Of a stretch of DNA of 64,000 nt, positions 1-64,000 are shown one piece after another. Where the stretch lies: positions 204,382-268,381 of the forward strand of contig NZ_JAODIW010000008.1 in NCBI RefSeq assembly GCF_026586625.1, in the 5' to 3' direction. Below the pieces are notes generated by a model that searched no databases, was not told the DNA's origin, and saw only the letters and a list, made by a program, of their open reading frames with translations. The DNA comes from Halobium salinum (lineage in GTDB: Archaea; Halobacteriota; Halobacteria; Halobacteriales; Haloferacaceae). How positions within the stretch are numbered: position 1 is the first letter of the stretch; each line of letters opens with the position of its first letter. Position numbers and translations under genes: made by a program.

Positions 1-107
1 CCCCCCCCCCCGGCCCCTTTCGGAGCCCCACCCGACGTCGACTTCCCGGTAGGAGCGTCGCTCCCGAGGTCGGAATGTCGTAGGAAGCGGAAGGCCGGCT
101 TCGAGGC

Positions 108-341
108 TTACCGCGCGTACAGCTTCTGTCCGAGTAGTTCCGGCAGGTGGACGCCGCTGTTCGGCGTAATCGCCAGGTACGGGTGGTCGACGGGGCCGAA
201 CACGTCGACCACGCGGCCGACCGTGGACAGCGACTCGTCGACCGCCATCGTGCCGATGTCGGGCGTCGACCCCTCGGGCGCCCGGACGATGGCGAGGCCC
301 TGAGCGGTGCGCGAGACGGTGCCGAGGCGTTGCATGGCCAT
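108..341 (-). CDS. gar1: H/ACA ribonucleoprotein Gar1-like protein
   Basis: Small (77 aa) beta-barrel RNA-binding protein. In archaea Gar1 joins Cbf5, Nop10 and L7Ae in the H/ACA particle that guides pseudouridylation of rRNA and tRNA. The sequence shows the typical run of a short beta strand with LGTVSRTAQG near the N-terminus, then VGRVVDVFGPVDHPYLAI around residues 41-58, the Gar1 core pattern. The longer open frame upstream is a shadow of SRP19. I chose the ATG at 341 because it overlaps the SRP19 stop codon (TGATG), a normal translational-coupling arrangement; a second ATG lies two codons later. The SRP19-Gar1 gene pair is a recurrent archaeal arrangement. Confidence 0.9.
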   Translation of the reverse strand: MAMQRLGTVSRTAQGLAIVRAPEGSTPDIGTMAVDESLSTVGRVVDVFGPVDHPYLAITPNSGVHLPELLGQKLYAR

Positions 342-619
342 CAGTCGCGGAGGATGCCGACGTAGGCGGCGACCGCCTGCACGATGTCGTTCTTGCTGGA
401 GTCGTCGGCGCCCTGCACGAGGACGCGACCGCGCTCCTCCCACTCCCGGGAGTACGTCTTGTCGCGTTCGACGACGGCGTCGTAACCGACCTGCTGGACC
501 GCCTTCGCTATCTCGTCGACGGTCGGGTTCTCGACGGCGACGTCGAGGGGGACCCGCCGACCTTTCCGGCGCGTCAAGTCCGCGTCGATGTACGCGGGAT
601 AGATGACGTTCTCGACCAT
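341..619 (-). CDS. srp19: Signal recognition particle subunit SRP19
   Basis: 92 aa protein that binds 7S RNA and helps assemble SRP54 onto it for co-translational targeting of membrane and secreted proteins. It begins [22 protein letters not shown], the SRP19 signature (tyrosine-P-x-Y-I-D followed by a basic RNA-binding patch), and continues with the conserved V..PT..EI..A....Y central helix. Length is normal for the archaeal family. It is the first gene of a two-gene operon with gar1, which overlaps its stop codon. The 250 bases upstream hold a series of hairpins rather than a recognisable gene. Confidence 0.95.
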
Positions 620-655
620 GTCTCAAGGGGCGTGTCCGCCCCGTAATACGGTTGT

Positions 656-797
656 GGTCCAGCCGAGCGAAGGCGAGGCTGGGCCAGAGAGCGTCAGCGA
701 CCGTGGTGTCGCCTCGGTCCCCTCGGCGACACCAGGGAGGACCGCGAGCGTAAGTGAGCGGTCCGACCGTGGTCCCGAGGAGCGAAGCGAGTCGGGA
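656..797. repeat. Cluster of four hairpins, three with GAGCG-A-rich loops
   Basis: Four stem-loops lie in the 250-base gap between srp19 and btuF. H1 is at 656-685 (core stem CCAGCC/GGCTGG, loop GAGCGAAGGCGA). H2 is at 704-734 (10 bp perfect stem TGGTGTCGCC/GGCGACACCA). H3 is at 739-764 (GGACCGC/GCGGTCC, loop GAGCGTAAGTGA). H4 is at 773-797 (TCCCGA/TCGGGA, loop GGAGCGAAGCGAG). The stems are unrelated to each other but each is self-complementary, while three of the loops share a GAGCGwArkbGA core. No coding function is supported. They could be terminators for btuF (ends at 872) or a dispersed repeat family. Confidence 0.6.
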
Positions 798-871
798 GGT
801 AGGGAGCGTCAGCGAAACGAGCGAAATCGGAGAACGAAGAAAACGACCCGTACCGAGGGCCGCAGGAGCCG

Positions 872-2143
872 TCAGTCCCGCCGAACCGCCAGCAGGGCGC
901 TCGCGAGGAGTGCGAGTGCGGCGACACCGGCGCCGAAGCCGGGGGAGGTGGAACTCGTCTCGTCGCCGGTCTCAGTCGGGGTCGCCGTCCCAGTCGTGAC
1001 CTCGGCACCGCCGTCACCGTCCTCGGACGCGGTGGAGTCGGAGGCGACCGTCGTGCTCGTCGCGTTCGCGTCGGTCGACTCGTCGCCCGCAGAGGCGTTC
1101 TCGTCCGTGGCGTTCCCGGTCGAAGCGTTCGCCTCGACCTCGCTGCGCGAGACGAACTGCGCCTCGCCGTAGGCGTCGGGGTGGAACGCCTCCGTGAGGT
1201 TGCGGACGCCGAAGACGACGCTGCGCGGGGCGGGCTGACCCAGATAGGTCGAGTCCACCGTCACCGTCGCGTTGTTCTGCCCGGCGGGCGTGTCGGCCCA
1301 CGGCTGGGCGCTCAGGTCGACCGCGCCGGGGTAGGTGACGACGACGTACTCCGGGTCGAGCGAGGCGACGGTCTCGTCGCTCAACTGGGCGAAGCCGGTG
1401 ACGTTCGCCTCGGCGGCGACGTTGGTCGCGCCGGAGACGGCGAGCATCGCGTCGACGAACGTCTCGTCGCCGGCGACGAACCCGCCGCCGAGTGCGTTGA
1501 TTGCGCGGACCGGCTCCACGCCCGCGGTGGCGTTCTCCGCCGCCGCGACGTTCTGCATCATCCACGCGTTGGCCTGCGCGGCCCCCTCACAGTTGCCGGT
1601 GAGTTCGCCGACGAGCGTCGTCTTCTCGCGCACGTCCTCGACGCTCGTGGCCGCCTCGAACTTCACGACCGTGAGCCCGGCGTCGCGGAGCTGTGTCACC
1701 GTCTGGTTCGGGACGACGTTCGGCGCGAGGACGAGGTCCGGCTCGGTGCCGACGACCTTCTCGACGCTGATAGCGGCCTGTCCGGAGCCGGAGACGTTCG
1801 CCTTCGACTCGGCGCCGTCGAGGTAGCTCGCGAAGCGCGTCACGCCGACGACCTGCGACTCGCCGCCGACCTCCCACATCGTCTGGGCGGCGCTCGGCGA
1901 GAGCGTCGTCACGCGCTCGGGTCGCTCCTCGACCGCCACTTCGGTCCCCGTCGCGTCGGTGGCGCTGACGGGGAACTCACAGGTCCCCGCCTGCACGGCG
2001 ACGTTCGGGGTCGTCGGATTCGCGGCGGGCGATTCGACGCCGGTGCCGACGCCCGCGGCCGCCACCGCGCCCGGAAGGGCACCGGCGACGGCGGCGACGA
2101 CCAGTAGTGTCGACAACAGCAGTCCGGTAGTTGGTGTTCGCAT
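872..2143 (-). CDS. btuF: PGF-CTERM-anchored cobalamin ABC transporter substrate-binding protein
   Basis: 423 aa surface-exposed binding protein for vitamin B12 (or a related corrinoid), feeding the divergent BtuCD permease. An N-terminal Sec-type signal peptide (about residues 1-29) is followed by a periplasmic-binding-protein fold of the BtuF/FecB type: ERPERVTTLSPSAAQTMWEVGG near residue 77, then EPDLVLAPNVV and DPEYVVVTYPG. The C-terminus has a Thr/Ser/Asp-rich, N-glycosylation-sequon-rich linker (about 335-398) and then a PGF-CTERM tail: PGF at 401-403, a hydrophobic helix and RRD at the end. The tail marks it as an archaeosortase A substrate, and artA lies 6.3 kb away. Ligand specificity rests on synteny with btuCD. 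Confidence 0.87.
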   Translation of the reverse strand: MRTPTTGLLLSTLLVVAAVAGALPGAVAAAGVGTGVESPAANPTTPNVAVQAGTCEFPVSATDATGTEVAVEERPERVTTLSPSAAQTMWEVGGESQVVGVTRFASYLDGAESKANVSGSGQAAISVEKVVGTEPDLVLAPNVVPNQTVTQLRDAGLTVVKFEAATSVEDVREKTTLVGELTGNCEGAAQANAWMMQNVAAAENATAGVEPVRAINALGGGFVAGDETFVDAMLAVSGATNVAAEANVTGFAQLSDETVASLDPEYVVVTYPGAVDLSAQPWADTPAGQNNATVTVDSTYLGQPAPRSVVFGVRNLTEAFHPDAYGEAQFVSRSEVEANASTGNATDENASAGDESTDANATSTTVASDSTASEDGDGGAEVTTGTATPTETGDETSSTSPGFGAGVAALALLASALLAVRRD

Positions 2144-2168
2144 CGTCGTAGACGCCGGGCGTATTCAA

Positions 2169-2178
2169 TAAATATTTA
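2169..2178. promoter_or_regulatory. Shared palindromic TATA element between btuF and btuC
   Basis: A perfect 10-base palindrome, TAAATATTTA, stands in an otherwise GC-rich gap. Its centre is about 30 bases from the btuF ATG (2143, minus) and about 28 bases from the btuC GTG (2202, plus). Those are the distances expected for an archaeal TATA box driving leaderless transcripts in both directions. Confidence 0.65.
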
Positions 2179-2201
2179 CCTACTGCAAGTCGGCTTTAGT
2201 T

Positions 2202-3320
2202 GTGCACCGCGGAAGCCGGACGGCCGCCTGGTCGGCGGGCCTGCTTGCCGTCCTCGTGGCCGTCGTCGTCGTGAGCGCCGGCGTCGGCCCGGTCTCCATC
2301 GCTCCCGGGGCCGTCGGTCGCGTCCTCCTCAACGCGCTGGCGCTCCCGGCATCGGTCGGTCTCGCGTGGACCGGCGTCCCGGTCCCGGTGGTCGGAGTCG
2401 CACTGCCCGTCCCGAACCCGGAGGTGGGGTTCGTCCACCCGTTCGCCTTCCCGGTCGAGTCGACCCACGAGACCATCGTGCTGCAGATTCGGCTCCCGCG
2501 CATCCTGCTCGGCGTCCTCGTCGGCTTCGCGCTCGCCGCCGCCGGCGTCGTCATGCAGGGCTTTTTCAGGAACCCCATGGCCGACCCCTCTATCATCGGC
2601 GTCTCCTCGGGCGCGGCCGTCGGCGCCGTCGCCGTCATCGTCGTCCCGTTCGCCGTCCCCTTCGGCCTCGGTATTCGCGCGGCCGCTTTCGTCGGCGCGG
2701 TCGTCACCGCCTTCGGGGTCTACCTCATCGCCTCGCGGAACGGGAAGACCCCCGTCGCGACGCTCCTGCTCGCCGGCGTCGCGGTCCAGACGTTCCTCGG
2801 CGCGGTGACGTCCTTCCTCCTCCTGCAGAGCGGCGAGTCGATGCGGGAGGTCGTCTACTGGTTGATGGGGCACCTCGACGGGTCGGGGTGGAACGAGGTG
2901 GTCGGCGTCGCGCTCGTCGTTCCGCCGCTCGTGCTCGTCCTGCTCGTCTTCGGGCGCGACCTGAACGTGCTCCTGCTCGGCGAGGACGACGCCGCCTCGC
3001 TCGGCATCGAGGTCGAGCGCACCAAGCGGCTCCTGCTCGCGCTCGCGAGCGTCGTCACCGCCGCCGCGGTGTCGGTGTCGGGCGTCATCGGCTTCGTCGG
3101 CCTCGTCGTCCCCCACGTGATGCGCCTGCTCGTCGGGCCCGACCACCGAATCCTCCTCCCGACGAGCGCGCTCGCCGGCGCCGCGTTCCTCGTCACCGCC
3201 GACACCGTCGCCCGCACCGCGATGGGCGGCACGGAGCTCCCCGTCGGGGTCGTCACCGCCGCGGTCGGCGCCCCGTTCTTCCTCTACCTCCTCCGCAGTC
3301 GGGAGGTGCACGAGCTGTGA
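2202..3320 (+). CDS. btuC: Cobalamin ABC transporter permease (FecCD family)
   Basis: 372 aa polytopic membrane subunit that forms the B12 translocation channel with BtuD. It has about ten hydrophobic segments and the FecCD/BtuC hallmark QGFFRNPMADPSIIGVSSGA (residues 119-138) after the first conserved block RLPRILLGVLVG. An EED-type coupling region follows, and IGFVGLVVPH near residue 300 is the second family signature. The start is GTG at 2202, placed about 28 bases after the TATA element, so the mRNA is probably leaderless. btuD overlaps its stop codon. A loop at about 55-90 (PVPVVGVALPVPNPEVG) is longer than in bacterial BtuC. Confidence 0.92.
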   Translation: MHRGSRTAAWSAGLLAVLVAVVVVSAGVGPVSIAPGAVGRVLLNALALPASVGLAWTGVPVPVVGVALPVPNPEVGFVHPFAFPVESTHETIVLQIRLPRILLGVLVGFALAAAGVVMQGFFRNPMADPSIIGVSSGAAVGAVAVIVVPFAVPFGLGIRAAAFVGAVVTAFGVYLIASRNGKTPVATLLLAGVAVQTFLGAVTSFLLLQSGESMREVVYWLMGHLDGSGWNEVVGVALVVPPLVLVLLVFGRDLNVLLLGEDDAASLGIEVERTKRLLLALASVVTAAAVSVSGVIGFVGLVVPHVMRLLVGPDHRILLPTSALAGAAFLVTADTVARTAMGGTELPVGVVTAAVGAPFFLYLLRSREVHEL

Positions 3321-4738
3321 GCCGATTTTTCTCGGGTGGATGGCGGTTCTGGGAGAACGGCTCGTCCGACTCGGAGAGAGCAGGCGACTACGAGCGTGAG
3401 CGACCGTGCGAGGAGGACCGCCCCGTCGACCGCGACCCCGCGGTCCGCGTCGAGGACGTGTCGGTCGCCCTCGGCGGCGCCGACGTGCTCACCGGCGTCG
3501 ACGCGACCGTCGACGCGGGCTCGTTCGTCGGCCTCGTCGGCCCCAACGGCGCCGGGAAGACCACCCTGCTTCGGACGGTCAACGGGACGTTGCGCCCCGA
3601 CGCGGGCCGGGTCGTCGTCGTCGGCGAGGACGTCCACGCCGTCCCGTCGAAGGCCGCCAGCCGGCTCGTCGCGACCGTCCCGCAGGACACGAGCGTCTCC
3701 TTCGAGTTCTCCGTGCGCGAGACCGTCGAGATGGGCCGGACGCCGCACCTCGGGCGGTTCGACCGCTGGTCGGCCGCGGAGGACGACGTCGTCGACCGGG
3801 CGATGGCCCGGACCGGCGTCGCCGACTTCGCGGACCGGCCCATCACCGCGGTGTCTGGGGGCGAGCGACAGCGGGTGTTGCTCGCCCGGGCGGTCGCACA
3901 GGACGCCCCCGTCCTCCTGCTCGACGAGCCGACGGCCAGCCTCGACATCAACCATCAGGTGCGCACGCTCGAACTCGTCCGGGAGCTGGTCGGCGAGGGC
4001 CGGACGGTCGTCGCCGCCATCCACGACCTCAACCTCGCCGCCCACTACTGCGACGGGCTGCTCCTACTCGCCGACGGGGCGTGTGTCGCGTCGGGGACGC
4101 CCGAACGGGTCCTCCGGGAGTCGACGCTCGAACGCGCCTTCGGCGCCAACGCCGTCGTGACGCGACACCCCGTCACCGGGTCGGTGTACGTCACCGCCCT
4201 CCCTGACAGGCCCGAACGGGGCGCGGCCGGTCGCGTCCACGTCGTCGGCGGCGGTGGCGGCGCCGCGCGCGTCCTCTATCTCCTCACCGCCGCCGGCTAC
4301 ACGGTCAGCGTGGGCGCGCTCAACGAGGGCGACTCCGACACCGAGACGGCTCGCCAACTCGGCTGTGACACCCTCACCGTCGACCCGTTCGCGCCCGTCG
4401 ACGCCGCCGCCCGCGAGCGCGTCGTCGAGCGCATCGAGAGCGCCGCCGTCACCGTCGTCGCCGACGTGGAGGTCGGGGAGGGGAACCTCGCCAACCTGGA
4501 GGCCGCCCGCGCGGCCGACCGACTCGTCCTCGTCGAGGAGCGCCCGTTCGCCGAGCGCAACTACGCCGGCGAGCGTGGAGAGGCGGTCTACCGAGGGCTC
4601 AGGGAACGGGCGACAGTCGTCGAACGCGCCGACCTGCTCGGGGCGGTAGCGGCGGCGGTGGGTCCGTCGGACTCCGACGGCCAGCCGACGACCCGTCCGC
4701 TCGGCCCCGACGGAAACGGGAGCCTCCCGGACTCGTAG
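3317..4738 (+). CDS. btuD: Cobalamin ABC transporter ATPase with extra C-terminal domain
   Basis: 473 aa ATP-binding subunit of the B12 importer. The ABC domain has Walker A GPNGAGKTT (75-83), signature SGGERQ (180-185), Walker B LLLDEP (200-205) and H-loop AIHDLNL (about 234-240). Two extras are present: an Asp/Glu-rich N-terminal extension of about 40 residues, and a C-terminal domain (about 306-450) that starts RVHVVGGGGGAARVL and looks Rossmann-like (a glycine-rich loop, alternating beta/alpha blocks, then VGEGNLANLEAA). I recall similar tails on archaeal BtuD-type proteins, but their function is unknown to me. The GTG at 3317 overlaps the btuC stop (GTGA), supporting coupling; an internal start downstream would remove the odd extension. 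Confidence 0.88.
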   Translation: MSRFFSGGWRFWENGSSDSERAGDYERERPCEEDRPVDRDPAVRVEDVSVALGGADVLTGVDATVDAGSFVGLVGPNGAGKTTLLRTVNGTLRPDAGRVVVVGEDVHAVPSKAASRLVATVPQDTSVSFEFSVRETVEMGRTPHLGRFDRWSAAEDDVVDRAMARTGVADFADRPITAVSGGERQRVLLARAVAQDAPVLLLDEPTASLDINHQVRTLELVRELVGEGRTVVAAIHDLNLAAHYCDGLLLLADGACVASGTPERVLRESTLERAFGANAVVTRHPVTGSVYVTALPDRPERGAAGRVHVVGGGGGAARVLYLLTAAGYTVSVGALNEGDSDTETARQLGCDTLTVDPFAPVDAAARERVVERIESAAVTVVADVEVGEGNLANLEAARAADRLVLVEERPFAERNYAGERGEAVYRGLRERATVVERADLLGAVAAAVGPSDSDGQPTTRPLGPDGNGSLPDS

Positions 4739-4794
4739 GGGCGTCGATACGCGCGAAACGTCACGCTTACTCCGCGGGACGGCGACCGTCGGGT

Positions 4795-5799
4795 ATGGAC
4801 GTGCCCTGCGTGCGTGTGCCGCGCGAGGAGGGTGAGCGCGCCCGCCGGGCGCTCGCCGACGCCGACCTCGTCGACCGGAGCCACGGCATCGTCGTCGAGG
4901 ACGGCGAGATATTCATCCCGGTGACCGACCCCGCGGCGGTACCCGACGAGTTCGCCGTCGTCGACCACGAGGCCCCCGCCCGCGAACCGCAGCGGATGCC
5001 CGCCGACCTGCTCGGCTTCGAACCGTCCTACGAGCGCCTCGGCGACGTAGTCATCCTCGACGAGGACGACCCCGAGCGCGCCCGCGAAATCGCCAAGGCA
5101 GTCGTCGCCTCCGACCTCAGAGTCGGGACGGTCGTCAACCGCGCCTCGAAGGTGAAGGGCGAACTCCGGGTGCGCGACTGGGAGGTGCTCGTGAACGCCC
5201 GCGACGCCAAGGACGCCCGCCCGCCGACCGAGACGGTCCACCGGGAGTACGGCCACGAGTTCTGCCTCGACATCGCGACGGTGTACTTCTCTCCCCGCCT
5301 CGCCACCGAGCGTCGACGAGTCGCCGAGCAGGTTCGCGGGGGCGAGCACGCCTTCGACATGTTCGCCGGCGTCGGCCCGTTCGTGGTGCCGATGGCCGCC
5401 CGCGGCGCCGAGGTCATCGGCGTCGACCTCAATGAGGCCGCCGTGGCGTACCTCCGGGAGAACGCGACGCGAAACGGGGTCGAAGAGCGGGTCACCGCGA
5501 TACAGGGGGACGTCCGCGAGGTCGCCCCCGACTACGAGGGGTGGGCCGACCGGGTCGTGATGAACCTCCCCCACAGCGCCGACGAGTTCCTCGGGGCGGC
5601 CGTGACGGTCGCCGGCGACGACTGCACCCTGCACTACTACGACATCCAGCACGAGGACGACCCGTTCGGGCCCGGAGCGGCGGCGATTCGCGCCGCCGCC
5701 GAACCCGAGTACGACGTGGAAGTCGTCACCGAACACGTCGTCCGGTCGTACGCACCCCACGAACACAACGTCTGTCTCGACGTGCGGCTGACGCGGTAG
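4795..5799 (+). CDS. trm5: tRNA (guanine37-N1)-methyltransferase Trm5 family
   Basis: 334 aa SAM-dependent methyltransferase, probably forming m1G37 in tRNA (or acting in archaeal wyosine synthesis), which protects the reading frame. An N-terminal recognition region is followed by YFSPRL (164-169), SAM motif I FDMFAGVGPF (187-196), acidic motif GVDLN (209-213), motif III QGDVRE and catalytic motif NLPHSA (257-262); NxPH is typical of Trm5/TYW2 enzymes. Haloarchaea carry more than one Trm5/Taw-type paralogue, so the exact reaction is inferred. A TATA-like GCTTACTCC about 27 bases upstream of the ATG suggests a leaderless mRNA. Confidence 0.88.
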   Translation: MDVPCVRVPREEGERARRALADADLVDRSHGIVVEDGEIFIPVTDPAAVPDEFAVVDHEAPAREPQRMPADLLGFEPSYERLGDVVILDEDDPERAREIAKAVVASDLRVGTVVNRASKVKGELRVRDWEVLVNARDAKDARPPTETVHREYGHEFCLDIATVYFSPRLATERRRVAEQVRGGEHAFDMFAGVGPFVVPMAARGAEVIGVDLNEAAVAYLRENATRNGVEERVTAIQGDVREVAPDYEGWADRVVMNLPHSADEFLGAAVTVAGDDCTLHYYDIQHEDDPFGPGAAAIRAAAEPEYDVEVVTEHVVRSYAPHEHNVCLDVRLTR

Positions 5800-5876
5800 G
5801 TCGAACCCGGGCCCAGGGAGCCGGAGACCGCCGGCGGCCTACGCGTACCCGTACCACGGGCGGACGAATCCGCAAC

Positions 5877-5887
5877 CCTTATTGAGT
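5877..5887 (+). promoter_or_regulatory. TATA element of tRNA-Thr
   Basis: ACCCTTATTGAG, AT-richer than its surroundings, lies about 30 bases before the first base of the mature tRNA. The same CTTATTGAG core appears before the PAN gene near 54283. Confidence 0.5.
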
Positions 5888-5914
5888 GTATCGCGGTAGG
5901 TGTGAGTACACCTC

Positions 5915-5987
5915 GCCGGTGTAGCTCAGCTGGCAGAGCGATTCCTTCGTAAGGAATAGGCCGAGGGTTCAAATCCCTCCACCGGCT
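5915..5987 (+). tRNA. tRNA-Thr (anticodon CGT)
   Basis: 73-base cloverleaf. The acceptor stem is GCCGGTG (5915-5921) paired with CACCGGC (5980-5986), discriminator T at 5987. The D stem is GCTC/GAGC, the anticodon stem ATTCC/GGAAT (5941-5945/5953-5957) encloses loop TTCGTAA with anticodon CGT at 5948-5950, and the T arm contains GGTTCAAATCC. No intron is seen and CCA is not encoded. A degenerate copy of its 3' end lies about 120 bases downstream. Confidence 0.95.
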
Positions 5988-6097
5988 CTTCTTCGCGCGA
6001 CCACGACGAGGAGCGAAGCGACGAGTCCGGGAGCGCGAGACAGGATACGTGAGGATTTGAACCAGGGAACGTCGCGAGCGAAGCGAGCAGAGTGACC

Positions 6098-6121
6098 GTG
6101 GTTCCACATCCCTCCACCGGC
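6098..6121 (+). repeat. Degenerate copy of the tRNA-Thr 3' end
   Basis: ATCCCTCCACCGGC at 6108-6121 repeats exactly the T-arm/acceptor 3' end of tRNA-Thr (5973-5986), and the preceding ten bases keep a blurred T-stem. Between the copies lie an inverted T-arm-like GAGGATTTGAACC (6050-6062) and a CGAGCGAAGCGAG block (6074-6086) inside a GGAAC/GTTCC stem. No tRNA can fold here. Confidence 0.6.
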
Positions 6122-6192
6122 CAGGTGTCCCTCGACCGAGTCGACCGTCCCCCGGACCGAAGTGTGAAGCCGAACCGTGAGTATTGGTCGTG

Positions 6193-6531
6193 ATGCCACA
6201 GTTCGAAATCGAGTCGTACGAAGCCAGCGTCCTGAATCGACCGGGGGAGAACTGGGAGCGCATCAGCCTCCGCCCGGCGAACTCGTACGACGGCCCCATC
6301 TGGACCGTCACCCTCTGGTTCAGATACGACCGAAACGACCCCGGCGTAGGGTACCGCGGGAACGGGTACGTCTTCGGCTTCGACTCCCGAGACCGGTTCG
6401 AGGTCGTACACAGGCTCCTCCAGACGGAGGAGCCGACGTTCTTCCGGTGGTCTCCCGACCGAGTAGGGTTCCTCGACTCGTACGACGTCACGACCGAGGC
6501 GGAGCCACCGGGTGAGGGTCCCGCGGAGTGA
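6193..6531 (+). CDS. Hypothetical protein
   Basis: 112 aa protein I do not recognise. It begins MPQFEIESYEASVLNRPGENW and looks like an alternating beta-rich soluble domain (IWTVTLWFRYD, GYVFGFDSRDRFEVVHRLLQ), ending in an acidic/proline tail. Composition (acidic, few lysines, no low-complexity arginine) fits a real haloarchaeal gene better than the overlapping minus-strand frames, which read as Arg/Ser-rich shadows. ATG 6193 is preceded in frame by GTG 6190 and TTG 6184. It sits just downstream of the tRNA-Thr tail copy, so it may be accessory. Confidence 0.5.
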   Translation: MPQFEIESYEASVLNRPGENWERISLRPANSYDGPIWTVTLWFRYDRNDPGVGYRGNGYVFGFDSRDRFEVVHRLLQTEEPTFFRWSPDRVGFLDSYDVTTEAEPPGEGPAE

Positions 6532-6739
6532 GCTACAGGGAGCTACCGATTCACGGCCGTCAGACGCGCGTCACACCCGAGAATCGCTCGCGATACGGAA
6601 CGGGTCGCCTACTATCTTTCAACCCGCGTTTGCGCGGGAGATACCGGCGCCGAACGGGCGTGTGAAGACCTATCGCGGGGTGAGGCGCCCGCGACGAGTG
6701 ACTCGACCGGACCGGTCGGCAGGCACCAAATACCCGGTT

Positions 6740-6767
6740 GAAACGGTCCGAAACGGTCGAAACGACC
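6740..6767. repeat. Three direct repeats GAAACGGTC upstream of the HTH gene
   Basis: GAAACGGTCC (6740-6749), GAAACGGTC (6750-6758) and GAAACGACC (6759-6767) run head to tail, ending about 40 bases before the next start codon and just upstream of a TATA-like TACTCTAATGC (6773-6783). Position and spacing (9-10 bases, about one helical turn) suggest a binding site for a regulator. Confidence 0.5.
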
Positions 6768-6807
6768 TGTGGTACTCTAATGCACCGACGACGTATATCT
6801 GAGTGAG

Positions 6808-7167
6808 ATGGCGGCGACCGACCCAGCCACGACCCGACCCGACCACGCCCTCGGCTGCCTCGGACAGGTGCTCTCCGACCCCCGGCGACAGCGGACCCTC
6901 GACGCGCTCGACGCATCGGACGCCGGCCGCGTCGGTCTCGAGACGCTCGCGGGGGCGGTGGCGGCCCGCGAGTTCGACGACGACTCGGGCCACGCCGACC
7001 GCGTCGCGAACGCGCTCCACCACGTCCACCTCCCGAAGCTCGAGGAGCTCGACCTCCTCGACTACGACCGAGCGACCCGCGAAGTCACCCCGAACGACTG
7101 CCGGATTGCGACGCTCCGTGAGGCCGCCTCGCGCGCGGCGAGCGCTCTCGGAGGGGGTGTGAGATGA
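6808..7167 (+). CDS. DUF7344-like winged-helix domain protein
   Basis: 119 aa. The segment LSDPRRQRTLDALDASDAGRVGLETLAGAV is the start of a winged-helix fold common in haloarchaea, followed by a second block, ANALHHVHLPKLEELDLLDYDRATREV (about 66-94), typical of the domain I recall as DUF7344. It probably binds DNA or partner proteins; no target is known. The direct repeats upstream could be its own operator. It overlaps the next gene by four bases (ATGA), so the two are probably co-translated. Confidence 0.7.
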   Translation: MAATDPATTRPDHALGCLGQVLSDPRRQRTLDALDASDAGRVGLETLAGAVAAREFDDDSGHADRVANALHHVHLPKLEELDLLDYDRATREVTPNDCRIATLREAASRAASALGGGVR

Positions 7168-7412
7168 CCGACGAGTCCTCCGTCCCGCGAGTGCCCGCGG
7201 TCGTCCGTCAGCTCCGGGCGCGACTCCGCGGCCGCCGGGGTGCGCGCTCGAGGCTCTTCCGGACCGACTCCGACACGACCCGGACCCACACGGGGTACTT
7301 CTGTCGGACCTGTGGCGCCGGCTTCGAGGGCCGACACGGGACCTGCCCCCAGTGTGGCGGCGGCATGATCGAACGGGGCGTCGAGACCGGCGGCGAAGCC
7401 GACAGCCGCTGA
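7164..7412 (+). CDS. Small zinc-ribbon protein
   Basis: 82 aa. A basic N-terminal half (RQLRARLRGRRGARSRLF) precedes a C-terminal zinc ribbon: CRTCG and CPQCG (about residues 49-66) form a C-x2-C...C-x2-C metal site. The combination suggests a nucleic-acid or protein adaptor. The start overlaps the stop of the winged-helix gene (ATGA), implying a common mRNA. Function is unknown. Confidence 0.7.
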   Translation: MTDESSVPRVPAVVRQLRARLRGRRGARSRLFRTDSDTTRTHTGYFCRTCGAGFEGRHGTCPQCGGGMIERGVETGGEADSR

Positions 7413-7648
7413 GTCGCTCCGGGCTACGGTCGCCGACGACGGCTGGGACCGCCTTCGTCCGTCGCTTGGTCCCGCCTCGGTTCTCCCTCTCTCTCCGCCT
7501 CGTTTCTCGGCACTTCGTCTCTCGGCGATTCAGTTCTCGGTCTTCGATTCGCGTGGACGCCCTCGTCTCCGACTGCCGACTCCTACGGCGGGTTCTCACC
7601 GGCACGGTGAGACGGCGGGCTTATCCCGACCGCCACGCGAGGGAGCGT

Positions 7649-8422
7649 ATGCTCGACTTCATCGGACTGGGGCTCTACGACGAGCGGTCCATCACCGTCG
7701 AGGGCCACGAGGCGCTCTCGGAGTGCGACCGGGCGTTCGCCGAGTTCTACACCAGCAAGCTCGCCGGCGCGACCGTCGAGGAGCTCGAGGAGTACCACGA
7801 CGTCGACATCGAGGTCCGCGACCGCGCGGGCGTCGAACAGGAGCCCGAACCCATTCTCGACGCGGCCGAGGGGGGAGAAGTCGCGTTCCTCACCGCGGGC
7901 GATACGATGATATCTACGACGCACGTCGACCTCCGGCTCCGGGCACACGAACGCGGCATCGACACCCGCGTGTTCCACGGCGTCACCGCGCAGTCGGCCG
8001 CGAGCGGGCTGACGGGGCTCCAGAACTACCGCTTCGGCAAGTCGGTGACGCTCCCGTTCCCGTACGCACACGGCGGAGAGGACGTGCCGAAGAGCCTGGT
8101 GGAGGGGCTCGAAGACAACCGCGAGCGGGGGCTCCACACGCTCGTCTACCTCGATATAAAGACCGAACGGGAGGAGTACATGAGCGCCGACGTCGCCGCC
8201 GGGATGCTCGCCGAGGGGTGGGCCGACGAACTCGCCGTCGCGGTCGCACGGGCCGGGAGTCCGGAGCCCATCGTCGCCGCGGACCGACTCTCCACGCTCG
8301 CCGAGCGGGAGTTCGGCGACCCGCTCCACCTGCTGGTCGTCCCGGGCGACCTCCACCACCTCGAAGCCGAGGCGCTCAAAGCGTTCGGCGGCGCCCCCGC
8401 TGAGCTGGTCGCGGTCGAGTAG
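7649..8422 (+). CDS. dphB: Diphthine synthase
   Basis: 257 aa SAM-dependent methyltransferase that methylates the modified histidine of elongation factor 2 during diphthamide synthesis. It belongs to the tetrapyrrole-methylase fold: MLDFIGLGLYDERSITVEG at the N-terminus, AFLTAGDTMISTTHVDLRLRA with the GD-x-x-x-A/S-TTH loop (about 89-99) and the conserved LQNYRFGKSVTLPF (about 127-140). Length matches the family. I chose ATG 7649, about 27 bases downstream of a GGCTTATCCC TATA-like element, over upstream in-frame codons that give an Arg/Ser-rich non-homologous leader. Confidence 0.95.
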   Translation: MLDFIGLGLYDERSITVEGHEALSECDRAFAEFYTSKLAGATVEELEEYHDVDIEVRDRAGVEQEPEPILDAAEGGEVAFLTAGDTMISTTHVDLRLRAHERGIDTRVFHGVTAQSAASGLTGLQNYRFGKSVTLPFPYAHGGEDVPKSLVEGLEDNRERGLHTLVYLDIKTEREEYMSADVAAGMLAEGWADELAVAVARAGSPEPIVAADRLSTLAEREFGDPLHLLVVPGDLHHLEAEALKAFGGAPAELVAVE

Positions 8423-8492
8423 TCGACGGGGAGAACGAACCGAAGACCGGCCGGAACGCGTCTACGCGACCGTTTTCTTCGCTACCGATTTG

Positions 8493-9623
8493 CTATCGTC
8501 GCCCGTCGCCGCCGCCGTCAGCGTCCGGAGCGTCGCCGTCGTCGAACCGCTCCCCATCGGCGCAACCCGAGCCGTCGGTCCCGGTCGACCGGTCGGCGCC
8601 GGCGGCCCCACCGGTGTCGTCACCGCCGAGCGGCGAAGTCTGCACGCCGCCGTCCGGGCGCGGGGCGTGAATGCCGAGCGCGCCGTGGAGGTCGTACTCC
8701 TCGCGGGTCGCGAGGTACAGCACGTCCTCGAAGACGGTGAGCAGTTCCGGGAGTTCACGGACGACGAGGTAGGTGATGCCGACGAGCGCGACGACCGCGA
8801 GCAGTTGGCTGATGACCCGGTCCGAGAGGTAGAAGGAGACGTTGTACGGGTCGGTACCGCCGAAGAGAAAGAGCACCTCGTCGACGAAAAAGTGCATGTA
8901 CTGGTTGCCGAAGACGACGGTGATGAACGTCGTGCGCAGGAGGTTCAGCCCGTAGATGGTCGGGATGGCGACCGCGAGCGCGCGGGCTTTGCGGCGGAGC
9001 GGGGCGCGGACCGCGGCGATGAGGCCGCCGAAGATAGCCATACTGCCGAGGCCGGTGCAGGCGAGGACGACCTCCATGATGAGTCGGTGGCCGCTCTCGG
9101 TGACGAAGAGGAACGCGTTGTCGTACCCCGCTTCGGGACCGGCGACGCGCTCGGGGGTGTACCCCAGCAGTTCGACGAGGAAGCCGGTCTGGTCGGCGAC
9201 GGTCTCGATGAGCACCTGCCGCGGGGCGGGGAACGCCACCCCGAGGAGCGTGAACGCCGGGATGGTCTCGAAGGGGAGGTAGATGAGCCCCATCGCGGCG
9301 ACCGCCCTGGAGAGCAGGAACAGCGACTCGCGACCGTTCCAGAGGAGGTAGCCCGCGTAGAGACAGGCGGGGACGGCGGCGACGGTGAGCGCACCTTCGA
9401 TGTAGCTCTTGTGGATGAACGCGAAGTGGTAGACGAGTCGGAGCCAGAACACGGCGAAGGCCCCCCAGCCGGCAGCGGCGAGGGCGCGGGCGCCGCGTTC
9501 GCTCCGGCGCTCGAACAGCGCGGCCGCGACGAACAGGGCGATCGCGACCCAGCCGAGCGCGTCGGAGAAAGCGTCGGGCTCGCTCAGGAACCACCCGAGC
9601 GGGTCGACGAAGGGGTCGGTCAT
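8493..9623 (-). CDS. artA: Archaeosortase A (exosortase family transpeptidase)
   Basis: 376 aa multi-pass membrane enzyme that cleaves PGF-CTERM tails and links the new C-terminus to a lipid in the outer face of the membrane. Catalytic residues are visible: Cys189 in LACTGLGSM, Arg230 in LNLLRTTF and Arg269 in YLSDRV. The spacing (41 and 39 residues) is the same as that of C173/R214/R253, which I recall for Haloferax volcanii ArtA. About eight membrane segments are followed by a disordered acidic/Gly-rich tail (about 320-376). A GGATTTACCG element about 27 bases upstream is a likely TATA. Two likely substrates, the 10.0-12.2 kb glycoprotein and BtuF, flank it. Confidence 0.95.
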   Translation of the reverse strand: MTDPFVDPLGWFLSEPDAFSDALGWVAIALFVAAALFERRSERGARALAAAGWGAFAVFWLRLVYHFAFIHKSYIEGALTVAAVPACLYAGYLLWNGRESLFLLSRAVAAMGLIYLPFETIPAFTLLGVAFPAPRQVLIETVADQTGFLVELLGYTPERVAGPEAGYDNAFLFVTESGHRLIMEVVLACTGLGSMAIFGGLIAAVRAPLRRKARALAVAIPTIYGLNLLRTTFITVVFGNQYMHFFVDEVLFLFGGTDPYNVSFYLSDRVISQLLAVVALVGITYLVVRELPELLTVFEDVLYLATREEYDLHGALGIHAPRPDGGVQTSPLGGDDTGGAAGADRSTGTDGSGCADGERFDDGDAPDADGGGDGRR

Positions 9624-10023
9624 GTCATCGGCCTAGCGACCCGACGGTAAATCCCTTGTCGTTGTGGGTAGACTGTTCGCATTATCGATAGGACCGCACG
9701 TATCGGTCAGTAAGTTTCGACGTCGAGACGTATTGAAGAGCACCAACGAACGCGTCGTAGCGGTCGAACACGGGACGACTCTATTCGGTCATCGACTCCG
9801 CCATCGGTCTGCCGGTCGAACCGAGACCGGCGTTCGTATCGCGTGAGCCGCCTGTATCGTACAGCGCTCCGTCGCGCTGTTCAGTAGCCCGAGAGCGAAC
9901 GTCGCGAAATTTGGCTTCGGAGGTGAACTCGACCGGACAGCCGTCGCTACCGGGTGTGAGTCACGCGAAAGAATGGAACCGCGAAAGGTCGCTAAGCCGG
10001 CGCGTGCCGGGAGTTAGCGGTAG
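9624..10023. other. Intergenic region, no gene seen
   Basis: 400 bases between artA and the surface glycoprotein gene, both on the minus strand. It is less GC-rich than its neighbours. A 60-codon plus-strand frame lacks any family signal and has poor haloarchaeal codon use. The artA promoter (TATA-like at about 9646-9655) lies at the left end; the rest should hold the glycoprotein terminator, though I see no clear hairpin plus T-run. Confidence 0.5.
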
Positions 10024-12207
10024 TTAGTCGCGACGGACCGCGAGGAGCGCGGCCGCGACGAGCGCGATGACAGCGACGGCGATACCGAAGCCGGGCGTGC
10101 TGCCCGTGGTCTCGCCCTCACCGTCGCCGGTGGTCGTCGTGCCCGCACCGTCACCAGTCGTCGTGGTGCCGTCGTCGGTCGTCGTCGTGCCGTTGTCGGC
10201 GGTCGTCGTCGTGCCGTTGTCGGCGGTCGTCGTCGTGCCGTTGTCGACAGTCGTCGTGCCGTTGTCGGCGGTCGTCGTGTCGTTCTGACCCTCGACGAAC
10301 GTGGCGTCAGCCGTCACGTCGTCCTCGAAGCCGGGACTCGCGGTGGCTTCGACGGTGAAGTTCGAGCCAACTTCCTGACCGCTGAAGTTGAAGGCGGCCT
10401 CGAACGTGCCGTTCTCGGTGACGTTCGTGGTGACCGACTCGACGAACGGGTTCTCGGCGCCGGAGACGGACTGTGCGCGGACCGTCACGTCGGAGCCGGG
10501 CGCGATGGAGGTCTCACCGGAGATGGTCGAGTTCTCGGAGGCGGCAACCTCGAGGTTGTCGCTCTCGAACTCAGCCGTACGGTCGACGACGCGGAACTGC
10601 GCCGTCACCGAGGAGTCCTCGATCGGAAGCGGGCTGTCCTCGGGAGCCTCGACGGTCGCGTTGTAGCGACCCGTGTCTTCGCCCTGCGTGTTGATGACGA
10701 CGAACACGTTGTTCGTCTCGTCGTCCGCGTAGATGGCCTCAGGAGTCACAGAGGCAGCATCCTGGTTCGGACCGGGGTTCGTCTCCTCAATCGAGAGGCT
10801 CAGAACGTCCGGGTCGAGCTGGCCGAGGAGGGTCTGGTCGCCGGTGAGGTTAGCCTCGACTCGCTCGAGGTAACCGAAGTGACCGGAGCCCTGAATCTGA
10901 ACGACTGCGTAGTCCTGCTGCGCAATCGTACCGTCCTGGACGACGTCACCGGCCTCGACTGCTTCGAGGACGTCCTGCGCGTTGCCGACATCCTCAGCCG
11001 CGTCGGGGTAGGTGGTCCAGGTCTGTGCGCTCTCGAGAGCCGCGTCAGCGACGGCGAGCGTGCCGACAGCCTCGGGCGAGACGTCGTCAGCATCCTGCTC
11101 CGCCTCGGGCTGGTCGAGCTCGTCCTGGTAGTCGCCTGCGTTGTAGATTTCGACCTCGTAGTTACCCTGCTCGAGTGCACCGCTAGCACCCGTGTCGTCG
11201 CCACTGATGGCGGCGATGTCCGTCACGTCAGTGTCGTCGTCAGCAGCCGAAACACCGTAGAGCGGCGAGTCGGCGGCAGTGCCGAAGGTGTTGAGCGTGA
11301 TGTTGGCCGTCTCCTCGTCGGTCTCGACGAGAACCGTGCTCTGGTAGCCAACGTCCTCGGCGTTACCGATCTGGACGACAGCCGAGTCGGTGTTCTCCAG
11401 GTTGATGGTCATGTTGACCGTGTCGCCGGAGTTGACCGTCGGGCTGCTGTCCTCGAGGCTGTAGGAGGTCGTCCCCTCCCGCGTCACCGTGATGCTCGCC
11501 TCGTCGGAAGCCGTCGTGTCGACGACGGCGAAGGTGAAGTTGTAGTCACCAGTGCTGATGCCATCGAAGTTCGCGTCGATGGGCGTCTCAGCGTCGCTGA
11601 TGACGACTTCGTCCTCACCGTCGATCTCTTCGACCGAGGTCCGGTTGAAGATGTCCTGAAGCTCCTCGTCGTCGAGGCCGTCCGCGCGGACGTAGACCTC
11701 GTAGTTGTTACGCACGGAGGACGAGATGTCGACAGTCGTGCTGTCGCCCTGCTGGACCTCTTCGTCGTCGAACTCGGCGGTGATGCTCTGTTCGACGACC
11801 TCGAAGGTCACGATCTCGTTACCCGAGCGGCTCGTCGTGAGGACGTAGGTGCCGCTCTCGAGGTCGTCCGTGTCGATGAGGACGTCGCCGTCACTGTCGA
11901 CTTCGACGGTCGACTCGAGACCACCGATGGTGCTCTCGGATGCGTCGTACGAGCGGACTTCGAGAGTGCTGTCGGTGGTGATGTCCGTGATAGTGTCAAC
12001 GTTCTGTACGCCGAGCGTCTGGCCAGCGTAGACTGTCGCGCTGGCGCCGACGCCGTCCGCACCTGAAGCAACGTCTACCTCCGTGTCCCAGTCGTCCGCG
12101 TTAGCGGCGGCCGACGTCCCGGCGAACGCGACGGTCCCGGCGAAAACCGAGAAGACCATCAGCGCAGCCAGGAAGAGGCTACGAAGTTTTTCGTTAGTAT
12201 CTGTCAT
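10024..12207 (-). CDS. S-layer-type surface glycoprotein with PGF-CTERM tail
   Basis: 727 aa secreted glycoprotein, probably the major S-layer protein or a close paralogue. The signal peptide MTDTNEKLRSLFLAALMVFS...SAAA (1-35) matches haloarchaeal S-layer leaders. The body is made of acidic beta-sandwich repeats with many N-x-S/T sequons. Before the anchor lies a Thr-rich O-glycosylation stalk (about 650-700) with several near-identical NGTTTTADNGTTTT units. The tail has PGF at 705-707, a hydrophobic helix and RRD, an ArtA substrate signature. ATG 12207 fits the conserved MTDT start; an in-frame ATG at 12243 also has an SD-like GGAGG upstream. Whether it is the main lattice protein cannot be decided here. 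Confidence 0.88.
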   Translation of the reverse strand: MTDTNEKLRSLFLAALMVFSVFAGTVAFAGTSAAANADDWDTEVDVASGADGVGASATVYAGQTLGVQNVDTITDITTDSTLEVRSYDASESTIGGLESTVEVDSDGDVLIDTDDLESGTYVLTTSRSGNEIVTFEVVEQSITAEFDDEEVQQGDSTTVDISSSVRNNYEVYVRADGLDDEELQDIFNRTSVEEIDGEDEVVISDAETPIDANFDGISTGDYNFTFAVVDTTASDEASITVTREGTTSYSLEDSSPTVNSGDTVNMTINLENTDSAVVQIGNAEDVGYQSTVLVETDEETANITLNTFGTAADSPLYGVSAADDDTDVTDIAAISGDDTGASGALEQGNYEVEIYNAGDYQDELDQPEAEQDADDVSPEAVGTLAVADAALESAQTWTTYPDAAEDVGNAQDVLEAVEAGDVVQDGTIAQQDYAVVQIQGSGHFGYLERVEANLTGDQTLLGQLDPDVLSLSIEETNPGPNQDAASVTPEAIYADDETNNVFVVINTQGEDTGRYNATVEAPEDSPLPIEDSSVTAQFRVVDRTAEFESDNLEVAASENSTISGETSIAPGSDVTVRAQSVSGAENPFVESVTTNVTENGTFEAAFNFSGQEVGSNFTVEATASPGFEDDVTADATFVEGQNDTTTADNGTTTVDNGTTTTADNGTTTTADNGTTTTDDGTTTTGDGAGTTTTGDGEGETTGSTPGFGIAVAVIALVAAALLAVRRD

Positions 12208-12390
12208 GGGTTGTGTGGGTTCCGCAACTGCAATCGGCGACATCAGCTTTCGTCCGCCCTCCAGAGCTATCGCGCCCGGCGCAGCGCCGGGTCGATCCCA
12301 GCGCGACACCGCGCCGGACTCGAGCGGGGATACTCACTCCTGCCACCATGGGTAGGGGTGTTCGAAACCTGTGCCTGTCGTTATAAATGC
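12208..12390 (-). promoter_or_regulatory. Promoter and long leader of the surface glycoprotein gene
   Basis: GCATTTATAAC at 12380-12390 (minus) is the best TATA in the region and predicts a transcript starting near 12357, giving an unusually long leader of about 150 bases. The leader carries a perfect CCCGGCG-CTG-CGCCGGG hairpin (12275-12291). An SD-like GGAGGGCGG sits about 10 bases before an in-frame ATG at 12243, which would add 12 residues to the signal peptide. Confidence 0.55.
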
Positions 12391-12730
12391 TTTGTGGTGC
12401 TGCGTGGTATCCGTTACACGTTCACACTCCCGAATTCGGGCGCGAGACGGTTTCTTCGTCGATAGACACGTAAGTACTTTGTGGATAAATGCGCCGAGCG
12501 TCGTCGGACCGTCATCGTGGCGTCAGACGGGCGTCGGTCGCGCGGCACAGGCTCGGGGAAGGGGGTGGTTCGGGGGGACGAAGCGGGGAGGTCCGTCGGA
12601 ACCGGCGAAGGTATTCGCCGGGAATACCTCTCGAGCCTCCTGTCGTTCTGTTCCATCCACGAGCTTTCCCCGCCATATCGCCCGCACATGTGGAGCAACA
12701 TGTATGGGCCGTGAGCCTGTACGTGCTGAT
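12391..12730. other. Intergenic region upstream of divergent glycoprotein and toxin-antitoxin genes
   Basis: 340 bases without a supported gene. Open frames run through it on both strands but read as Arg/Ser-rich shadows without recognisable motifs. It should contain the vapB promoter; a weak AACATGTATGGG stands about 27 bases before its ATG. Nothing else recognised. Confidence 0.45.
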
Positions 12731-12976
12731 ATGGCTGCGGACGACGCACACGAGGAGACGAAGGTGAGCGACCGAGGGATGGTGACGATTCCGGCGGAGA
12801 TCCGTCACCGCCTCGGTATCGATGCCGGCGACAAGCTGCGCTGGGGTGTCGACGACGACGGGAACGTCACCGTCGAGGTCGTCCACCAACGGGACGGTGT
12901 CTTTGACGACTTCGAACCGGTCGACGCCGGTCCGACCGACGCCGTCGAGATCGAGCGGGAGTTCGGCAGCGAGTGA
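12731..12976 (+). CDS. vapB: AbrB/MazE-type antitoxin (VapB)
   Basis: 81 aa. A swapped-hairpin AbrB DNA-binding domain covers about residues 8-50: TKVSDRGMVTIPAEIRHRLGIDAGDKLRWGVDDDGNVTVEVV. The acidic C-terminus (FEPVDAGPTDAVEIEREFGSE) is the expected toxin-binding tail. It should bind its own promoter and neutralise the PIN-domain partner. The vapC start overlaps its stop codon (TGATG). ATG 12731 keeps the domain length typical of the family; longer frames upstream are not conserved-looking. Confidence 0.85.
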   Translation: MAADDAHEETKVSDRGMVTIPAEIRHRLGIDAGDKLRWGVDDDGNVTVEVVHQRDGVFDDFEPVDAGPTDAVEIEREFGSE

Positions 12977-13401
12977 TGCCGGTCCTTCTCGACACGAACG
13001 TTCTCTTCGCCACCGCCAGTGCCCGGGACGAGTACCACGATGCCGCACGTGAGATCGTCCGTGGCGTAGACCACGGTGAACTCCCGTCTGGCGTCGTCAC
13101 CAACTACGTCGTCGCCGAAACCCTGAACCTCATCCGAGAGAAGCTCGGTCCTGAAACGGCGAACGCGATGCTCGACCGACTCGTCACGGGCGCACGGTTC
13201 GAGATCGCACACGCGACGCAGGTGGACTTCAACGCGGCACAGTCGCTGTTCCGTCAGTACCCCGCACTCTCGTTCGTCGACGCGACTATCGTGACGTACA
13301 TGCACAGGGCCGGAATCGAGTACCTGTACTCGTTCGACGGCGACTTCGACGCCGTCGAGGGAATCACTCGACTCGCGACACCGGACGACCCGCTGGCCTG
13401 A
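12976..13401 (+). CDS. vapC: PIN-domain ribonuclease toxin (VapC)
   Basis: 141 aa type II toxin, a Mg-dependent RNase of the PIN fold. The acidic active-site residues are visible: Asp6 in MPVLLDTNVLF, Glu in VVAETLNLI (about 48) and Asp in LSFVDATIVTYM (about 104), with a further acidic pair near FDGDFD. It overlaps the vapB stop by one base, and a GTG codon immediately before is also possible. It could be an active toxin-antitoxin module or a domesticated pair; no mobile-element remains were seen beside it. Confidence 0.87.
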   Translation: MPVLLDTNVLFATASARDEYHDAAREIVRGVDHGELPSGVVTNYVVAETLNLIREKLGPETANAMLDRLVTGARFEIAHATQVDFNAAQSLFRQYPALSFVDATIVTYMHRAGIEYLYSFDGDFDAVEGITRLATPDDPLA

Positions 13402-13425
13402 TTCTTACCGTGACGACGATTCTCC

Positions 13426-14199
13426 TCAGTCCGACGGCTCGACGATTTCTATCTCGTGGCCGTCCGGGTCTTTGGTGAACGCGTACATGTCGTCACAGGA
13501 CTCGGGGTCGCGGTAGTCCTCGGCCTCGCGCTCCATCAGCGTCTCCCAGTAGTCGTGGAGGTCGTCCGCGCGCACGGCCACGTGCCCCCACGCGTCGCCC
13601 ATGTCGTACGTACGCCCGTCGTAGTTGTACGTCAGTTCGACGGCCATCGCCTCGTCGGCGGCGCCCTCGGGCTTGACGAAGTAGTTCGCGAACGAGTCGG
13701 ACTCCCAGCGGCTGGTGTGCTCGTACTCGAACTTCCGCGTCCAGAAGCCGAGCGCCTCGTCGGCGTCCTCGACGCGCATCATGGTGTGGTCGAGGCTCCA
13801 CTTCGCGCCCTGGTCGGGGTCGCGCTTGACGATTTCGACCTCGTGACCGTCGGGGTCCTTCACGAACGCGTAGTTGTAGTCACAGGACTCGGGGTCGCGG
13901 TAGTCCTCGACGCCCTCGTCCATCAACTGCTGGTAGGAAGACTCCAGTTCGCCCTCCGGGACGCGGACGGCGATGTGGCCCCACGCGTCGCCCATCTCGT
14001 AGCTCCGGTCGTCGTGGTTGTACGTGAGTTCGAGCACGGCCCCCTCCTCGTGGAGGTCCTCGGGGCCGAGGTAGACGTTGGTGAAGGTGTCCGCCTCCCA
14101 GCGACCCTTCTCCTCGTAGTCGAGGTGGGTGGTGTACCAGTCGAGCGACGCGTCGAGGTCTTCGACGCGCATCATGGTGTGGTCGAGTACGCCGGACAT
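13426..14199 (-). CDS. Tandem VOC (glyoxalase/dioxygenase fold) protein
   Basis: 257 aa protein made of two near-duplicate VOC domains (about 1-125 and 133-255). Each starts LDHTMMRVEDxDxxLxxW and ends KDPDGHE(V/I)EIV. Conserved His and Glu residues in both halves (HTMMRVED, AVLELTYNHD / AVELTYNYD, WGHIAVRV / WGHVAVRA) match glyoxalase I metal ligands. In a fused protein, one or two active sites would form between domains. Likely a lactoylglutathione-lyase-like enzyme for methylglyoxal or another thiol adduct; the thiol cofactor in haloarchaea would be different (gamma-glutamylcysteine is an inference). Confidence 0.8.
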   Translation of the reverse strand: MSGVLDHTMMRVEDLDASLDWYTTHLDYEEKGRWEADTFTNVYLGPEDLHEEGAVLELTYNHDDRSYEMGDAWGHIAVRVPEGELESSYQQLMDEGVEDYRDPESCDYNYAFVKDPDGHEVEIVKRDPDQGAKWSLDHTMMRVEDADEALGFWTRKFEYEHTSRWESDSFANYFVKPEGAADEAMAVELTYNYDGRTYDMGDAWGHVAVRADDLHDYWETLMEREAEDYRDPESCDDMYAFTKDPDGHEIEIVEPSD

Positions 14200-14378
14200 G
14201 CCCGAACGAAGGGCCGAGCGCTCGAAAAGACTACCGGCGGCGGAAAGCGTGACGGGGCGACGCGAGGTCGAAGCGGCGCGAGGCCGACCGACACGGCGCG
14301 AGGAACGTGCTAGCCCGTGTCGACGCTTCCCCGGGTCGACAGCCCCATAACCTACGAACCGAAACAGTCGGTATCGAC

Positions 14379-15887
14379 GTGTCCCGTCTCTCCGCCGCCC
14401 TCCGCTCCGTCCTCTCCCCTGCCATCCACTGGGTACACCGCGCCCGCTCGCGCGTGCGCAACCCGGTCCACCTCGTCGTCGTCGCGGTCGGCCTGCTCCT
14501 CGCGCGTCTGGGGCTGGTCGACCGGGAGCGCGCGGTCCGCACCGCCGACCTCGCGTGGCCCCGCGTCGTCACCGGCGTCGCCCGGATGTCGAAGAACGCG
14601 GTCGACGTGGCGATGGTCGGCGTCGCCGCCGGCACCGTCGCCATCACCGGCGTCGGCTTCGCCGCGCCGTACTGGGGACTCGCGTTCTCCGTCGGCGGCG
14701 GCGTCGCCGCCGGCACCATCGCCCTCGTCTCCCAGCGCTTCGGCGCCGGCGCCGACGAGGGGCTCGGTCTCGCGGTCCGGACGAGCGTCGCCGTCGTCGT
14801 CGCCGCCACGCTTCCCATCGCGGCGGCCTTCTGGCTGTTCGCTCCGGCCCTCATCGGCGTCCTGAGCGACACGCCCGAAGCGGTCACGCTCGGCGCCGCC
14901 TACCTCCAGGTCGTCGGCCTCGGCGTCCCCTTCGCCGCGCTGAACCTCGTCGGCAGCCGGGTACTCGTCGGCAGCGACGACGCCTACACGGCGATGCAGC
15001 TCCGAGCCGGCGGCGCCGTCTTCAACGTCGTCGCCAGCGCGGCTCTCATCTTCGGCCTCGACATGGGCGTCGTCGGCGCCGCCGTCGGCACCGTCCTCTC
15101 GAACGTCGTCGTCACCGGCGCGTTCGCCCTCGGCCTGAGTCGGGGAGGACTCCCGGGCGTCGGCGAGTTCCCCGTGCGAATCGACCCGTTCGGACCGGTC
15201 CTCGACCTCGGCACCGCCCGCGACCTCGTCTCCATCGGCCTCCCGGTGATGGGACGCAACCTCGTCTGGACCGTCGCGGAGTTCCCGATGCTCGCCATCC
15301 TCGCCGCCTTCGGGCCGACGGTCGTCGCCGCGTTCGTCATCGCCCGGCGGGTCTGGGGCATCATGAACACGCCGGGCTGGGGGTTCGGCCTCGCCTCCTC
15401 CAGTCTGGTCGGTCAGGCGCTCGGTACCGGCGACGAGGCGACCGCGGAGGCGTACGGGGTCGAAATCATCCGCTACGCGGTCGCGACCTACCTCGTCTCG
15501 GCGGCGCTGGTCGCGCTCTTCGCCGGCCCCATCGTCCGGCTGTTCGTCGACGACCCCGCGGACCCCGCGGTCCCCGTCGCCGTCACGCTCGTCTACGTCG
15601 CCTGCGTCGCCGTCGTCCTACAGGGCGTCTCCGGCGGCGCCGCCGGCCCGCTCGACGCCAGCGGCGACACCCGCTGGCCGTTCTACAGCCAGTTCCTGGG
15701 GATGTTCGGGCTCTCCATCCCGCTGACCTACCTCGGGGCGACGACCTCGCTGGGGCTCACGGGACTGTACCTCGCCTTCCTCGCGGAGACGAGCGTCCCC
15801 GCCGCGATCAACTACTACCGGTTCGCGACCGGGAAGTGGAAGGCCATCAGCCGGGAGTACCGCCCCGAGGCTGCAGCCGCCGACTGA
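14379..15887 (+). CDS. MATE family efflux transporter
   Basis: 502 aa multidrug/organic cation exporter, about twelve membrane helices in two related halves. The first half has VARMSKNAVDVAMVGVAAGTVAITGVGFA, the second LVSIGLPVMGRNLVWTVAEFPMLAIL. This is the MATE (MOP superfamily) layout, usually a Na+ or H+ antiporter. I chose GTG 14379: a CCATAACC TATA-like element lies about 30 bases upstream, and the in-frame 24 codons before it read as non-homologous. Substrate cannot be told from sequence. Confidence 0.87.
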   Translation: MSRLSAALRSVLSPAIHWVHRARSRVRNPVHLVVVAVGLLLARLGLVDRERAVRTADLAWPRVVTGVARMSKNAVDVAMVGVAAGTVAITGVGFAAPYWGLAFSVGGGVAAGTIALVSQRFGAGADEGLGLAVRTSVAVVVAATLPIAAAFWLFAPALIGVLSDTPEAVTLGAAYLQVVGLGVPFAALNLVGSRVLVGSDDAYTAMQLRAGGAVFNVVASAALIFGLDMGVVGAAVGTVLSNVVVTGAFALGLSRGGLPGVGEFPVRIDPFGPVLDLGTARDLVSIGLPVMGRNLVWTVAEFPMLAILAAFGPTVVAAFVIARRVWGIMNTPGWGFGLASSSLVGQALGTGDEATAEAYGVEIIRYAVATYLVSAALVALFAGPIVRLFVDDPADPAVPVAVTLVYVACVAVVLQGVSGGAAGPLDASGDTRWPFYSQFLGMFGLSIPLTYLGATTSLGLTGLYLAFLAETSVPAAINYYRFATGKWKAISREYRPEAAAAD

Positions 15888-15900
15888 GCGTAACGCCGGC

Positions 15901-16398
15901 TCACTCGTCGCCGCCGGTCCAGTAGACGACCAGCGCCACCGCCCACAGGGCGGCCGTCCCCAGGGGGTAGGCGGCACGGCCCGGCTGGACGGCGAGCCCC
16001 TGCGAGACGGAGAGGTGGGCCACCCCGGCGAACCCGAGCGTGAGTGCGGTGACGGTGGCGGTGTCGGCGCCGCGGAGTCGGCCGACCGCGTCGCTCGCGA
16101 GGGCGGCGGCGTAGAGGAGCGCGCTCAGGGGCCACGCGAGGAGGTAGTCGGGGAGCCCGCGCGTGTACACGAACAAGTACGAGTAGAGGTCGGTCACGTG
16201 GAGTGGGTCGGGGTCGACGAGTCCCCACGGGAAGACGAGCGCCACCTCGCCGCCGACGACGTACACCGTCCACGGGACGAACAGGGGCGCGAGGAGGAGC
16301 GCGGGGAGCGCGAACCGCGAGCGGGTGGACTGTCGTCGCTCCCGGTCGGCTCCGGACTTGGTGTCGGAGTCCGCGCCGGCCTCGGTGCCGGGACTCAC
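15901..16398 (-). CDS. Hypothetical membrane protein
   Basis: 165 aa integral membrane protein with about four hydrophobic segments (FALPALLLAPLFVPW; YLLAWPLSALLYAAALA; TALTLGFAGVAHLS; TAALWAVALVVYW). Its Asp/Glu-rich N-terminal 25 residues are cytoplasmic. GTG 16398 overlaps the stop of the upstream DRG GTPase gene (GTGA), so they are probably co-translated. I do not recognise a function. The much longer open frame reaching past 17.8 kb is an Arg-rich shadow of the GTPase gene. Confidence 0.65.
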   Translation of the reverse strand: MSPGTEAGADSDTKSGADRERRQSTRSRFALPALLLAPLFVPWTVYVVGGEVALVFPWGLVDPDPLHVTDLYSYLFVYTRGLPDYLLAWPLSALLYAAALASDAVGRLRGADTATVTALTLGFAGVAHLSVSQGLAVQPGRAAYPLGTAALWAVALVVYWTGGDE

Positions 16399-17507
16399 TT
16401 GCGCGCGACGATGCGCAGGACGTCCTCGTCCATGAGTTCGTGGTCGCGACCGACCTGCTGTTCGTCGTGTTTGGCGCTGTCGCCGGAGACGCGAGCGAAC
16501 TTGAAGCGCTCCTCGAAGTTGCCGCCGAGTTTCCGGAGCGCGTCGCCGACGGTGCACTCGCCCTCGCGGAGGACGAGCGGCTCCTCGTAGTCGACGCCGC
16601 GGCCGGGCTTGTCCATGTACACCCGGACGAGGCCGAGTCGCTCCCAGATGGTTTCCTTCAGCGAGTCGAGACCCTTCTCCTCGACGGCGCTGATGAACAC
16701 CGCCGTCTCGGGGTCGATTCCGTGTTCGCGGAGGTCCTCCTTCACCGTCGGGAGGTAGTCGGGCTCGATGAGGTCGGCCTTGTTCACGCAGACCGCCGAG
16801 GGGAGGTACACCCGGTTGGCCATCACGCCGTCGATGAGTTCGTCGATGGTGGGGTCGCCGCGGACAGTCACTTCCGCGTTGACGTACCCGTGCTCGCGAA
16901 GCACCTCCTTGATGGTCGACTCGTCGAGGCTCACCTGGTCGTTCGTGGTGACGTTGATGCCGCCCCGACCGGTCTTGTTCACGGTCATGCTCGGCGGGGT
17001 CGTGTCGAGACGTATCTTGTTGTAGTACAGTTCCTGGCTCAGGCGCTCGTACTGGTCGATTTCGAACACTGAGAGGACGAACAGCACGAGGTCCGCGGTC
17101 CGAACCACGGAGAGGACCTCCTTCCCGCCGCCGCGTCCGCCGGCGGCGCCCTCGATGAGGCCGGGCACGTCGAGCACCTGGATGTTGGCACCGTTGTACT
17201 TCAGCATCCCCGGGTTCACGTTCAGGGTGGTGAACTCGTACTCCCCCGTCTCGCTGTCGGCGTTGGTGAGCGCGTTGATGAGCGTCGACTTCCCGACGGA
17301 GGGGAACCCCACGAGTGCGACCGTGGCGTCGCCCGTCTTCTCGACCGCGTAGCCGTGGCCGCCGCCGGAAGAGGAGCGGTTCTCCAACTTCTCCTTCTTC
17401 TCGGCGAGCTTCGCCTTCAGCCGGCCGATGTGGCCCTCGGTCGACTTGTTGTAGGGCGTGTTGGAGATCTCCTCTTTGATCTCCTCGATTTCCTCCTCCA
17501 GTCCCAT
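16395..17507 (-). CDS. DRG-family (Obg-like) GTP-binding protein
   Basis: 370 aa translation-associated GTPase of the archaeal/eukaryotic DRG group. An N-terminal helical region (1-55) is followed by G1 GFPSVGKS (67-74), G3 DVPGLIEGA (113-121) and G4 NKAD (242-245). A DRG-specific insert lies between G3 and G4, and a C-terminal TGS domain (about 290-370) contains YMDKPGRGVDYEEPLVLREG and GDALRKLGGNF. Length is normal. It overlaps the downstream membrane-protein gene by four bases. Confidence 0.95.
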   Translation of the reverse strand: MGLEEEIEEIKEEISNTPYNKSTEGHIGRLKAKLAEKKEKLENRSSSGGGHGYAVEKTGDATVALVGFPSVGKSTLINALTNADSETGEYEFTTLNVNPGMLKYNGANIQVLDVPGLIEGAAGGRGGGKEVLSVVRTADLVLFVLSVFEIDQYERLSQELYYNKIRLDTTPPSMTVNKTGRGGINVTTNDQVSLDESTIKEVLREHGYVNAEVTVRGDPTIDELIDGVMANRVYLPSAVCVNKADLIEPDYLPTVKEDLREHGIDPETAVFISAVEEKGLDSLKETIWERLGLVRVYMDKPGRGVDYEEPLVLREGECTVGDALRKLGGNFEERFKFARVSGDSAKHDEQQVGRDHELMDEDVLRIVARK

Positions 17508-17685
17508 TGTAGGGGAGTCGGCCGGGTCCGTCGAAAAACCTGTCCTTCCGGCGTCGTCGCTCCGGCGTCCTCCCGTGACGGGCCGCCACCTCGCCGTGCT
17601 TACTCCGCGCGCACGCGACTGGTTTAAATTCGCTCCCGCTTTCCGATACGATTATACTCCGACACCCGCATCGACCCACTAGACG

Positions 17686-17886
17686 ATGCCGGACGCCGCC
17701 AGACTCCGTGACAGCACGCAGATAGTCCTGCCCTGCACCTCGCTGGACGGCATCCGCGGGGACCTCGAAGCGGAGTTCACCGTCACCGTGTTCTCGAAGG
17801 CCGGCCGCTGCCGAATCATCGGTAGCCCGGTCGAAATCAAGGCCGTGAGTGACTTCCTCGCGCGTCACGGCGTCTCCTTACAGTAG
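17686..17886 (+). CDS. Small conserved haloarchaeal protein (VNG_1110C-like)
   Basis: 66 aa soluble protein, LRDSTQIVLPCTSLDGIRGDLEAEFTVTVF...IIGSPVEIKAVSDFLARHGV. I recall a short haloarchaeal family of this form named after Halobacterium VNG_1110C; no function is known. The fold looks like a small alpha/beta domain. A GATTATACTCC element about 33 bases upstream is a probable TATA box. It opens the run of genes leading to the oxidase. Confidence 0.72.
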   Translation: MPDAARLRDSTQIVLPCTSLDGIRGDLEAEFTVTVFSKAGRCRIIGSPVEIKAVSDFLARHGVSLQ

Positions 17887-17971
17887 GTCGGCGAGGGGGC
17901 CGGACGGACCCGACCGTCGGGTCGACACCGCTCGATTCCGTTTCCGACACGCTTTGTACCCTGGGGTCACT

Positions 17972-18343
17972 ATGTCGGCTATGGACGAGAACCCCGGGCT
18001 CAGCGACCAGTATCGGACCTCGAGCCCCTGGCCCGTCTTCGTCGCGTTCGGTTTCGTCATCTCGGAGGTCGGCATCCTGTTCGGCCTCTTCCCGGTTGCG
18101 GTCGGTGGCCTCCTGATGTTCTGTGGGAGCCTCGCCGGACTGGTTCACGAGGCTGGCTACGCCTCGACGCCGTGGCGGATGCTCGCCGCCCTCGCGGTGG
18201 TGTTTCTCGCCGCCGGCGGCGCGCTCGCGACGACCGACGTGGCCGCGACGCGCGGGTACGCCATCCTCGTCGCGGCGGGCATCCTACTGGTCGGCGCCGT
18301 CGTCGGCGAGTTGGTCGTCGACTCCGGTCCGACGCCGGTGTGA
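17972..18343 (+). CDS. Small membrane protein of the oxidase cluster (DUF7541-like)
   Basis: 123 aa with four hydrophobic helices (VFVAFGFVISEVGILFGLF; VAVGGLLMFCGSLAGLV; MLAALAVVFLAAGGALA; AILVAAGILLVGAVVGELV) and a short acidic N-terminus. I recall this family beside haloarchaeal cytochrome oxidase genes (DUF7541). It is likely an accessory or assembly subunit, by context only. ATG 17972 is used; a second ATG lies three codons on. Confidence 0.65.
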   Translation: MSAMDENPGLSDQYRTSSPWPVFVAFGFVISEVGILFGLFPVAVGGLLMFCGSLAGLVHEAGYASTPWRMLAALAVVFLAAGGALATTDVAATRGYAILVAAGILLVGAVVGELVVDSGPTPV

Positions 18344-18467
18344 CACGTCGGGTCTCGACTCCGGTCCGACGCCGCTCCGACACGTCAAACCGGAGCGGGC
18401 ACCGAGGCCGTTCCGGGGCACCGACGAACCACCAACCTATTAGCGTTCGCTTCCGTACCCCCGTCCA

Positions 18468-18941
18468 ATGGCGAACAAGATCTTCGACAAGGAGACGCTC
18501 CTCGACCTCACGGTCAACTTCGTCCCGCTGTTCATCATCCTCTTCTTCGTCGGCGTGTTCGCGGTACTGAACCCGTGGGGTGGCCTCGGGGACTTCCTCT
18601 CCATCGTCGCACAGGGACTGCTCATCATCCCCTTCATCGCCCTCGCCATCCTGACGTACATCTCGGGGAAGGCGATTGCGGGCGACGAGAAGACGAAGAC
18701 CGTCTTCCCGCCGGGACAGGCGACGGTGCCGGGCACCCCGCCGCTGACCCACGACGAGGATGACGGCGAGACGGCCGAACTCGAGGGCGACTCCACGGCG
18801 GAGCACGCGGACGAACCGGCGGCGGTCGAGAGCGGCGAGCCGGCAGTCGTCGAGAGCGACGAGACGGCCGAGGAGGACGGCGAGACGGCCCAAATCGAAG
18901 CCACGGAATCGACGGACGGCGACGGCGACCGGTCGGCGTAG
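18468..18941 (+). CDS. Two-helix membrane protein beside coxA (DUF6684-like)
   Basis: 157 aa. Two N-terminal membrane helices (FVPLFIILFFVGVFAVL; GLLIIPFIALAILTYISG) are followed by a long disordered Glu/Asp/Ala/Thr tail from about residue 95. A conserved linker, KTVFPPGQATVPGTPP, joins them. I recall this family upstream of haloarchaeal oxidase subunit I. The two helices could act like a small oxidase subunit. A CCTATTAGCG element about 28 bases upstream supports a leaderless start. Confidence 0.68.
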   Translation: MANKIFDKETLLDLTVNFVPLFIILFFVGVFAVLNPWGGLGDFLSIVAQGLLIIPFIALAILTYISGKAIAGDEKTKTVFPPGQATVPGTPPLTHDEDDGETAELEGDSTAEHADEPAAVESGEPAVVESDETAEEDGETAQIEATESTDGDGDRSA

Positions 18942-18988
18942 ACGGCAATCCCGAACCTTTCATTACCCTCCGCTCCTGAGAGTTGTCC

Positions 18989-20818
18989 ATGGCTGCAGTG
19001 AACGGAGAGTTAGCGCTGACGGTCCTCATGGGGCTTCTCCTCGTGGGGGTCGCCGCCTGGCTCGCCCGGGTGGAGAACTGGCGCTCGTACACGCCGCTCG
19101 GTAGCGGTGGTGTCTACGGTGGGGAGACCGGGCAGGCTCACCACGAGAAACCTTCGGGGTTGACCCGGTGGCTCACCACCGTCGACCACAAGGACATCGG
19201 CATCATGTACGGGCTGTACGGAGTAATCGCGTTCCTCATCGGAGGGGCGATGGTGATGGTCATGCGGGCGGAGCTCCTCGACCCCGGGGCGACCCTCATC
19301 TCGAACACGTTCTACAACTCGTTGCTGACGAGTCACGGGATTACGATGCTGTTCCTCTTCGGGACGCCCATCATCGCGGCGTTCTCGAACTACTTCATCC
19401 CGCTGCTCATCGGCGCGGACGACATGGCGTTCCCGCGTATCAACGCCATCGCGTTCTGGCTGCTGCCGCCCGGTGCCCTGCTCATCTGGGCGGGCTTCTT
19501 CCCCATCCCGAACCTCATCCCCGCCCAGACGGCGTGGACGATGTACACCCCGCTGTCGGCGGGTGTCGGCGGCGGTAACCAGGCGAACGCCGGCGTCGAC
19601 CTGATGCTGCTGGGGCTCCACCTCACCGGGGTCTCGGCGACCATGGGGTCCATCAACTTCATCGCGACCATCATCACCGAGCGCGCCGAGGAGGTCACCT
19701 GGGCCAACCTCGACATCTTCTCGTGGACCATCCTCACTCAGTCGGGGCTCATCCTCTTCGCGTTCCCCCTGCTGGGGAGCGCGCTGCTGATGCTCGTCCT
19801 CGACCGGAACTTCGGGACGACCTTCTTCGTCAACGACGCCGGGGGCGCCATCCTCTGGCAACACCTGTTCTGGTTCTTCGGCCACCCCGAGGTGTACATC
19901 CTCGTCTTGCCGCCGATGGGTATCGTCTCGTTGCTCATCCCGCGGTTCTCGGGCCGGCGGCTCTTCGGCTTCAAGTTCGTCGTCTACTCGACGCTCGCCA
20001 TCGGCGTGCTCTCCTTCGGCGTCTGGGCACACCACATGTTCGCGACGGGCATCGACCCGCGCCTGCGCGCCTCGTTCATGGCGGTGTCCATGGCGATTGC
20101 CATCCCCTCGGCAGTGAAGACGTTCAACTGGATGACGACGATGTGGAACGGGAAGCTCCGCCTGACGACGCCGATGCTGTTCTGTATCGGCTTCGTCCAG
20201 AACTTCATCATCGGCGGCATCACGGGCGTGTTCCTCGCCTCCATCCCCGTCGACCTCGTGCTACACGACACCTACTACGTCGTCGGGCACTTCCACTTCA
20301 TCGTCATGGGCGCCATCGCCTTCGCCGGCTTCGCGGCCATGTACTACTGGTTCCCGCTCGTCTCCGGGCGGATGTACCAGCGCACGCTCGGGAAGGCCCA
20401 CTTCTGGCTGTGGATCGTCGGCTCCAACATCACGTTCTTCGCGATGGTGCTGCTGGGCTACGGCGGGATGCCGCGCCGGTACGCGACGTACCTGCCCCAG
20501 TTCGCCACGCTCCACCAGATCGCCAGTCTCGGGGCGTTCCTGATGGTCATCGGCGGGCTCATCTGGCTGTACAACTTCGTCGTCTCGTACTTCGAGGGGC
20601 CGGTCGTCACGGACGGCGACCCGTGGAACCTCAAGGAGTACAACCTCTACACCGGCGAGTGGGAGTGGTTCGACCGCAAGCTGAAGACGACCATCACCGA
20701 CGGCGGCGACGAGGAGGTCGCCACCGACGGCGGTCTCCACGGACCGGTCGGGGCGGAGACGGCGGACGCCACGGATTCGGACGACTCCGGTCGGGCGATG
20801 GACGCGAACGACGAGTAA
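18989..20818 (+). CDS. coxA: Heme-copper (aa3/ba3-type) terminal oxidase subunit I
   Basis: 609 aa catalytic subunit that reduces O2 to water and pumps protons, with about twelve membrane helices. Ligands: SHGITM (low-spin heme His), HPEVY (299-303; CuB His, helix-VI Glu and cross-link Tyr), AHHMF (CuB His pair), and HDTYYVVGHFHF (426-437) with H434 and H436 for the high- and low-spin hemes. The helix-VI glutamate and the GADDMAFPR Asp suggest a D-channel, A-type enzyme. The C-terminus has an acidic tail. Subunit II is not in the window. ATG 18989 is preferred over an in-frame TTG two codons earlier. Confidence 0.96.
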   Translation: MAAVNGELALTVLMGLLLVGVAAWLARVENWRSYTPLGSGGVYGGETGQAHHEKPSGLTRWLTTVDHKDIGIMYGLYGVIAFLIGGAMVMVMRAELLDPGATLISNTFYNSLLTSHGITMLFLFGTPIIAAFSNYFIPLLIGADDMAFPRINAIAFWLLPPGALLIWAGFFPIPNLIPAQTAWTMYTPLSAGVGGGNQANAGVDLMLLGLHLTGVSATMGSINFIATIITERAEEVTWANLDIFSWTILTQSGLILFAFPLLGSALLMLVLDRNFGTTFFVNDAGGAILWQHLFWFFGHPEVYILVLPPMGIVSLLIPRFSGRRLFGFKFVVYSTLAIGVLSFGVWAHHMFATGIDPRLRASFMAVSMAIAIPSAVKTFNWMTTMWNGKLRLTTPMLFCIGFVQNFIIGGITGVFLASIPVDLVLHDTYYVVGHFHFIVMGAIAFAGFAAMYYWFPLVSGRMYQRTLGKAHFWLWIVGSNITFFAMVLLGYGGMPRRYATYLPQFATLHQIASLGAFLMVIGGLIWLYNFVVSYFEGPVVTDGDPWNLKEYNLYTGEWEWFDRKLKTTITDGGDEEVATDGGLHGPVGAETADATDSDDSGRAMDANDE

Positions 20819-20996
20819 CGCCGGCCGCTGCGGTCGGTCCTGGCGGTCTTTTCTCGACGCGTTTCGGCGCGGTCACGAGAAACGAGAGAGTCGAGCGGCG
20901 GCGCCGGGCGTCTCGAGGGCGGCGGGTCGACTCTCGACGCCGGCCGAGCGCCGCCGCTCGCCGGGTCGGAAGAGGAGAAGCAGCCGCGTCGTCCGC

Positions 20997-21080
20997 TCAG
21001 ACGGCGAGGATGATTCCGGTCGCGAACATGAGGAGCGCGACGCCGCCGAGGACGAGGGCGAGGAGGTCCTTGTCGGTCAT
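20997..21080 (-). CDS. 27-residue single-helix membrane microprotein
   Basis: A 28-codon frame encodes MTDKDLLALVLGGVALLMFATGIILAV: a short charged start, then one uninterrupted membrane helix. Residue choice (MTDKD start, no Arg/Ser shadow bias) looks like a real haloarchaeal small protein. It lies opposite and downstream of coxA and could be a tiny oxidase-associated subunit. Its small size leaves doubt. Confidence 0.5.
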   Translation of the reverse strand: MTDKDLLALVLGGVALLMFATGIILAV

Positions 21081-21118
21081 GGCTAGAGCGTAGCGGTGTG
21101 CGCTCAAAGGTGCGTCGG

Positions 21119-21143
21119 TGTCGGTGAGCGAAGCGAGCCGACA
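21119..21143. repeat. Hairpin with TGAGCGAAGCGAG loop
   Basis: TGTCGG (21119-21124) and CCGACA (21138-21143) flank the loop TGAGCGAAGCGAG. Same loop family as the hairpins at 656-797. Confidence 0.6.
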
Positions 21144-21227
21144 ACGGGGAGTGATAGTGACCGGGGTAGTGTCGAACGAGACGGACGAGTCGGAAACGAT
21201 AATCCCGTTCGGACCCGAGCCACGACC

Positions 21228-21488
21228 GTGAGCCGCAGTCGAGTCAGCGGTCGACGCTTCGTCATCGGCCTGTACGCGACCCTCGTCACCATCGCCGGCG
21301 CCGCCGGCTACCTCACGGCGACGTTCGTCGACGGCGTCACGCGTCCGGCGTTCCTGTTCCTGATAGAGCTTCCGGCGACGCCGGTCGGCTTCGCCGTCTA
21401 CGGCGCCGCGACCATCGCCCTCGTGCTCGGAATCCCGCTCCTCCTCGTCAGCTACGTCTCACAGAACATCGACGACGTGGAGGCGTGA
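21228..21488 (+). CDS. Small membrane protein of the oxidase cluster (DUF7520-like)
   Basis: 86 aa with two membrane helices (FVIGLYATLVTIAGAAGYLTATF; FAVYGAATIALVLGIPLLLVSYVS) and a conserved-looking periplasmic loop FLIELPATPVG. I recall such cox-cluster proteins as DUF7520. GTG 21228 is chosen because CGATAATCCC about 27 bases upstream is a good TATA, making the mRNA leaderless. The role is inferred from neighbours only. Confidence 0.65.
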   Translation: MSRSRVSGRRFVIGLYATLVTIAGAAGYLTATFVDGVTRPAFLFLIELPATPVGFAVYGAATIALVLGIPLLLVSYVSQNIDDVEA

Positions 21489-21561
21489 GCCCGGAACGAC
21501 GGAGCGTGGCCGGCGGTCGCCACCCCCAAAGGACTAAGCCTCGAGACGCGGATTCTCGCGT

Positions 21562-21960
21562 ATGTATCACGTGGTACTCGGCGTCGACGAGGACGACGAG
21601 CGGGCGGTGCAGTGCGCACAGGAGATCGTCGACCTCCCGGGCGACGGCTCCGAGAAGGAAGTGACGGTTATCCACAGCTTCCAGGACAACCCGAGCGGAG
21701 CCTCCGCGACCCAGATCGGGTCGGTCCGGAAGGTCTCGGACCTCTTCGACGACGCGGGAATCGGCTACGAGGTCGAGGAGTCGAGCGGCGACGCCGCCGA
21801 GGCCATCATCGACGCCGCGGAGGGAACCGACGCCGACCTCATCGTCGTCGGCGGTCGGAAACGCTCGCCAGCCGGGAAGGCGCTGTTCGGGAGCGTCACC
21901 CAGACGGTCATCCTCAGCGCCGGCCGCCCGGTGATGGTCGCCGGGCTGGTCGACGAGTAA
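21562..21960 (+). CDS. Universal stress protein (UspA family)
   Basis: 132 aa single-domain protein with the Usp fold: N-terminal [23 protein letters not shown] and the ATP-binding C-terminal motif [21 protein letters not shown] (about 102-122; G-x2-G-x9-G-S/T pattern). Probably ATP-binding and dimeric, with a general stress role. GACTAAGCC about 27 bases upstream is a TATA-like element. Not obviously tied to the oxidase genes. Confidence 0.9.
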
Positions 21961-22021
21961 CGCCGACGAGGAGAAAGGAGAGGTTCGACGGTCGCTTCTC
22001 TGCCGAACTGGCTCCGGCCGG

Positions 22022-22723
22022 CTACGTCTCGTACACCGACGCGAACAGCTCCGCGGCCGCCTCGGGGCGCTTCCGACCGGTCTCGGTCAGGCGATGCTCG
22101 CCGTCGCGGAAGCAGACGAACGCCGGCGCGGCGTTCACCTCGTACTCCAGTCGGAAGTCGAAGCAGGTCTCCCCGTCGATGCCGGCGACGGCGACACCCT
22201 CGGGGAGTGTGTCGAGGATGGACTCGATGTCGGCTTTCATCGCCTCGCAGGGCGCACAGCCGTGGGCCCACACCGTCACCACCGCGTCGGGGGTGGCCGT
22301 GAGGAAGTCCCGCCAGGACTCCTCGTCGAGCACTTCCAACCCGTCAGGAACGGGCGTCCCCGGCCCGACCTCGGCGACCAGCGCGGCCATCACCGCGAGC
22401 GTCTCCTGTCCGGGTGGGGTCTCGAGGAACGACCGGAGCGAGAGGTACGCGACGAGCTCCTCGCGAGTGACCCCGTGGCGCTCGACGTGGGTCGCGGCGT
22501 CGTCGCGGTCGAGCCCGAACAGCTCCGCGACGGTATCGTGGAAGCGCTCGTCGCTCGCATCGACGTAGCTGTCGTGGTAGATTCGTCGAGTGTCCTCGAA
22601 CGCGTCGGTGGTAGTGAGGCTCCCGTCGGCCTCCTCGTCGACGACGCCGGCGGCGACGAGTTCGTCGAGGGCGGCCTCGGGGTCGACCGCGGATTCGGTG
22701 TTCTGTGACGACGGTCCCGCCAC
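22022..22723 (-). CDS. Thioredoxin-like protein with helical N-terminal domain
   Basis: 233 aa. The C-terminal half (about 128-233) is a thioredoxin fold with WAHGCAPCEAMKAD (active-site CAPC near residue 155) and a cis-proline motif EVNAAPAFVCF. The N-terminal half is acidic and helical (ALDELVAAGVVDEE; DTRRIYHDSYVDASDERFHDTVAELFGL) and I do not recognise it. It follows livF by one base on the same strand, so it is the last gene of the transporter operon. The N-terminal helices might bind a partner; a general disulfide reductase role is likely. Confidence 0.82.
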   Translation of the reverse strand: MAGPSSQNTESAVDPEAALDELVAAGVVDEEADGSLTTTDAFEDTRRIYHDSYVDASDERFHDTVAELFGLDRDDAATHVERHGVTREELVAYLSLRSFLETPPGQETLAVMAALVAEVGPGTPVPDGLEVLDEESWRDFLTATPDAVVTVWAHGCAPCEAMKADIESILDTLPEGVAVAGIDGETCFDFRLEYEVNAAPAFVCFRDGEHRLTETGRKRPEAAAELFASVYET

Positions 22724-22724
22724 G

Positions 22725-23468
22725 TCAGACCCCCAGATACCGCTCGCGAGTCTCCTCGTCCTCGCGGAGTTCCTCGGCCGTCCCGTCGAAGACGATGGAC
22801 CCCTGGTCGACGACGTACGCGCGGTCTGCGATTTTGATGGCCGCCGCCGCGTTCTGCTCGACGAGGAGGACGGTGGTGCCCTCCTCGTTGAGTCGGTGGA
22901 CCGCCGCCTCGACGTCCTCGATGATCTTCGGCGCCAACCCCTCGTAGGGCTCGTCGAGTAGCATCAGGTCGGTGTTCTGTTTGAGCGCGCGGGCGATGGC
23001 GAGCATCTGCTGTTCGCCGCCCGACAGCGTGCCGGCCTTCTGGTCTTTACGCTCGCGCAGGCGGGGGAAGTCCTCGTACACCTGCTCGGTGGTGGCACCT
23101 TTGTGTTCGAACGTCAGGCTCCGACCCCAGGTGTTGGACTTGTTGCCGACGACCTCCGCGAGGTGGAGGTTCTCGGCGACGGTGAGGTTCGGGAACACTC
23201 GTCGCTCCTCGGGGACGAGCGAGATGCCCCGCGCCGAGACGTCCTCGGCCGGGACGCCGGTGATGTCCTCGTCCTTGAACCGGACCGTGCCGTCGCGGAC
23301 CTGCGGCGGCGTCGCCCCGGAGATGGAGCGAAGCGTCGTCGTCTTCCCGGCGCCGTTGCGCCCGAGGAGGGCACAGATTTCGCCGTCTTCGACGGTCATC
23401 GAGAGGTCCCGCAGGATGTGGGACTCGCCGTAGTAGGCGTCGACGGCGTCCAACTCCAGGAGGCTCAT
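22725..23468 (-). CDS. livF: ABC transporter ATPase, branched-chain amino acid type (LivF)
   Basis: 247 aa ATPase. Walker A GRNGAGKTT (about 36-44), signature LSGGEQQML (about 145), Walker B LMLLDEPYEGLAP and switch VLLVEQNAAAAIKIADRAYV are all intact; the EPYEGLAP form is typical of LivF. It pairs with LivG to power the LivHM permease. It overlaps livG by four bases (ATGA) and is followed one base later by the thioredoxin-like gene. Solute is inferred. Confidence 0.93.
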   Translation of the reverse strand: MSLLELDAVDAYYGESHILRDLSMTVEDGEICALLGRNGAGKTTTLRSISGATPPQVRDGTVRFKDEDITGVPAEDVSARGISLVPEERRVFPNLTVAENLHLAEVVGNKSNTWGRSLTFEHKGATTEQVYEDFPRLRERKDQKAGTLSGGEQQMLAIARALKQNTDLMLLDEPYEGLAPKIIEDVEAAVHRLNEEGTTVLLVEQNAAAAIKIADRAYVVDQGSIVFDGTAEELREDEETRERYLGV

Positions 23469-24223
23469 AGCTCCACCCCCCCGAGGTACGCCTCCTGGAC
23501 CTGTTCGTCGCCTCGAATTTCGTCGGGGGTCCCCTCCGCGATGACGCGGCCGCGGTTGAGGACGACGATGCGGTCGGAGATGCTGAAGACGATCTCCATG
23601 TCGTGTTCGACGAGCACGAAGGTGAGCCCCATGCGCTCTTTGACCTCCTCGATGAGGTCGACCGTCGAGCGGGTCTCCTCCGGCGACATGCCGGCGGTCG
23701 GCTCGTCCATCAGGAGGAGGTCGGGCTCGCTGGCGAGTGCGATGCCGATTTCGAGGCGGCGCTTGTCACCGTAGGGGAGGTCCTCCGCCGGCGTCTCGGC
23801 GCGGTCGAGCAGGCCGACCGCGTCAAGGGTGTCCGCGGCGACCTCGTGGACGCCGTGGAGCTTCCGCCGGTGGGTGAGGAAGTCGAAGCCGAACGACCCC
23901 CGCTCCGCGGCGAGTGCCGCGATTTCGGCGTTCTCCCGGACCGTGAGGTCGGGGAAGATGGAGGCGGTCTGGAACGACTTCGAGACGCCCCGCTGAACCA
24001 CCTCGTGCGGTTCCATCTTCACGATGGACTCGCCCTTGAACCGGATGTCGCCCTCGGTGGGGTCCAGCCGGCGGGTGATGAGGTTGATGAGCGTCGACTT
24101 CCCGGCCCCGTTCGGGCCGATGATGGAGACGCGCTCGTCCTCGTTGACGGTGAGGTTCACGTCGTCGGTGGCGACGAGGCCGCCGAACTCCTTCACCAGC
24201 CCGTCGGTTTCGAGGAGCGCCAT
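23465..24223 (-). CDS. livG: ABC transporter ATPase, branched-chain amino acid type (LivG)
   Basis: 252 aa ATPase. Walker A GPNGAGKST (about 35-43), a degenerate signature PYGDKRRLEIGIAL (LivG-type), Walker B LLLMDEPTAGMSPEE, and the LivG switch LVEHDMEIVFSISDRIVVLN. Partner of LivF. Start overlaps the livM stop by one base, and its stop overlaps the livF start. Confidence 0.93.
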   Translation of the reverse strand: MALLETDGLVKEFGGLVATDDVNLTVNEDERVSIIGPNGAGKSTLINLITRRLDPTEGDIRFKGESIVKMEPHEVVQRGVSKSFQTASIFPDLTVRENAEIAALAAERGSFGFDFLTHRRKLHGVHEVAADTLDAVGLLDRAETPAEDLPYGDKRRLEIGIALASEPDLLLMDEPTAGMSPEETRSTVDLIEEVKERMGLTFVLVEHDMEIVFSISDRIVVLNRGRVIAEGTPDEIRGDEQVQEAYLGGVEL

Positions 24224-25410
24224 CAGCGCTCACCCCCCGTCTCCGCCGCCGAGTCGCCGCCGGTGACGCGGTTTCGGAGGTCCTGGAACAGCCCCCAGAT
24301 TCCCCGCGGGAAGAACCACACGACGAGCACGAACAGGACCCCCAAGAGGAGGTGCCAGTACTCGCCGAACCCCTGGAGCAGGACGATGTCGGTGAACGGC
24401 ACCGTCAGGTCGCGCACGCCGCTGACGATGTTCTCGAAGTAGAGGTAGATGCCGGCGCCGAGCATCGGGCCGAACAGCGACCCGGCGCCGCCGAGTACGG
24501 CCATGATGACGATTTCGCCGCTCTCGGTCCAGTACAGCGATTGGAGCGGGACGTAGTTCCCGTGGATGGTGAAGAGGCTCCCGGCGACGCCGGCGAACGC
24601 CCCCGAGATGACGAAGGACATCAGCTTGTACCGCCAGACGTTGAGTCCGACGAACTCGGTGCGCTGTTCGTTCTCGCGGATGGCGCGGAACACCATCCCG
24701 TACGGCGAGTTGAGGATGCGGTACGCGACGGCGACCGAGACCACCGTCATGAGACCGACGAACGCGTACAGCCACGTCCCCATGAGCGTCCCCAGAACCG
24801 AGGGTAACTCCGACTCGAGCTCGAACACCCCGAACAGGTGCCCGACCGTGACGGCGGTGAACCCGTTCTCACCGCCGGTGATTCCCGACAGCGGCGCCGA
24901 GGAGAGGTAGAACATCATCTGGGCGAACGCGAGCGTGAGGATGGAGAAGTAGATTCCCCCGCGCCGCAGCGAGAGGAACCCGAGCCCCCACGCCAACAGG
25001 ACGGCAAACAGGGTCCCGACGACGACGATAATCACCGGGCCGGCCTCGAAGCCGAGCGACTCCGCCGCGAACTGCGAGAAGACGCCCGCCGCGTAGGCGG
25101 AGCCACCCCAGAACGCGGCGTGACCGAACGACAGCAGTCCGGTGTAGCCGAGCAGGAGGTCGAACCCGAGCGCGAAGATGCCCCAGATGAGCATGAGCGT
25201 CGCGAGCCCCTGATACCCCTGCAGGATGCCGCTCACGACGGGCATCCGGGCGAACACGTAGGGGAAGACCAGGACGAACAGCGCCGTCGCCCCGACGACG
25301 ACCGGTTCGCGTGCGGTGTCGAGTTCGTAGCCGGCGAACCCCTCCTTCTCGGCGACGCCCTCCGAAGGAGCCGCTCCCTGAGCGGTCGCGTCCTGGGTCT
25401 CGTCGCTCAC
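24223..25410 (-). CDS. livM: ABC transporter permease, branched-chain amino acid type (LivM)
   Basis: 395 aa permease with ten or so membrane helices. The GLLSFGHAAFWGGSAYAAG block (about 108-126) and FRAIRENEQRTEFVGLNVWRYKLMSFVISGAFAGVAGSL (about 235-273) are LivM signatures; the latter couples to the ATPases. A disordered acidic N-terminus (about 30 residues) precedes the first helix. The gene overlaps livH upstream by four bases. Confidence 0.92.
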   Translation of the reverse strand: MSDETQDATAQGAAPSEGVAEKEGFAGYELDTAREPVVVGATALFVLVFPYVFARMPVVSGILQGYQGLATLMLIWGIFALGFDLLLGYTGLLSFGHAAFWGGSAYAAGVFSQFAAESLGFEAGPVIIVVVGTLFAVLLAWGLGFLSLRRGGIYFSILTLAFAQMMFYLSSAPLSGITGGENGFTAVTVGHLFGVFELESELPSVLGTLMGTWLYAFVGLMTVVSVAVAYRILNSPYGMVFRAIRENEQRTEFVGLNVWRYKLMSFVISGAFAGVAGSLFTIHGNYVPLQSLYWTESGEIVIMAVLGGAGSLFGPMLGAGIYLYFENIVSGVRDLTVPFTDIVLLQGFGEYWHLLLGVLFVLVVWFFPRGIWGLFQDLRNRVTGGDSAAETGGER

Positions 25411-26342
25411 GGCGCCACCTCCTCGTTACCGAGGATGCCCTGCGGTCGCGTCAGGAGGATGACCGCCGCGATGGCGTACAGGCCGATTTGGGACCACGCT
25501 GGCGCGACCGCGACCAGCGTCGCGGTCGTGAGCCCGAAGATGACGCCGCCGATGACGGCCCCCACGATACTCCCGACGCCGCCGATGACGACGGTGAGAA
25601 ACGCCGGAACGAGGATGTCGGTCCCGACAGTCGGGTTGACGACGTTCAACGGGCCGCCGACGACGCCCGCGACGCCGGCGAGCGCCGCGCCGATGCCGAA
25701 GACGACGATGTACGGCCGGGTGATCTTGATGCCGAGCAGGCGGACCATCTCCGCGTCGCGCGTCCCCGCGCGGACGACCAGCCCGAAGTCGGTGTACTCG
25801 ACGAGGGCGTAGACGACGAGCACGAGCACCGCGGTGATGGCGATGACGTACAGCCGCCACTGCGAGAAGTTCCCGACGACCGGGAGGGCAATGGGGCCCG
25901 CGGCCCACGCCGGCTGGTCGAACGGGAGGCTGTTCGAGCCGAAGAGGATGCGAAACAGCTCCTGGACGACGATTGCCAGCCCGAACGTCACCAGAATCTG
26001 GTCGGTGTCGGGACGGTCGTAGAACGGTCGCGCGACGAACCGCTCCATCCCGAGGCCGACGACGAAGACGAACAGCGGGACGACGACGAGCGCCGCGAAG
26101 AACCCGAGGTCGAGTCCGAGGGAGGTGAACCCCCACGACTGGAGCTTCCCGCTCGTCAGGGCGATCTCGTGTGCCACGAGCAGACCGGTGTACGTCCCGA
26201 CGACGTACAGCGCCCCGTGGGCGAAGTTCACGAACTTCAGGGTGCCGAGAATTATCGACAGCCCGACGGCCAACAGGGCGAAGATGGCCCCCTGCTGGAG
26301 ACCGTTCAGCAGCACGGTCAGAACGTCGGCGAGGAGACTCAT
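25407..26342 (-). CDS. livH: ABC transporter permease, branched-chain amino acid type (LivH)
   Basis: 311 aa permease. The N-terminal LLNGLQQGAIFALLAVGLSIILGTLKFVNFAHG and the central GTRDAEMVRLLGIKITRPYIVVFGIGAALAGVAGVVGGP are classic LivH signatures. It forms the channel with LivM. The 134-base gap to the upstream binding-protein gene contains a TATA-like CTATTTAG near 26437 that could give a second, internal promoter. Confidence 0.93.
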   Translation of the reverse strand: MSLLADVLTVLLNGLQQGAIFALLAVGLSIILGTLKFVNFAHGALYVVGTYTGLLVAHEIALTSGKLQSWGFTSLGLDLGFFAALVVVPLFVFVVGLGMERFVARPFYDRPDTDQILVTFGLAIVVQELFRILFGSNSLPFDQPAWAAGPIALPVVGNFSQWRLYVIAITAVLVLVVYALVEYTDFGLVVRAGTRDAEMVRLLGIKITRPYIVVFGIGAALAGVAGVVGGPLNVVNPTVGTDILVPAFLTVVIGGVGSIVGAVIGGVIFGLTTATLVAVAPAWSQIGLYAIAAVILLTRPQGILGNEEVAP

Positions 26343-26476
26343 TCGTCCACCCCCGCCGGACGGCTACTCGCCCGAGAGGTTCGAATCGACGTGCGTGTGT
26401 TTGACTTACTCATGTACCTTGCGTATGCGTCTTTCACTAAATAGCATGAAGATAGCGACATCGGCTCGCGGAGCGA

Positions 26477-27877
26477 CTACTCGTAGCTACCGAGTTCGCA
26501 CTCCGCGGCCGGGCCCTCGTCGCAGCCGTAGCCGAGGTCGTCTCTGCTGGTCACGTTGACTATCTCGAAGTAGGTGCCCTGCTCCTGCTGGTCGGCGGGC
26601 AGTCCTCGGACGACCGGCACGTCGCGCTGAGCCTGGTGGTCGCACTTGCGCATCAGTTCCTGGCCCATGCCGATGTTGTCGTACTCGTAGTCTTCGAGCT
26701 GCTTGATGACCTCCGGCGGGTAGAACGTCCCGGCGCGCTCGACGGCGGCGGCGTACTGGAGCGTCTGGGCGTACGCGAGCTGTGCCGGCCCCGAGGGCGT
26801 CCGCTCGTACTCCTCGTTGAACACCTGCGTGAACTGCTGTGACGGCTCGTTGTCGAGCTGTGCGTCCCACGCGGCCGTCCCGAACACGCCGCTGATGGCG
26901 CCGCCCGCCGCCTCGGCCATCGGGCGATTGTACAGGGGAACGAGCAGTTCCATGTCCTGGTCGATGCCCATGTCGACCGCCTGCGAGAGCGAGTTCGCGC
27001 CGTCCAGCCCGTAGTGGTTGAGGACGATGACGTCGGCGCCGGAGTTCGCGGCCTCCGACAGGTACGAGGAGTAGTCCGACGTGCCGAGCGGCGTCGGGAC
27101 GCTCTCGACCTGCGACCAGCCGGCCTCCTCTAAGAACATCTGCATCGAGGACTGCTGGGTCTGTCCCCAGGAGTAGTCGGCGTACAGCTGGTAGAACTCG
27201 TTGTCGCCGCCGTACTCCTCGGTGACGACCGGCGCGAGCGCCTGTCCCGTCATGTACGCGTTGAACATCTCGCGGAAGCTGTAGCGCACACAGTTCTTGC
27301 CGGTGGTGTCGTTAGAGTGGGTCAGACAGCACATGAACATGACCTTCTCCTGTTGACACAGCTCCTGCATGGCGATGGCCGTCGCGGAGGACGACCCGCC
27401 GGTTATCATGATGACGTTGTCCCGCTGAATCATCCGCTGGGCGGACTGGCGAGCGGTGTCGGCGTCGGTCGCGGTGTCGCCGCTCACGTAGTCTATCTCC
27501 ATGCCGAGGACCCCGTCCCCCGAGAGGTCGTCGAACTGGGAGTCGACCCACCCGCCGCCGTTGTTCAGGTGCTTCACCGCCAGTTCGTACGCCCGCAGTT
27601 CGTCCTGCCCCTCCGAGGCGTACGGTCCGGACTGCGGGACGTTGAAGCCGAGCACGGCCGTGTCACCCTCGATGGGGTAGTTGCCGAGCGCCGGGTAGTC
27701 GTCGGACCCGGAGCCGCCACCGGAGCCGTTGCCAGAGCCACCCTCGCCGCCGGAGCCGTTACCCGAATCACCGCCCCCACCTGTACAGCCAGCCAGGCCG
27801 GCGATGCCGACCGCGCCCGCGGCGCCGGTCGTCTTCAACACGTCGCGTCTGGTTGGCAAATCGGTATCCCGTGCCAT
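26477..27877 (-). CDS. ABC transporter substrate-binding lipoprotein (Liv/amide type)
   Basis: 466 aa solute-binding protein anchored to the outer face of the membrane. The N-terminus has a twin-arginine signal TRRDVLKTTGAAGAVGIAGLAGC with a lipobox Cys near residue 31, followed by a Gly/Ser/Asn-rich spacer. The mature part is a type I periplasmic-binding fold (LGFNVPQSGPYASEGQDELRAYELAV; IMITGGSSSATAIAMQELC; ADVIVLNHYG). Ligand could be branched-chain amino acids, amides or urea; the pocket cannot be read from sequence. It is the first gene of the K-H-M-G-F operon. Confidence 0.9.
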   Translation of the reverse strand: MARDTDLPTRRDVLKTTGAAGAVGIAGLAGCTGGGGDSGNGSGGEGGSGNGSGGGSGSDDYPALGNYPIEGDTAVLGFNVPQSGPYASEGQDELRAYELAVKHLNNGGGWVDSQFDDLSGDGVLGMEIDYVSGDTATDADTARQSAQRMIQRDNVIMITGGSSSATAIAMQELCQQEKVMFMCCLTHSNDTTGKNCVRYSFREMFNAYMTGQALAPVVTEEYGGDNEFYQLYADYSWGQTQQSSMQMFLEEAGWSQVESVPTPLGTSDYSSYLSEAANSGADVIVLNHYGLDGANSLSQAVDMGIDQDMELLVPLYNRPMAEAAGGAISGVFGTAAWDAQLDNEPSQQFTQVFNEEYERTPSGPAQLAYAQTLQYAAAVERAGTFYPPEVIKQLEDYEYDNIGMGQELMRKCDHQAQRDVPVVRGLPADQQEQGTYFEIVNVTSRDDLGYGCDEGPAAECELGSYE

Positions 27878-27900
27878 GGTTATTGCCAGCGTACTTCGTT

Positions 27901-27908
27901 AATAATAG
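27901..27908 (-). promoter_or_regulatory. TATA element of the ABC transporter operon
   Basis: On the minus strand CTATTATTAACG ends the AT-rich stretch and lies about 27 bases before the binding-protein ATG (27877), consistent with a leaderless mRNA. Confidence 0.6.
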
Positions 27909-27937
27909 TTGTGTACGTAATGCCCTAAGCCAGGATA

Positions 27938-27989
27938 ATGATAGTTATATCATCTCCCTATACATTATATGGTATAATCTATCATGATA
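27938..27989. promoter_or_regulatory. Three inverted repeats upstream of the ABC operon promoter
   Basis: ATGATA-GTTA-TATCAT (27938-27953), ATTATA-TGG-TATAAT (27964-27978) and the palindrome TATCATGATA (27980-27989) lie 30-90 bases upstream of the TATA box. The first and third share ATGATA/TATCAT half-sites. The region is a sharp AT-rich island in GC-rich DNA. Candidate operators for a dimeric regulator. Confidence 0.6.
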
Positions 27990-28040
27990 TAGTTGTTCCA
28001 GCCGAACCGAGGCGGAGAGAAGTCCGTTCCGTCGGTCGGT

Positions 28041-28715
28041 CTACTCGAACGCGACCGCGACGTCGGTGAGCGTGCGGAACTCGTCGGTCGGGTCGGCCCC
28101 GATTTCCTCGGGCGGGTCTCGCGCGCGGTTCACCCACGCCGTCTCCATCCCGGCCGCTCCGGCCCCGGCTACGTCCCAGGCGTTGCCCGAGACGAGCGTG
28201 CAGTCGCCGATGTCGCGCCCGGTGCGCTCGGCGGCGTTCTCGTACACCGCCGGGGACGGCTTGAACGTCGACACCTCGTCGGCGCTGACGAGGTCGTCGA
28301 GATGGGGGGCGAGACCGGCGTTCTCCGCGAGTCGCTCCAGCATCTCCGGGTTGCCGTTCGACAACACGGTGACGGCGTGGTCGGCCGCACCGAGCCGTTC
28401 GAGCGTCTCCGCGGCCCCTTCGTGGGGGTCGAGGTGGTTGTACGCGTCGAGGATTCGCTCGCGCGTCTCCTCGTCCGGCGAGAGGGCGTACCGGGCGAGC
28501 GCGTAGTCGAGGGCGGCGCTCGTGACCTCCCAGAACGGCCGGTACGCCTCCATCAGCGACACCTGGTTCGCGTACTCGAGCTGGCGGCGGCGCCAGGTCG
28601 CGTCGATTTCGTCGACGAGCGCCGCCGAGACGCCGAGTTCCTCGCCGAGCGTCGCCGTCACGCTACTCGTATCACAGAGCGTGCCGTACATGTCGAAGCA
28701 GAAGGTTCGCGCCAT
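28041..28715 (-). CDS. HAD-superfamily hydrolase (haloacid dehalogenase type II-like)
   Basis: 224 aa. HAD motif I FCFDMYGTLCD (nucleophile Asp near residue 7), motif II VTVLSNGN, and motif III/IV FKPSPAVYENAAERTG with SGNAWDVAGAGAAGM are present, and the cap domain YANQVSLMEAYRPFWEVTSAALDYAL matches L-2-haloacid dehalogenases. Natural substrate is uncertain; many such proteins act on phosphorylated or 2-haloacid compounds. ATG 28715 (MARTFCF) is preferred over a GTG six codons upstream. Confidence 0.85.
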   Translation of the reverse strand: MARTFCFDMYGTLCDTSSVTATLGEELGVSAALVDEIDATWRRRQLEYANQVSLMEAYRPFWEVTSAALDYALARYALSPDEETRERILDAYNHLDPHEGAAETLERLGAADHAVTVLSNGNPEMLERLAENAGLAPHLDDLVSADEVSTFKPSPAVYENAAERTGRDIGDCTLVSGNAWDVAGAGAAGMETAWVNRARDPPEEIGADPTDEFRTLTDVAVAFE

Positions 28716-28817
28716 GGCCGGGTCGTTCGTCACCGAGACAGATACACGTCGGCGAACGGGCGACCGTTGCCGAAATCGGCCGCGTAGCTTTTTGTGGCGA
28801 GGCCACGCACTGCCGGC

Positions 28818-29576
28818 ATGGAGATTCGTGAGGCCACCGACGACGATATCGAAGGCATCCGAACCGTCGCCCGGGAGTCGCTGCTCGCCTCCTACACCCC
28901 GGCGCTGTCCGAGGAGCTGATCGAGGAGGCCGTCGACAACTGGTACGGCGACGGGTTCGAAGCGGAGCTCGCGGACGACGAGGCGTTGTTGCTCGTCGGC
29001 GTCGAGGACGACACCGTCGTCGCGTTCTCACAGAGCTACCTCACCCAGCTCGAGAACCAGACGGGCGACGTCAACTGGCTCCACGTCCACCCGGACCACC
29101 GGGGTCACGGGTACGGCTCGAAGCTCCTCACCGAGACCGAGGGGCGTCTCGTCGACAGCGGTATCGTCCGCCTGAAGGGCCGCGTACTCGAGGCCAACGA
29201 GTCGGGTCCGGAGTTCTACGAGAGCCACGGCTACGACCGCGGCGACGAGCGCGAGGTCGAAATCGGCGACGGCACGTTCACCGAGTGGTCGTTCGTCAAA
29301 CTCCCCGGGGAGGAAGGCGAGGAGTACGAGGCGCCGCTCGACCCCCGCGAACTGGAGGACGGTCGGACGGTGTACGTCGCCTACGACGAGGCCGACCGCG
29401 GCGACAAGGGGCCGCTGTTCGTCGCGTACATGGACGAGAACCGCGAGGAGCGCTACGGCTACTTCTGTGGCCACTGTGAGAGCTTCGACATCGCGATGGA
29501 CGCGATGGGCCGCATCGAGTGCAACGACTGCGAGAACAAGCGGAAGCCCTCCCGCTGGGACGCTTCGTACCTGTAG
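28818..29576 (+). CDS. GNAT acetyltransferase fused to a C-terminal zinc ribbon
   Basis: 252 aa. Residues about 1-150 are a GNAT domain: MEIREATDDDIEGIRTVARESL and the acetyl-CoA loop VHPDHRGHGYGSKLL. The C-terminal region (about 165-252) is a separate domain, RTVYVAYDEADRGDKGPLFVAYMDENREERYGYFCGHC, ending in a zinc ribbon with C-G-H-C and C-N-D-C pairs (recalled as DUF5816). The ribbon probably recruits a protein or RNA substrate. ATG 28818 gives the standard GNAT start; the upstream in-frame codons are not needed. Confidence 0.82.
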   Translation: MEIREATDDDIEGIRTVARESLLASYTPALSEELIEEAVDNWYGDGFEAELADDEALLLVGVEDDTVVAFSQSYLTQLENQTGDVNWLHVHPDHRGHGYGSKLLTETEGRLVDSGIVRLKGRVLEANESGPEFYESHGYDRGDEREVEIGDGTFTEWSFVKLPGEEGEEYEAPLDPRELEDGRTVYVAYDEADRGDKGPLFVAYMDENREERYGYFCGHCESFDIAMDAMGRIECNDCENKRKPSRWDASYL

Positions 29577-29614
29577 CGCTCGTCTTCCCGTCTTCCGTTC
29601 TCTTTCCCGGGTGG

Positions 29615-30646
29615 TCAGAAGTCGCTCAGCGACGACTGGTTGCGCTTCAGCGGTCGTGCCTCGTACCCCATGTTCGTCGCGAGGTGGTCGGCGAACGCCT
29701 CGTCGAACCCGTGGTTCGTGTACACCTGTTCCGGGTCGACGGCCCGGACCACGTCGCACAGTTCGCTGAAGTCGCAGTGGTCCGAGAGCACGAACGTCTC
29801 GTCGTAGCCGCCGCGGTAACGAAAGGAGTCGTTCGTCGCCCACCCGGAGAAGCCGGCCTTGATGGCGCCCGTCTCCTCGACGATGTCGTCGACGAACGCC
29901 AGCTTGCTCGTCCGCGAGGGGAGTACGAGCGCGTCGCCGGCGCCCAACTCGGTCTCCCGGCGGTAGCGCTCGGCGCCGAAGTCGATGCCCAGATGCTCCC
30001 CGATGACGCCGTTGACTCCCGCGACGGCCTTCGTGACGAACAGCCGGTCGCGCTCGGAGCGGGCGACGAGACGCTGGAGCTTCTGGGCGCGTCCCAGCGA
30101 GTAGCCGAACAGCAGCACCGGCGAGTCGTACTCCTCGTCGAGCCAGTCGACGATGCGTCGCTCCAACTCCTGCTGCTCGGGAAAGACGTACTCCGGTTTG
30201 CCGTACGTCGTCTCGATTATCAGCACGTCGGCCGGCTCGGGGTCGAACCCGGTGAGGTAGTCGCGGTCGCGCGTCGAGCAGTCGCCCGTGTAGCAGAAGA
30301 CGGTCTCGCCGTCACCGGACTGCGTTCGGTCGGCAGAGGTGCGTGGCACCTCGCTCTCGTCGACGTACGTCGCCCGCGACCCGGCGACGTGACCGGCGTC
30401 TACCTGCCGGATGGCGGGGTGGTCGGTGCGTTCGAGGGGGACCGCGTCCTCGCCGCGGCGGTGGTTGGCGAGCGCGGCCGTCAGCTCGGAGCAGACCAGC
30501 GAACCCGGCGTCGCCCGGTAGAGGTGGTCGCCGTGGGCGTGACTCAGGGCGTTCACGTCGCCGGTGACGTCCTCGCTGTCGCAGGCGACCGTCTCGCCGG
30601 TCGCGAGGTCGATGCGGATGCCGTCGGTGTAGCGGACGTTGCTCAT
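29615..30646 (-). CDS. Metallo-beta-lactamase/beta-CASP-like nuclease, ligase-associated type
   Basis: 343 aa MBL-fold protein. The metal motif is HAHGDH (36-41); further ligands appear in DAGHVAGSRATY, YTGDCSTRDRDYL and LSDHCDFSEL. Homologues are often labelled mRNA 3'-end processing factor, but the gene lies six bases after the ATP-dependent DNA ligase gene, as in the bacterial DNA-ligase-associated exonuclease arrangement, so a DNA repair nuclease is more likely. The extreme C-terminus NQSSLSDF resembles a PCNA-interacting (PIP) box, which also fits DNA work. Confidence 0.8.
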   Translation of the reverse strand: MSNVRYTDGIRIDLATGETVACDSEDVTGDVNALSHAHGDHLYRATPGSLVCSELTAALANHRRGEDAVPLERTDHPAIRQVDAGHVAGSRATYVDESEVPRTSADRTQSGDGETVFCYTGDCSTRDRDYLTGFDPEPADVLIIETTYGKPEYVFPEQQELERRIVDWLDEEYDSPVLLFGYSLGRAQKLQRLVARSERDRLFVTKAVAGVNGVIGEHLGIDFGAERYRRETELGAGDALVLPSRTSKLAFVDDIVEETGAIKAGFSGWATNDSFRYRGGYDETFVLSDHCDFSELCDVVRAVDPEQVYTNHGFDEAFADHLATNMGYEARPLKRNQSSLSDF

Positions 30647-30652
30647 CGTTGT

Positions 30653-32488
30653 TCACTGCCCCTCGTACAGCTCTTCGACTTTCGACAGCGCGTCGGCGTC
30701 CGCCGGCCCGAGGTCGTCCCGGAAGCCGAGGAACCGGGGGAAGCGCAGGGCGAACCCGGATTCGTATCGCGGCGAGGACTGTATCTCCTCGTACTCCACC
30801 TCGACGACGACCTTGGGGCGGACGACCACCTCGTTCCCCCGGTCCTCGACGACGAGCGGTTCGAGGCGCTCGGTCATCTCCACCAGTTGCTCGTCGGTGA
30901 GCCCCGAGAACATCCGGCCGACCTTGACGAACCCCGACCCGGTCGAATCGGTCGACTCTCTCGGGTCTGCCGAGTCGGCCGTGCAGGCGAGGTGGAGCCG
31001 ACCGAGCCAGTCGCTCTTTCTCCCCTGGCTCCACTCGGCGCCGACGACCACCAGGTCGAGCGGCTCCATCGTCGGCTTCACCTTCATCATGTAGCCGACG
31101 CGGGAGCCGGGCTGGTACGTCGCCGCGAGGTTCTTCAGGACGACGCCCTCGTGACCGTCCGCGAGGGCGGCCTCGTACAGCTCCGCGGCCGCCTCGTCGC
31201 TGGGGCCGTGGACGCGTTCGGCCGCTTCGACGTCGAGGTCCGTCGCCTCGAACGCGCCGTCGAGTCGGTCGAGTCGCTCCCGAAGCGGAGTGTCGAGTAG
31301 GGTGTCGCCGTCGACGTAGACGGCGTCGAACAGGTAGGCGACGACCGGAATCTCCTCGGCCATCGCTTCGACTCCCTCGGTGCGCTTGACGCGTCTGGAG
31401 AGTCGCTGGAACGGCACCGAGCGCCCGGTGTCGGGGTCGTAGCCGACGACCTCCGCTTCGAGGATGCAGGTCTCGACGTCGACCCCCTCGCGGACCGCCC
31501 GGACGAGGTCGGGAAACGCCTCGGTCACGTCGTCGAGCCGACGAGTGAAGACGCGCACCTCCTCGCCGTCCTTGTGAAGTTGGGCGCGAATCCCGTCGTA
31601 CTTGTACTCGACGAGTACGTCGTCGCGGTCGCCGGCACCATTGCTCTCGTCGCCTCCGTCCCCCTCGTCGCCTCCGTGACCGTCGACCTCGCCTCCTTCC
31701 GGGTCGTCACCGCCGACGACCTCGACCAGTCCCGACGCCAACCCCTCCGCCTTCCCGGCGAGCATCACCTTGATGGGACGGAACAGTTCGACGTCGAGTC
31801 CGCGGAGACCGTCGAGACCCTCGTCCCGAGCCGTCGTCGCGACGACCCGGAAGTCGTTGGTCACCTGGTGGGCGCGCTCAACGGCGGCGACGGCCGTCTC
31901 GTCGTCGGAGTCGGCGTCCTCCGCCCCGGCGAGGAACGCCTGCGCCACCGCGTCGCGAACGGTGCCCTCGCCGACGCCGAGGCGCATGGCGCCGACGACC
32001 GTCCGGACGACGTAGCGCGCCTCGTCGGGGTCGGCGTCGGCGACCAAGTCGGCGACGGCGTCGACCCGGCGGTCGCGGCTCCCCTCCCCTTCGAACCCCG
32101 GGAGGGACCGGAGCGTCTCGACGACCCCCGCGACGGTGAGCGTCTCCGAGACGAGCGTCCGCTGGACGCGATTCTCGACCGCCCACGCCGCGGCGTCGCC
32201 GAGGTCCCCCCGCTCGCGGTACTGGGCGTCGAGTTCGTCGGCGTCGACGCCGGTGGCCTTGACGACCGCCTGCCGGGTCAGACTGGAGGAGACGCCGAGT
32301 TCGTCGCCCTCCCAGTCGGCGAAGGCGTTCCCGCGGACGAGCGTCGCGAGAAGCGGGAGGTGGTCCTCGGCCGCCTCGGGCGGGCGGGGGGCCGCCGCCA
32401 GCGTTTCGGCGACGATGGCGGTCTTCTCCAGGTCTGCCGGGGTGGCTTCGAGCCGCCGGTAGATGTCGGCGAGCGCGGCGTACTCCAT
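30653..32488 (-). CDS. ligA: ATP-dependent DNA ligase
   Basis: 611 aa replicative/repair ligase. The N-terminal DNA-binding domain starts MEYAALADIYRRLEATPADLEKT. Motif I KYDG (296-299, adenylated Lys296) is followed by VFTRRLDD, motif III LEAEVVGYD, motif IV EGVVLKNL and motif V VGYMMKVKP, with an OB-fold domain after them. A Gly/Asp/Glu-rich insert of about 30 residues (260-290) sits directly before the catalytic lysine and is not usual for the family core. It is the promoter-proximal gene of a two-gene operon with the MBL nuclease. Confidence 0.95.
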   Translation of the reverse strand: MEYAALADIYRRLEATPADLEKTAIVAETLAAAPRPPEAAEDHLPLLATLVRGNAFADWEGDELGVSSSLTRQAVVKATGVDADELDAQYRERGDLGDAAAWAVENRVQRTLVSETLTVAGVVETLRSLPGFEGEGSRDRRVDAVADLVADADPDEARYVVRTVVGAMRLGVGEGTVRDAVAQAFLAGAEDADSDDETAVAAVERAHQVTNDFRVVATTARDEGLDGLRGLDVELFRPIKVMLAGKAEGLASGLVEVVGGDDPEGGEVDGHGGDEGDGGDESNGAGDRDDVLVEYKYDGIRAQLHKDGEEVRVFTRRLDDVTEAFPDLVRAVREGVDVETCILEAEVVGYDPDTGRSVPFQRLSRRVKRTEGVEAMAEEIPVVAYLFDAVYVDGDTLLDTPLRERLDRLDGAFEATDLDVEAAERVHGPSDEAAAELYEAALADGHEGVVLKNLAATYQPGSRVGYMMKVKPTMEPLDLVVVGAEWSQGRKSDWLGRLHLACTADSADPRESTDSTGSGFVKVGRMFSGLTDEQLVEMTERLEPLVVEDRGNEVVVRPKVVVEVEYEEIQSSPRYESGFALRFPRFLGFRDDLGPADADALSKVEELYEGQ

Positions 32489-32626
32489 CTGGATTCGGCT
32501 ATGGAGTCAGCGAGCATAAGCGCGTTCGCCGTGCAATCAGGGTCAGGGTCAGAATCAGGGTTCTGGTTCGAAGGAGGGGTCCGTTGTGCAGAAAGTACTC
32601 ATGCGGTCGGCGACTCCTCACCGAAT

Positions 32627-33097
32627 ATGTCCCTCCTCCGAACTGTCTCGCTGGTCGGTCTGACCCTCCTCCTCCTCGGTGCGGCGGCCGTCGGGGGAGC
32701 GACCGTCGGCGCAGTACCGAACGACTGCACCTCGGGGCACGGCGTCAGCGTTCACGCGCTCGGTGCGGACGAGTCCGTCGACCCGGGGACCGAAGTCGTC
32801 GCCTTCGAGGACCTGTCCCCGGTCGAACAACGGGTGTTCCTCGAGGCGTACACGGACCGGGAGAACGGGAACGACTACGGCTCCTCGCCGGTGTACGAGG
32901 GCGGCGTCCCGTGGGACACCGACGCCCGGGTCGTCGAGTACCGCGGCGAGCGGTACGAGGTCGGTACCTGGGTCGCCGACTGCGGGCCCGGATACCGGTT
33001 CGTACTCGGGTTCGGCGGCGGCGCCGTCGCCCTCGTCGGCGCCCTCGTCCTCGGACTCGCGGGTGTCGTCGGCGGGTACCGCCGAATCGCCGACTGA
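32627..33097 (+). CDS. Hypothetical secreted or membrane-anchored protein
   Basis: 156 aa. A signal-anchor-like N-terminal helix (TVSLVGLTLLLLGAAAVGGATVGA), an exported domain with two cysteines (VPNDCTSGHG; WVADCGPGYRF), and a C-terminal membrane helix (LGFGGGAVALVGALVLGLAGVVGGY) before a short basic end. The cysteines could pair outside the cell. The much longer frame upstream is a shadow of the ligase gene. I do not recognise the family with confidence. Confidence 0.6.
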   Translation: MSLLRTVSLVGLTLLLLGAAAVGGATVGAVPNDCTSGHGVSVHALGADESVDPGTEVVAFEDLSPVEQRVFLEAYTDRENGNDYGSSPVYEGGVPWDTDARVVEYRGERYEVGTWVADCGPGYRFVLGFGGGAVALVGALVLGLAGVVGGYRRIAD

Positions 33098-33166
33098 CAT
33101 CACGCGGGAACCGACGCCCCTCGCCGACTCGAACACCCTTTTGGCCGCCGGCTTCGACGAGCGACC

Positions 33167-34156
33167 ATGCCCACCGCACTCGTCATCGGCGGCTCCCGGT
33201 TCATCGGCCGCCACGCCGTGACGGAGTTCCGCGACGCCGGCTACGACGTGGCCGTGTTCAACCGCGGGCGCCACGAGAACCCCTTCGCCGAGGACGACGC
33301 CGTCTCGCACGTCGAGGGCGACCGGAAGGACCGCACCGACCTCCGGACGGCGCAGTTGAGCGTCGACCCGGACGTCGTCGTCGACATGGTCGCCTACCAG
33401 CCAGCGGACGTCGAGGTCGCCGTCGACGTGTTCGCCGACGTCGACGCCTACGTGTACGTCTCCTCGGGGTCGGCCTACGGCGCCGAGACGATTCCCAAAC
33501 GCGAGGACGAGACCGCACTCGAACCCTGCTCGGCGGAACAGGCGACCGACGACTCGTACGCCAGTTACGGCGCCCGGAAGGCGGAGGGTGACCGCGTCGT
33601 CTCCTCGGCCGCCGAGGACGGCGTCAACGCGATGAGCCTGCGACCGCCGGTCGTCTACGGCCCGCACGACTACACCGAGCGGATGGACTACTGGCTCGGC
33701 CGCGTGCTCGAACACGACCGCGTCGTCGTCCCCGGCGACGGGACGAACCTATGGCACCGCGCCTACGTCGAGGACGTGGCGAGCGCCCTCCGCGTCGTCG
33801 CCGAGGAGGGTGCGCCGGGCGAGGCGTACAACGCCGGCGACCGTCGACTGGTGACGCTCGGCGAGATGGTCGAGGTGATAGCCGACGCCGCCGGTACCGA
33901 CGTGGAGGTCGTCACCGCGGGCGCGCGCGAGTTGGCGGCGGGCGACCTCGCTCTCGGCGACTTCCCGCTGTACCGCGAGTACCCGCACGTCCTCGACACG
34001 GGGAAGCTCCACGCGCTCGGGTGGGAGTCGACCCCCGTCGAGGAGGCGATGGCCCGGACCGTCGAGGAGCACCGCGAGAGCGACCGCGACGGGCGCGAGG
34101 AGGGGCCGGACCGGGAGGCGGAGGAGCGGGTACTGGGCGTGTTGGACACGTTTTGA
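33167..34156 (+). CDS. NAD-dependent epimerase/dehydratase family protein
   Basis: 329 aa extended short-chain dehydrogenase. The Rossmann motif is GGSRFIG (near residue 8; the usual G-x-x-G-x-x-G), the catalytic block SYASYGARKAEGD supplies Tyr and Lys (Y-x3-K), and SLRPPVVYGPHDYTERMDYWLGR and DRRLVTLGEMVEVIADAAG follow. Likely a nucleotide-sugar or related epimerase/reductase, or a chloroplast-CSP41-like family member; substrate unknown. The last 30 residues are a charged tail. Confidence 0.85.
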   Translation: MPTALVIGGSRFIGRHAVTEFRDAGYDVAVFNRGRHENPFAEDDAVSHVEGDRKDRTDLRTAQLSVDPDVVVDMVAYQPADVEVAVDVFADVDAYVYVSSGSAYGAETIPKREDETALEPCSAEQATDDSYASYGARKAEGDRVVSSAAEDGVNAMSLRPPVVYGPHDYTERMDYWLGRVLEHDRVVVPGDGTNLWHRAYVEDVASALRVVAEEGAPGEAYNAGDRRLVTLGEMVEVIADAAGTDVEVVTAGARELAAGDLALGDFPLYREYPHVLDTGKLHALGWESTPVEEAMARTVEEHRESDRDGREEGPDREAEERVLGVLDTF

Positions 34157-34192
34157 GCGCCCCCCGCCGGACGGGCCGCGTGCAGGTGGGCG

Positions 34193-34429
34193 TCAGTCGC
34201 CGCCCTCGCCGGTCAGCCGGCCGACCGTCTCCAACAGGTCGACGACGGCTTCGAGCAGCCGGTCGACTTGCCGTATCAGGTCGACGAGCCAGTCGAGTTG
34301 CAGTGCGACGGCTCCGTGACTCGCGATGGGTACGGAGGAGGCTACGTCGCCGGCGTCGACGCCGACGGCCAGGGCGAGCGCGAGGGCGCCAGCCGCCACG
34401 AACAGGTGTGTAGAGGGGCGATGTTTCAC
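34193..34429 (-). CDS. Hypothetical small exported protein
   Basis: 78 aa. N-terminal hydrophobic helix (THLFVAAGALALALAVGVDAG), then an amphipathic helix, WLVDLIRQVDRLLEAVVDLLETVGRL. No cysteines or family signature. The helical pattern could be a small membrane-associated adaptor. It stands alone between the epimerase and the HD-domain gene; moderately supported by composition only. Confidence 0.42.
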   Translation of the reverse strand: MKHRPSTHLFVAAGALALALAVGVDAGDVASSVPIASHGAVALQLDWLVDLIRQVDRLLEAVVDLLETVGRLTGEGGD

Positions 34430-34561
34430 TACAGCCGTGTTCCCCTCCCAACGGTCAAAGGGTGTCGGCCGTCGTCTACCTCGGTCGCCGGAGGCGGACG
34501 CTCGCCTCGGCGTAGCTGTCGCTGTCCGCCCGGCGTCCCGGGCGGGGAGAATCGCCGCGAC

Positions 34562-35260
34562 TCAGTCCCTGCCGTCGCTGCCGCGGATGCGCTCCATCTC
34601 GGCGACCTCCTCCTCCAGCCACTCGCGGAACCACTTCACGCGTTTGAGGCGCTGGTGGGCGATACTCTCGGCGGTGTCGCTGACGATGCGCGCGGAGTGG
34701 TCGCGGCCGCGTTCGAGCACGCGGTCGACCATCTCGGCGGCGTCCATGTGGGTGCGGGCCTCGTACCCCATCCGGAGGAGCATTAGCGCGGTGCCGTTGG
34801 CGCCGACCTTGTCGAGGATGTCCGCCTCCATGAGACAGCGGGCTTCGAGCGACACGTCCTCCAGTGACCCCTGATAGGAGTGGTCGGAGACGCACTGGCA
34901 GATTTGGTCGACGAACGACGCCGGATACTCGCCGCGCGATTCGAGGTACTCGCGGGCGACACGCGCGCCCTCCTCGGCGTGGACGTCCTGTTCGGCGTCG
35001 AGCTTCGCGATGTCGTGAAACAGCGCGGCGACCCGGACGATGTCGGGGTCGGCCCCCTCCTCCTCGGCGATGTAGCTGGCGAGGTCGACGACGTTCAGGA
35101 TGTGGTTGTACCGGTACTCGGCGCTGTGCCAGGGGTACCAACGCATTCGCCCGCCGTCATCCTCGTTCTCGACGCTCGCGGCCAGATAGTCGTAGACGAA
35201 CCGCTTCATCTCCGCGAACTCCTCGTCGGAGACGGAGGACTCCTTTATCTCGACGCCCAC
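34562..35260 (-). CDS. HD-domain phosphohydrolase
   Basis: 232 aa metal-dependent phosphohydrolase of the HDIG type. Metal ligands are in YRYNHILNVVDLA (first His) and ALFHDIAKLD (His-Asp near 87-88), with CVSDHSYQGS supplying a later His. Members act on nucleotides or cyclic dinucleotides; the substrate here is unknown. The homologous frame starts at GTG 35260, but a TATA-like CGCCTAAGAGG (about 35322-35332) and an ATG at 35295 in another frame raise the possibility of an upstream ORF or a start in a shifted frame. Confidence 0.85.
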   Translation of the reverse strand: MGVEIKESSVSDEEFAEMKRFVYDYLAASVENEDDGGRMRWYPWHSAEYRYNHILNVVDLASYIAEEEGADPDIVRVAALFHDIAKLDAEQDVHAEEGARVAREYLESRGEYPASFVDQICQCVSDHSYQGSLEDVSLEARCLMEADILDKVGANGTALMLLRMGYEARTHMDAAEMVDRVLERGRDHSARIVSDTAESIAHQRLKRVKWFREWLEEEVAEMERIRGSDGRD

Positions 35261-35295
35261 GGTGACACCTCGCGCGGGAATCCGTCGTTACTCAT
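35245..35295 (-). CDS. 16-codon upstream ORF overlapping the HD gene start
   Basis: MSNDGFPREVSPWASR, ATG at 35295 about 30 bases after a TATA-like CGCCTAAGAGG, stop inside the HD coding sequence in a different frame. It would be a leaderless uORF that could reduce HD translation, or it may be chance. Confidence 0.3.
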   Translation of the reverse strand: MSNDGFPREVSPWASR

Positions 35296-35562
35296 TGTTG
35301 TTGGAAGTGAGGGTACTTCGCCTCTTAGGCGTTACGACAGGTTTTAGAGGGATGAATCCGCCACGGAAGCGAGGCGAGACCGGCCGTCGCCGGCAGAAGC
35401 GTCCGGATTCCGACAGAGTCGACGGGGTGGCGTGCGACCGCGGGCGGCGGTATAGGAGCGTCTGCAACTGTCTAGGCACTCGACCGCACGCTGTCGTGCG
35501 GTCCGATATGCCGGGACCTGCAGACGCTACTATATAAGTCGGTGTGGCGACTCCCCTCGAAC
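35296..35562. other. Intergenic region with divergent promoters
   Basis: Gap between the HD gene (minus) and alaX (plus). It carries the HD TATA-like element at about 35322-35332 on the minus strand and, at the other end, CTACTATATAAGTCGG (TATATAAG at 35531-35538), a textbook archaeal TATA 25-32 bases before the alaX GTG. No gene seen between them. Confidence 0.6.
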
Positions 35563-36408
35563 GTGACCGAGGCACGCTACCTGCGGGACACCGACACCAG
35601 GGAGTTCGAGGCGCGCGTCGAACGTCGGCTCGACGACCGCGTCGTGCTCGACGAGACCTGTTTCTACCCGACCGGCGGCGGCCAGCCCCACGACACCGGC
35701 GAACTCGTCGTGGCCGGTGGGACGGGGGCGGACGGAACGACCGGCAGGGACGCGGCCGGACCGGAGACGTGGCGAGTCGTCGACGTGACGAAACGGGACA
35801 CGATATACCACCGACTGGACGCCGACGGCGGCGGTTCCGACCTGCCACCCGAGGGAGCGACCGTCCGGGGTCGGGTCGACTGGGGCCGGCGCTCCGCCCA
35901 CATGCGCTATCACACGGCTCAGCACCTCCTCTCGGGCGTCTTGCTCTCCGAGTTCGACGCGCCGACGACCGGGAACCAGCTCTACACCGACCACGCCCGC
36001 CTCGACTGTGCGTACCCCCGGTTCGACGAGGAGGACCTGGAGACGCTCGAACGGCGCCTGAACGCGCTCGTCGACGACGCGCTCCCGGTCCGCTGGTACG
36101 AACTCGACCGCGCGGAGGCGACGCTCGACCCCGACCGAACCCGAATCTCGCTCCTACCGGACTCCATCACCGAGGTCCGAATCGTCGAAATCGGCCCCGA
36201 AGACGACCCGTTCGACCGCACCGCCTGCGCCGGCACACACGTCTCGAACACCGAGGAGGTCGGCCCGGTCCGAGTGACCGGGCGACGGACACAGGGGAGC
36301 GAGGAGGAGCGAATCGAGTTCGTGTTGGGAGAGACGGGCGACGGTGACGGAGCCGACGGGGGCGACCGGAACCACGGAGCCGACGTGGAGACGGAGCGAG
36401 GGCGATGA
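35563..36408 (+). CDS. alaX: Alanyl-tRNA editing protein AlaX
   Basis: 281 aa trans-editing hydrolase that removes Ser (and Gly) from mischarged tRNA-Ala. FYPTGGGQP (34-42) is the AlaRS-type N-terminal glycine-rich loop. Zinc ligands are HTAQH (117-121) and CAGTH (222-226). Size fits the AlaX-M group. GTG 35563 is preferred because the strong TATATAAG lies about 28 bases upstream, so the transcript would begin at this codon; an in-frame GTG at 35542 would be inside the promoter. The C-terminus is a disordered acidic tail, and DUF3179 overlaps the stop (ATGA). Confidence 0.92.
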   Translation: MTEARYLRDTDTREFEARVERRLDDRVVLDETCFYPTGGGQPHDTGELVVAGGTGADGTTGRDAAGPETWRVVDVTKRDTIYHRLDADGGGSDLPPEGATVRGRVDWGRRSAHMRYHTAQHLLSGVLLSEFDAPTTGNQLYTDHARLDCAYPRFDEEDLETLERRLNALVDDALPVRWYELDRAEATLDPDRTRISLLPDSITEVRIVEIGPEDDPFDRTACAGTHVSNTEEVGPVRVTGRRTQGSEEERIEFVLGETGDGDGADGGDRNHGADVETERGR

Positions 36409-37478
36409 ACGTCCAGCAGGTGCTCCCGAGGGACGCCATCCCGAGCGTCGACGACCCGTCGTTCGTGACCGACTACGACGGTCGAGCGGACGACGAAGTA
36501 ATCGTGGTCGACGTCGTCGACGCCGCCGTCGCCGACGACACTGCCGACGCCGCCGACGGTGGTGAGGTGGCCCGGGCCTACCCCGTTCGCTACCTCCACT
36601 ACCACGAGATTGTCAACGACCGCGTCGGCGACGTGCCGGTCGCGGTGACGTGGTGTCCGCTCTGCGGGAGCGCCGTCGTGTACGACCGGCGGGTCAGCGG
36701 GGAGGGTGAGAGCCGAATCCTGGAGTTCGGCGTCTCGGGCAAACTCGCGGACGACGACCTCGTCATGTACGACCGAGAGACCGAGTCGGAGTGGAAGCAG
36801 TCGCTCGGACGCTGCATCGCCGGGCCGCTCGAGGGCCACGAACTCGACGTGCTCCCGGCGTCGCTGACGACGTGGGGCAGGTTCCGCGAGACCCATCCCG
36901 AGGGGGTCGTACTTGCACCACCGGGTGGAGCCAGCGAGGCCGCCAGCGACACCGACGACCCGGCACCCATCGACTACGACGCCGCGCCGTACGAGGCGTA
37001 CTTCGAGATGGAGGGCTTCGGGCTGGGAGCCCACCGGGGCGACGACAGCCGCGACTGGAACCGAACGGACCTCGACCCGAAGACGGTCGTCCTCGGCGTC
37101 GAATCGGGCGGAGAGGCGATCGGGTTCCCGCTCCCGGTGGTCGAGGCGGAGGGTGGCGTCGTGACCGCCACCGTCGGCGACGTAGCGGCGGTGGTGTTCG
37201 CGGGCGACGGGGGCGTTCACGCGTTCGAGCGCCCGACAGGGTTCGAGTTCCGGCGAGGGGACGGGACCGACGACGGCGACGTGACCGCCGACAGCGACGT
37301 GACCGACGGCGACGATGACCAAACTGGGCGGTTCGTCGCCGACGGTACGACGTGGGACGGCGCCACGGGCGTCGGCGCGGACGGGCGTCAGTTGGTGCGA
37401 CTCCCGGCGCGTCGGCTGTTCGCCTTCGCCTGGCAGGACGACCACGGTCGGGACGCGTTCTTCGGGGTGGAGGGCTGA
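36405..37478 (+). CDS. DUF3179 domain-containing protein
   Basis: 357 aa. The family core is clear: AYPVRYLHYHEIVNDRVGDVPVAVTWCPLCGSAVVYDR (about 61-98; paired Cys in WCPLCGS), then EFGVSGKLADDDLVMYDRETESEWKQ and LPASLTTWGRFRETHPEGVVL. It has no signal peptide. The molecular function of DUF3179 is unknown; the CPLC pair could bind metal or be redox-active. An acidic repetitive insert lies at about 285-310. Translation is coupled to alaX by a four-base overlap. Confidence 0.85.
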   Translation: MNVQQVLPRDAIPSVDDPSFVTDYDGRADDEVIVVDVVDAAVADDTADAADGGEVARAYPVRYLHYHEIVNDRVGDVPVAVTWCPLCGSAVVYDRRVSGEGESRILEFGVSGKLADDDLVMYDRETESEWKQSLGRCIAGPLEGHELDVLPASLTTWGRFRETHPEGVVLAPPGGASEAASDTDDPAPIDYDAAPYEAYFEMEGFGLGAHRGDDSRDWNRTDLDPKTVVLGVESGGEAIGFPLPVVEAEGGVVTATVGDVAAVVFAGDGGVHAFERPTGFEFRRGDGTDDGDVTADSDVTDGDDDQTGRFVADGTTWDGATGVGADGRQLVRLPARRLFAFAWQDDHGRDAFFGVEG

Positions 37479-37589
37479 GGAGGGGAGCCTCCCCCTCGTG
37501 AGGCGTCGGACCCCGGCAAACGAAGTGGGGGCCGACCCGTGACCGCCCGACAGCACGGGGGTCGGCACCGATTTTTCACCGTGTGACGG

Positions 37590-37602
37590 GATACCTATTT
37601 AC
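37590..37602 (+). promoter_or_regulatory. Promoter of the MC1 gene
   Basis: GATACCTATTTACG, an AT-rich element in GC-rich sequence, about 30-40 bases before ATG 37631; predicts a short leader of up to about ten bases. Confidence 0.5.
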
Positions 37603-37630
37603 GCTCCGGCCGAGAGACGGGAATCGAACT

Positions 37631-37942
37631 ATGCCCCGTGAGGACGGCAAGCGCAACTTCGCGCTCCGCGATGCGGACGGTTCCGAGAACAGCGTCTACA
37701 GCGGCAACACCCCGCGTCAGGCCGCGCTGAAGGCGGCACGGCGGCTCCACCCCGCTCCGAGCGAGGAGGCGGTCGACGACCACGCGGAGCTCCGACTCCG
37801 CGAGAAGGGGACGGACCGGGTCCACGTCTACCACGGCTGGGCCTGGACCGAAGAGAAGCCCGACGACGGCCCCGACTGGATGCCCGACTCGGTGACGCGA
37901 GCGAACGTCTCGAAGCAGGGCATCGAACACATCGACGAGTAG
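37631..37942 (+). CDS. Non-histone chromosomal protein MC1
   Basis: 103 aa DNA-bending architectural protein. The MC1 pattern is clear: KRNFALRDADGSENSVYSGNTPRQAALKAARRLHP near the N-terminus, then LRLREKGTDRVHVYHGWAWTEEKPDDGPDWMPDSV (about 48-83). The acid-rich version is typical for haloarchaea. MC1 binds DNA as a monomer and sharply bends it. ATG 37631 is supported by the nearby TATA element; upstream codons are not family-like. Confidence 0.95.
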   Translation: MPREDGKRNFALRDADGSENSVYSGNTPRQAALKAARRLHPAPSEEAVDDHAELRLREKGTDRVHVYHGWAWTEEKPDDGPDWMPDSVTRANVSKQGIEHIDE

Positions 37943-38236
37943 CCGAGGACGCTCGGGGGCCCTGTCGGTCGACTCGGTCGGCGGACGACGCCGTTCGACC
38001 GAGAGGGCAGTTCGGGTGTCGGAACATCATACAGAAGAGAGCATATCGGTCGTGTCGCCGAGGGCGTCCGGCACGAGCAACGAGTGGACTGTCAGACCCC
38101 GGTCGTTCGCTCCCTGCTGTGAGGTCTCGGTGTCGACACGGCTGCTCGCCGACGCCCACAAAAGTAGTAGTCCCGGGCGGATTCGAACCGCGAGGACTCA
38201 CCGTCCGCTATTCGTCCTCACTTCGTTCGGACAGAA
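37943..38236. other. Intergenic region with a partial tRNA-Gln copy and a hairpin
   Basis: No gene. It holds a 24-base copy of the tRNA-Gln 3' end (38168-38191) and a hairpin (38210-38237; stem ATTCGTCC/GGAC-A-GAAT with one bulge, loop TCACTTCGTTC, the reverse complement of GAACGAAGTGA) between that copy and the intact tRNA gene. The left part, from 37943 to about 38165, shows nothing I recognise. Confidence 0.6.
38168..38191 (-). repeat. 24-base exact duplicate of the tRNA-Gln 3' end
   Basis: Identical to 38237-38260: discriminator, acceptor 3' strand, T-stem, T-loop. It is in the same orientation, 45 bases downstream of the tRNA gene. The flanking sequence cannot supply the missing 5' acceptor strand, so it is not a second tRNA. 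Confidence 0.85.
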
Positions 38237-38309
38237 TAGTCCCGGGCGGATTCGAACCGCCGTCAACGGCTCCAAAGGCCGTTATGATTGGCCACTACAC
38301 CACGGGACT
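38237..38309 (-). tRNA. tRNA-Gln (anticodon TTG)
   Basis: 73-base cloverleaf read on the minus strand. Acceptor stem AGTCCCG/CGGGACT with discriminator A, anticodon stem ACGGC/GCCGT around loop CTTTGGA (anticodon TTG), and T arm GGCGG-TTCGAAT-CCGCC. No intron and no encoded CCA. Confidence 0.95.
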
Positions 38310-38371
38310 GCGCAGCAGTTCGTACGAAACCCCGACACAATAGCGTTGCCGTTCGGTCCGCCCGGGCCGCC

Positions 38372-38806
38372 TCAGTCCGCCGGTCGCTCGCTCTCCAGTT
38401 CGAGGTACCGACAGGCGTCGCTCTCGGGGTCGAAGCAGTCCGGACACTCGGCGTTGCGGTCGATGATGGTGTCCAGTCGCTCGGCGACGAGGTCGTCGAT
38501 GACCGGTTCCAACTCGCGAGCCTCCTCGCGGAACTCGTCGACGGCGAGCACGTTCGCGAGGAAGCGCTCGATGACGCAGTAGGTTTCGAGGGCGTCGCGG
38601 GCCTTCACGATGCCCTCCTCGGTGAGCGAGACGCCCTTGTACTTCTCGTGTTCGGCGAGCCCGCGGGATTCGAGCTTGCCGATCATCTCGTTGGCGCTCG
38701 CGGGACTCACGTCGAGCGTGTCCGCGAGGCGGCCGGTCGAGGCGGGACCGTCCTCGACCTGCTGGATGAGGTAGATCGCCTTCAGGTACTGGTCGGCCGT
38801 GTTCAT
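38372..38806 (-). CDS. DtxR/MntR-family metal-dependent repressor
   Basis: 144 aa metalloregulator. A winged helix occupies about 1-65 (YLKAIYLIQQVEDGPASTGRLADTLDVSPASANEMIGKLESRGLAEHEKYKGVSLTEEG). The metal-binding dimerisation domain follows (LETYCVIERFLANVLAVDEFREEARELEPVID), with a Cys-rich end NAECPDCFDPESDACRYLE that is typical of haloarchaeal members. It probably senses Fe or Mn and represses uptake or storage genes. It lies 40 bases downstream of a ferritin-like gene on the same strand, so autoregulation of that pair is likely. Confidence 0.9.
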   Translation of the reverse strand: MNTADQYLKAIYLIQQVEDGPASTGRLADTLDVSPASANEMIGKLESRGLAEHEKYKGVSLTEEGIVKARDALETYCVIERFLANVLAVDEFREEARELEPVIDDLVAERLDTIIDRNAECPDCFDPESDACRYLELESERPAD

Positions 38807-38846
38807 CGTCGCCCTCGGCTGTGTGGCGTGGTTCGCGTCGCTGGGG

Positions 38847-39344
38847 TCATTCGCGTGTCTCCATAATCTGAGTCACTTCCTCGACGCCGGCGGCCTCCTC
38901 TTCGCGGATCTCCCGGAGCTCCTTCAGAAGGTGCTCCCGGTCGACGGAGAACTCGGCGTCGCTGGCCTCGATGGCCTCGATGAGGTCGTCGTAGAACTTG
39001 TACGCCGTCTCCTCGTTGCAGAGCTGGTCGTAGAGGACCCCGTCGAAGTCCTCGGGTTTCGTCTGTCCGTACTTCGCCTCGACGAGCGTCTCGATGTCCT
39101 CGAAGGGGATGGACTCGGCGTCGAGTTCGTCGATGACGGTTTCGAGGCGCTCGCGGTGGTCCGCGGACTCCTCCGCGGCCTCCTCGAGCAGCGTCTCGAT
39201 TTCGGGGTCCAGCTTCCGGTCCTCGTCGGCGAGCGACTGGTAGTTGTGGTACGCGCGCGCCTCGACGACCTCCTCCAGCACGACCCCAATCTGGAGGAGC
39301 CGGGCGAGCTGGTGGTCGGAGGCGACGCGGTGGCCGACGCTCAC
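38847..39344 (-). CDS. Ferritin-like four-helix-bundle protein
   Basis: 165 aa, almost entirely helical. Carboxylate-bridged diiron ligands are suggested by LEEVVEARAYHNYQ, EEAAEESADHRERLE (E-x-x-H), NEETAYKFYDDLIEAIE and the last helix. This is the rubrerythrin/ferritin-like plan: iron storage or peroxide scavenging. It is upstream of the DtxR-type repressor in one operon. The start is GTG 39344, whose GTGA overlaps the stop of a 16-codon upstream ORF. Confidence 0.82.
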   Translation of the reverse strand: MSVGHRVASDHQLARLLQIGVVLEEVVEARAYHNYQSLADEDRKLDPEIETLLEEAAEESADHRERLETVIDELDAESIPFEDIETLVEAKYGQTKPEDFDGVLYDQLCNEETAYKFYDDLIEAIEASDAEFSVDREHLLKELREIREEEAAGVEEVTQIMETRE

Positions 39345-39391
39345 GCGCTCCCCCGGCCGGTCGACTGACGTGGCGATGCGTCCGCAGTCAT
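39341..39391 (-). CDS. 16-codon upstream ORF of the ferritin-like gene
   Basis: MTADASPRQSTGRGSA, with ATG 39391 about 30 bases after a CGCTTAAGTCG TATA-like element (39418-39428), so it would be read from the mRNA 5' end. Its TGA overlaps the ferritin GTG (GTGA), the normal coupling geometry. Alternatively the true ferritin N-terminus is here and a one-base frameshift separates it. Confidence 0.35.
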   Translation of the reverse strand: MTADASPRQSTGRGSA

Positions 39392-39488
39392 CTGTTCACC
39401 GAAAGTACGGGGCGTGTACGACTTAAGCGGTTCCCTCGCCGTCGGTCGGCACCTCCGACCTGCGAGGAAACCCGTCCCCGGCGTTACT

Positions 39489-39968
39489 TCACTTCGTCGC
39501 GGTCGACTCGGGAGTCGCGCCCACGTCCGCGAGGAACCCCAGGGCGTCGGCTTCGGCCCACGCCTCGACGACCTTCCCGTCCCGCACGCGGTTGATGACG
39601 ACGCCCGTCGTCGTTCCTTCTTCGCGTGGACTCGGCGCCGACGAACGGCCCTTCGTGGTGCCCGAGTAGTGCAGGTACATGCAGACGAGGTCCGCCTCGT
39701 CGTCACAGAAGCACAGTTCCTCTCTCGCCTCGAAGTCGGGGAACGTCGCGTGGACCTCCTTCGCGTAGGCCTCGGAGGCGTCGATGCCCGTCGTCTCGCC
39801 GCCGGGGCCGCCGTAGAAGACGCAGTCCTTGGCGTACAGCCTCGGGCTGGCGTCGTACTCCTTTCCGTTCCAGACCTTCTCGACGGTGCGGCGGCAACAC
39901 TGCGGAAACGAAGGTCGAGGGCGGGGTCCCGTTCTCGTGCGGACAGTACGATTTTCGGGAGTGTCCAC
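39489..39968 (-). CDS. SnoaL-like (NTF2 fold) protein
   Basis: 159 aa. The core reads TVEKVWNGKEYDASPRLYAKDCVFYGGPGG (about 29-58), then YAKEVHATFPDFEAREELCFCDDEADLVCMYLHYSGTTKG and GVVINRVRDGKVVEAWAEAD, the SnoaL/ester-cyclase pattern. The fold is a cone with an open pocket used by cyclases, isomerases and carriers; no catalytic assignment is possible. The first 25 residues (Arg/Pro-rich) do not look like the family, so the true start may be later or the 5' end may be damaged. Confidence 0.68.
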   Translation of the reverse strand: MDTPENRTVRTRTGPRPRPSFPQCCRRTVEKVWNGKEYDASPRLYAKDCVFYGGPGGETTGIDASEAYAKEVHATFPDFEAREELCFCDDEADLVCMYLHYSGTTKGRSSAPSPREEGTTTGVVINRVRDGKVVEAWAEADALGFLADVGATPESTATK

Positions 39969-40084
39969 ACGGAGAGAGCGGGTCTCGACGGGGCCGGCGC
40001 TCGTCTCGGGGCAGTCACTCCGACGGTCGTCGACGGTGAGAAAAGAGAACCCGTGAAACGGGCGTGAAACGCGACCGCGTCAGC

Positions 40085-41320
40085 TCAGGACCGGAGCCGC
40101 TGGGCGATAAGCTCCTGCAGGTCCTCGCGGAACTCCTCGACTTCGATCTCCTCGAGGACGGGGACGAAGAACCCTTCCACGAGCATGTTCCGGGCCGTCC
40201 GCGTCGGGATGGAGCGCGACTCCATGTAGAACAGGTCCTCCTTGTCGACCTGTCCGACGGTGGCCGCGTGGGAGGCCTCGGTGTCGTGGTTGTTGATGAT
40301 GAGCTTCGGCGAGGCGTCGGCCTCGGACTCGTCGCTCAGCATCAGCGTGTTCTCGCGCTGGTAGGAGTTGGTGTCCCAGGCGTCGCGGCCGACGTCTTGG
40401 ACGCCCTCGTACACCGAGCGCGCGCGGTCGTCGAGCACGCCCCGGGTGACGAGGTCGGCCGTCGTGTGCTCGGCCTTGTGCCAGACGCGGGCGTTCACGT
40501 CGAAGTGCTGGTCGCCGTGGCCGAAGAACGCGCCGACGATCTTCGTCTCCGAGGAGTCGCCGTTGAGTTCGGTCTCGACGTCCGAGCGCGTGAGCCGCGA
40601 GCCGATGTTCCCCTCGATCCAGTTGATGGTCGAGTAGACGTCGGCGTCGCCGCGCTTCAGCGTGTACGTGTAGGTGTCCTCGTCGAGCGTCTGGAGCGAG
40701 CCGTACTGGACGTACGAGTTCTCGCCCGCGGCGATTTCGACGAGGTTGCTGAAGTAGCGCTCCTCGCCGGCCTCGGCGTCGAAGTCGCCGTCGGCGCCCT
40801 CGCCGGAGCTGATGCCCTCGAGGATGGTCGCCGAGGCGGACTCCTCGGTGACGACGAGCGTGTGGCTGAACAGCGACCGGGAGTTCATCTCGGCGCGCAC
40901 CTTGATGTCCTCGGCGTCGACGCCCTCGGGGATGTAGACGAGCGTCCCGGTCGTGAACAGTGCCGCGGAGAGCGCGGTCAGGTAGTTCGACTCGAGGTCG
41001 ACGACGCTGCCGAAGTGCTCCTCCAGCAGGTCGCCGTGCTCCGAGAGCGCCTCGGTGAAGGGGAGCACCGTCGCCCCCTCGGCGTCGACGCGCTCGGTCT
41101 CGTCTTCGGCGCCGAGCGGGTCGACGAGTTCCTCGAAGTCGAGCGCCTCCAGGTTGGTCCATCGACGGCCGGGCGTCTGGATGACGTCCGGCAGGTCGAG
41201 CTCTTCGAGCGCGGAGAGCGCCTCCAGGCGTCGCTGGAGGAGCCACTCCGGTTCGTCGCGCTCCTCGGAGATGGTGCGAACCGTCTCCTCGGAGATGTCG
41301 GCAGGCAGTGTCGTACTCAT
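40085..41320 (-). CDS. sufD: Fe-S cluster assembly protein SufD
   Basis: 411 aa beta-helix protein; forms SufBC2D with SufB and SufC and helps build or transfer Fe-S clusters. It contains the SufB/SufD helical repeat (HTLVVTEESASATILEG; VEIAAGENSYVQYGSLQTLDEDTYTYTL; HFDVNARVWHKAEHTTADL) and the family end DTEASHAATVGQVDKEDLFYMESRSIP. Its N-terminus (SEETVRTISEERDEPEWLLQRRLEAL) parallels SufB, showing paralogy. Last gene of the sufCBD operon. Confidence 0.93.
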   Translation of the reverse strand: MSTTLPADISEETVRTISEERDEPEWLLQRRLEALSALEELDLPDVIQTPGRRWTNLEALDFEELVDPLGAEDETERVDAEGATVLPFTEALSEHGDLLEEHFGSVVDLESNYLTALSAALFTTGTLVYIPEGVDAEDIKVRAEMNSRSLFSHTLVVTEESASATILEGISSGEGADGDFDAEAGEERYFSNLVEIAAGENSYVQYGSLQTLDEDTYTYTLKRGDADVYSTINWIEGNIGSRLTRSDVETELNGDSSETKIVGAFFGHGDQHFDVNARVWHKAEHTTADLVTRGVLDDRARSVYEGVQDVGRDAWDTNSYQRENTLMLSDESEADASPKLIINNHDTEASHAATVGQVDKEDLFYMESRSIPTRTARNMLVEGFFVPVLEEIEVEEFREDLQELIAQRLRS

Positions 41321-41345
41321 TGAATCGTAATCGTCGTCCTCGGAG

Positions 41346-42776
41346 TTACCCGAGGCTTCCCTCCATCTCCAGCTCGACGAGCCGGTTCAGCTCGACGGCG
41401 TACTCGATGGGCAGTTCCTCCGTGATCGGCTCGATGAACCCCGAAACGATCATCTGCTTCGCGTCGTCGTCGTCGAGACCGCGGCTCTGGAGGTAGAACA
41501 CGTCCTCGTCGCCGATCTTCCCGACGGTCGCCTCGTGGGCGACGTCCACCGTCGACTCGTTGATCTCCATGTACGGCATGGTGTCGGAGGTGGACTCGTT
41601 GTCGAACATCAGCGCGTCACACTCGACCGAGGTCGAGGAGTTGCGCGCCCCCTCCGCGATGTGGACGAGGCCGCGGTAGTTCGTGCGGCCGCCGTCCTTC
41701 GAGATGGACTTGGACTCGATGGTCGACTTCGTCTCGGGGGCGTTGTGGTACACCTTCGCGCCGGTGTCGATGTTCTGGCCCTTGCCGGCGAACGCGATGG
41801 TGATGTGGTTGTCGCTCGCGCCGCGGCCCTTCAGGATGGAGGCCGGGTACAGCATGGTGGCCTTCGAGCCCATCGAGCCCGAAATCCACTCCATGCGGCC
41901 GCCCTTCTCGACGATGGCGCGCTTCGTGTTCAGGTTGTAGGTGTTCTTCGACCAGTTCTGCACGGTGGAGTACTGGACGTGGGCGTCCTCGCCGACGAAC
42001 ACCTCGACGCCGCCGGAGTGCAGGTTGAACGCCGAGTACTGGGGTGCCGAGCAGCCCTCGATGTAGTGGACCTCCGAGCCCTCCTCGGCGATGATGAGCG
42101 TGTGCTCGAACTGGCCCATCCCCTCGGAGTTCATCCGGAAGTACGCCTGCACGGGCATCTCGACGGTGACGTCCTCGGGCACGTAGAGGAACGACCCGCC
42201 GGACCAGATGGCGCCGTGGAGCGCGGCGAACTTGTTGTCGCTCGGGGGGACGCACTTCGTCATGAAGTACTCGCGGACGAGGTCCTCGTGCTCGCGGAGG
42301 GCCTTGTCCATGTCCATGAACACGACGCCCTTCTCCTCCCACTGCTCCTGCATGTTCTGATAGACGATCTCCGACTCGTACTGCGCGCCGACGCCGGAGA
42401 GCGCCTGCTGTTCCGCTTCGGGGATGCCGAGTTTGTCGAACGTGTCCCGGATGTCCTCGGGGAGGTCCTCCCAGGACTCGGCGCCGCCGCGGGTCTCGAT
42501 GTCCGGGCGGATGTACGGGACGATCTCGTTCACGTCGACCTCGGAGAGGTCGGGCTGGCCGGGCCAGTCGGTCGGCATCGGCATGGCCTGGAACTGCTCC
42601 AGCGCCTTCAGGCGGCGCTTGAGCATCCACTCAGGCTCGTCCTTGTCTTCCGAGATGAGACGGATGGTCTCCTCGGTGAGACCCTTCTCCGTCTTGAACG
42701 CCGACGACTCCTCCTTCTTGAAGTCGAAGCGTTCCTCGGTGTCGGCTTCTTTGAGGTGGTCTTGATCTGAGCTCAT
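41346..42776 (-). CDS. sufB: Fe-S cluster assembly scaffold SufB
   Basis: 476 aa scaffold subunit. SufB landmarks include FAALHGAIWSGGSFLYVPEDVTVEMPVQAYFRMNSEGMGQFEHTLIIAEEGSEVHYIEGCSAP, the beta-helix body GGRMEWISGSMGSKATMLYP, and STVDVAHEATVGKIGDEDVFYLQSRGL near the end. A conserved Cys sits in the EGCSAP block. It is read between sufC and sufD on the minus strand, with 25 bases to sufD. Confidence 0.96.
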   Translation of the reverse strand: MSSDQDHLKEADTEERFDFKKEESSAFKTEKGLTEETIRLISEDKDEPEWMLKRRLKALEQFQAMPMPTDWPGQPDLSEVDVNEIVPYIRPDIETRGGAESWEDLPEDIRDTFDKLGIPEAEQQALSGVGAQYESEIVYQNMQEQWEEKGVVFMDMDKALREHEDLVREYFMTKCVPPSDNKFAALHGAIWSGGSFLYVPEDVTVEMPVQAYFRMNSEGMGQFEHTLIIAEEGSEVHYIEGCSAPQYSAFNLHSGGVEVFVGEDAHVQYSTVQNWSKNTYNLNTKRAIVEKGGRMEWISGSMGSKATMLYPASILKGRGASDNHITIAFAGKGQNIDTGAKVYHNAPETKSTIESKSISKDGGRTNYRGLVHIAEGARNSSTSVECDALMFDNESTSDTMPYMEINESTVDVAHEATVGKIGDEDVFYLQSRGLDDDDAKQMIVSGFIEPITEELPIEYAVELNRLVELEMEGSLG

Positions 42777-42824
42777 TTGTTGTGTATCGCTTGGGGTTGT
42801 AGGGTTAAAGGTAGCAGGTCCGTG

Positions 42825-43748
42825 TTACGCCGTACCGTACACTTCCTCGCGGACCCAGTCGTACCCCTTGTCCTCGAGTTCGACGGCGAGAGAGGCGTCG
42901 CCCTCCATGGCGACTTCCCCGTCGAGCATGATGTGGACCTTGTCGGGTTCGACGTAGTCGAGGATGCGCTGGTAGTGGGTGATCTGGAGGACGCCGGTGC
43001 CCTGCTCGTCGCGCAGGGCGTTGATGCCGTGGGAGACGTCCTGCAGGCGGTCGATGTCAAGCCCGGAGTCGATCTCGTCGAGCACGGCGATGGTCGGCTC
43101 GAGGATGGCGGCCTGAAGCACCTCGTTCTGCTTTTTCTCCCCGCCGGAGAAGCCGGCGTTGAGGTACCGGTGGGCGAACTTCTCGTCCATCTCCAACTGC
43201 TCCATCTTCTCGTTGAGCAGCTGCTGGAACTCGGCGACGCCGACCTCGCCGTCGTCGGCGGGGCCCTCCATCGGGGAGGTGTCGTAGCCCGACTCCTCCT
43301 CTTCCGTGTCCGCCTCCGCCTCCGCCTCGTCGTCGTCCTCGAAGAGCTCCTCGCGCTCGTCGAGCTTCGCGTTGAGCGCCTGGCGCAGGAAGTTGACCAT
43401 CGTGACGCCCTCGATCTCGGCCGGGTACTGGAAGCCGAGGAAGATGCCGAGTGCGGCGCGCTCGTTCGGCTCGAGGTCGAGGAGTTCCCACGTCCGCTTG
43501 TCGTCGGGGATGTCGAAGTCCTCGCCGAAGTCGCCGTCCTCGAGGTGGAGGAGTACCTCGCCGTCGGTGACCTCGTAGGCCGGGTGTCCGGCGATGACCT
43601 TCGCGGTCGTCGACTTTCCGGAGCCGTTCGGTCCCATCAGCGCGTGAATCTCGCCGCTCTTCACTTCGAGGTCGACGCCGCGGAGGATCTGCTCGCCGTC
43701 CTCCTCTGCGACCTTGGCGTGAAGGTTCTTGAGTTCGAGTGTAGCCAT
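42825..43748 (-). CDS. sufC: Fe-S assembly ATPase SufC with acidic insert
   Basis: 307 aa, about 60 residues longer than bacterial SufC. Walker A GPNGSGKST (39-47), Q-loop FLGFQYPAEIEGV, signature FSGGEKKQNEV, and Walker B IAVLDEIDSGLDID are intact. The extra length is one Glu/Asp-rich insert (about 135-170: EELFEDDDEAEAEADTEEE...) between the helical and signature regions. ATG 43748 is the family start; a longer in-frame leader has no similarity. First gene of sufCBD. Confidence 0.95.
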   Translation of the reverse strand: MATLELKNLHAKVAEEDGEQILRGVDLEVKSGEIHALMGPNGSGKSTTAKVIAGHPAYEVTDGEVLLHLEDGDFGEDFDIPDDKRTWELLDLEPNERAALGIFLGFQYPAEIEGVTMVNFLRQALNAKLDEREELFEDDDEAEAEADTEEEESGYDTSPMEGPADDGEVGVAEFQQLLNEKMEQLEMDEKFAHRYLNAGFSGGEKKQNEVLQAAILEPTIAVLDEIDSGLDIDRLQDVSHGINALRDEQGTGVLQITHYQRILDYVEPDKVHIMLDGEVAMEGDASLAVELEDKGYDWVREEVYGTA

Positions 43749-43916
43749 CGTGCTCTGATTCCTCGTGCCCGACCTTCGGCGTGTTTCGCCCATGAAGGTT
43801 ACGCATTTGCCCCCGTGTGCTTTTTCGGCTGAGAAGAAATCTTTCCGATTCGGCAACGGCTGGCGGTGACCGTCGCGACGAACGCGGGTCGTGGGCGGGG
43901 AGAGTGTCCTCCGCCG

Positions 43917-46670
43917 CTACATGAAGGAGCCGAGACCAGTCTGTTCCTGTCCCGACCGCACCTCGTCCCACGAGATGCCGAGCGCCTCGATGACCCGCGA
44001 GATGGGTCCCTCGAGTGTCTTGTTCAGCATCTTCTCGTAGTCGATTTCGAACTCGTCGGGCACCTGGTCTTCGTACTCGAAGCAGACGACGTCCGGGTCG
44101 CGCTTGAACTCGCCGTACAGGTCGTTCGTCTGCGGGTCCATCCCCTCCTCCTCTTCCATCCGTCGCCAGAAGTCGGGGTGGACCTTCTTCAGGTACACCC
44201 GCTTCGGCTTCGCGCCGCGTTGGAAGTTCGTCCCGAGGAAGGCGTTCGCGTACTTCGCCCCGCGGACCTGCGCGGTCGCGGTGTCGTAGGCGTCGAGACG
44301 CTTGCCGATGCCCCCCGGGATGCCGATTTCGTCGAGGGGCACGTCGCCGGAGTCGAACCGCTGAATCACGTCGTGGACGTAGTCTTTCACCACGTCGAGG
44401 TCCTCCCCGGTGACTATCATCTCGATGACCTTCCGCTGGACCTCCTTCGTGATGCTCGCGATGTCCGAGCGCTTGTACTCGAAGCCCGTGATGTCGATGT
44501 CGTCGACGTCCTTCCCCTCCTTCCAGATGATGTGGCCGGCGTAGCGCTTCTTCTTGCCCGCCTGGAAGAACCGCCGATAGAGCTTCTCGAACTCTATCTG
44601 GAAGCGGTGTTCGTCGGCGCCGAGTTCCTCGCGCGCGAAGTCGTCGTAGCGACCGTTGATGTGCTCCTCGATGGCGAAGGACTGCTCGATGGCCTCCTCC
44701 TTCTCGACGCCGGGCCCCAGTTCGAGCATGACGGAGTCGGTGTCCCCGTAGGCGACCGTGTGTCCCATCTCCTCGGCCGCCTGCTCGGTGAAGTTGATGA
44801 CCTCCCTGCCGGTCGCCGTGATGGCCGCCGCCGACTCCTTGTCGTAGAGCCGGAAGCGGTCCCAGCCCGACACCCCGTAGAGGGAGTTCATGATGACCTT
44901 CACCGCCGCCTGCTGGCGGTCGAACTGCCCGTACTCGGAGGTCCCCGGCTGGTGCTCGTCGCGCCGGGACTTCTTCTCCTCGCGCTCGGTGAGCAGTTCG
45001 TCGACCATCTCGCGCATCATCCCGTCCGGCTCCTGGCGAAACAGGGTCCCGTTGGGCGCGCGGTAGGTCGGCCCGTCGAACTCCTCGCCGACCTTGGTCT
45101 CGGGAGAGGCGTTCACCGTCACCATGCACATCGGGTACAGCGACTTCAGGTCGAGCACCGTCACGTTCTCCGCGACGCCCGTGATGGGGTCGAAGACGGC
45201 GCCACCCTCGAAGTCCTCGGACTCCTGCTGACCTTTCGTCGGCAGCGCGAACCGCCCATAGGCGTTGTGTAGGACGTACATGTCGACCGCGTCACCGGGG
45301 GTCGGGGCGTCCTCCAGCAGACAGCCGACGAAGGTGCGTACCTCGTCCCAGAACGTGACTACGTCCTGTTTCTTGTCTATCTCGACGCAGAGTTCCACGT
45401 CCCTCACGTTGTACTCGAGGAGGCGCTTCGGCTCCTGTTCCCAGAGGTCGCCGATGTCGCCGGCGTAACGCTCCTTGCCGACGTCGAGTTCGAGTTCCCC
45501 GACGGCGTCCAGCCGGTACGACTCCAGCTCGGTGAACTGCGTGCGCTTGTAGGCGTACAGCAGGTCGAAGACGACCCGGCCCTTCACGTCGGGGCCGCCC
45601 CAGCCGCTCCGCCACACCTCGCCGACCCGGGAGAGCCGCTCGATAGAGAGGTCGTACTCGGTGCCGGGGTCGAGCCGCTCGAGGCGGTCGAGGAAGTATG
45701 GCGCGTCGAAGTCCTCGAAGTTCCACCCCGTCAGCACGTCCGGGTCCGTCTCCTCGATGTAGGAGACGAACGCGTCGAGCATGGCCGCCTCCTCCTCGAA
45801 GGTCCGAACGTCGAGCGTGGGGCCGTCACGAATCGGCTCGTACTCGGCGAGTTCCTCGGGCGCCTCGCCGTCGCCGACGGGGGCCTCGTACAGCCACGCG
45901 ACGTACTCGTCGCGGTAGGAGTCGTGGCTCGTCAGGCAGACGATGGGCTCCTCACCCTCCTCGGGGAACCCCGAACGGTCGTCGACCTCGATGTCGAACG
46001 TGTTCACGCGCAGGTCGGCGTCGACCTCGGTCGGCTCGACCTCGTTGCTCGGCACCTGAATCGAGCCGTCGTCGAGGCGGCGTTCGGGTACGCGGACCCC
46101 GCCGCTGATGTCGTGGTCGATGAGAAAGCGGTTGGGAAAGAGGATGTCGGCCTCGTAGCTCTCGGGAAAGTCGTCGCGAATCTGCCCCACGTCGCGGGGG
46201 GTACGGGCGACGATTTTCGTCAGCGCCTCCCCGCGGATGCTCTCGAAGCGTCGGCCGTTCGCGTCCTGTTCGCGGGCGTCGAGCACCACGTCGTACTCGT
46301 CGACCGGGTTCGAGGTGAGCGTGTCCGTCGGGACGTAGAAGTACGGCTCGGTGCCGAGGACGCGGACGTGCTCGGGTTCGTTGTCGGCGGTACGCCCGAA
46401 CACGTGGACGACCGGATACTCCCCGCTGCCCTGCCCCTCGACGGTGTAGTCCACCTGCGACACCTGCAGTTCGAGGTGGTCGGTCGCCTCCGGGAACTTG
46501 GCGTCCTCCGCCTCGACGACGGCGCTCACGTGTCCGCCGCCGTTGCCGGCGACGACGACGGCCTCCTCGCTCGGGCGGGCGCCCCCGTCCCCCGTCGTCC
46601 CGTCCCCCGAGTCGTCGGCGGCGCTCCCGTCCGCGGCGCCGTCGAACTCGCCTAAGGTGGGCTGCGTCAT
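43917..46670 (-). CDS. polB: Family B DNA polymerase (PolB1), intein-free
   Basis: 917 aa replicative-type polymerase. Exonuclease motif I is FDIE (225-228), followed by exo II GWNFEDFDAPYF and exo III YNVRDVEL. Polymerase motif A is DLKSLYP (507-513), motif B KVIMNSLYGVSG, and motif C YGDTDS (641-646). No intein interrupts motifs A or C, where haloarchaeal PolB often carries them. PCNA-binding-like Q-x-x-L-x-x-F sequences occur at both ends (QPTLGEF at residues 3-9; QTGLGSF at the C-terminus). An acidic low-complexity segment spans 10-35. Confidence 0.96.
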   Translation of the reverse strand: MTQPTLGEFDGAADGSAADDSGDGTTGDGGARPSEEAVVVAGNGGGHVSAVVEAEDAKFPEATDHLELQVSQVDYTVEGQGSGEYPVVHVFGRTADNEPEHVRVLGTEPYFYVPTDTLTSNPVDEYDVVLDAREQDANGRRFESIRGEALTKIVARTPRDVGQIRDDFPESYEADILFPNRFLIDHDISGGVRVPERRLDDGSIQVPSNEVEPTEVDADLRVNTFDIEVDDRSGFPEEGEEPIVCLTSHDSYRDEYVAWLYEAPVGDGEAPEELAEYEPIRDGPTLDVRTFEEEAAMLDAFVSYIEETDPDVLTGWNFEDFDAPYFLDRLERLDPGTEYDLSIERLSRVGEVWRSGWGGPDVKGRVVFDLLYAYKRTQFTELESYRLDAVGELELDVGKERYAGDIGDLWEQEPKRLLEYNVRDVELCVEIDKKQDVVTFWDEVRTFVGCLLEDAPTPGDAVDMYVLHNAYGRFALPTKGQQESEDFEGGAVFDPITGVAENVTVLDLKSLYPMCMVTVNASPETKVGEEFDGPTYRAPNGTLFRQEPDGMMREMVDELLTEREEKKSRRDEHQPGTSEYGQFDRQQAAVKVIMNSLYGVSGWDRFRLYDKESAAAITATGREVINFTEQAAEEMGHTVAYGDTDSVMLELGPGVEKEEAIEQSFAIEEHINGRYDDFAREELGADEHRFQIEFEKLYRRFFQAGKKKRYAGHIIWKEGKDVDDIDITGFEYKRSDIASITKEVQRKVIEMIVTGEDLDVVKDYVHDVIQRFDSGDVPLDEIGIPGGIGKRLDAYDTATAQVRGAKYANAFLGTNFQRGAKPKRVYLKKVHPDFWRRMEEEEGMDPQTNDLYGEFKRDPDVVCFEYEDQVPDEFEIDYEKMLNKTLEGPISRVIEALGISWDEVRSGQEQTGLGSFM

Positions 46671-46687
46671 GTTGTCTCCCCTTTGCG

Positions 46688-46706
46688 GTCGGGGCTAAAA
46701 ACCCCC
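46688..46706 (-). promoter_or_regulatory. polB promoter
   Basis: On the minus strand GGGGGTTTTTAGCCCC puts a TATA-like TTTTTAG about 28 bases before the polB ATG. A GGGCTG-TT-CAGCCC palindrome (46723-46736) stands just upstream and could be an operator between polB and the divergent HTH gene. Confidence 0.45.
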
Positions 46707-46829
46707 GTGGTGTGGGGTCCTCGGGCTGTTCAGCCCCATCTCACACCGCGGTCGCGACCACCTCCCCGACAGTCACACTCCGACGGCCACATTCCCTTTG
46801 GCGCTTCCAGCCGTCGGGACGACCCAGCG

Positions 46830-47498
46830 ATGAGCACGATTGCGGAACTCGAGGTCCCCGCGGCCGAGTTCGCCCTCGCCGACAGCTTCGCCGCCCTCCC
46901 CGACCTCGAGGTCGAGGTCGAGCGGGTCGTCGCCCACGACTCCGACCGGCTCCTCCCCTTCGCGTGGGTCCGGGCCGACGCCGCGACCGCGACGGCGGTG
47001 GCCGACGCCCTCGAATCGGACCCGAGCGTCGCCGAGGCTCGGGAACTCGCGGACGTCGGCGACGAGCGGCTCTACGAGATGCGCTGGGAGACGGCGACGG
47101 AGCTCCTCCGACACGTCGTCCACGAACAGGGGGCCACGGTGCGTTCGGCGCTCGGGCGGGACGGACGCTGGTCACTCCACACGCTCTTTCCCGAACGGCA
47201 GGGGTTGTCGGCGACCCGCGAGTTCTGTGCGTCCGCGGACCTCACCCTCGACGTGCGCCGCGTCTACGAGTTGGACACCCGTCGCCGGGGCCGGTTCGGT
47301 CTCACGCGGAACCAGCACGACTCGCTCGTCCGGGCCGCACGAATGGGGTACTACGACGTCCCCCGCGACGCGACGCTGTCGGAGGTGGCGTCCGGACTCG
47401 GTATCTCCCACCAAGCTCTCTCCGAACGCCTCCGACGCGGCCACGGCCACCTCGTGCGGGGCGCCCTCACCGTCGGGGCTGACGGGAACGAGCGGTAG
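46830..47498 (+). CDS. Bacterio-opsin-activator-type HTH regulator
   Basis: 222 aa. The C-terminal HTH_10 domain is clear (LTRNQHDSLVRAARMGYYDVPRDATLSEVASGLGISHQALSERLRRGHGHLV, about 160-211). The N-terminal sensor half (ELEVPAAEFALADSFAALPDLEVEVERVVAHD...) is the usual partner in this haloarchaeal family, thought to bind small ligands. ATG 46830 matches the family start MSTIAELEVPA. Divergent from polB; target unknown. Confidence 0.87.
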   Translation: MSTIAELEVPAAEFALADSFAALPDLEVEVERVVAHDSDRLLPFAWVRADAATATAVADALESDPSVAEARELADVGDERLYEMRWETATELLRHVVHEQGATVRSALGRDGRWSLHTLFPERQGLSATREFCASADLTLDVRRVYELDTRRRGRFGLTRNQHDSLVRAARMGYYDVPRDATLSEVASGLGISHQALSERLRRGHGHLVRGALTVGADGNER

Positions 47499-47658
47499 TA
47501 CGCGGCGTGAAGAGCGTAGGTCGGACCGGGTGCGCGTCCGCGAGTGACCGCGAGTGGGCGCAAGAGCGCGCTGGGAGAACATCGCGACGGAGTCGTACCC
47601 GAGGCCGTCAGCCGTTCGTCGGACGAATCCGGCGAGATTCGCCGTCTAACCCGCAAAG

Positions 47659-47667
47659 CATATACCA
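47659..47667 (+). promoter_or_regulatory. TATA element of the 47.7 kb small gene
   Basis: GCATATACC stands about 30 bases before ATG 47693, predicting a leaderless mRNA. Confidence 0.5.
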
Positions 47668-47692
47668 TGGTACCACATAGCACGCTCCGTCG

Positions 47693-47926
47693 ATGACCGA
47701 TCATGCAGACGACGGACGTCGGGACCGGACGGGCGCCGAGCGCCCGAACCAGACGTTCGACGCCGACGAGGTGGGTGCCAGTGGCGCGAACGAGGCCGAC
47801 GGCGGTGCGGACGCGACCCCGGTCGAGTCCTACGAGACGGACGACGGGACGGTGTTCTACGAGTCGGAGAACCCGCTCGCGTGGGTGCAGTCTTCGTTGA
47901 CGGTCACACTGCAGGACAGCGCCTGA
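47693..47926 (+). CDS. Small acidic protein (DUF7331-like)
   Basis: 77 aa. A disordered Asp/Glu-rich first half is followed by a conserved-looking C-terminal block, VESYETDDGTVFYESENPLAWVQSSLTVTLQD, which I recall from a haloarchaeal family, DUF7331. Function unknown; it is not membrane-bound. It opens a run of three small plus-strand genes ending before the rad50 terminus. Confidence 0.68.
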   Translation: MTDHADDGRRDRTGAERPNQTFDADEVGASGANEADGGADATPVESYETDDGTVFYESENPLAWVQSSLTVTLQDSA

Positions 47927-47966
47927 ACCCGCAGTCTTTTGTGCGCGCAGGGACCCTCTCTCGAAC

Positions 47967-48500
47967 GTGTTCGACCCGGCACCTGACGAACCCGACGAGT
48001 GGTCCGCCGAGAAGCGGTGGGGGGACCCCGAGCGTGACCTCCCGAAGGTGCCGGAGGCGCCCTCCACGCGGGACACCTCGGAGAACGAGGTGTCCGCCGA
48101 CGTCGCCGCCACCTTCTGGGGCGTCGTCTTCATCGTGAACATCGGGCTGTTCGCCGTCGCGCTCGGGCCGATGCTCGTCTTCTTCAACGGCCAGTGGGAG
48201 TGGGGTGGCGGTCTCTTCGCGTTCGGCGTGCTCGCCCTCGGGCACGCCTACAGCCGGTACCGGACGTTCAAACGTGACCAGGAAGCGAAGGAGCGCGAGG
48301 GGGACGGGGACGCAACGGCGGTCGACGGCGGCGGGGACGCCGATGGTACGGATGACGAGGGTGAGAATCCGGTCGACGCCATCGACGCGGCCGACACCGC
48401 CACCAGCGAGGAGGCGGCCGCCGACGGAGAGACGACCGAAGACGGGGGCCTGACGGAATCGTGGTCGTCCGACCGAGCGGCGACCGAACGCAAGCGTTAG
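47967..48500 (+). CDS. Membrane protein with acidic tail (DUF7322-like)
   Basis: 177 aa. A charged N-terminus (EPDEWSAEKRWGDPERDLPKVPEAP) is followed by two membrane helices (VVFIVNIGLFAVALGPMLVFF; GGLFAFGVLALGHAYSRY) and a disordered Asp/Glu/Ala-rich tail from about residue 110. I recall the family as DUF7322. GTG 47967 is used; a TCTTTTGTG about 30 bases upstream is the probable promoter. Role unknown. Confidence 0.62.
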   Translation: MFDPAPDEPDEWSAEKRWGDPERDLPKVPEAPSTRDTSENEVSADVAATFWGVVFIVNIGLFAVALGPMLVFFNGQWEWGGGLFAFGVLALGHAYSRYRTFKRDQEAKEREGDGDATAVDGGGDADGTDDEGENPVDAIDAADTATSEEAAADGETTEDGGLTESWSSDRAATERKR

Positions 48501-48525
48501 GCGTCCGCCGACGCTCCGGACGAAC

Positions 48526-48984
48526 ATGCAGACCGTCGAGGACGACGCCGGCAAGCGGTACCTCCTCGTGAAACGCTCCGGCGAGTCGAGTCTCGTCCGC
48601 GACCCCGACACCGGCGCGGAGCGGTACCTCCCGAACGCCGACCTCGACCCCGTCGACGACGCGGCGACGCTCGTCGTCGCGAGCGAAGGCGTCCCCGCGA
48701 GCGTGCGGCGCGTCCTCACCGCCGTCCGCGACGAGCGGTCGCTCGGGCTCCTCCTCGAACTGGTCGACCGGGGTCCGCTCCCCGTCAGGACACTGCTCTC
48801 GGCGTACGACCTCTGTGAGAGTGACCTCCACGGGACACTGACCGAGTTCCGGGCGGCCGGACTCGTCGAGGAGGCGCGAGTCGCCGGCGAACGCGGCTAC
48901 GCCGCGACCGACCTCGCGGTCGACGCCGCGGAGCGGCTTCGCTCGGGCGGAGCTGATACGGACGAGGAATTGGGGGAGTGGTAA
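48526..48984 (+). CDS. Winged-helix-like protein (DUF7346-like) convergent with rad50
   Basis: 152 aa. N-terminal beta-rich segment (GKRYLLVKRSGESSLVRDPDTGAERYLPNADL), then a helical region resembling a winged helix (VRRVLTAVRDERSLGLLLELVDRGPLPVRTLLSAYDLCESDLHGTLTEFRAAGLVEEARVAGERGY). I recall it as DUF7346, often near rad50/mre11 in haloarchaea; it may bind DNA. It is convergent with rad50, separated by the tandem hairpin array. Confidence 0.65.
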   Translation: MQTVEDDAGKRYLLVKRSGESSLVRDPDTGAERYLPNADLDPVDDAATLVVASEGVPASVRRVLTAVRDERSLGLLLELVDRGPLPVRTLLSAYDLCESDLHGTLTEFRAAGLVEEARVAGERGYAATDLAVDAAERLRSGGADTDEELGEW

Positions 48985-49037
48985 ACGGCAGACGCTGCGG
49001 CCACGTCGGTCGTCACCCTGTTGCGCCAAGGCGTCGA

Positions 49038-49182
49038 CCGGAGACGGACTCCGGCCGTCGTTGCGCTCAGTCGTCACGCCACCGCGTCAGCGAATCGCGG
49101 GGCGACGGGACGCCCCGCGTCGTCGCGCTGGGTCGTCCACACCACCGCGTCAGCGAACCGGCCGCGCACGAGCGCGCGGCCG
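49038..49182. repeat. Tandem array of three hairpins with covarying stems
   Basis: Unit A: CCGGAG-ACGGA-CTCCGG (49038-49054). Unit B: CGCGGGGCG-ACGGGA-CGCCCCGCG (49096-49119). Unit C: CGGCCGCGC-ACGAGC-GCGCGGCCG (49159-49182). The stems differ in sequence but each pairs perfectly, and the loops all start ACG. Linkers of about 40 bases between units are nearly identical (…GCGCTcagTCGTC…CCACCGCGTCAGCGAA). The linker resembles the rad50 3' end read on the plus strand (ACCGCGTCAGTCGTCG). The array sits between convergent genes. Confidence 0.75.
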
Positions 49183-49255
49183 TCGTGGCGCTCAGTCGTC
49201 GCTCTGCCGCGGTGGCGCGTGCTCGCGCCCAGAGAGCGCTCGCGGCGCGACCGCG

Positions 49256-51943
49256 TCAGTCGTCGCCCGCCATCGCTTCGACCGCCCGCAGCGCGTCCGC
49301 GGTCTCGCGCTCCACGGTCGAACGGTTCGTCGTCGCGTCCTTCTCCACCGTCACGAGGTCGTCCGCGGCGCCGACGAGCTCGTCGTCGTGGCTGACGATG
49401 ATTATCTGGGCGACGCCGAGCCCGCGCATCTCTTCGACGAGGTCGACCAGTCGGGAGACGTGTCCCGAGTCGAGAAAGACTGTCGGCTCGTCGAGGATGA
49501 GCGGCGGCATCGGCGCGGCCCCGTCGATTCCTTCCGCGAGCAGTCGGTAGATGGCACAGCGCAGCGAGAGGTTGAACAGCGCGCGCTCGCCCCCCGAGAG
49601 CTGTTCGGGGTCCAGCGCCTGCCCGTCCTTCTGGAAGACGGTGAGTTCGTACTCCCCGTCGAGGCGGATGCGCGAGTAGGCGTCGTTGCCGTAGACGAGG
49701 TCGAACGTCTCGTTGAGCATCCGCTCGAGACTCTCGACGTTTCGCTGCCTGAGCTCGGCACGGAGGTCGCCGTACATCGACTCCAACTCCTCGGTCTCGG
49801 CGTGGAGCGACTCCAGTGCGTTCACCCGCTCGGCGAGCGCCTCGCGGGTCTCTCGGAGGCGTTCGAGCTCCTCGATGGCGTTCTCGACGGCGCCGACCTC
49901 GCTCTGGAGCCCGTCGCGGCGCTCGCGGAGCTCTTCCAGTTTCGCCTCGACCTGCTCGAGGTAGTTCTCGGCACGTTCGCGGTCCGCACGTGCCGTCTCG
50001 ACGGCCTCCTCGTCGACGGTCTCCTCGAGTTCACTCTGCGTCGCGCGCTTGTCCGCGAGCCACTCGCGGCGCTCGTCGTTTCGTTCCTCGATGGTCGCTC
50101 GCTTCTCGCGGAGGCGTTCGATGTCGTCCTCCGCGTCGGCGACGGCGTCCCGGAGCTCGCCCGCCCGCTCGATACGCTCCCGTTCGTCGGCGACCGACTC
50201 CCGCTCGGCCTCCAGCTCCTCGGCCTCCTCGCGGCGCTCTGCGGCCGCTTCCGCCTTCTCCTCGGCGACCTCCCGGAGCTCCGTCACCTGTGACTCCAGC
50301 TCCTCGGCCTCCTCGCGCAGGCGCTCGGCCTCCGCCTCCCGCCCGTCGAGGTCGCTCGCACGGTCCTCGACGAGCTGAGCGACGTTCTCCCGGTTCGAGC
50401 GCTTCCGCTCGACCGCGTCTTCGGTCGCCCCCAGCGCCTCGGCGGCGTCGACCGCCGAGTCGAGTTCCTCGACCTCGGCTTCCAGCTTCTCGACTTCGGC
50501 CTCCAGTTCGGCCACGCGCTCGCGGTCGTCTTCGAGGTCGGAGACGTGCGGGGAGCCGTCGAGGTCCTGCCCGCACTCCGGACACTTCCCCTCCTCCAGC
50601 AGGCGCTCCGCCTCCTCGACGCGGTCGCGGACCGACCGCAGCTCCCGCCGGACCGAGTTCAGCTCTTCGCGGCGCTCCTCACGCTCCGATTCGCGTTCTG
50701 CGAGGTGTTCGTCGGCGTCGCCCAACGCGACCGGCGCGTCGTCGAAGCGCGCCTCGAGCTCCGCGATGCTCTCGTCGAGCTCGTCGAGGCGCTCGCGACG
50801 GTCTTCGAGGTCCGCCTGCGACTGTTCGAGCTCGGCTTCGACCTCGTCGGCCCGCTCGCGCTTCGACGCGGCGCGGCGCTCGTTCTCTTCTGCCTTCTCG
50901 CCGAGGTTCGTCGACTGGTTCCGGAACCCGTCCGCCTCGCGCCGGAGGTCGTGCATCTCCTCGCCCAGCTCTTCACGGCGCGCCTCGAGTTCGTCGAGTC
51001 GCGCGGAGACCGCCTCCGCCTCGGCCGACGGGAGCGACGTGTCGGCGACGACCTCGTCGAGTTCTGCCCGGAGGTCGTCGATTCGCTCGCGCGTCTCGTG
51101 AATCTCCTCGCGGTGTGACTCGCGCCGGCGCTCGTCGGCCGCGATTTTCTCTTTCAGCTCCGAGATTTCGTCGGAGAGGGAGTCGAGTTCGGCGCGCTTC
51201 TCCTCGTGTGCGTCGAGGACGGCCGTCGCCTCGTCCCGCGTCTCCCGTGCAGTCTCCCGCTGTTCTTCGAAGCGCTCGACCTCCCCCTCGACCTCGCCGA
51301 GTTCCGACTGGAGCTCGTTGAGCCGGCCGTGGAGGTGCTGCTCCTCCTTGGCCTCTATCTGCGAGTCGAGTTCGGCGAGCCCGCCGCGCTTGTCCGCGAG
51401 CACGTCGTTGACGCCGAGTCGAGCCTCGCTCGCCCGCTCGCGGTACTCCTCCAGGCGACCGAGTTGGAGGAGGTCGTCTATCATGTCCTGACGTTGGCTC
51501 GGCGTGGCGTTGATGAGCTTGTTCACCTCGCCCTGTCGGACGTAGGCGCAGTTGACGAACGCCTCGCTGTCCATCCGGAGGAGGTCGGTGACGAACTCGC
51601 GAACGGCCTCCGCTCCGTCGCGGCTCTCGTCCGGCCCGTCGAGGGTGCAGTCGGCCGTGAGGACGCGCTCGCCGGAGCGCCGGAGCCGACGGTGGACGTG
51701 GTACTCGGCGCCGTCGTGCGTGAACTGCAGGTCGATTTCGGCCTCGTCCTCGCCGTTCGTGACCACGTCGTCGAGGGTGCCGTCGAGCGCCTTCGAGCCG
51801 TAGAGGGCGAAGAAACACGCCTCTAGGAGCGAGGACTTCCCGCTCCCGTTGAGTCCATGGATGACAGTCACGCCGTCGCGGAGTTCCAGGTCGGCGTCGG
51901 CGTAGGGCTTGAAGTTCGTCAGTCGGACGCGGTCGAACCTCAC
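49256..51943 (-). CDS. rad50: DNA double-strand break repair ATPase Rad50
   Basis: 895 aa SMC-like ATPase. Walker [10 protein letters not shown] (30-38), long coiled coils with a zinc hook C454-P-E-C457, signature [14 protein letters not shown] and Walker [12 protein letters not shown] near the C-terminus. With Mre11 it tethers and resects broken ends; in haloarchaea it also restrains homologous recombination. It overlaps mre11 by four bases on the same strand. The hook and ATPase halves are complete. Confidence 0.97.
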
Positions 51944-53406
51944 TGGAAGTCCTCCATGGAGACCTGGCCGTCGGTGTCGGTCTCGTTCCCGGTTCCACGT
52001 CCGTTCGTGGACTCGCTCCCGCTCTCGCTCGCGGACTCGGTCTCACTCGCCGACCCGCCATCGCTATCGCTCCCGCTTCCGGTTTCGCCCGCAGTCGCGG
52101 CGTCTGCCGTCTCCGCCGAATCCGTGGCTTCCGCGGTCCCGTCTCCGCCACCCGGTCGGTCCGCCTCCGCGGGGGTCGACGCCGATGCCGGACTCGTGCC
52201 CGCGTTCGCCGTCGCGGTCGACTCGGACTTCTCCGCGCGCGCGAAGGCGTCGGGGTCGTCGAGCAGGTCGGCCACCCGCCCTTTGACCTCCTCGCGGACC
52301 TTCGAGTCGACGACCTTGCTCGCGCGGACCGTCTCGTCTACGTCGAGCGCCGCCGTCGACAGCCCCATCTCGTCGACCCGTTCTCTGACCGCGGCGTCGG
52401 GGTCGGCGAAGGAGACGTCCGAACCGGTCTCGCCGTCGAACTCCCGGCGGTCGGTGACGCGAGCGACGAGTGCGCCGCGCTCGGTGGCGTACTCCTCGAT
52501 GCTCGCGGGGGTGACGGGGTCCCCCTCGCCGGTTATCTCCACGACGACGACTGCGTCGTCCAGGTCGTACTGGCGGACTTGTTCACGCACGCGGTCGACG
52601 CCTTCGCCCTCGGCGAGGGGGGCCGAGACGAACCTGAACGGGCGGGTGTCGAGGGCCCGCCGCCGGATGTCGACGGCGGCAGGTGCCGAGCCGTCGTCGT
52701 GGTCGCTCTCGCCCTCGCTCCCGTCCACCGTCTCCCCCGTGTCGGCGCCGAACGTGACGAGGTTGTAGCCGCGGCCCGCCTCCTCGCTCGTGCTCGCGCG
52801 CTCGGTCGACCCGCAGTAGGTCACCCACGTCCCGAGCACCTCGGCGGTGTCGGCCTCGTGGTTGTCGCCGAGGAGGACGGCGTCGAAGTCGACGTTCGCG
52901 GAGTCGAGGACGGTCTCGGTGTCCCAGTTGGCGTGGGCGAAGGGCGTGAAGAGCCCGTGCCCGACGAGGGCTCGGTACGCCGCGTCGGTCTCAGCGAACT
53001 GGTACTCCAAGTCGTCGCGGCGGGACTCGGGGACGTGGTCGAGTCCGTAGAAGGCGGTGTCGCCGACGACGGTCGGCTCGGAGCCGAGTCGCGTCGCGAG
53101 TCCGAGGTTCTCGAAGAGGTCGAGCCACTGGCCGCCCCGCGTCGCCTCGTGGTTCCCCACGATGGCGAGAAACGGAATCCCGGCGTCGTCGAGCGTGCGG
53201 AGGACCGAGAGCACGCCGAGCAGGTCCTGAAGTTCGGGACGCCGGTCGTGAAAGAGGTCGCCCGCGTGGACGACGGCGTCGGCCTCGTCGTCGACGGCGT
53301 CCTCGACGACGGCGGCGAACGCGTCGAGAAAGTCCTGGCGTCGCGCCGGCGAGTGGTACTGCTGGTACCCCACGTGGGTGTCGCCGGTGTGTATCACCCG
53401 TGTCAT
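51940..53406 (-). CDS. mre11: DNA double-strand break repair nuclease Mre11
   Basis: 488 aa. Phosphodiesterase motifs: [25 protein letters not shown] (1-29 region), [32 protein letters not shown] and [12 protein letters not shown] capping domain lies at about 275-345. From about 395 the protein is a long Ser/Gly/Glu-rich disordered tail that ends QVSMEDFQ (481-488), resembling a PCNA-interacting box. The gene is coupled by four-base overlaps to an upstream small gene and to rad50 downstream. Confidence 0.96.
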
Positions 53407-53774
53407 CTGTCACCGCCTTGGCCAGCGTCCGATAAAGGCGTTCCGTGACCGGAGCGGAAGTGGTCCGGCGGGTCGGTGTCGGGCCCGGCGGAGGAACGTG
53501 CCGCCCGTCGATACCCGTCGAACCGGGCGACCGCCTCACGGCCGCTACGGGCGAGCGCGTCGTCCCCGCGGGCGTCGGCCCGGTCGACGACCGCTTCGAG
53601 TTCCTCCAGCCGGCCCCGTTCTCGGTACGCCGCCGCGGTGCGGACATCGCGGAGCGCCGCCGCCGCCCGACGGACGAGGGCGGCGTCCGCGTCCGTCAAC
53701 GACGACTCGTCCGGCGGTGACTCTCCCAGTGCGAGCGCTCGGAGCGCCCGCTTCACGCGCTCGGTTTCCGGCAT
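53403..53774 (-). CDS. Small helical protein in the mre11-rad50 operon
   Basis: 123 aa. The N-terminal two-thirds is helical and Ala/Arg/Glu-rich (ETERVKRALRALALGESPPDESSLTDADAALVRRAAAALRDVRTAAAYRERGRLEELEAVVDRADARGDDALARSGREAVARFDGYRRAA), the rest is disordered. It overlaps mre11 by four bases, making it the first gene of the operon. It could be an Mre11-Rad50 accessory factor, but there is no family evidence from sequence. ATG 53774 gives the sensible start. Confidence 0.62.
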   Translation of the reverse strand: MPETERVKRALRALALGESPPDESSLTDADAALVRRAAAALRDVRTAAAYRERGRLEELEAVVDRADARGDDALARSGREAVARFDGYRRAARSSAGPDTDPPDHFRSGHGTPLSDAGQGGDR

Positions 53775-53905
53775 GGTGGGGAGTGGACCCACGCTCGTAC
53801 TTGAACTCTCGGCGGCACCGGGGCGGTGATACGGCGGCACCGGAGTGGTGATACGACGGCCTCAGTGTCGAGCCGCGACTCGGACCGCGACGCCGGGGAG
53901 GCGGT

Positions 53906-54163
53906 TCAGATCGCGAGCCGGTACACGCGCTTGCGGGCGTCCGAGAAGGAGAAGCGCGACTCGACGGCGTCGACCGCTTCGAGCCGGGAGAGCGCGTAGC
54001 GGACGGTCCGCGGCGGGAGGAGCGTCTCCTCGGCCAACTGACTCTGTGTGAGCGTCTCCTCGTAGTCGAGCACCTTCGCGACGAGCTTCGCGCTCGGCGG
54101 GAGGTCCTCGACCGGTTCCCAGCGACCGGACTCCTCGGCGGTCGCCGACGTGACGGTACTCAT
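53906..54163 (-). CDS. Winged-helix transcriptional regulator
   Basis: 85 aa MarR/ArsR-like winged helix: LPPSAKLVAKVLDYEETLTQSQLAEETLLPPRTVRYALSRLEAVDAVESRFSFSDARKRVYRLAI (recognition helix about 49-62, wing about 68-82). The short size and lack of a ligand domain resemble archaeal HTH proteins that act as local repressors. It lies divergent from the PAN gene, whose promoter faces the same gap. Confidence 0.82.
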   Translation of the reverse strand: MSTVTSATAEESGRWEPVEDLPPSAKLVAKVLDYEETLTQSQLAEETLLPPRTVRYALSRLEAVDAVESRFSFSDARKRVYRLAI

Positions 54164-54313
54164 CGTACACGTCGTTTCCCAATGCGATTGAATAATGGCT
54201 TCGGTATCGACTTATTACTGTAGAGAATCACGTCGGCGCCGAACGGGGCCATCGTCGCCCGTACGGGGACCTTACCCGAAGCCTCTTATTGAGGACCGCC
54301 TTAAGTGGACACA

Positions 54314-55531
54314 ATGACCGACACGGTCGACGACGTCGATTTACCCTACGACGAAGAGGCGGCGTCGCAGCAAGAGAAGATCGAGGCGTTACAGGAACGC
54401 CTCGAGGTGCTGGAGGCGCAGAACGAGGAGATGCGGGACAAGCTCCTCGACGCGAACGCGGAGAACAACAAGTTCCAGCAGAAGCTCGAGCGGCTCACCC
54501 ACGAGAACAAGAAGCTCAAGCAGTCGCCGCTGTTCGTCGCGACGGTTCAGGAAATCACCGACGAGGGCGTCGTCATCAAACAGCACGGGAACAACCAGGA
54601 GGCCCTGACCGAGGTCACCGACGAGATGCGCGAGGAGCTCGAACCGGACTCCCGCGTCGCCGTCAACAACTCGCTCTCCATCGTCAAGTCCCTCGACAAC
54701 GAGACGGACGTCCGCGCCCGGGTCATGCAGGTCGAACACAGTCCGGACGTGACCTACGAGGACATCGGCGGCCTCGAAGAGCAGATGAACGAGGTGCGCG
54801 AGACCGTCGAGATGCCCCTCGAACGCCCCGAGATGTTCACCGAGGTCGGCATCACCCCGCCCTCCGGCGTCCTCCTGTACGGTCCGCCCGGCACGGGGAA
54901 GACGATGCTCGCGAAGGCCGTCGCCAACCAGACCGACGCGACGTTCATCAAGATGGCCGGCTCCGAACTCGTCCACAAGTTCATCGGCGAGGGGGCGAAG
55001 CTCGTGCGCGACCTCTTCGAGGTCGCCCGCGAGAACGAGCCCGCGGTCATCTTCATCGACGAGATAGACGCCATCGCCTCGAAGCGCACCGACTCGAAGA
55101 CGTCTGGCGACGCCGAGGTCCAGCGCACGATGATGCAGCTGCTCTCGGAGATGGACGGGTTCTCCGAGCGCGGCGACATCCGCATCATCGCCGCGACCAA
55201 CCGCTTCGACATGCTCGACCCGGCCATCCTCCGACCCGGCCGCTTCGACCGCCTCATCGAGGTGCCGAAACCCGAAGTCGAGGGTCGCACGCTCATCTTC
55301 CAGATTCACACGCGCGACATGAACGTCTCCGACGACGTGGACTTCGCCGCCCTCGCCGAGATGGCCGACGACGCCTCCGGCGCCGACATCAAGGCCATCT
55401 GCACCGAGGCCGGGATGTTCGCCATCCGCGACGACCGCACGGAGATATACATGGAGGACTTCGAGGAGGCGTGGAAGAAAATTCAGGCCGAGGCCGACGA
55501 GGACCCGGACACGTCGCGCGCGTTCGCGTGA
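54314..55531 (+). CDS. pan: Proteasome-activating nucleotidase (PAN), Rpt-like AAA ATPase
   Basis: 405 aa unfoldase that feeds substrates to the 20S proteasome. N-terminal coiled coil (about 15-70), OB domain (72-137), AAA domain with Walker A GPPGTGKT (190-197), Walker B VIFIDEIDAI (about 252-261), and SRH RIIAATNRFDMLDPAILRPGRFDR. The C-terminus ends TSRAFA instead of the canonical hydrophobic-Tyr-X; A-F-A may serve as a hydrophobic-Phe-X variant. ATG 54314 follows a CTCTTATTGAGG TATA by about 27 bases, so a leaderless start is likely. Confidence 0.95.
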   Translation: MTDTVDDVDLPYDEEAASQQEKIEALQERLEVLEAQNEEMRDKLLDANAENNKFQQKLERLTHENKKLKQSPLFVATVQEITDEGVVIKQHGNNQEALTEVTDEMREELEPDSRVAVNNSLSIVKSLDNETDVRARVMQVEHSPDVTYEDIGGLEEQMNEVRETVEMPLERPEMFTEVGITPPSGVLLYGPPGTGKTMLAKAVANQTDATFIKMAGSELVHKFIGEGAKLVRDLFEVARENEPAVIFIDEIDAIASKRTDSKTSGDAEVQRTMMQLLSEMDGFSERGDIRIIAATNRFDMLDPAILRPGRFDRLIEVPKPEVEGRTLIFQIHTRDMNVSDDVDFAALAEMADDASGADIKAICTEAGMFAIRDDRTEIYMEDFEEAWKKIQAEADEDPDTSRAFA

Positions 55532-55586
55532 GGTTTCCGGCGTAACTCTCGGCGACTCGCGGGCGGTTTCGTTTTCGACGACGTGC

Positions 55587-55721
55587 TCAGAACAGCGCGA
55601 ACAGTAGCCACGGCACCACGAACAGCGCGAGGAACATCGCGGCGAGGATGAGCCCGTAGGCGACGCCGGTGCCGACTGCGGCCCGGAACGAGTCGTGGCG
55701 GTGGTCGACGGAGTCGGTCAT
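55587..55721 (-). CDS. 44-residue single-helix membrane microprotein
   Basis: MTDSVDHRHDSFRAAVGTGVAYGLILAAMFLALFVVPWLLFALF: a His/Asp-containing soluble head and one long hydrophobic helix. Longer in-frame sequence upstream is non-homologous. The MTDSVDH-R-H-D start is a style I recall from small haloarchaeal proteins, but no function is known. Convergent with PAN. Confidence 0.5.
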   Translation of the reverse strand: MTDSVDHRHDSFRAAVGTGVAYGLILAAMFLALFVVPWLLFALF

Positions 55722-55850
55722 GGAGACGAGTGTGACGGCGAGGGGCTTACCTCTTGTCGTCGGTGCGTCGGCCCGCCGGTCCGGTGGTCCGTCGGTCACG
55801 GAACCGACCGACTCCGAACCACTCAACAGGGCCGCTCCCGCAGAGGCGAT

Positions 55851-56537
55851 ATGGGCCAGCCGCTCGACTCGCGCGAGGCACAGGTGACGGAGGTGCTCGA
55901 CCGCCTCTACGAGACCTACCCCGACACGACCATCTCGCTTCGGTTCTCGAACCGACTCGAACTGCTCGTCGCGGTGATGCTGTCGGCGCAGTGTACCGAC
56001 GAGCGCGTCAACTCGGTGACGGAGGAGCTGTTCGACACCTACCGGACGCCGGAAGAGTACGCGAACGCGCCACAGGAGGAGCTCGCCGAAGCCATCTCCT
56101 CCATCACCTACTACAACAACAAGGCGAAGTGGATTCGCTCGGCCTGTGCGACCATCGTCGAGGAGCACGACGGCGAGGTGCCCGACACGATGGACGAGCT
56201 GACGGCGCTCACCGGCGTCGGCCGGAAGACGGCGAACGTCGTCCTCCAGCACGGCCACGACGTAGTGGAGGGCATCGTCGTCGACACCCACGTCCAGCGC
56301 ATCTCGCGTCGGTTAGGTATCACGGAGGAGGAGACGCCACAGAAGATAGAGCAGGACCTCATGACCGTCGTCCCCGAGGCGGACTGGCAGCAGTTCACCC
56401 ACCTGCTCATCAGCCACGGGCGGGCGACCTGTACCGCCATCAACCCGGAGTGTGCGGACTGCGTGCTCGAGGACGTCTGTCCATCCTCGAAGGTCGACGG
56501 CGACGTGGACCTCGCGAGCGGCGAGGTGTGGGGCTGA
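55851..56537 (+). CDS. nth: Endonuclease III (DNA glycosylase/AP lyase)
   Basis: 228 aa bifunctional glycosylase for oxidised pyrimidines. Helix-hairpin-helix LTALTGVGRKTANVV (catalytic Lys126) and Asp145 in VVDTHVQRIS; the 4Fe-4S site is C194-x6-C201-x2-C204-x5-C210, exactly as in the family. ATG 55851 is the family start; upstream in-frame residues are Arg/Gly-rich and non-homologous. Confidence 0.96.
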   Translation: MGQPLDSREAQVTEVLDRLYETYPDTTISLRFSNRLELLVAVMLSAQCTDERVNSVTEELFDTYRTPEEYANAPQEELAEAISSITYYNNKAKWIRSACATIVEEHDGEVPDTMDELTALTGVGRKTANVVLQHGHDVVEGIVVDTHVQRISRRLGITEEETPQKIEQDLMTVVPEADWQQFTHLLISHGRATCTAINPECADCVLEDVCPSSKVDGDVDLASGEVWG

Positions 56538-56627
56538 GTGACGACGGCGATGCGGGACGGACCGCCCCGACCCTGTTGTCGACGAGGGGCCGGAACTCAT
56601 AACAGCCTCTCCGACCAATCTCGACCT

Positions 56628-56867
56628 ATGACGAAAGACGAACACGGCATCGACCTGGAGGAGGACACCGACCTCGACGTGCAGAGCGAAGACGCCGACG
56701 ACGAGGAACAGGCCGAAGCCGACGAGGAGCGCGAGGAGGAACTCGAGGAGGCAGAGCGCAAGCAGAAGGAGCGCGAGGTGGAGCAGCAGTCGGAGATGCG
56801 CGAGGAGGAGGCCGACGAGCAGGAGAACATCGACAACCACCGCGACGAAAAGCCCTTCGAGAGCTAA
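56628..56867 (+). CDS. Highly acidic coiled-coil-like protein
   Basis: 79 aa, over half Glu/Asp. Predicted as a long charged helix (EEREEELEEAERKQKEREVEQQSEMREEEADEQ). No family signature. Such proteins can be chaperone-like or simply disordered; expression is plausible because codon use and start context (ATG 56628) match neighbours. Function unknown. Confidence 0.45.
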   Translation: MTKDEHGIDLEEDTDLDVQSEDADDEEQAEADEEREEELEEAERKQKEREVEQQSEMREEEADEQENIDNHRDEKPFES

Positions 56868-56919
56868 CGGGGAGCCGGCCGCTCGACTGCACTCGTTTTG
56901 CGATATCTCGCGGACCCGT

Positions 56920-57426
56920 TCAGAGCACGTACTGGACCAGATACCTGATGACGCCCAGCCCGTAGGCCGCAATCCAGAACAGGACGTAGCCGAACACGCC
57001 GATGCGGAGGCGACTGCGCCAACTGGGCATATTCTCGTGAAGTTCGTCGAGGTCGGCGTCGGCGTCGGGGTCTCGATAGAGGTTCGCCCGGTGTTTGGCC
57101 TGGAAGATGCGGACGATGCCGGTGAGCGCGAACACGAGCATTGCGTACGCCTGGAGGCCGAGGACGGCGTGGAGCGCGGAGAGGCCGCCGAACTGGTCCA
57201 GGAGGCGAGGCATCATCCACGTCACCACCGGGACGGTGTTCAGCACCAGCCCGGCGACGACGAACCGCAGGTGGTAGGTAAGGACGTTCCACGACACCGT
57301 CTCGGCGTCGATCATGATCCAGGCGCCGTAGAGGTAGAAGGGGAAACTGGCCGTGACCGCGAGCAGGGCGAGCGTCGCGAGCCCCGTCTCGCTGGTCAGG
57401 AGACCGATCGCCGACTGGAGTGCCAT
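56920..57426 (-). CDS. Four-helix membrane protein (DUF7321-like)
   Basis: 168 aa. Four membrane helices (TLALLAVTASFPFYLYGAW; LRFVVAGLVLNTVPVVTW; HAVLGLQAYAMLVFALTGIVRIF; VFGYVLFWIAAYGLGVIRYLV) with His in the second and third helical regions (TYHLRF; ALHAVLG; FQAKHR), a layout that could bind heme. I recall it as DUF7321. It lies next to the bc-type locus but divergently, so a respiratory link is only suggestive. Confidence 0.6.
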   Translation of the reverse strand: MALQSAIGLLTSETGLATLALLAVTASFPFYLYGAWIMIDAETVSWNVLTYHLRFVVAGLVLNTVPVVTWMMPRLLDQFGGLSALHAVLGLQAYAMLVFALTGIVRIFQAKHRANLYRDPDADADLDELHENMPSWRSRLRIGVFGYVLFWIAAYGLGVIRYLVQYVL

Positions 57427-57611
57427 CGTCGGCGTTAAGGGGAGTGTGCTGGTAAAGGGACCGGAACCGGTGTGCCGGTGAGGGGTCCGGAGGGGCGTCG
57501 ACGGTGGTCGGGTGGAAGGTTCGTCCGGCCGGCCGAGACCGGGTGCGAGCCGAATCAGCGGGTCGGCGGTGTCGGAAGGCGTATAGGCGCCGCGCGACTA
57601 GTGACGAGCCG

Positions 57612-58511
57612 ATGGCAGACCGGTCCTCGAAGCCGTCCGACTCGTCCGGTCGGACGGAGACCACGACGGAGGACGGCCCGGCGTCCGACGCGCTCGACGG
57701 GCCGGACCGCGACGCGGACGCCGAACTCGACGCCCTCAGACGCGAGGTCGAGGAGAAGTACGACTTCGACGACTTCGGCCCGGCCGACATGGCCCGGATG
57801 TCCGGCGAGGAGTGGGAGGCGGTGTTCGACGCCGACTCGTGGATAACCGGTCCAGAACTCCTGGAGCGGGTCGAAGCCGACCTCAAGAGTCGCATCGCCA
57901 CCCGCGACGTGTTCGCCGTCCTCGAACGCACCGAACGGGAGGGCGAGCGCGTTCTCCTCGCGTACTCGGACGAGGGGTACGCGGTGGTCTACCCGGACGG
58001 GAGCGTCGAGGGGAGTGGGACGGTGCTCCGCGACGTGAAGCCCACCGTCGCGCTCTGTTCGATGGACGACTACGAACCGCCGACGCCGCCGGAGAACTAC
58101 CAGCTCCCCGAACCCGAGGACGTGCCGGAGGGGACCGGCCAGTTGGGGAACTGGATGCTCCAGTTCATGGCCGCCGCCCAGATTCTCGCCGGGGTCGGCA
58201 TCGTCGTCCTGTGGCTGTTCACCCCCCTCATCGAGTTTCAGGCGGGCAGCGGCGCGAACGACGTGAACATCGTCCCCCCCATCGCCGCGCTCGCGTTCAT
58301 CGGCTTGGGAATCTTCCTCTTCGCGACCGTCGCCAACGCGCGCCTGTCGGACCGGTTCCGCGCCGAGGAGTACCGCGACCGGCTCCGGTCAGTCTCGCGG
58401 GACGGCGGGCGGCCGCCGATTCACCCGTTCGAGGGCGAGACGGAGCCCGGTGAATCGGCCGCCGACCGGGGGCGCGAGGGCCGCGACGGGTCGGGGACGA
58501 GGGAGTCCTGA
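57612..58511 (+). CDS. Membrane protein opening the bc-type locus (DUF7319-like)
   Basis: 299 aa. A soluble N-terminal region (about 1-180) contains MSGEEWEAVFDADSWITGPELLERVEADLKSRIATRDVFAVLER and LLAYSDEGYAVVYPDGSVEG; two membrane helices follow (MAAAQILAGVGIVVLWLFTPL; IAALAFIGLGIFLFATVAN), then a charged tail. I recall it as DUF7319, regularly next to haloarchaeal halocyanin and cytochrome b genes. It may be an assembly factor or structural subunit. First gene of the operon-like run. Confidence 0.65.
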   Translation: MADRSSKPSDSSGRTETTTEDGPASDALDGPDRDADAELDALRREVEEKYDFDDFGPADMARMSGEEWEAVFDADSWITGPELLERVEADLKSRIATRDVFAVLERTEREGERVLLAYSDEGYAVVYPDGSVEGSGTVLRDVKPTVALCSMDDYEPPTPPENYQLPEPEDVPEGTGQLGNWMLQFMAAAQILAGVGIVVLWLFTPLIEFQAGSGANDVNIVPPIAALAFIGLGIFLFATVANARLSDRFRAEEYRDRLRSVSRDGGRPPIHPFEGETEPGESAADRGREGRDGSGTRES

Positions 58512-58574
58512 ATTCCGCCGCCGGGGGGTTGTTTCGGTGGGTTTAAGCGCGTTCCATCCTGAGCAAATACTTGT

Positions 58575-59222
58575 ATGAAACGGCGGGATTTTCTGAGAGC
58601 GGCAGGTGGTTCGGCCGCCGCCGCGACGGCCGCGACGGCGGCTCAGCCCGCAGCCGCAGCAGAGGGCGGCGGGGGCGGCGGACAGGTCCCCGACTGGGGC
58701 GGCTGGCTGAGCGGCGTCGACGGGTCGGTCGTCGACGCCCGTGGGCAGAGCGAAGTTACAGTGCAGGTCGGTGCCCAGGGGAACGGCGGCGCGTTCGCCT
58801 TCGAACCGGCCGGCGTCTGGGTCGACACCGGGACGACCGTGAAGTGGAACTGGACCGGCCAGGGTGGCGGCCACAACGTCGTCGCCGACAGCGGGCCGGC
58901 CGCCCTCGACAGCGGGTCGCCGGTGTCGCAGTCGGGCGTCCAGTACGAGTACACCTTCGAGGAGGGCGGCATCACGACGTACTACTGTGACCCCCACCTG
59001 AACCTCGGCATGAAGGGCGCTGTCGCCGTCGGCGAGGACGTACCGACGACTGCGGCCGGCGGGGGTCAGAAGGAACTCCACGACCTCGGCGTCCCCATCC
59101 AGGCCCACTGGGTCGGGTTGGCGACCATCCTCGGCATCATCGGGGTCATCAACTACACGTTCTACGTGTTGAAGTACGGCGAATCCCCGAACACGGGTAA
59201 CACCGGCGGAGGTGAGGACTGA
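58575..59222 (+). CDS. Membrane-tethered halocyanin of the bc-type complex
   Basis: 215 aa blue-copper protein facing outside the cell. A Tat signal MKRRDFLRAAGGSAAA (1-28) leads to a cupredoxin domain with copper ligands H100 (GGGHNVV), C138 (YYCDPH), H141 and M146 (GMKG). A C-terminal membrane helix (about 178-199: HWVGLATILGIIGVINYTFYVL) anchors it next to the cytochrome b subunits. It probably passes electrons from the complex toward the oxidase, in the role usually taken by a c-type cytochrome or Rieske-linked donor. Its stop overlaps the next start (TGATG). Confidence 0.9.
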   Translation: MKRRDFLRAAGGSAAAATAATAAQPAAAAEGGGGGGQVPDWGGWLSGVDGSVVDARGQSEVTVQVGAQGNGGAFAFEPAGVWVDTGTTVKWNWTGQGGGHNVVADSGPAALDSGSPVSQSGVQYEYTFEEGGITTYYCDPHLNLGMKGAVAVGEDVPTTAAGGGQKELHDLGVPIQAHWVGLATILGIIGVINYTFYVLKYGESPNTGNTGGGED

Positions 59223-59620
59223 TGTCCTCGTCCGGGAGCACCTACGGTGACATTCACCGGTACGAGCCGGCCCGCGAGAGCACGGCGGCGGCCATCGCCA
59301 TCGTCCTCCTGACGATTATCGAGGTCGTCTTCGTGTTCATGTTCACCTACGGGCTGGTGACGGGGTGGGCGCTGACGGACATCGGGAACATGTTCCTCGG
59401 CGCCGTGTTGGCCGTCATCTTCATCGACCTGGCGTTCATTCTCGGCCTGTATCGCAAGGAGTTCCTCCCCGACGTGATGATCGTGAAGAAGCGTCGGCGC
59501 AAGTGGGAGGACCTCTACATCCGCGGGGACCAGGTAGACGGCGAGTCCCTCACGGGTGGCGAAGACGGCGGTCCCTGGGAGACGGTGAAGCGCGCCGTCT
59601 ACCCGTACTACAAGCGGTGA
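59222..59620 (+). CDS. Two-helix membrane protein of the bc-type locus (DUF7318-like)
   Basis: 132 aa. Two membrane helices (AAAIAIVLLTIIEVVFVFMFTYGLV; MFLGAVLAVIFIDLAFILGLYR), then a charged C-terminal domain (VKKRRRKWEDLYIRGDQVDGESLTGGEDGGPWETVKRAVYPYYKR). It is translationally coupled to the halocyanin gene (one-base overlap) and followed five bases later by cytochrome b, so it is almost certainly a subunit or assembly factor of the complex. I recall it as DUF7318. Confidence 0.7.
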   Translation: MSSSGSTYGDIHRYEPARESTAAAIAIVLLTIIEVVFVFMFTYGLVTGWALTDIGNMFLGAVLAVIFIDLAFILGLYRKEFLPDVMIVKKRRRKWEDLYIRGDQVDGESLTGGEDGGPWETVKRAVYPYYKR

Positions 59621-59624
59621 TCCG

Positions 59625-60443
59625 ATGAGCTTAGAGAAGAAAGACGACCACGACCACGGCGGGTGGATGAAGACGAAGGACCTCACTCCCATCGAGAAGG
59701 GGTTCCTCACCACGCTCATCTACCTCGACAAGCGGCTTCGCATCGTCGATTATCTGGAGATCATGGAGAACCTCTACTACAAGGTCAACCTCCAGATGCC
59801 GAAGAGTCACACCGAGCAGTACAACCTGGACAACAAGTTCTGGTACTGGTACCCGCTGTACACGCTCGGGCTGTTCTCGACGCTCGCCTACGGCGTCGCG
59901 GCCATATCGGGCGCCATACTGGGGTTCTACTACTCCCCGTCGACGGCGGCCGGCGCCTGTGCGAGCGAGATCAGCGGCGCGACGGTCAGTTACTGCTCTA
60001 TCGCGTTCATCATGCGGGACCTCCAGTTCGGGTTCATGCTGCGGTCGGTCCACCGGTGGTCCGCACAGGTGATGGTCGCGGCCGTGTTCCTGCACATGCT
60101 CCGCGTCTACTTCACCGGCTCCTACAAGGAGCCCCGCGAGCTGAACTGGATTCTCGGCATCGTCCTCATCAGCCTCACAATGGTGTTCGGGTACACGGGC
60201 TACCTGCTCCCGTGGGACCAGCTCGCCTTCTGGGCCGGCCAGATCGGCGTCGAGATGTCGCTCTCGATTCCGCTCGCCGGCGAGTGGGTCGCCCAGCTCC
60301 TGTTCGGCGGCTTCACCTTGAGCCAGTCGACGCTGATGCGGATGTACATCATCCACGTGTTCCTGTTGCCGTTCGTGGTGACGACGCTCATCGCCATCCA
60401 CATCGGCATCGTCTGGATGCAGGGCATCGCGGAACCCCACTGA
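59625..60443 (+). CDS. petB: Cytochrome b N-terminal (b6-like) subunit
   Basis: 272 aa di-heme quinol-oxidising subunit. Heme ligands follow the b6 spacing: H143-x13-H157 and H244-x14-H259. SVHRWSAQVMVAAVFLHMLR and GYTGYLLPWDQLAFWAG (Qo site region) are diagnostic. The N-terminal 25 residues are charged. It works with the downstream C-terminal cytochrome b subunit and takes electrons from menaquinol. No Rieske protein gene is seen nearby. Confidence 0.95.
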   Translation: MSLEKKDDHDHGGWMKTKDLTPIEKGFLTTLIYLDKRLRIVDYLEIMENLYYKVNLQMPKSHTEQYNLDNKFWYWYPLYTLGLFSTLAYGVAAISGAILGFYYSPSTAAGACASEISGATVSYCSIAFIMRDLQFGFMLRSVHRWSAQVMVAAVFLHMLRVYFTGSYKEPRELNWILGIVLISLTMVFGYTGYLLPWDQLAFWAGQIGVEMSLSIPLAGEWVAQLLFGGFTLSQSTLMRMYIIHVFLLPFVVTTLIAIHIGIVWMQGIAEPH

Positions 60444-60447
60444 TACC

Positions 60448-61284
60448 ATGACCGACCAAGACACCACCACCGACACCCCGAACCGCCGTCTCGTCACCGA
60501 CGGCGGCACGGACGCGGACGAAGAAGCACAGCCCGACGGCGGGGAGGACGTGCAGGCCGACGGCTCCGGTATCGTCGCCCCCGACGACGAGACGCCGACG
60601 TGGCGCGAGCGCAAGGAGCGGAAGGTCGGCCTCTCGCGGCTGACCTACGAGTACTTCGAGCGCGCCCGCCGTGAGGACCAGGACCTGCGCCAGGAGTCGA
60701 CGTACGTCGAGCGCGACGTGCTCGCCTTCCCGACGTGGCCCCACGAGACGGTCCGGAACCTCTCCATCGCGGCGATGTTCGTCGGGATGATTCTGTTCCT
60801 CTCGGCGACGCTCCCGCCGCACATCGGCAACCCGGCGAACCCGAGTTCCACGCCGGCGGTCATCCTGCCCGACTGGTATCTCTACTGGTCGTTCGGCCTG
60901 CTGAAGCTCAACCCGCTCAACCCCGAGCTCGCCATCCTCGGCGGTAGCAAGCTGATGGCGGACCGCACCTACGGCGTGCTGGCGAACGTCGTCGTCGTCG
61001 GGTTCGTGGCCATCGTCCCCTTCCTCAACAAGGGGTCCGCGCGCCGCCCCGTCGAGCAGCCGTTCTGGGCCGCGGTCGGCGTCTTCGGCGTCGTGTTCGC
61101 GTTCACCATCTCGGCGCTGTCGGTGAAGAACCTCATCCCGATGAACGTCGACCTGCTGTTCGACCTGACGTTCCTCCTGCCCGTCGTCGCCGGCGTCATC
61201 ACCTACGCCGTCCTCAAGACGATGCGCGAGGGGTACATGTACGACCTCAACCGTCGGTACTACCGGCTCCGGCCCCCGAAGTGA
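60448..61284 (+). CDS. petD: Cytochrome b C-terminal (subunit IV-like) subunit
   Basis: 278 aa. An acidic N-terminus (1-60) is followed by three or four membrane helices. PDWY (141-144) in ILPDWYLYWSFGLLKLNPLNPELAILGG is the quinol-site PEWY variant with Asp. The split between the N- and C-terminal halves of cytochrome b is as in b6f-type complexes. Starts five bases after petB stop. Confidence 0.92.
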   Translation: MTDQDTTTDTPNRRLVTDGGTDADEEAQPDGGEDVQADGSGIVAPDDETPTWRERKERKVGLSRLTYEYFERARREDQDLRQESTYVERDVLAFPTWPHETVRNLSIAAMFVGMILFLSATLPPHIGNPANPSSTPAVILPDWYLYWSFGLLKLNPLNPELAILGGSKLMADRTYGVLANVVVVGFVAIVPFLNKGSARRPVEQPFWAAVGVFGVVFAFTISALSVKNLIPMNVDLLFDLTFLLPVVAGVITYAVLKTMREGYMYDLNRRYYRLRPPK

Positions 61285-61410
61285 CGTAAGGGCGCCGCCG
61301 TCTCGAGTCGGCTCACCTGCCGCACCCGCCTCCCCTCTCGCTCGGTCGTCGTCCCGGCGGACGCGACGACGAACGAAGTACCGAAGTACCGCCGCCCCTT
61401 CTATCGACAC

Positions 61411-61872
61411 ATGAGTACCGACCCGTCGAGCGAGTCGTCCGCCCCCGGGACGGCCGGAGGGGAGGCGGCCGCTGGCGAGGCGTCCGGCGACGAACCCGCA
61501 GCCGACGAGACGCCCGACGACGAGGTGTCCGGCCCGTCCGGCCGCGGCCGACGCGACGTGGTGGTGCCGATGCGCGTGTACAAGACGGTCACCGTCTTCT
61601 CGACGCTCATCGCCGTCGTCGCCGTCGTCCTCGGGTTCGTCCTCATCGACGCGGCGACGCTGGGAGTGAGCTTCCTGCGTAGCTTCGTCGTGTTCCTCCT
61701 CTCGGCGGTCGGCCTGTCCGTACCGGGGGACGTGCTGAGCGCTGTACTGGCCGCGCTGGGACTGCTCGTCATCGCCGCCGGCGCCGGCGTCTACGTCCTC
61801 GGAACGCGCTTTCGGGCGGGGGGAATGGGAAACTCTCAAGAGGACTCCGGCGAAGGTTTCGATAATGGCTGA
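61411..61872 (+). CDS. Two-helix membrane protein of the bc-type locus (DUF7315-like)
   Basis: 153 aa. A disordered acidic N-terminus (about 1-50), then a conserved VVVPMRVYKTVTVFSTLIAVVAVVLGFVLIDAATLG block and a second helix DVLSAVLAALGLLVIAAGAGVYVLGTRF. I recall it as DUF7315 in the haloarchaeal cytochrome bc cluster. It overlaps the next gene by eight bases, so the two are co-translated. Role inferred from context only. Confidence 0.65.
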   Translation: MSTDPSSESSAPGTAGGEAAAGEASGDEPAADETPDDEVSGPSGRGRRDVVVPMRVYKTVTVFSTLIAVVAVVLGFVLIDAATLGVSFLRSFVVFLLSAVGLSVPGDVLSAVLAALGLLVIAAGAGVYVLGTRFRAGGMGNSQEDSGEGFDNG

Positions 61873-62122
61873 CGAGTTCATCAAGGGGCTCGGGATATTC
61901 ACGCTCGCCGGACTGGCGTGGATGGTACTCGCCGGGTGGTACCAGACCCCGTCGTTCGAAGGTACGCAGCTCGCGGCGACGCCCGAGGAGGCCGCCAACC
62001 TGTTCGACACCATCGCTATCGGGCTCATCGACGTGATGCTGTGGTTCGCCCTCTTCGGCGCCCTCACCTTCTGGGTCATCATCCCCGCGGTCCGTGAGGG
62101 CCGCCGCGCGTTCCGCAACTGA
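61865..62122 (+). CDS. Small membrane protein of the bc-type locus (DUF7314-like)
   Basis: 85 aa with two membrane helices (FIKGLGIFTLAGLAWMVLAGWY; IGLIDVMLWFALFGALTFWVIIPAV). It starts within the end of the preceding gene. I recall it as DUF7314. It ends the plus-strand respiratory block; a supernumerary subunit is the best guess. Confidence 0.65.
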   Translation: MADEFIKGLGIFTLAGLAWMVLAGWYQTPSFEGTQLAATPEEAANLFDTIAIGLIDVMLWFALFGALTFWVIIPAVREGRRAFRN

Positions 62123-62452
62123 ACAGACTCGGCGGCGACTCCCCGACTCCCGGCCGTCGCCACCGACGCACCGTACCGACTACGCACCGCCGGTTCCCGG
62201 TTCCGTTCCCGTTCCCGTTTCTCTGCCTCCTGTCGCCACTACGAGGAGACGGTACTCACGCCCCCGACGAGCCTCGCGGTCGGGGTCGGAGACTGGTCGA
62301 CGTCGGCGAACGGTGAGAGCGGAGACGGGGAGTAGTAGTCGCCGAAGTGGGCGTCGGTCGTCGAGGTCGGAGCCGGTCGCCGAGGCCGAAGCCGGAGCCA
62401 GTCGTCGAGATGACCGACGCCGAGTCGGTAGGCGCCGTCTACGACCGCCGAT
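62123..62452. other. Intergenic region, no gene seen
   Basis: 330 bases between the plus-strand respiratory block and the minus-strand response-regulator-like gene. It contains short imperfect CCGGTTCCCG/GTTCCCGTT repeats near 62190-62220 and GTCGTCGAGGTCGGAGCCGG-type repeats near 62355-62400, but no hairpin, tRNA or convincing frame. Confidence 0.5.
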
Positions 62453-62869
62453 TCAGCCGGCTGCGCGTGCGAGCGTCTTCACCGTGCCGCGGAGTTCGGC
62501 CTTGCGGACGGGTTTCTCGAGGGTCGTGTGAGCACCGCTCGCCTGTGCTCGCTCGCGGGCCGCCGCCGGGAGACGCCCGGCGAGGACGAGAATCGGGACG
62601 CCCAGGGCCTTGATTCGTTCACAGCGTTCCCACACCGAGGGGGTGAACCCGTCGAGGTCGAGGACAACGACGCTCACGCCGTCGGAGTCGGAGAGCAGCT
62701 CGTCGAACCGCTCCAGCGTCGACGCGGTCTCGACCTCGTACCCTTCCGAGCGGAGGTACTCGGACATCAACTCGAGATTCCGCTCGCGCGTCGCGATGGT
62801 GAGGATGAGCGCGGTCCGCCCCGAGGAGTCGCTCGAGTCCGCTTCGACCGACTCGTCGGGCGTGGTCAT
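62453..62869 (-). CDS. Response-regulator receiver-domain-like protein
   Basis: 138 aa. After a disordered 15-20 residue head comes a CheY-like domain: ALILTIATRERNLELMSEYLRSEGYEVETASTLERFDELL, the phosphoacceptor strand VVVLDLDGF (Asp near residue 72), LGVPILVLAGRL and the lysine loop TLEKPVRKAEL. The N-terminal acidic pair expected after beta-1 is replaced (TIATRERN), so phosphorylation may be weak or absent. It may instead be a pseudo-receiver. It separates the bc-type genes from the next membrane gene. Confidence 0.78.
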   Translation of the reverse strand: MTTPDESVEADSSDSSGRTALILTIATRERNLELMSEYLRSEGYEVETASTLERFDELLSDSDGVSVVVLDLDGFTPSVWERCERIKALGVPILVLAGRLPAAARERAQASGAHTTLEKPVRKAELRGTVKTLARAAG

Positions 62870-63064
62870 CGGTGCCGCCTCGACGACGGCCCGTCGGGTG
62901 GCGTTCGCGTTCGGTGCGGTCCACTCGTGCCGCCGCGACGTGCCTCGGCGCCGCGACGATGCTGTAGAAGCATGTAGGTCACCCGGATACCCGGCAGTCC
63001 GAGCCCCGTGTACAAAACGTTGGTCCCCGCCTGTCGGAGCGTGCGAGAGAAGCGAGCCGCGCCG

Positions 63065-63514
63065 TCAGATGACCGCGTTCCAGAACGGTGCGATGAGGAA
63101 GAACAGCGCCTGGTAGCTGGCGTACAGGAGCACGAACACCGACGCGACGAGGCCGGCCTTCGGGCGCTCGAGCGACAAGGCGTTGCGTGCCTCCACGTTG
63201 CGCGCCTCGAACTCGAAGAAGTCCGTGATGACCATCCCGAGGACGAGCACCGACAGCACCATGCCGCCGTGTGGCGCCACGATGAGGAACATGAACGAGA
63301 CGAACAGCAACACGAGCGAGCTGACGATGTGGGGGGCGTACCAGCTCAGGTCCTCCTGACCGTCCTCGACCTGTGAGCGGTGTTTCCGGTAGCTCAGCAG
63401 GCGCGTCGCCATGTTCACCAGCACCAACACGAGCGCGGCAATCGCGATGGCCCGCTCGAAGTCGGCGAGGACGCCGACGGGGACGAGAAACTGCAGCGGT
63501 TGCATGGTCGTCAT
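63065..63514 (-). CDS. Membrane protein (DUF7313-like)
   Basis: 149 aa with four membrane helices (AIAIAALVLVLVNMATRLL; IVSSLVLLFVSFMFLIVA; GMVLSVLVLGMVITDFFEF; AGLVASVFVLLYASYQALFFLIA). I recall DUF7313 near haloarchaeal bc complexes. Its ATG at 63514 overlaps the stop of the upstream NAD-kinase-like gene (ATGA), which supports this start over one three codons later, and shows co-translation. Role unknown. Confidence 0.68.
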   Translation of the reverse strand: MTTMQPLQFLVPVGVLADFERAIAIAALVLVLVNMATRLLSYRKHRSQVEDGQEDLSWYAPHIVSSLVLLFVSFMFLIVAPHGGMVLSVLVLGMVITDFFEFEARNVEARNALSLERPKAGLVASVFVLLYASYQALFFLIAPFWNAVI

Positions 63515-64000
63515 TCGGACGAGGAGTCATTAGAGTTTTTCCAATCGCCCCGCCCCGACGACCCGGGACGGAGGTCCGGCGCGTGGACGAGCGTCGCCTG
63601 CGCGTCCGGGGAGACCGTCACCCGCTCGCCCGGGTCGACAGGTCTGACGGACCGCCCGTCGACGACGAGCGACACGTCGCCCTCGTCGCGCTCGACGGTC
63701 AGGGTCACGTCGTCGCCGGCGACCCAGCAGTCGCGGCGCGTCGCGAACGCCGAGACCGGGACGACGCTCATCCCCGCGTCGGGGGCGAGCAGGGGTCCGC
63801 CGGCGGCACGAGCGTACCCGCCGCTCCCGAGCGGGGTCGCGACGACGACCCCGTCCGCCCGGAACGACGTCACCGCCTCGCCGCCGAAGCGGACGGCGTA
63901 CTCGGAGATGCGGGCGGGTTCGGTCGTCACCAGCAACGTGTCGAGGGCGGCCTCGGTGACCGGCTCGTCCGCGACGTGCACCGACGCAGTCGGGTGATCG
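63511..64000 (-). CDS. NAD-kinase-like protein, 5' end outside the window
   Basis: At least 162 residues; the frame stays open to the window edge, so the N-terminus is missing. The C-terminal NADK domain is visible: SEYAVRFGGEAVTSFRADGVVVATPLGSGGYARAAGGPLL (D-G-V-V-V-A-T-P-x-G-S-x-x-Y motif), then VVPVSAFATRRDCWVAGDDVTL and DVSLVVDGRSVRPVDPGERVTV. It would phosphorylate NAD(H) to NADP(H). The Gly-Gly-Asp-Gly ATP motif cannot be checked here. Coupled by ATGA to the next membrane gene. Confidence 0.8.
   Translation of the reverse strand, partial: DHPTASVHVADEPVTEAALDTLLVTTEPARISEYAVRFGGEAVTSFRADGVVVATPLGSGGYARAAGGPLLAPDAGMSVVPVSAFATRRDCWVAGDDVTLTVERDEGDVSLVVDGRSVRPVDPGERVTVSPDAQATLVHAPDLRPGSSGRGDWKNSNDSSSE

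Follow-up and report, generated by a model that had tools for sequence, protein, structure and literature searches.

The locus downstream of rad50

The window, by which we mean the whole 64,000-nucleotide stretch analysed, carries an array of hairpin units in the gap between rad50 and a convergent gene for a DUF7346 family protein. From mre11 downwards, the features are as follows.

51940-53406, minus strand: mre11, adjoining rad50
49256-51943, minus strand: rad50 (SMC/AAA ATPase; AAA_23, SMC_N), whose C-terminus reads ...GDD-TGA and whose stop codon is joined to the array
49256-49264, minus strand: first core, GACGACTGA, read from the sequence as the final two codons and stop of rad50
49205-49255, minus strand: hairpin unit of the second type (B), separating the stop of rad50 from A unit 1 (MFE -37.4 kcal/mol, z -1.86)
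49189-49200, minus strand: core of A unit 1, GACGACTGAGCG
49159-49182, minus strand: hairpin of A unit 1, 9 bp with a loop of 6 (unit 49137-49200, 89.1 bits)
49138-49157, minus strand: conserved 3' linker, TTCGCTGACGCGGTGGTGTG
49126-49137, minus strand: core of A unit 2, decayed in sequence to GACGACCCAGCG, with the stop lost
49096-49119, minus strand: hairpin of A unit 2, 9 bp with a loop of 6 (73.9 bits)
49064-49075, minus strand: core of A unit 3, GACGACTGAGCG
49035-49057, minus strand: hairpin of A unit 3, 9 bp with 1 mismatch, and a degenerate 3' linker beyond it (unit 49013-49075, 42.7 bits)
48526-48984, plus strand: DUF7346 family protein gene, convergent with rad50 (PF24037, E 2.7e-64)

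A preliminary description had reported three hairpins here, with perfect stems of 6-9 bp, loops beginning ACG and nearly identical linkers. The hairpins, their loops (read on the plus strand) and their linkers are present as described, at a spacing of 62-63 bp, but the stems are not all perfect. On the plus strand, the hairpin at 49035-49057 (CGACCGGAG-ACGGA-CTCCGGCCG) has 9 bp with one mismatch and a perfect core of 6 bp, while those at 49096-49119 (CGCGGGGCG-ACGGGA-CGCCCCGCG) and 49159-49182 (CGGCCGCGC-ACGAGC-GCGCGGCCG) are paired throughout their 9 bp. A fourth, longer hairpin, the B unit at 49205-49255, lies outside the coordinates given earlier and links the array to the rad50 stop; this type of unit is present also at loci L021, L027 and L029.

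With a period of 63, 2.4 copies and a score of 186, the rad50 array is the top-scoring tandem array of the window (TRF). A separate strong tandem repeat, with units of 21 and 24 bp (GTCGTCGTCGTGCCGTTGTCGGCG), is found at 10114-10284. Because a covariance model built from 39 units of the same genome scores the three window units at 89, 74 and 43 bits, the array cannot be attributed to chance. No Rfam family matched at E<=1 within 47000-51000, and no terminator consisting of a GC hairpin followed by a U-tract was found on either strand of 48900-49400. The folding energy of single 62-nt units likewise gave no z-score signal; with a GC content of about 70%, energy is not informative by itself, and the case rests on covariation.

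A dispersed family in register with stop codons

The array is not peculiar to rad50; it belongs to a dispersed family of repeats, of which it is a single locus. Searching for the linker elsewhere in the genome, as had been proposed, was productive: blastn of the rad50 gap against the 4.46 Mb genome returned 17 places on several contigs, and in the twelve that we inspected the unit recurs in head-to-tail arrays at unrelated genes. We extracted and aligned 39 units to build the covariance model, which identified 77 units at E<1e-3, a lower bound obtained by scoring 150 of 20,162 first-look candidates. These fall at about 40 loci in arrays of 1-5 units, many of them of two to five.

On the gene strand, an A unit consists of the core GACGACTGAGCG, a hairpin with a stem of 8-11 bp and a loop of 4-6 nt, the segment TCGCTGACGCGGTGGTGTG, and the next core. 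Written out, the layout is GAC GAC TGA GCGC(C/A)ACGAC - stem - loop - stem - TCGCTGACGCGGTGGTGTG - next unit's GACGACTGAGCG, and the consensus of the 39-unit alignment is GACGACTGAGCGCCACGAC-stem-loop-stem-TCGCTGACGCGGTGGTGTGG. Each module thus comprises a core that holds the gene's final two codons and stop (GACGAC-TGA-GCG), a hairpin, and a conserved tail that leads into the next core. At the base of the hairpin, AGCG and CGCT are able to pair. There is one central palindrome per unit, and no terminal repeats were seen in the consensus. The common loops (TTCG, TTCA, CTTG, CCCG) are mostly pyrimidine-rich; in columns 29-35 of alignment A1 they vary mostly by transitions, keeping to three pyrimidines and a purine before a T, whereas the stems change freely. 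Another type of unit, the second (GACTAGCCCGGAGCGACCGC ... GCCGTCGCGGAGGTGCGACTGAG, with a TAG stop), occurs in about 12 copies that alternate with the main unit, for example at L208, L202, L227 and L231.

The register with the upstream gene is fixed at most loci. With coding around the arrays called from strand and codon-position GC, not from curated annotation, the first unit has the upstream gene's stop at its offset +8 in 25 of the 37 loci; at about 10 further loci a single second-type unit stands in front (-50 to -59). A gene end of GACGACTRA was found at 20 of the 26 loci with a fused first unit and in 1 of 49 window genes (Fisher p 5e-12), the one window gene being most likely rad50 itself; because the model includes the core columns, these statistics on register and gene ends carry some ascertainment bias, although loci with decayed cores were still found. 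The arrays lie on the gene strand in one orientation, head-to-tail, with the hairpin about 10 nt past the stop. One exception is the fumarase array of this genome, which begins just past a GAG-TGA end and is out of register.

The resemblance between the linker and the end of rad50, already remarked upon in the preliminary description, proves to be the central feature of the family, GACGACTGA being common to both. The accompanying suggestion that the rad50 end had itself been copied does not hold, as the identical core is found at about 20 other, unrelated genes. Nor do the data bear out a bidirectional terminator for convergent genes: the gene downstream of the array is co-directional at 18 loci and convergent at 15, with no excess of convergent neighbours, and the U-tract is missing.

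Dozens of differing stems lie between these nearly invariant flanks. Over the 77 units, 91.8% of cells are paired, compared with 68.6% after shuffling; two-sided changes number 202 cells where shuffling leaves 69; and covariation scores 0.508 against 0.138, falling to at most 0.12 when the partner is slid, with similar values from the 39 units, all of these being counts over paralogues whose paired cells are not independent events. The earlier observation that stems change with pairing kept is therefore strongly supported over 39-77 paralogous units. Its reading as the signature of a selected structure stands only in part, since selection is one of two ways in which palindromes can be kept and the wobble test gave no sign of RNA selection. 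The ratio of G-U to A-C in the stems is 19 to 12 for inner and 4 to 19 for outer positions, so that there is no wobble excess on the gene strand, and we rejected an RNA-level wobble signature.

Identical stems tend to be avoided within one array, but this is a trend only, with 9% of shuffles equally low. Near-identical adjacent duplicates do occur (for example at L202), and stems at L038, L042 and L030 are chimeric, combining arms of two types, a sign of recombination within the loop.

We also looked for a vehicle and for a mobilising enzyme. In annotated plasmids and phages there was no copy of the unit beyond one weak match to a bacterial plasmid, and on this result a plasmid or phage origin was rejected. 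The Y1/RAYT transposase domain PF01797 had no match in the genome, with E. coli and Haloferax volcanii positive as controls, and Y1/RAYT mobilisation in the present genome was rejected accordingly.

Empty sites and related forms in other genomes

Four array loci (rad50, the DHH gene, ftsY and fumarase) were compared with their counterparts in relatives. The DUF7346 gene is kept in all sampled relatives except one incomplete genome. The rad50-DUF7346 junctions that we read in relatives contain no comparable array, and several of them end rad50 in DD-stop followed by a short spacer. A lack of the repeats in relatives had been named beforehand as evidence against the array; that lack is what we see, but it makes the rad50 array lineage-specific and marks it as dispersed, not as false. 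The DHH gene, with its five units here, has none in any of 13 relatives; in one of these, CTGGACGACTGA is followed by unrelated DNA. In the related genera the rad50, DHH and ftsY arrays are all absent, while the gene ends are otherwise similar.

The end of ftsY is particularly informative. In 11 of 13 relatives the last residue of the protein is E, preceded by acidic residues (DEE, ADE, AEE or similar); the other two end in LVG. Here (L211/L308) the gene reads GGC GAG GAC TGA-GCGCC and runs into the array, giving a C-terminus of GED-TGA against mostly DEE/DE-stop elsewhere. The junction therefore lies inside the ancestral coding end, and from the sequence the ftsY stop looks to have been supplied by the element.

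Related forms exist in two other genera. Arrays are found at fumarase in the present genome and in each of the three genomes of genus g22, with none at the other loci read; the g22 arrays are divergent, with design and core as here, and the g22 fumarase has an extra residue before its last dipeptide. Genus g18 has compact units of 31-35 bp in which a 5-bp hairpin stands directly 3' of the stop (GACTGA-GCGGT-CGTC-ACCGC-GAGGGTGGAAC-GACTAA), and another g18 copy, GCGGC-AGTC-GCCGC, shows a compensated change.

Different repeats were also seen at gene ends. In two other genera (L265 in G166 and L272 in G139, both around 1380-1780), arrays of CACGACTGAGCG(G/A)AGCGAAGGAG... directly follow a gene that is purH-like in appearance and ends ...CFRHD-stop; they form another gene-end repeat family, with a GACTGAGCG core in common. 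At L270 (G137), around 1480-1560, a tandem 37-bp repeat, GACTGAGCGCGGCACTGGGCGGCCGCGTTTCGGTGAC, lies 3' of a gene ending VDDD-stop, and its unit contains a stop without a long hairpin.

Of 392 genomes of the order, nearly all lack the linker pattern. We also searched 84,980 species genomes, a collection from which the window's own genome is possibly absent, for exact copies of the core GACTGAGCGCMACGACG. The 83 matches were single and scattered, nearly all of them in bacteria and none in a haloarchaeon, and we treat them as chance. From these absences the element is narrow in distribution, but it is probably older than the genus of the window.

Probable nature and spread of the modules

Among known systems, the REP and BIME elements of bacteria (the GTAG and CGTC superfamilies, PMC3733652; RAYT-linked, PMC2817692) are likewise short extragenic palindromes present in many copies per genome, with stems of 8-9 bp, in clustered mosaics and frequently after genes (PMC3733652, PMC2817692). 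REP subfamilies with complementary stem changes have also been described (PMC3733652, PMC2817692), and the 77 units at about 40 loci found here are many clustered extragenic palindromic copies in the same sense. The differences are equally clear. Here the flanks are conserved, the stems variable and the stop codon inside the unit (compare PMC3733652); the arrays are head-to-tail, whereas head-to-tail dimers are rare or absent in REPs, in which head-to-head or tail-to-tail dimers predominate; the consensus has no GTAG tag and lacks the A-T stem start and CCA tail of the CGTC type (PMC3733652); and the Y1/RAYT transposase that goes with REPs of the GTAG type was not found. The family thus works like REP/BIME in copy number, palindromes and mosaic clustering, and departs from it in tag, transposase and dimer orientation.

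Among haloarchaea, the PATEs, MITEs and small mobile repeats of Haloquadratum walsbyi (PMC3119063) are also short, non-coding and dispersed, PATEs with palindromes near their ends. In the part of that description covered here, they have terminal inverted repeats or IS605-type ends, and none is presented as joined to stop codons in a fixed register, or as a tandem array of hairpins whose stems vary (PMC3119063). The units of the present family have a single central palindrome and no visible terminal repeats, and a search of the genome found no Y1_Tnp. By the features tested the family is neither attC nor CRISPR, and as far as the description above goes it is probably not MITE or PATE.

We consider it rather probable that the units are lineage-specific, dispersed, REP/BIME-like hairpin modules of about 63 bp, which spread to gene ends, supply or reuse a stop codon, and grow head-to-tail at the core. 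A module would enter where a gene ends in a sequence like GACGACTGA, or would replace the final codons and bring its own stop, so that in either case coding would not be interrupted. Each entry would regenerate the core, and later modules could therefore stack head-to-tail at the same place. Recombination in the common cores and loops may then shuffle the modules and make them chimeric. The stems would diversify yet stay paired if the formation of a DNA (or RNA) hairpin is needed for spread or function; alternatively, replication may copy one arm anew from the other. The host gene may plausibly be affected as well, in a secondary way, by having a hairpin in its 3' UTR at the stop.

A bolder form of this proposal, which we offer only tentatively, is that they are archaeal mobile hairpin cassettes, inserted site-specifically at host stops, supplying their own stop and stacking head-to-tail. 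An enzyme other than Y1, reading the conserved flanks and the loop and tolerating any paired stem, would move them as folded single strands.

Alternatively, the units might be 3' UTR RNA elements whose hairpins end transcription, shield the end of the mRNA or influence the ribosome as it terminates, the arrays being amplified terminators. Units that always lie on the gene strand, right after the stop, fit this idea, as do the mostly pyrimidine-rich loops and a hairpin placed within the 15 nt reported for E. coli REPs, where hairpins that close to the stop are reported to lower translation (PMC12306157). In bacteria, hairpin clusters that lack a U-tract have been put forward as terminators (PMC8355165), and intrinsic terminators and such clusters likewise lie directly past the stop (PMC8355165); the present units differ in forming a sequence family with conserved linkers that is not tied to convergent pairs. 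We nevertheless regard this account as unlikely: neither the wobble counts nor the orientation of neighbouring genes shows the excess it would favour, the search of 48900-49400 found no U-tract terminator, and it leaves the dispersal of a unit that includes a stop codon unexplained.

Somewhat less likely still are neutral palindrome dynamics, in which homologous recombination and replication slippage between GC-rich repeats spread and shuffle the units, and pairing is kept only by template switching that copies arm from arm (quasipalindrome correction). The chimeric stems, the adjacent near-identical duplicates, the missing RNA-strand asymmetry and the failure of the PF01797 search of the genome to find a mobiliser all agree with such a process. 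However, ordinary recombination would not bring one 63-bp module, in a single orientation and register, to the ends of dozens of unrelated genes, and it is the loops and flanks that are conserved, not the stems.

Integron attC sites are single-strand hairpins that conserve structure over sequence, lie next to stop codons and form arrays. An integron-like or CRISPR-like cassette array, in which a dedicated recombinase captures variable inserts between conserved repeats, would share those traits and would fit the alternation of conserved head-to-tail cores of about 38 nt with variable parts of 24-26 nt, but we think it very improbable, as the variable parts are palindromes from a repertoire common to several loci and not the unique, non-palindromic spacers that separate the near-identical repeats of a CRISPR array, the boxes RYYYAAC/GTTRRRY are missing from the consensus on inspection, there are no gene cassettes, and the units are dispersed at about 40 separate genes and not gathered on one platform.

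We found no description of stop-codon-anchored hairpin arrays in the literature covered, which excludes subscription sources, and they constitute a previously unrecognised family of at least 75 modules. If their reading as dispersed modules that spread to gene ends is true, stop-carrying repeats in a fixed register would let selfish or regulatory DNA settle throughout a dense genome while leaving its genes unbroken. Such repeats would also edit C-termini, here that of ftsY. Because no RAYT/Y1 enzyme was found, the family tests whether REP-like elements spread by another route. Its stems, variable but always paired in about 75 copies within a single genome, offer a natural experiment that sets selection for structure against arm-to-arm copying.
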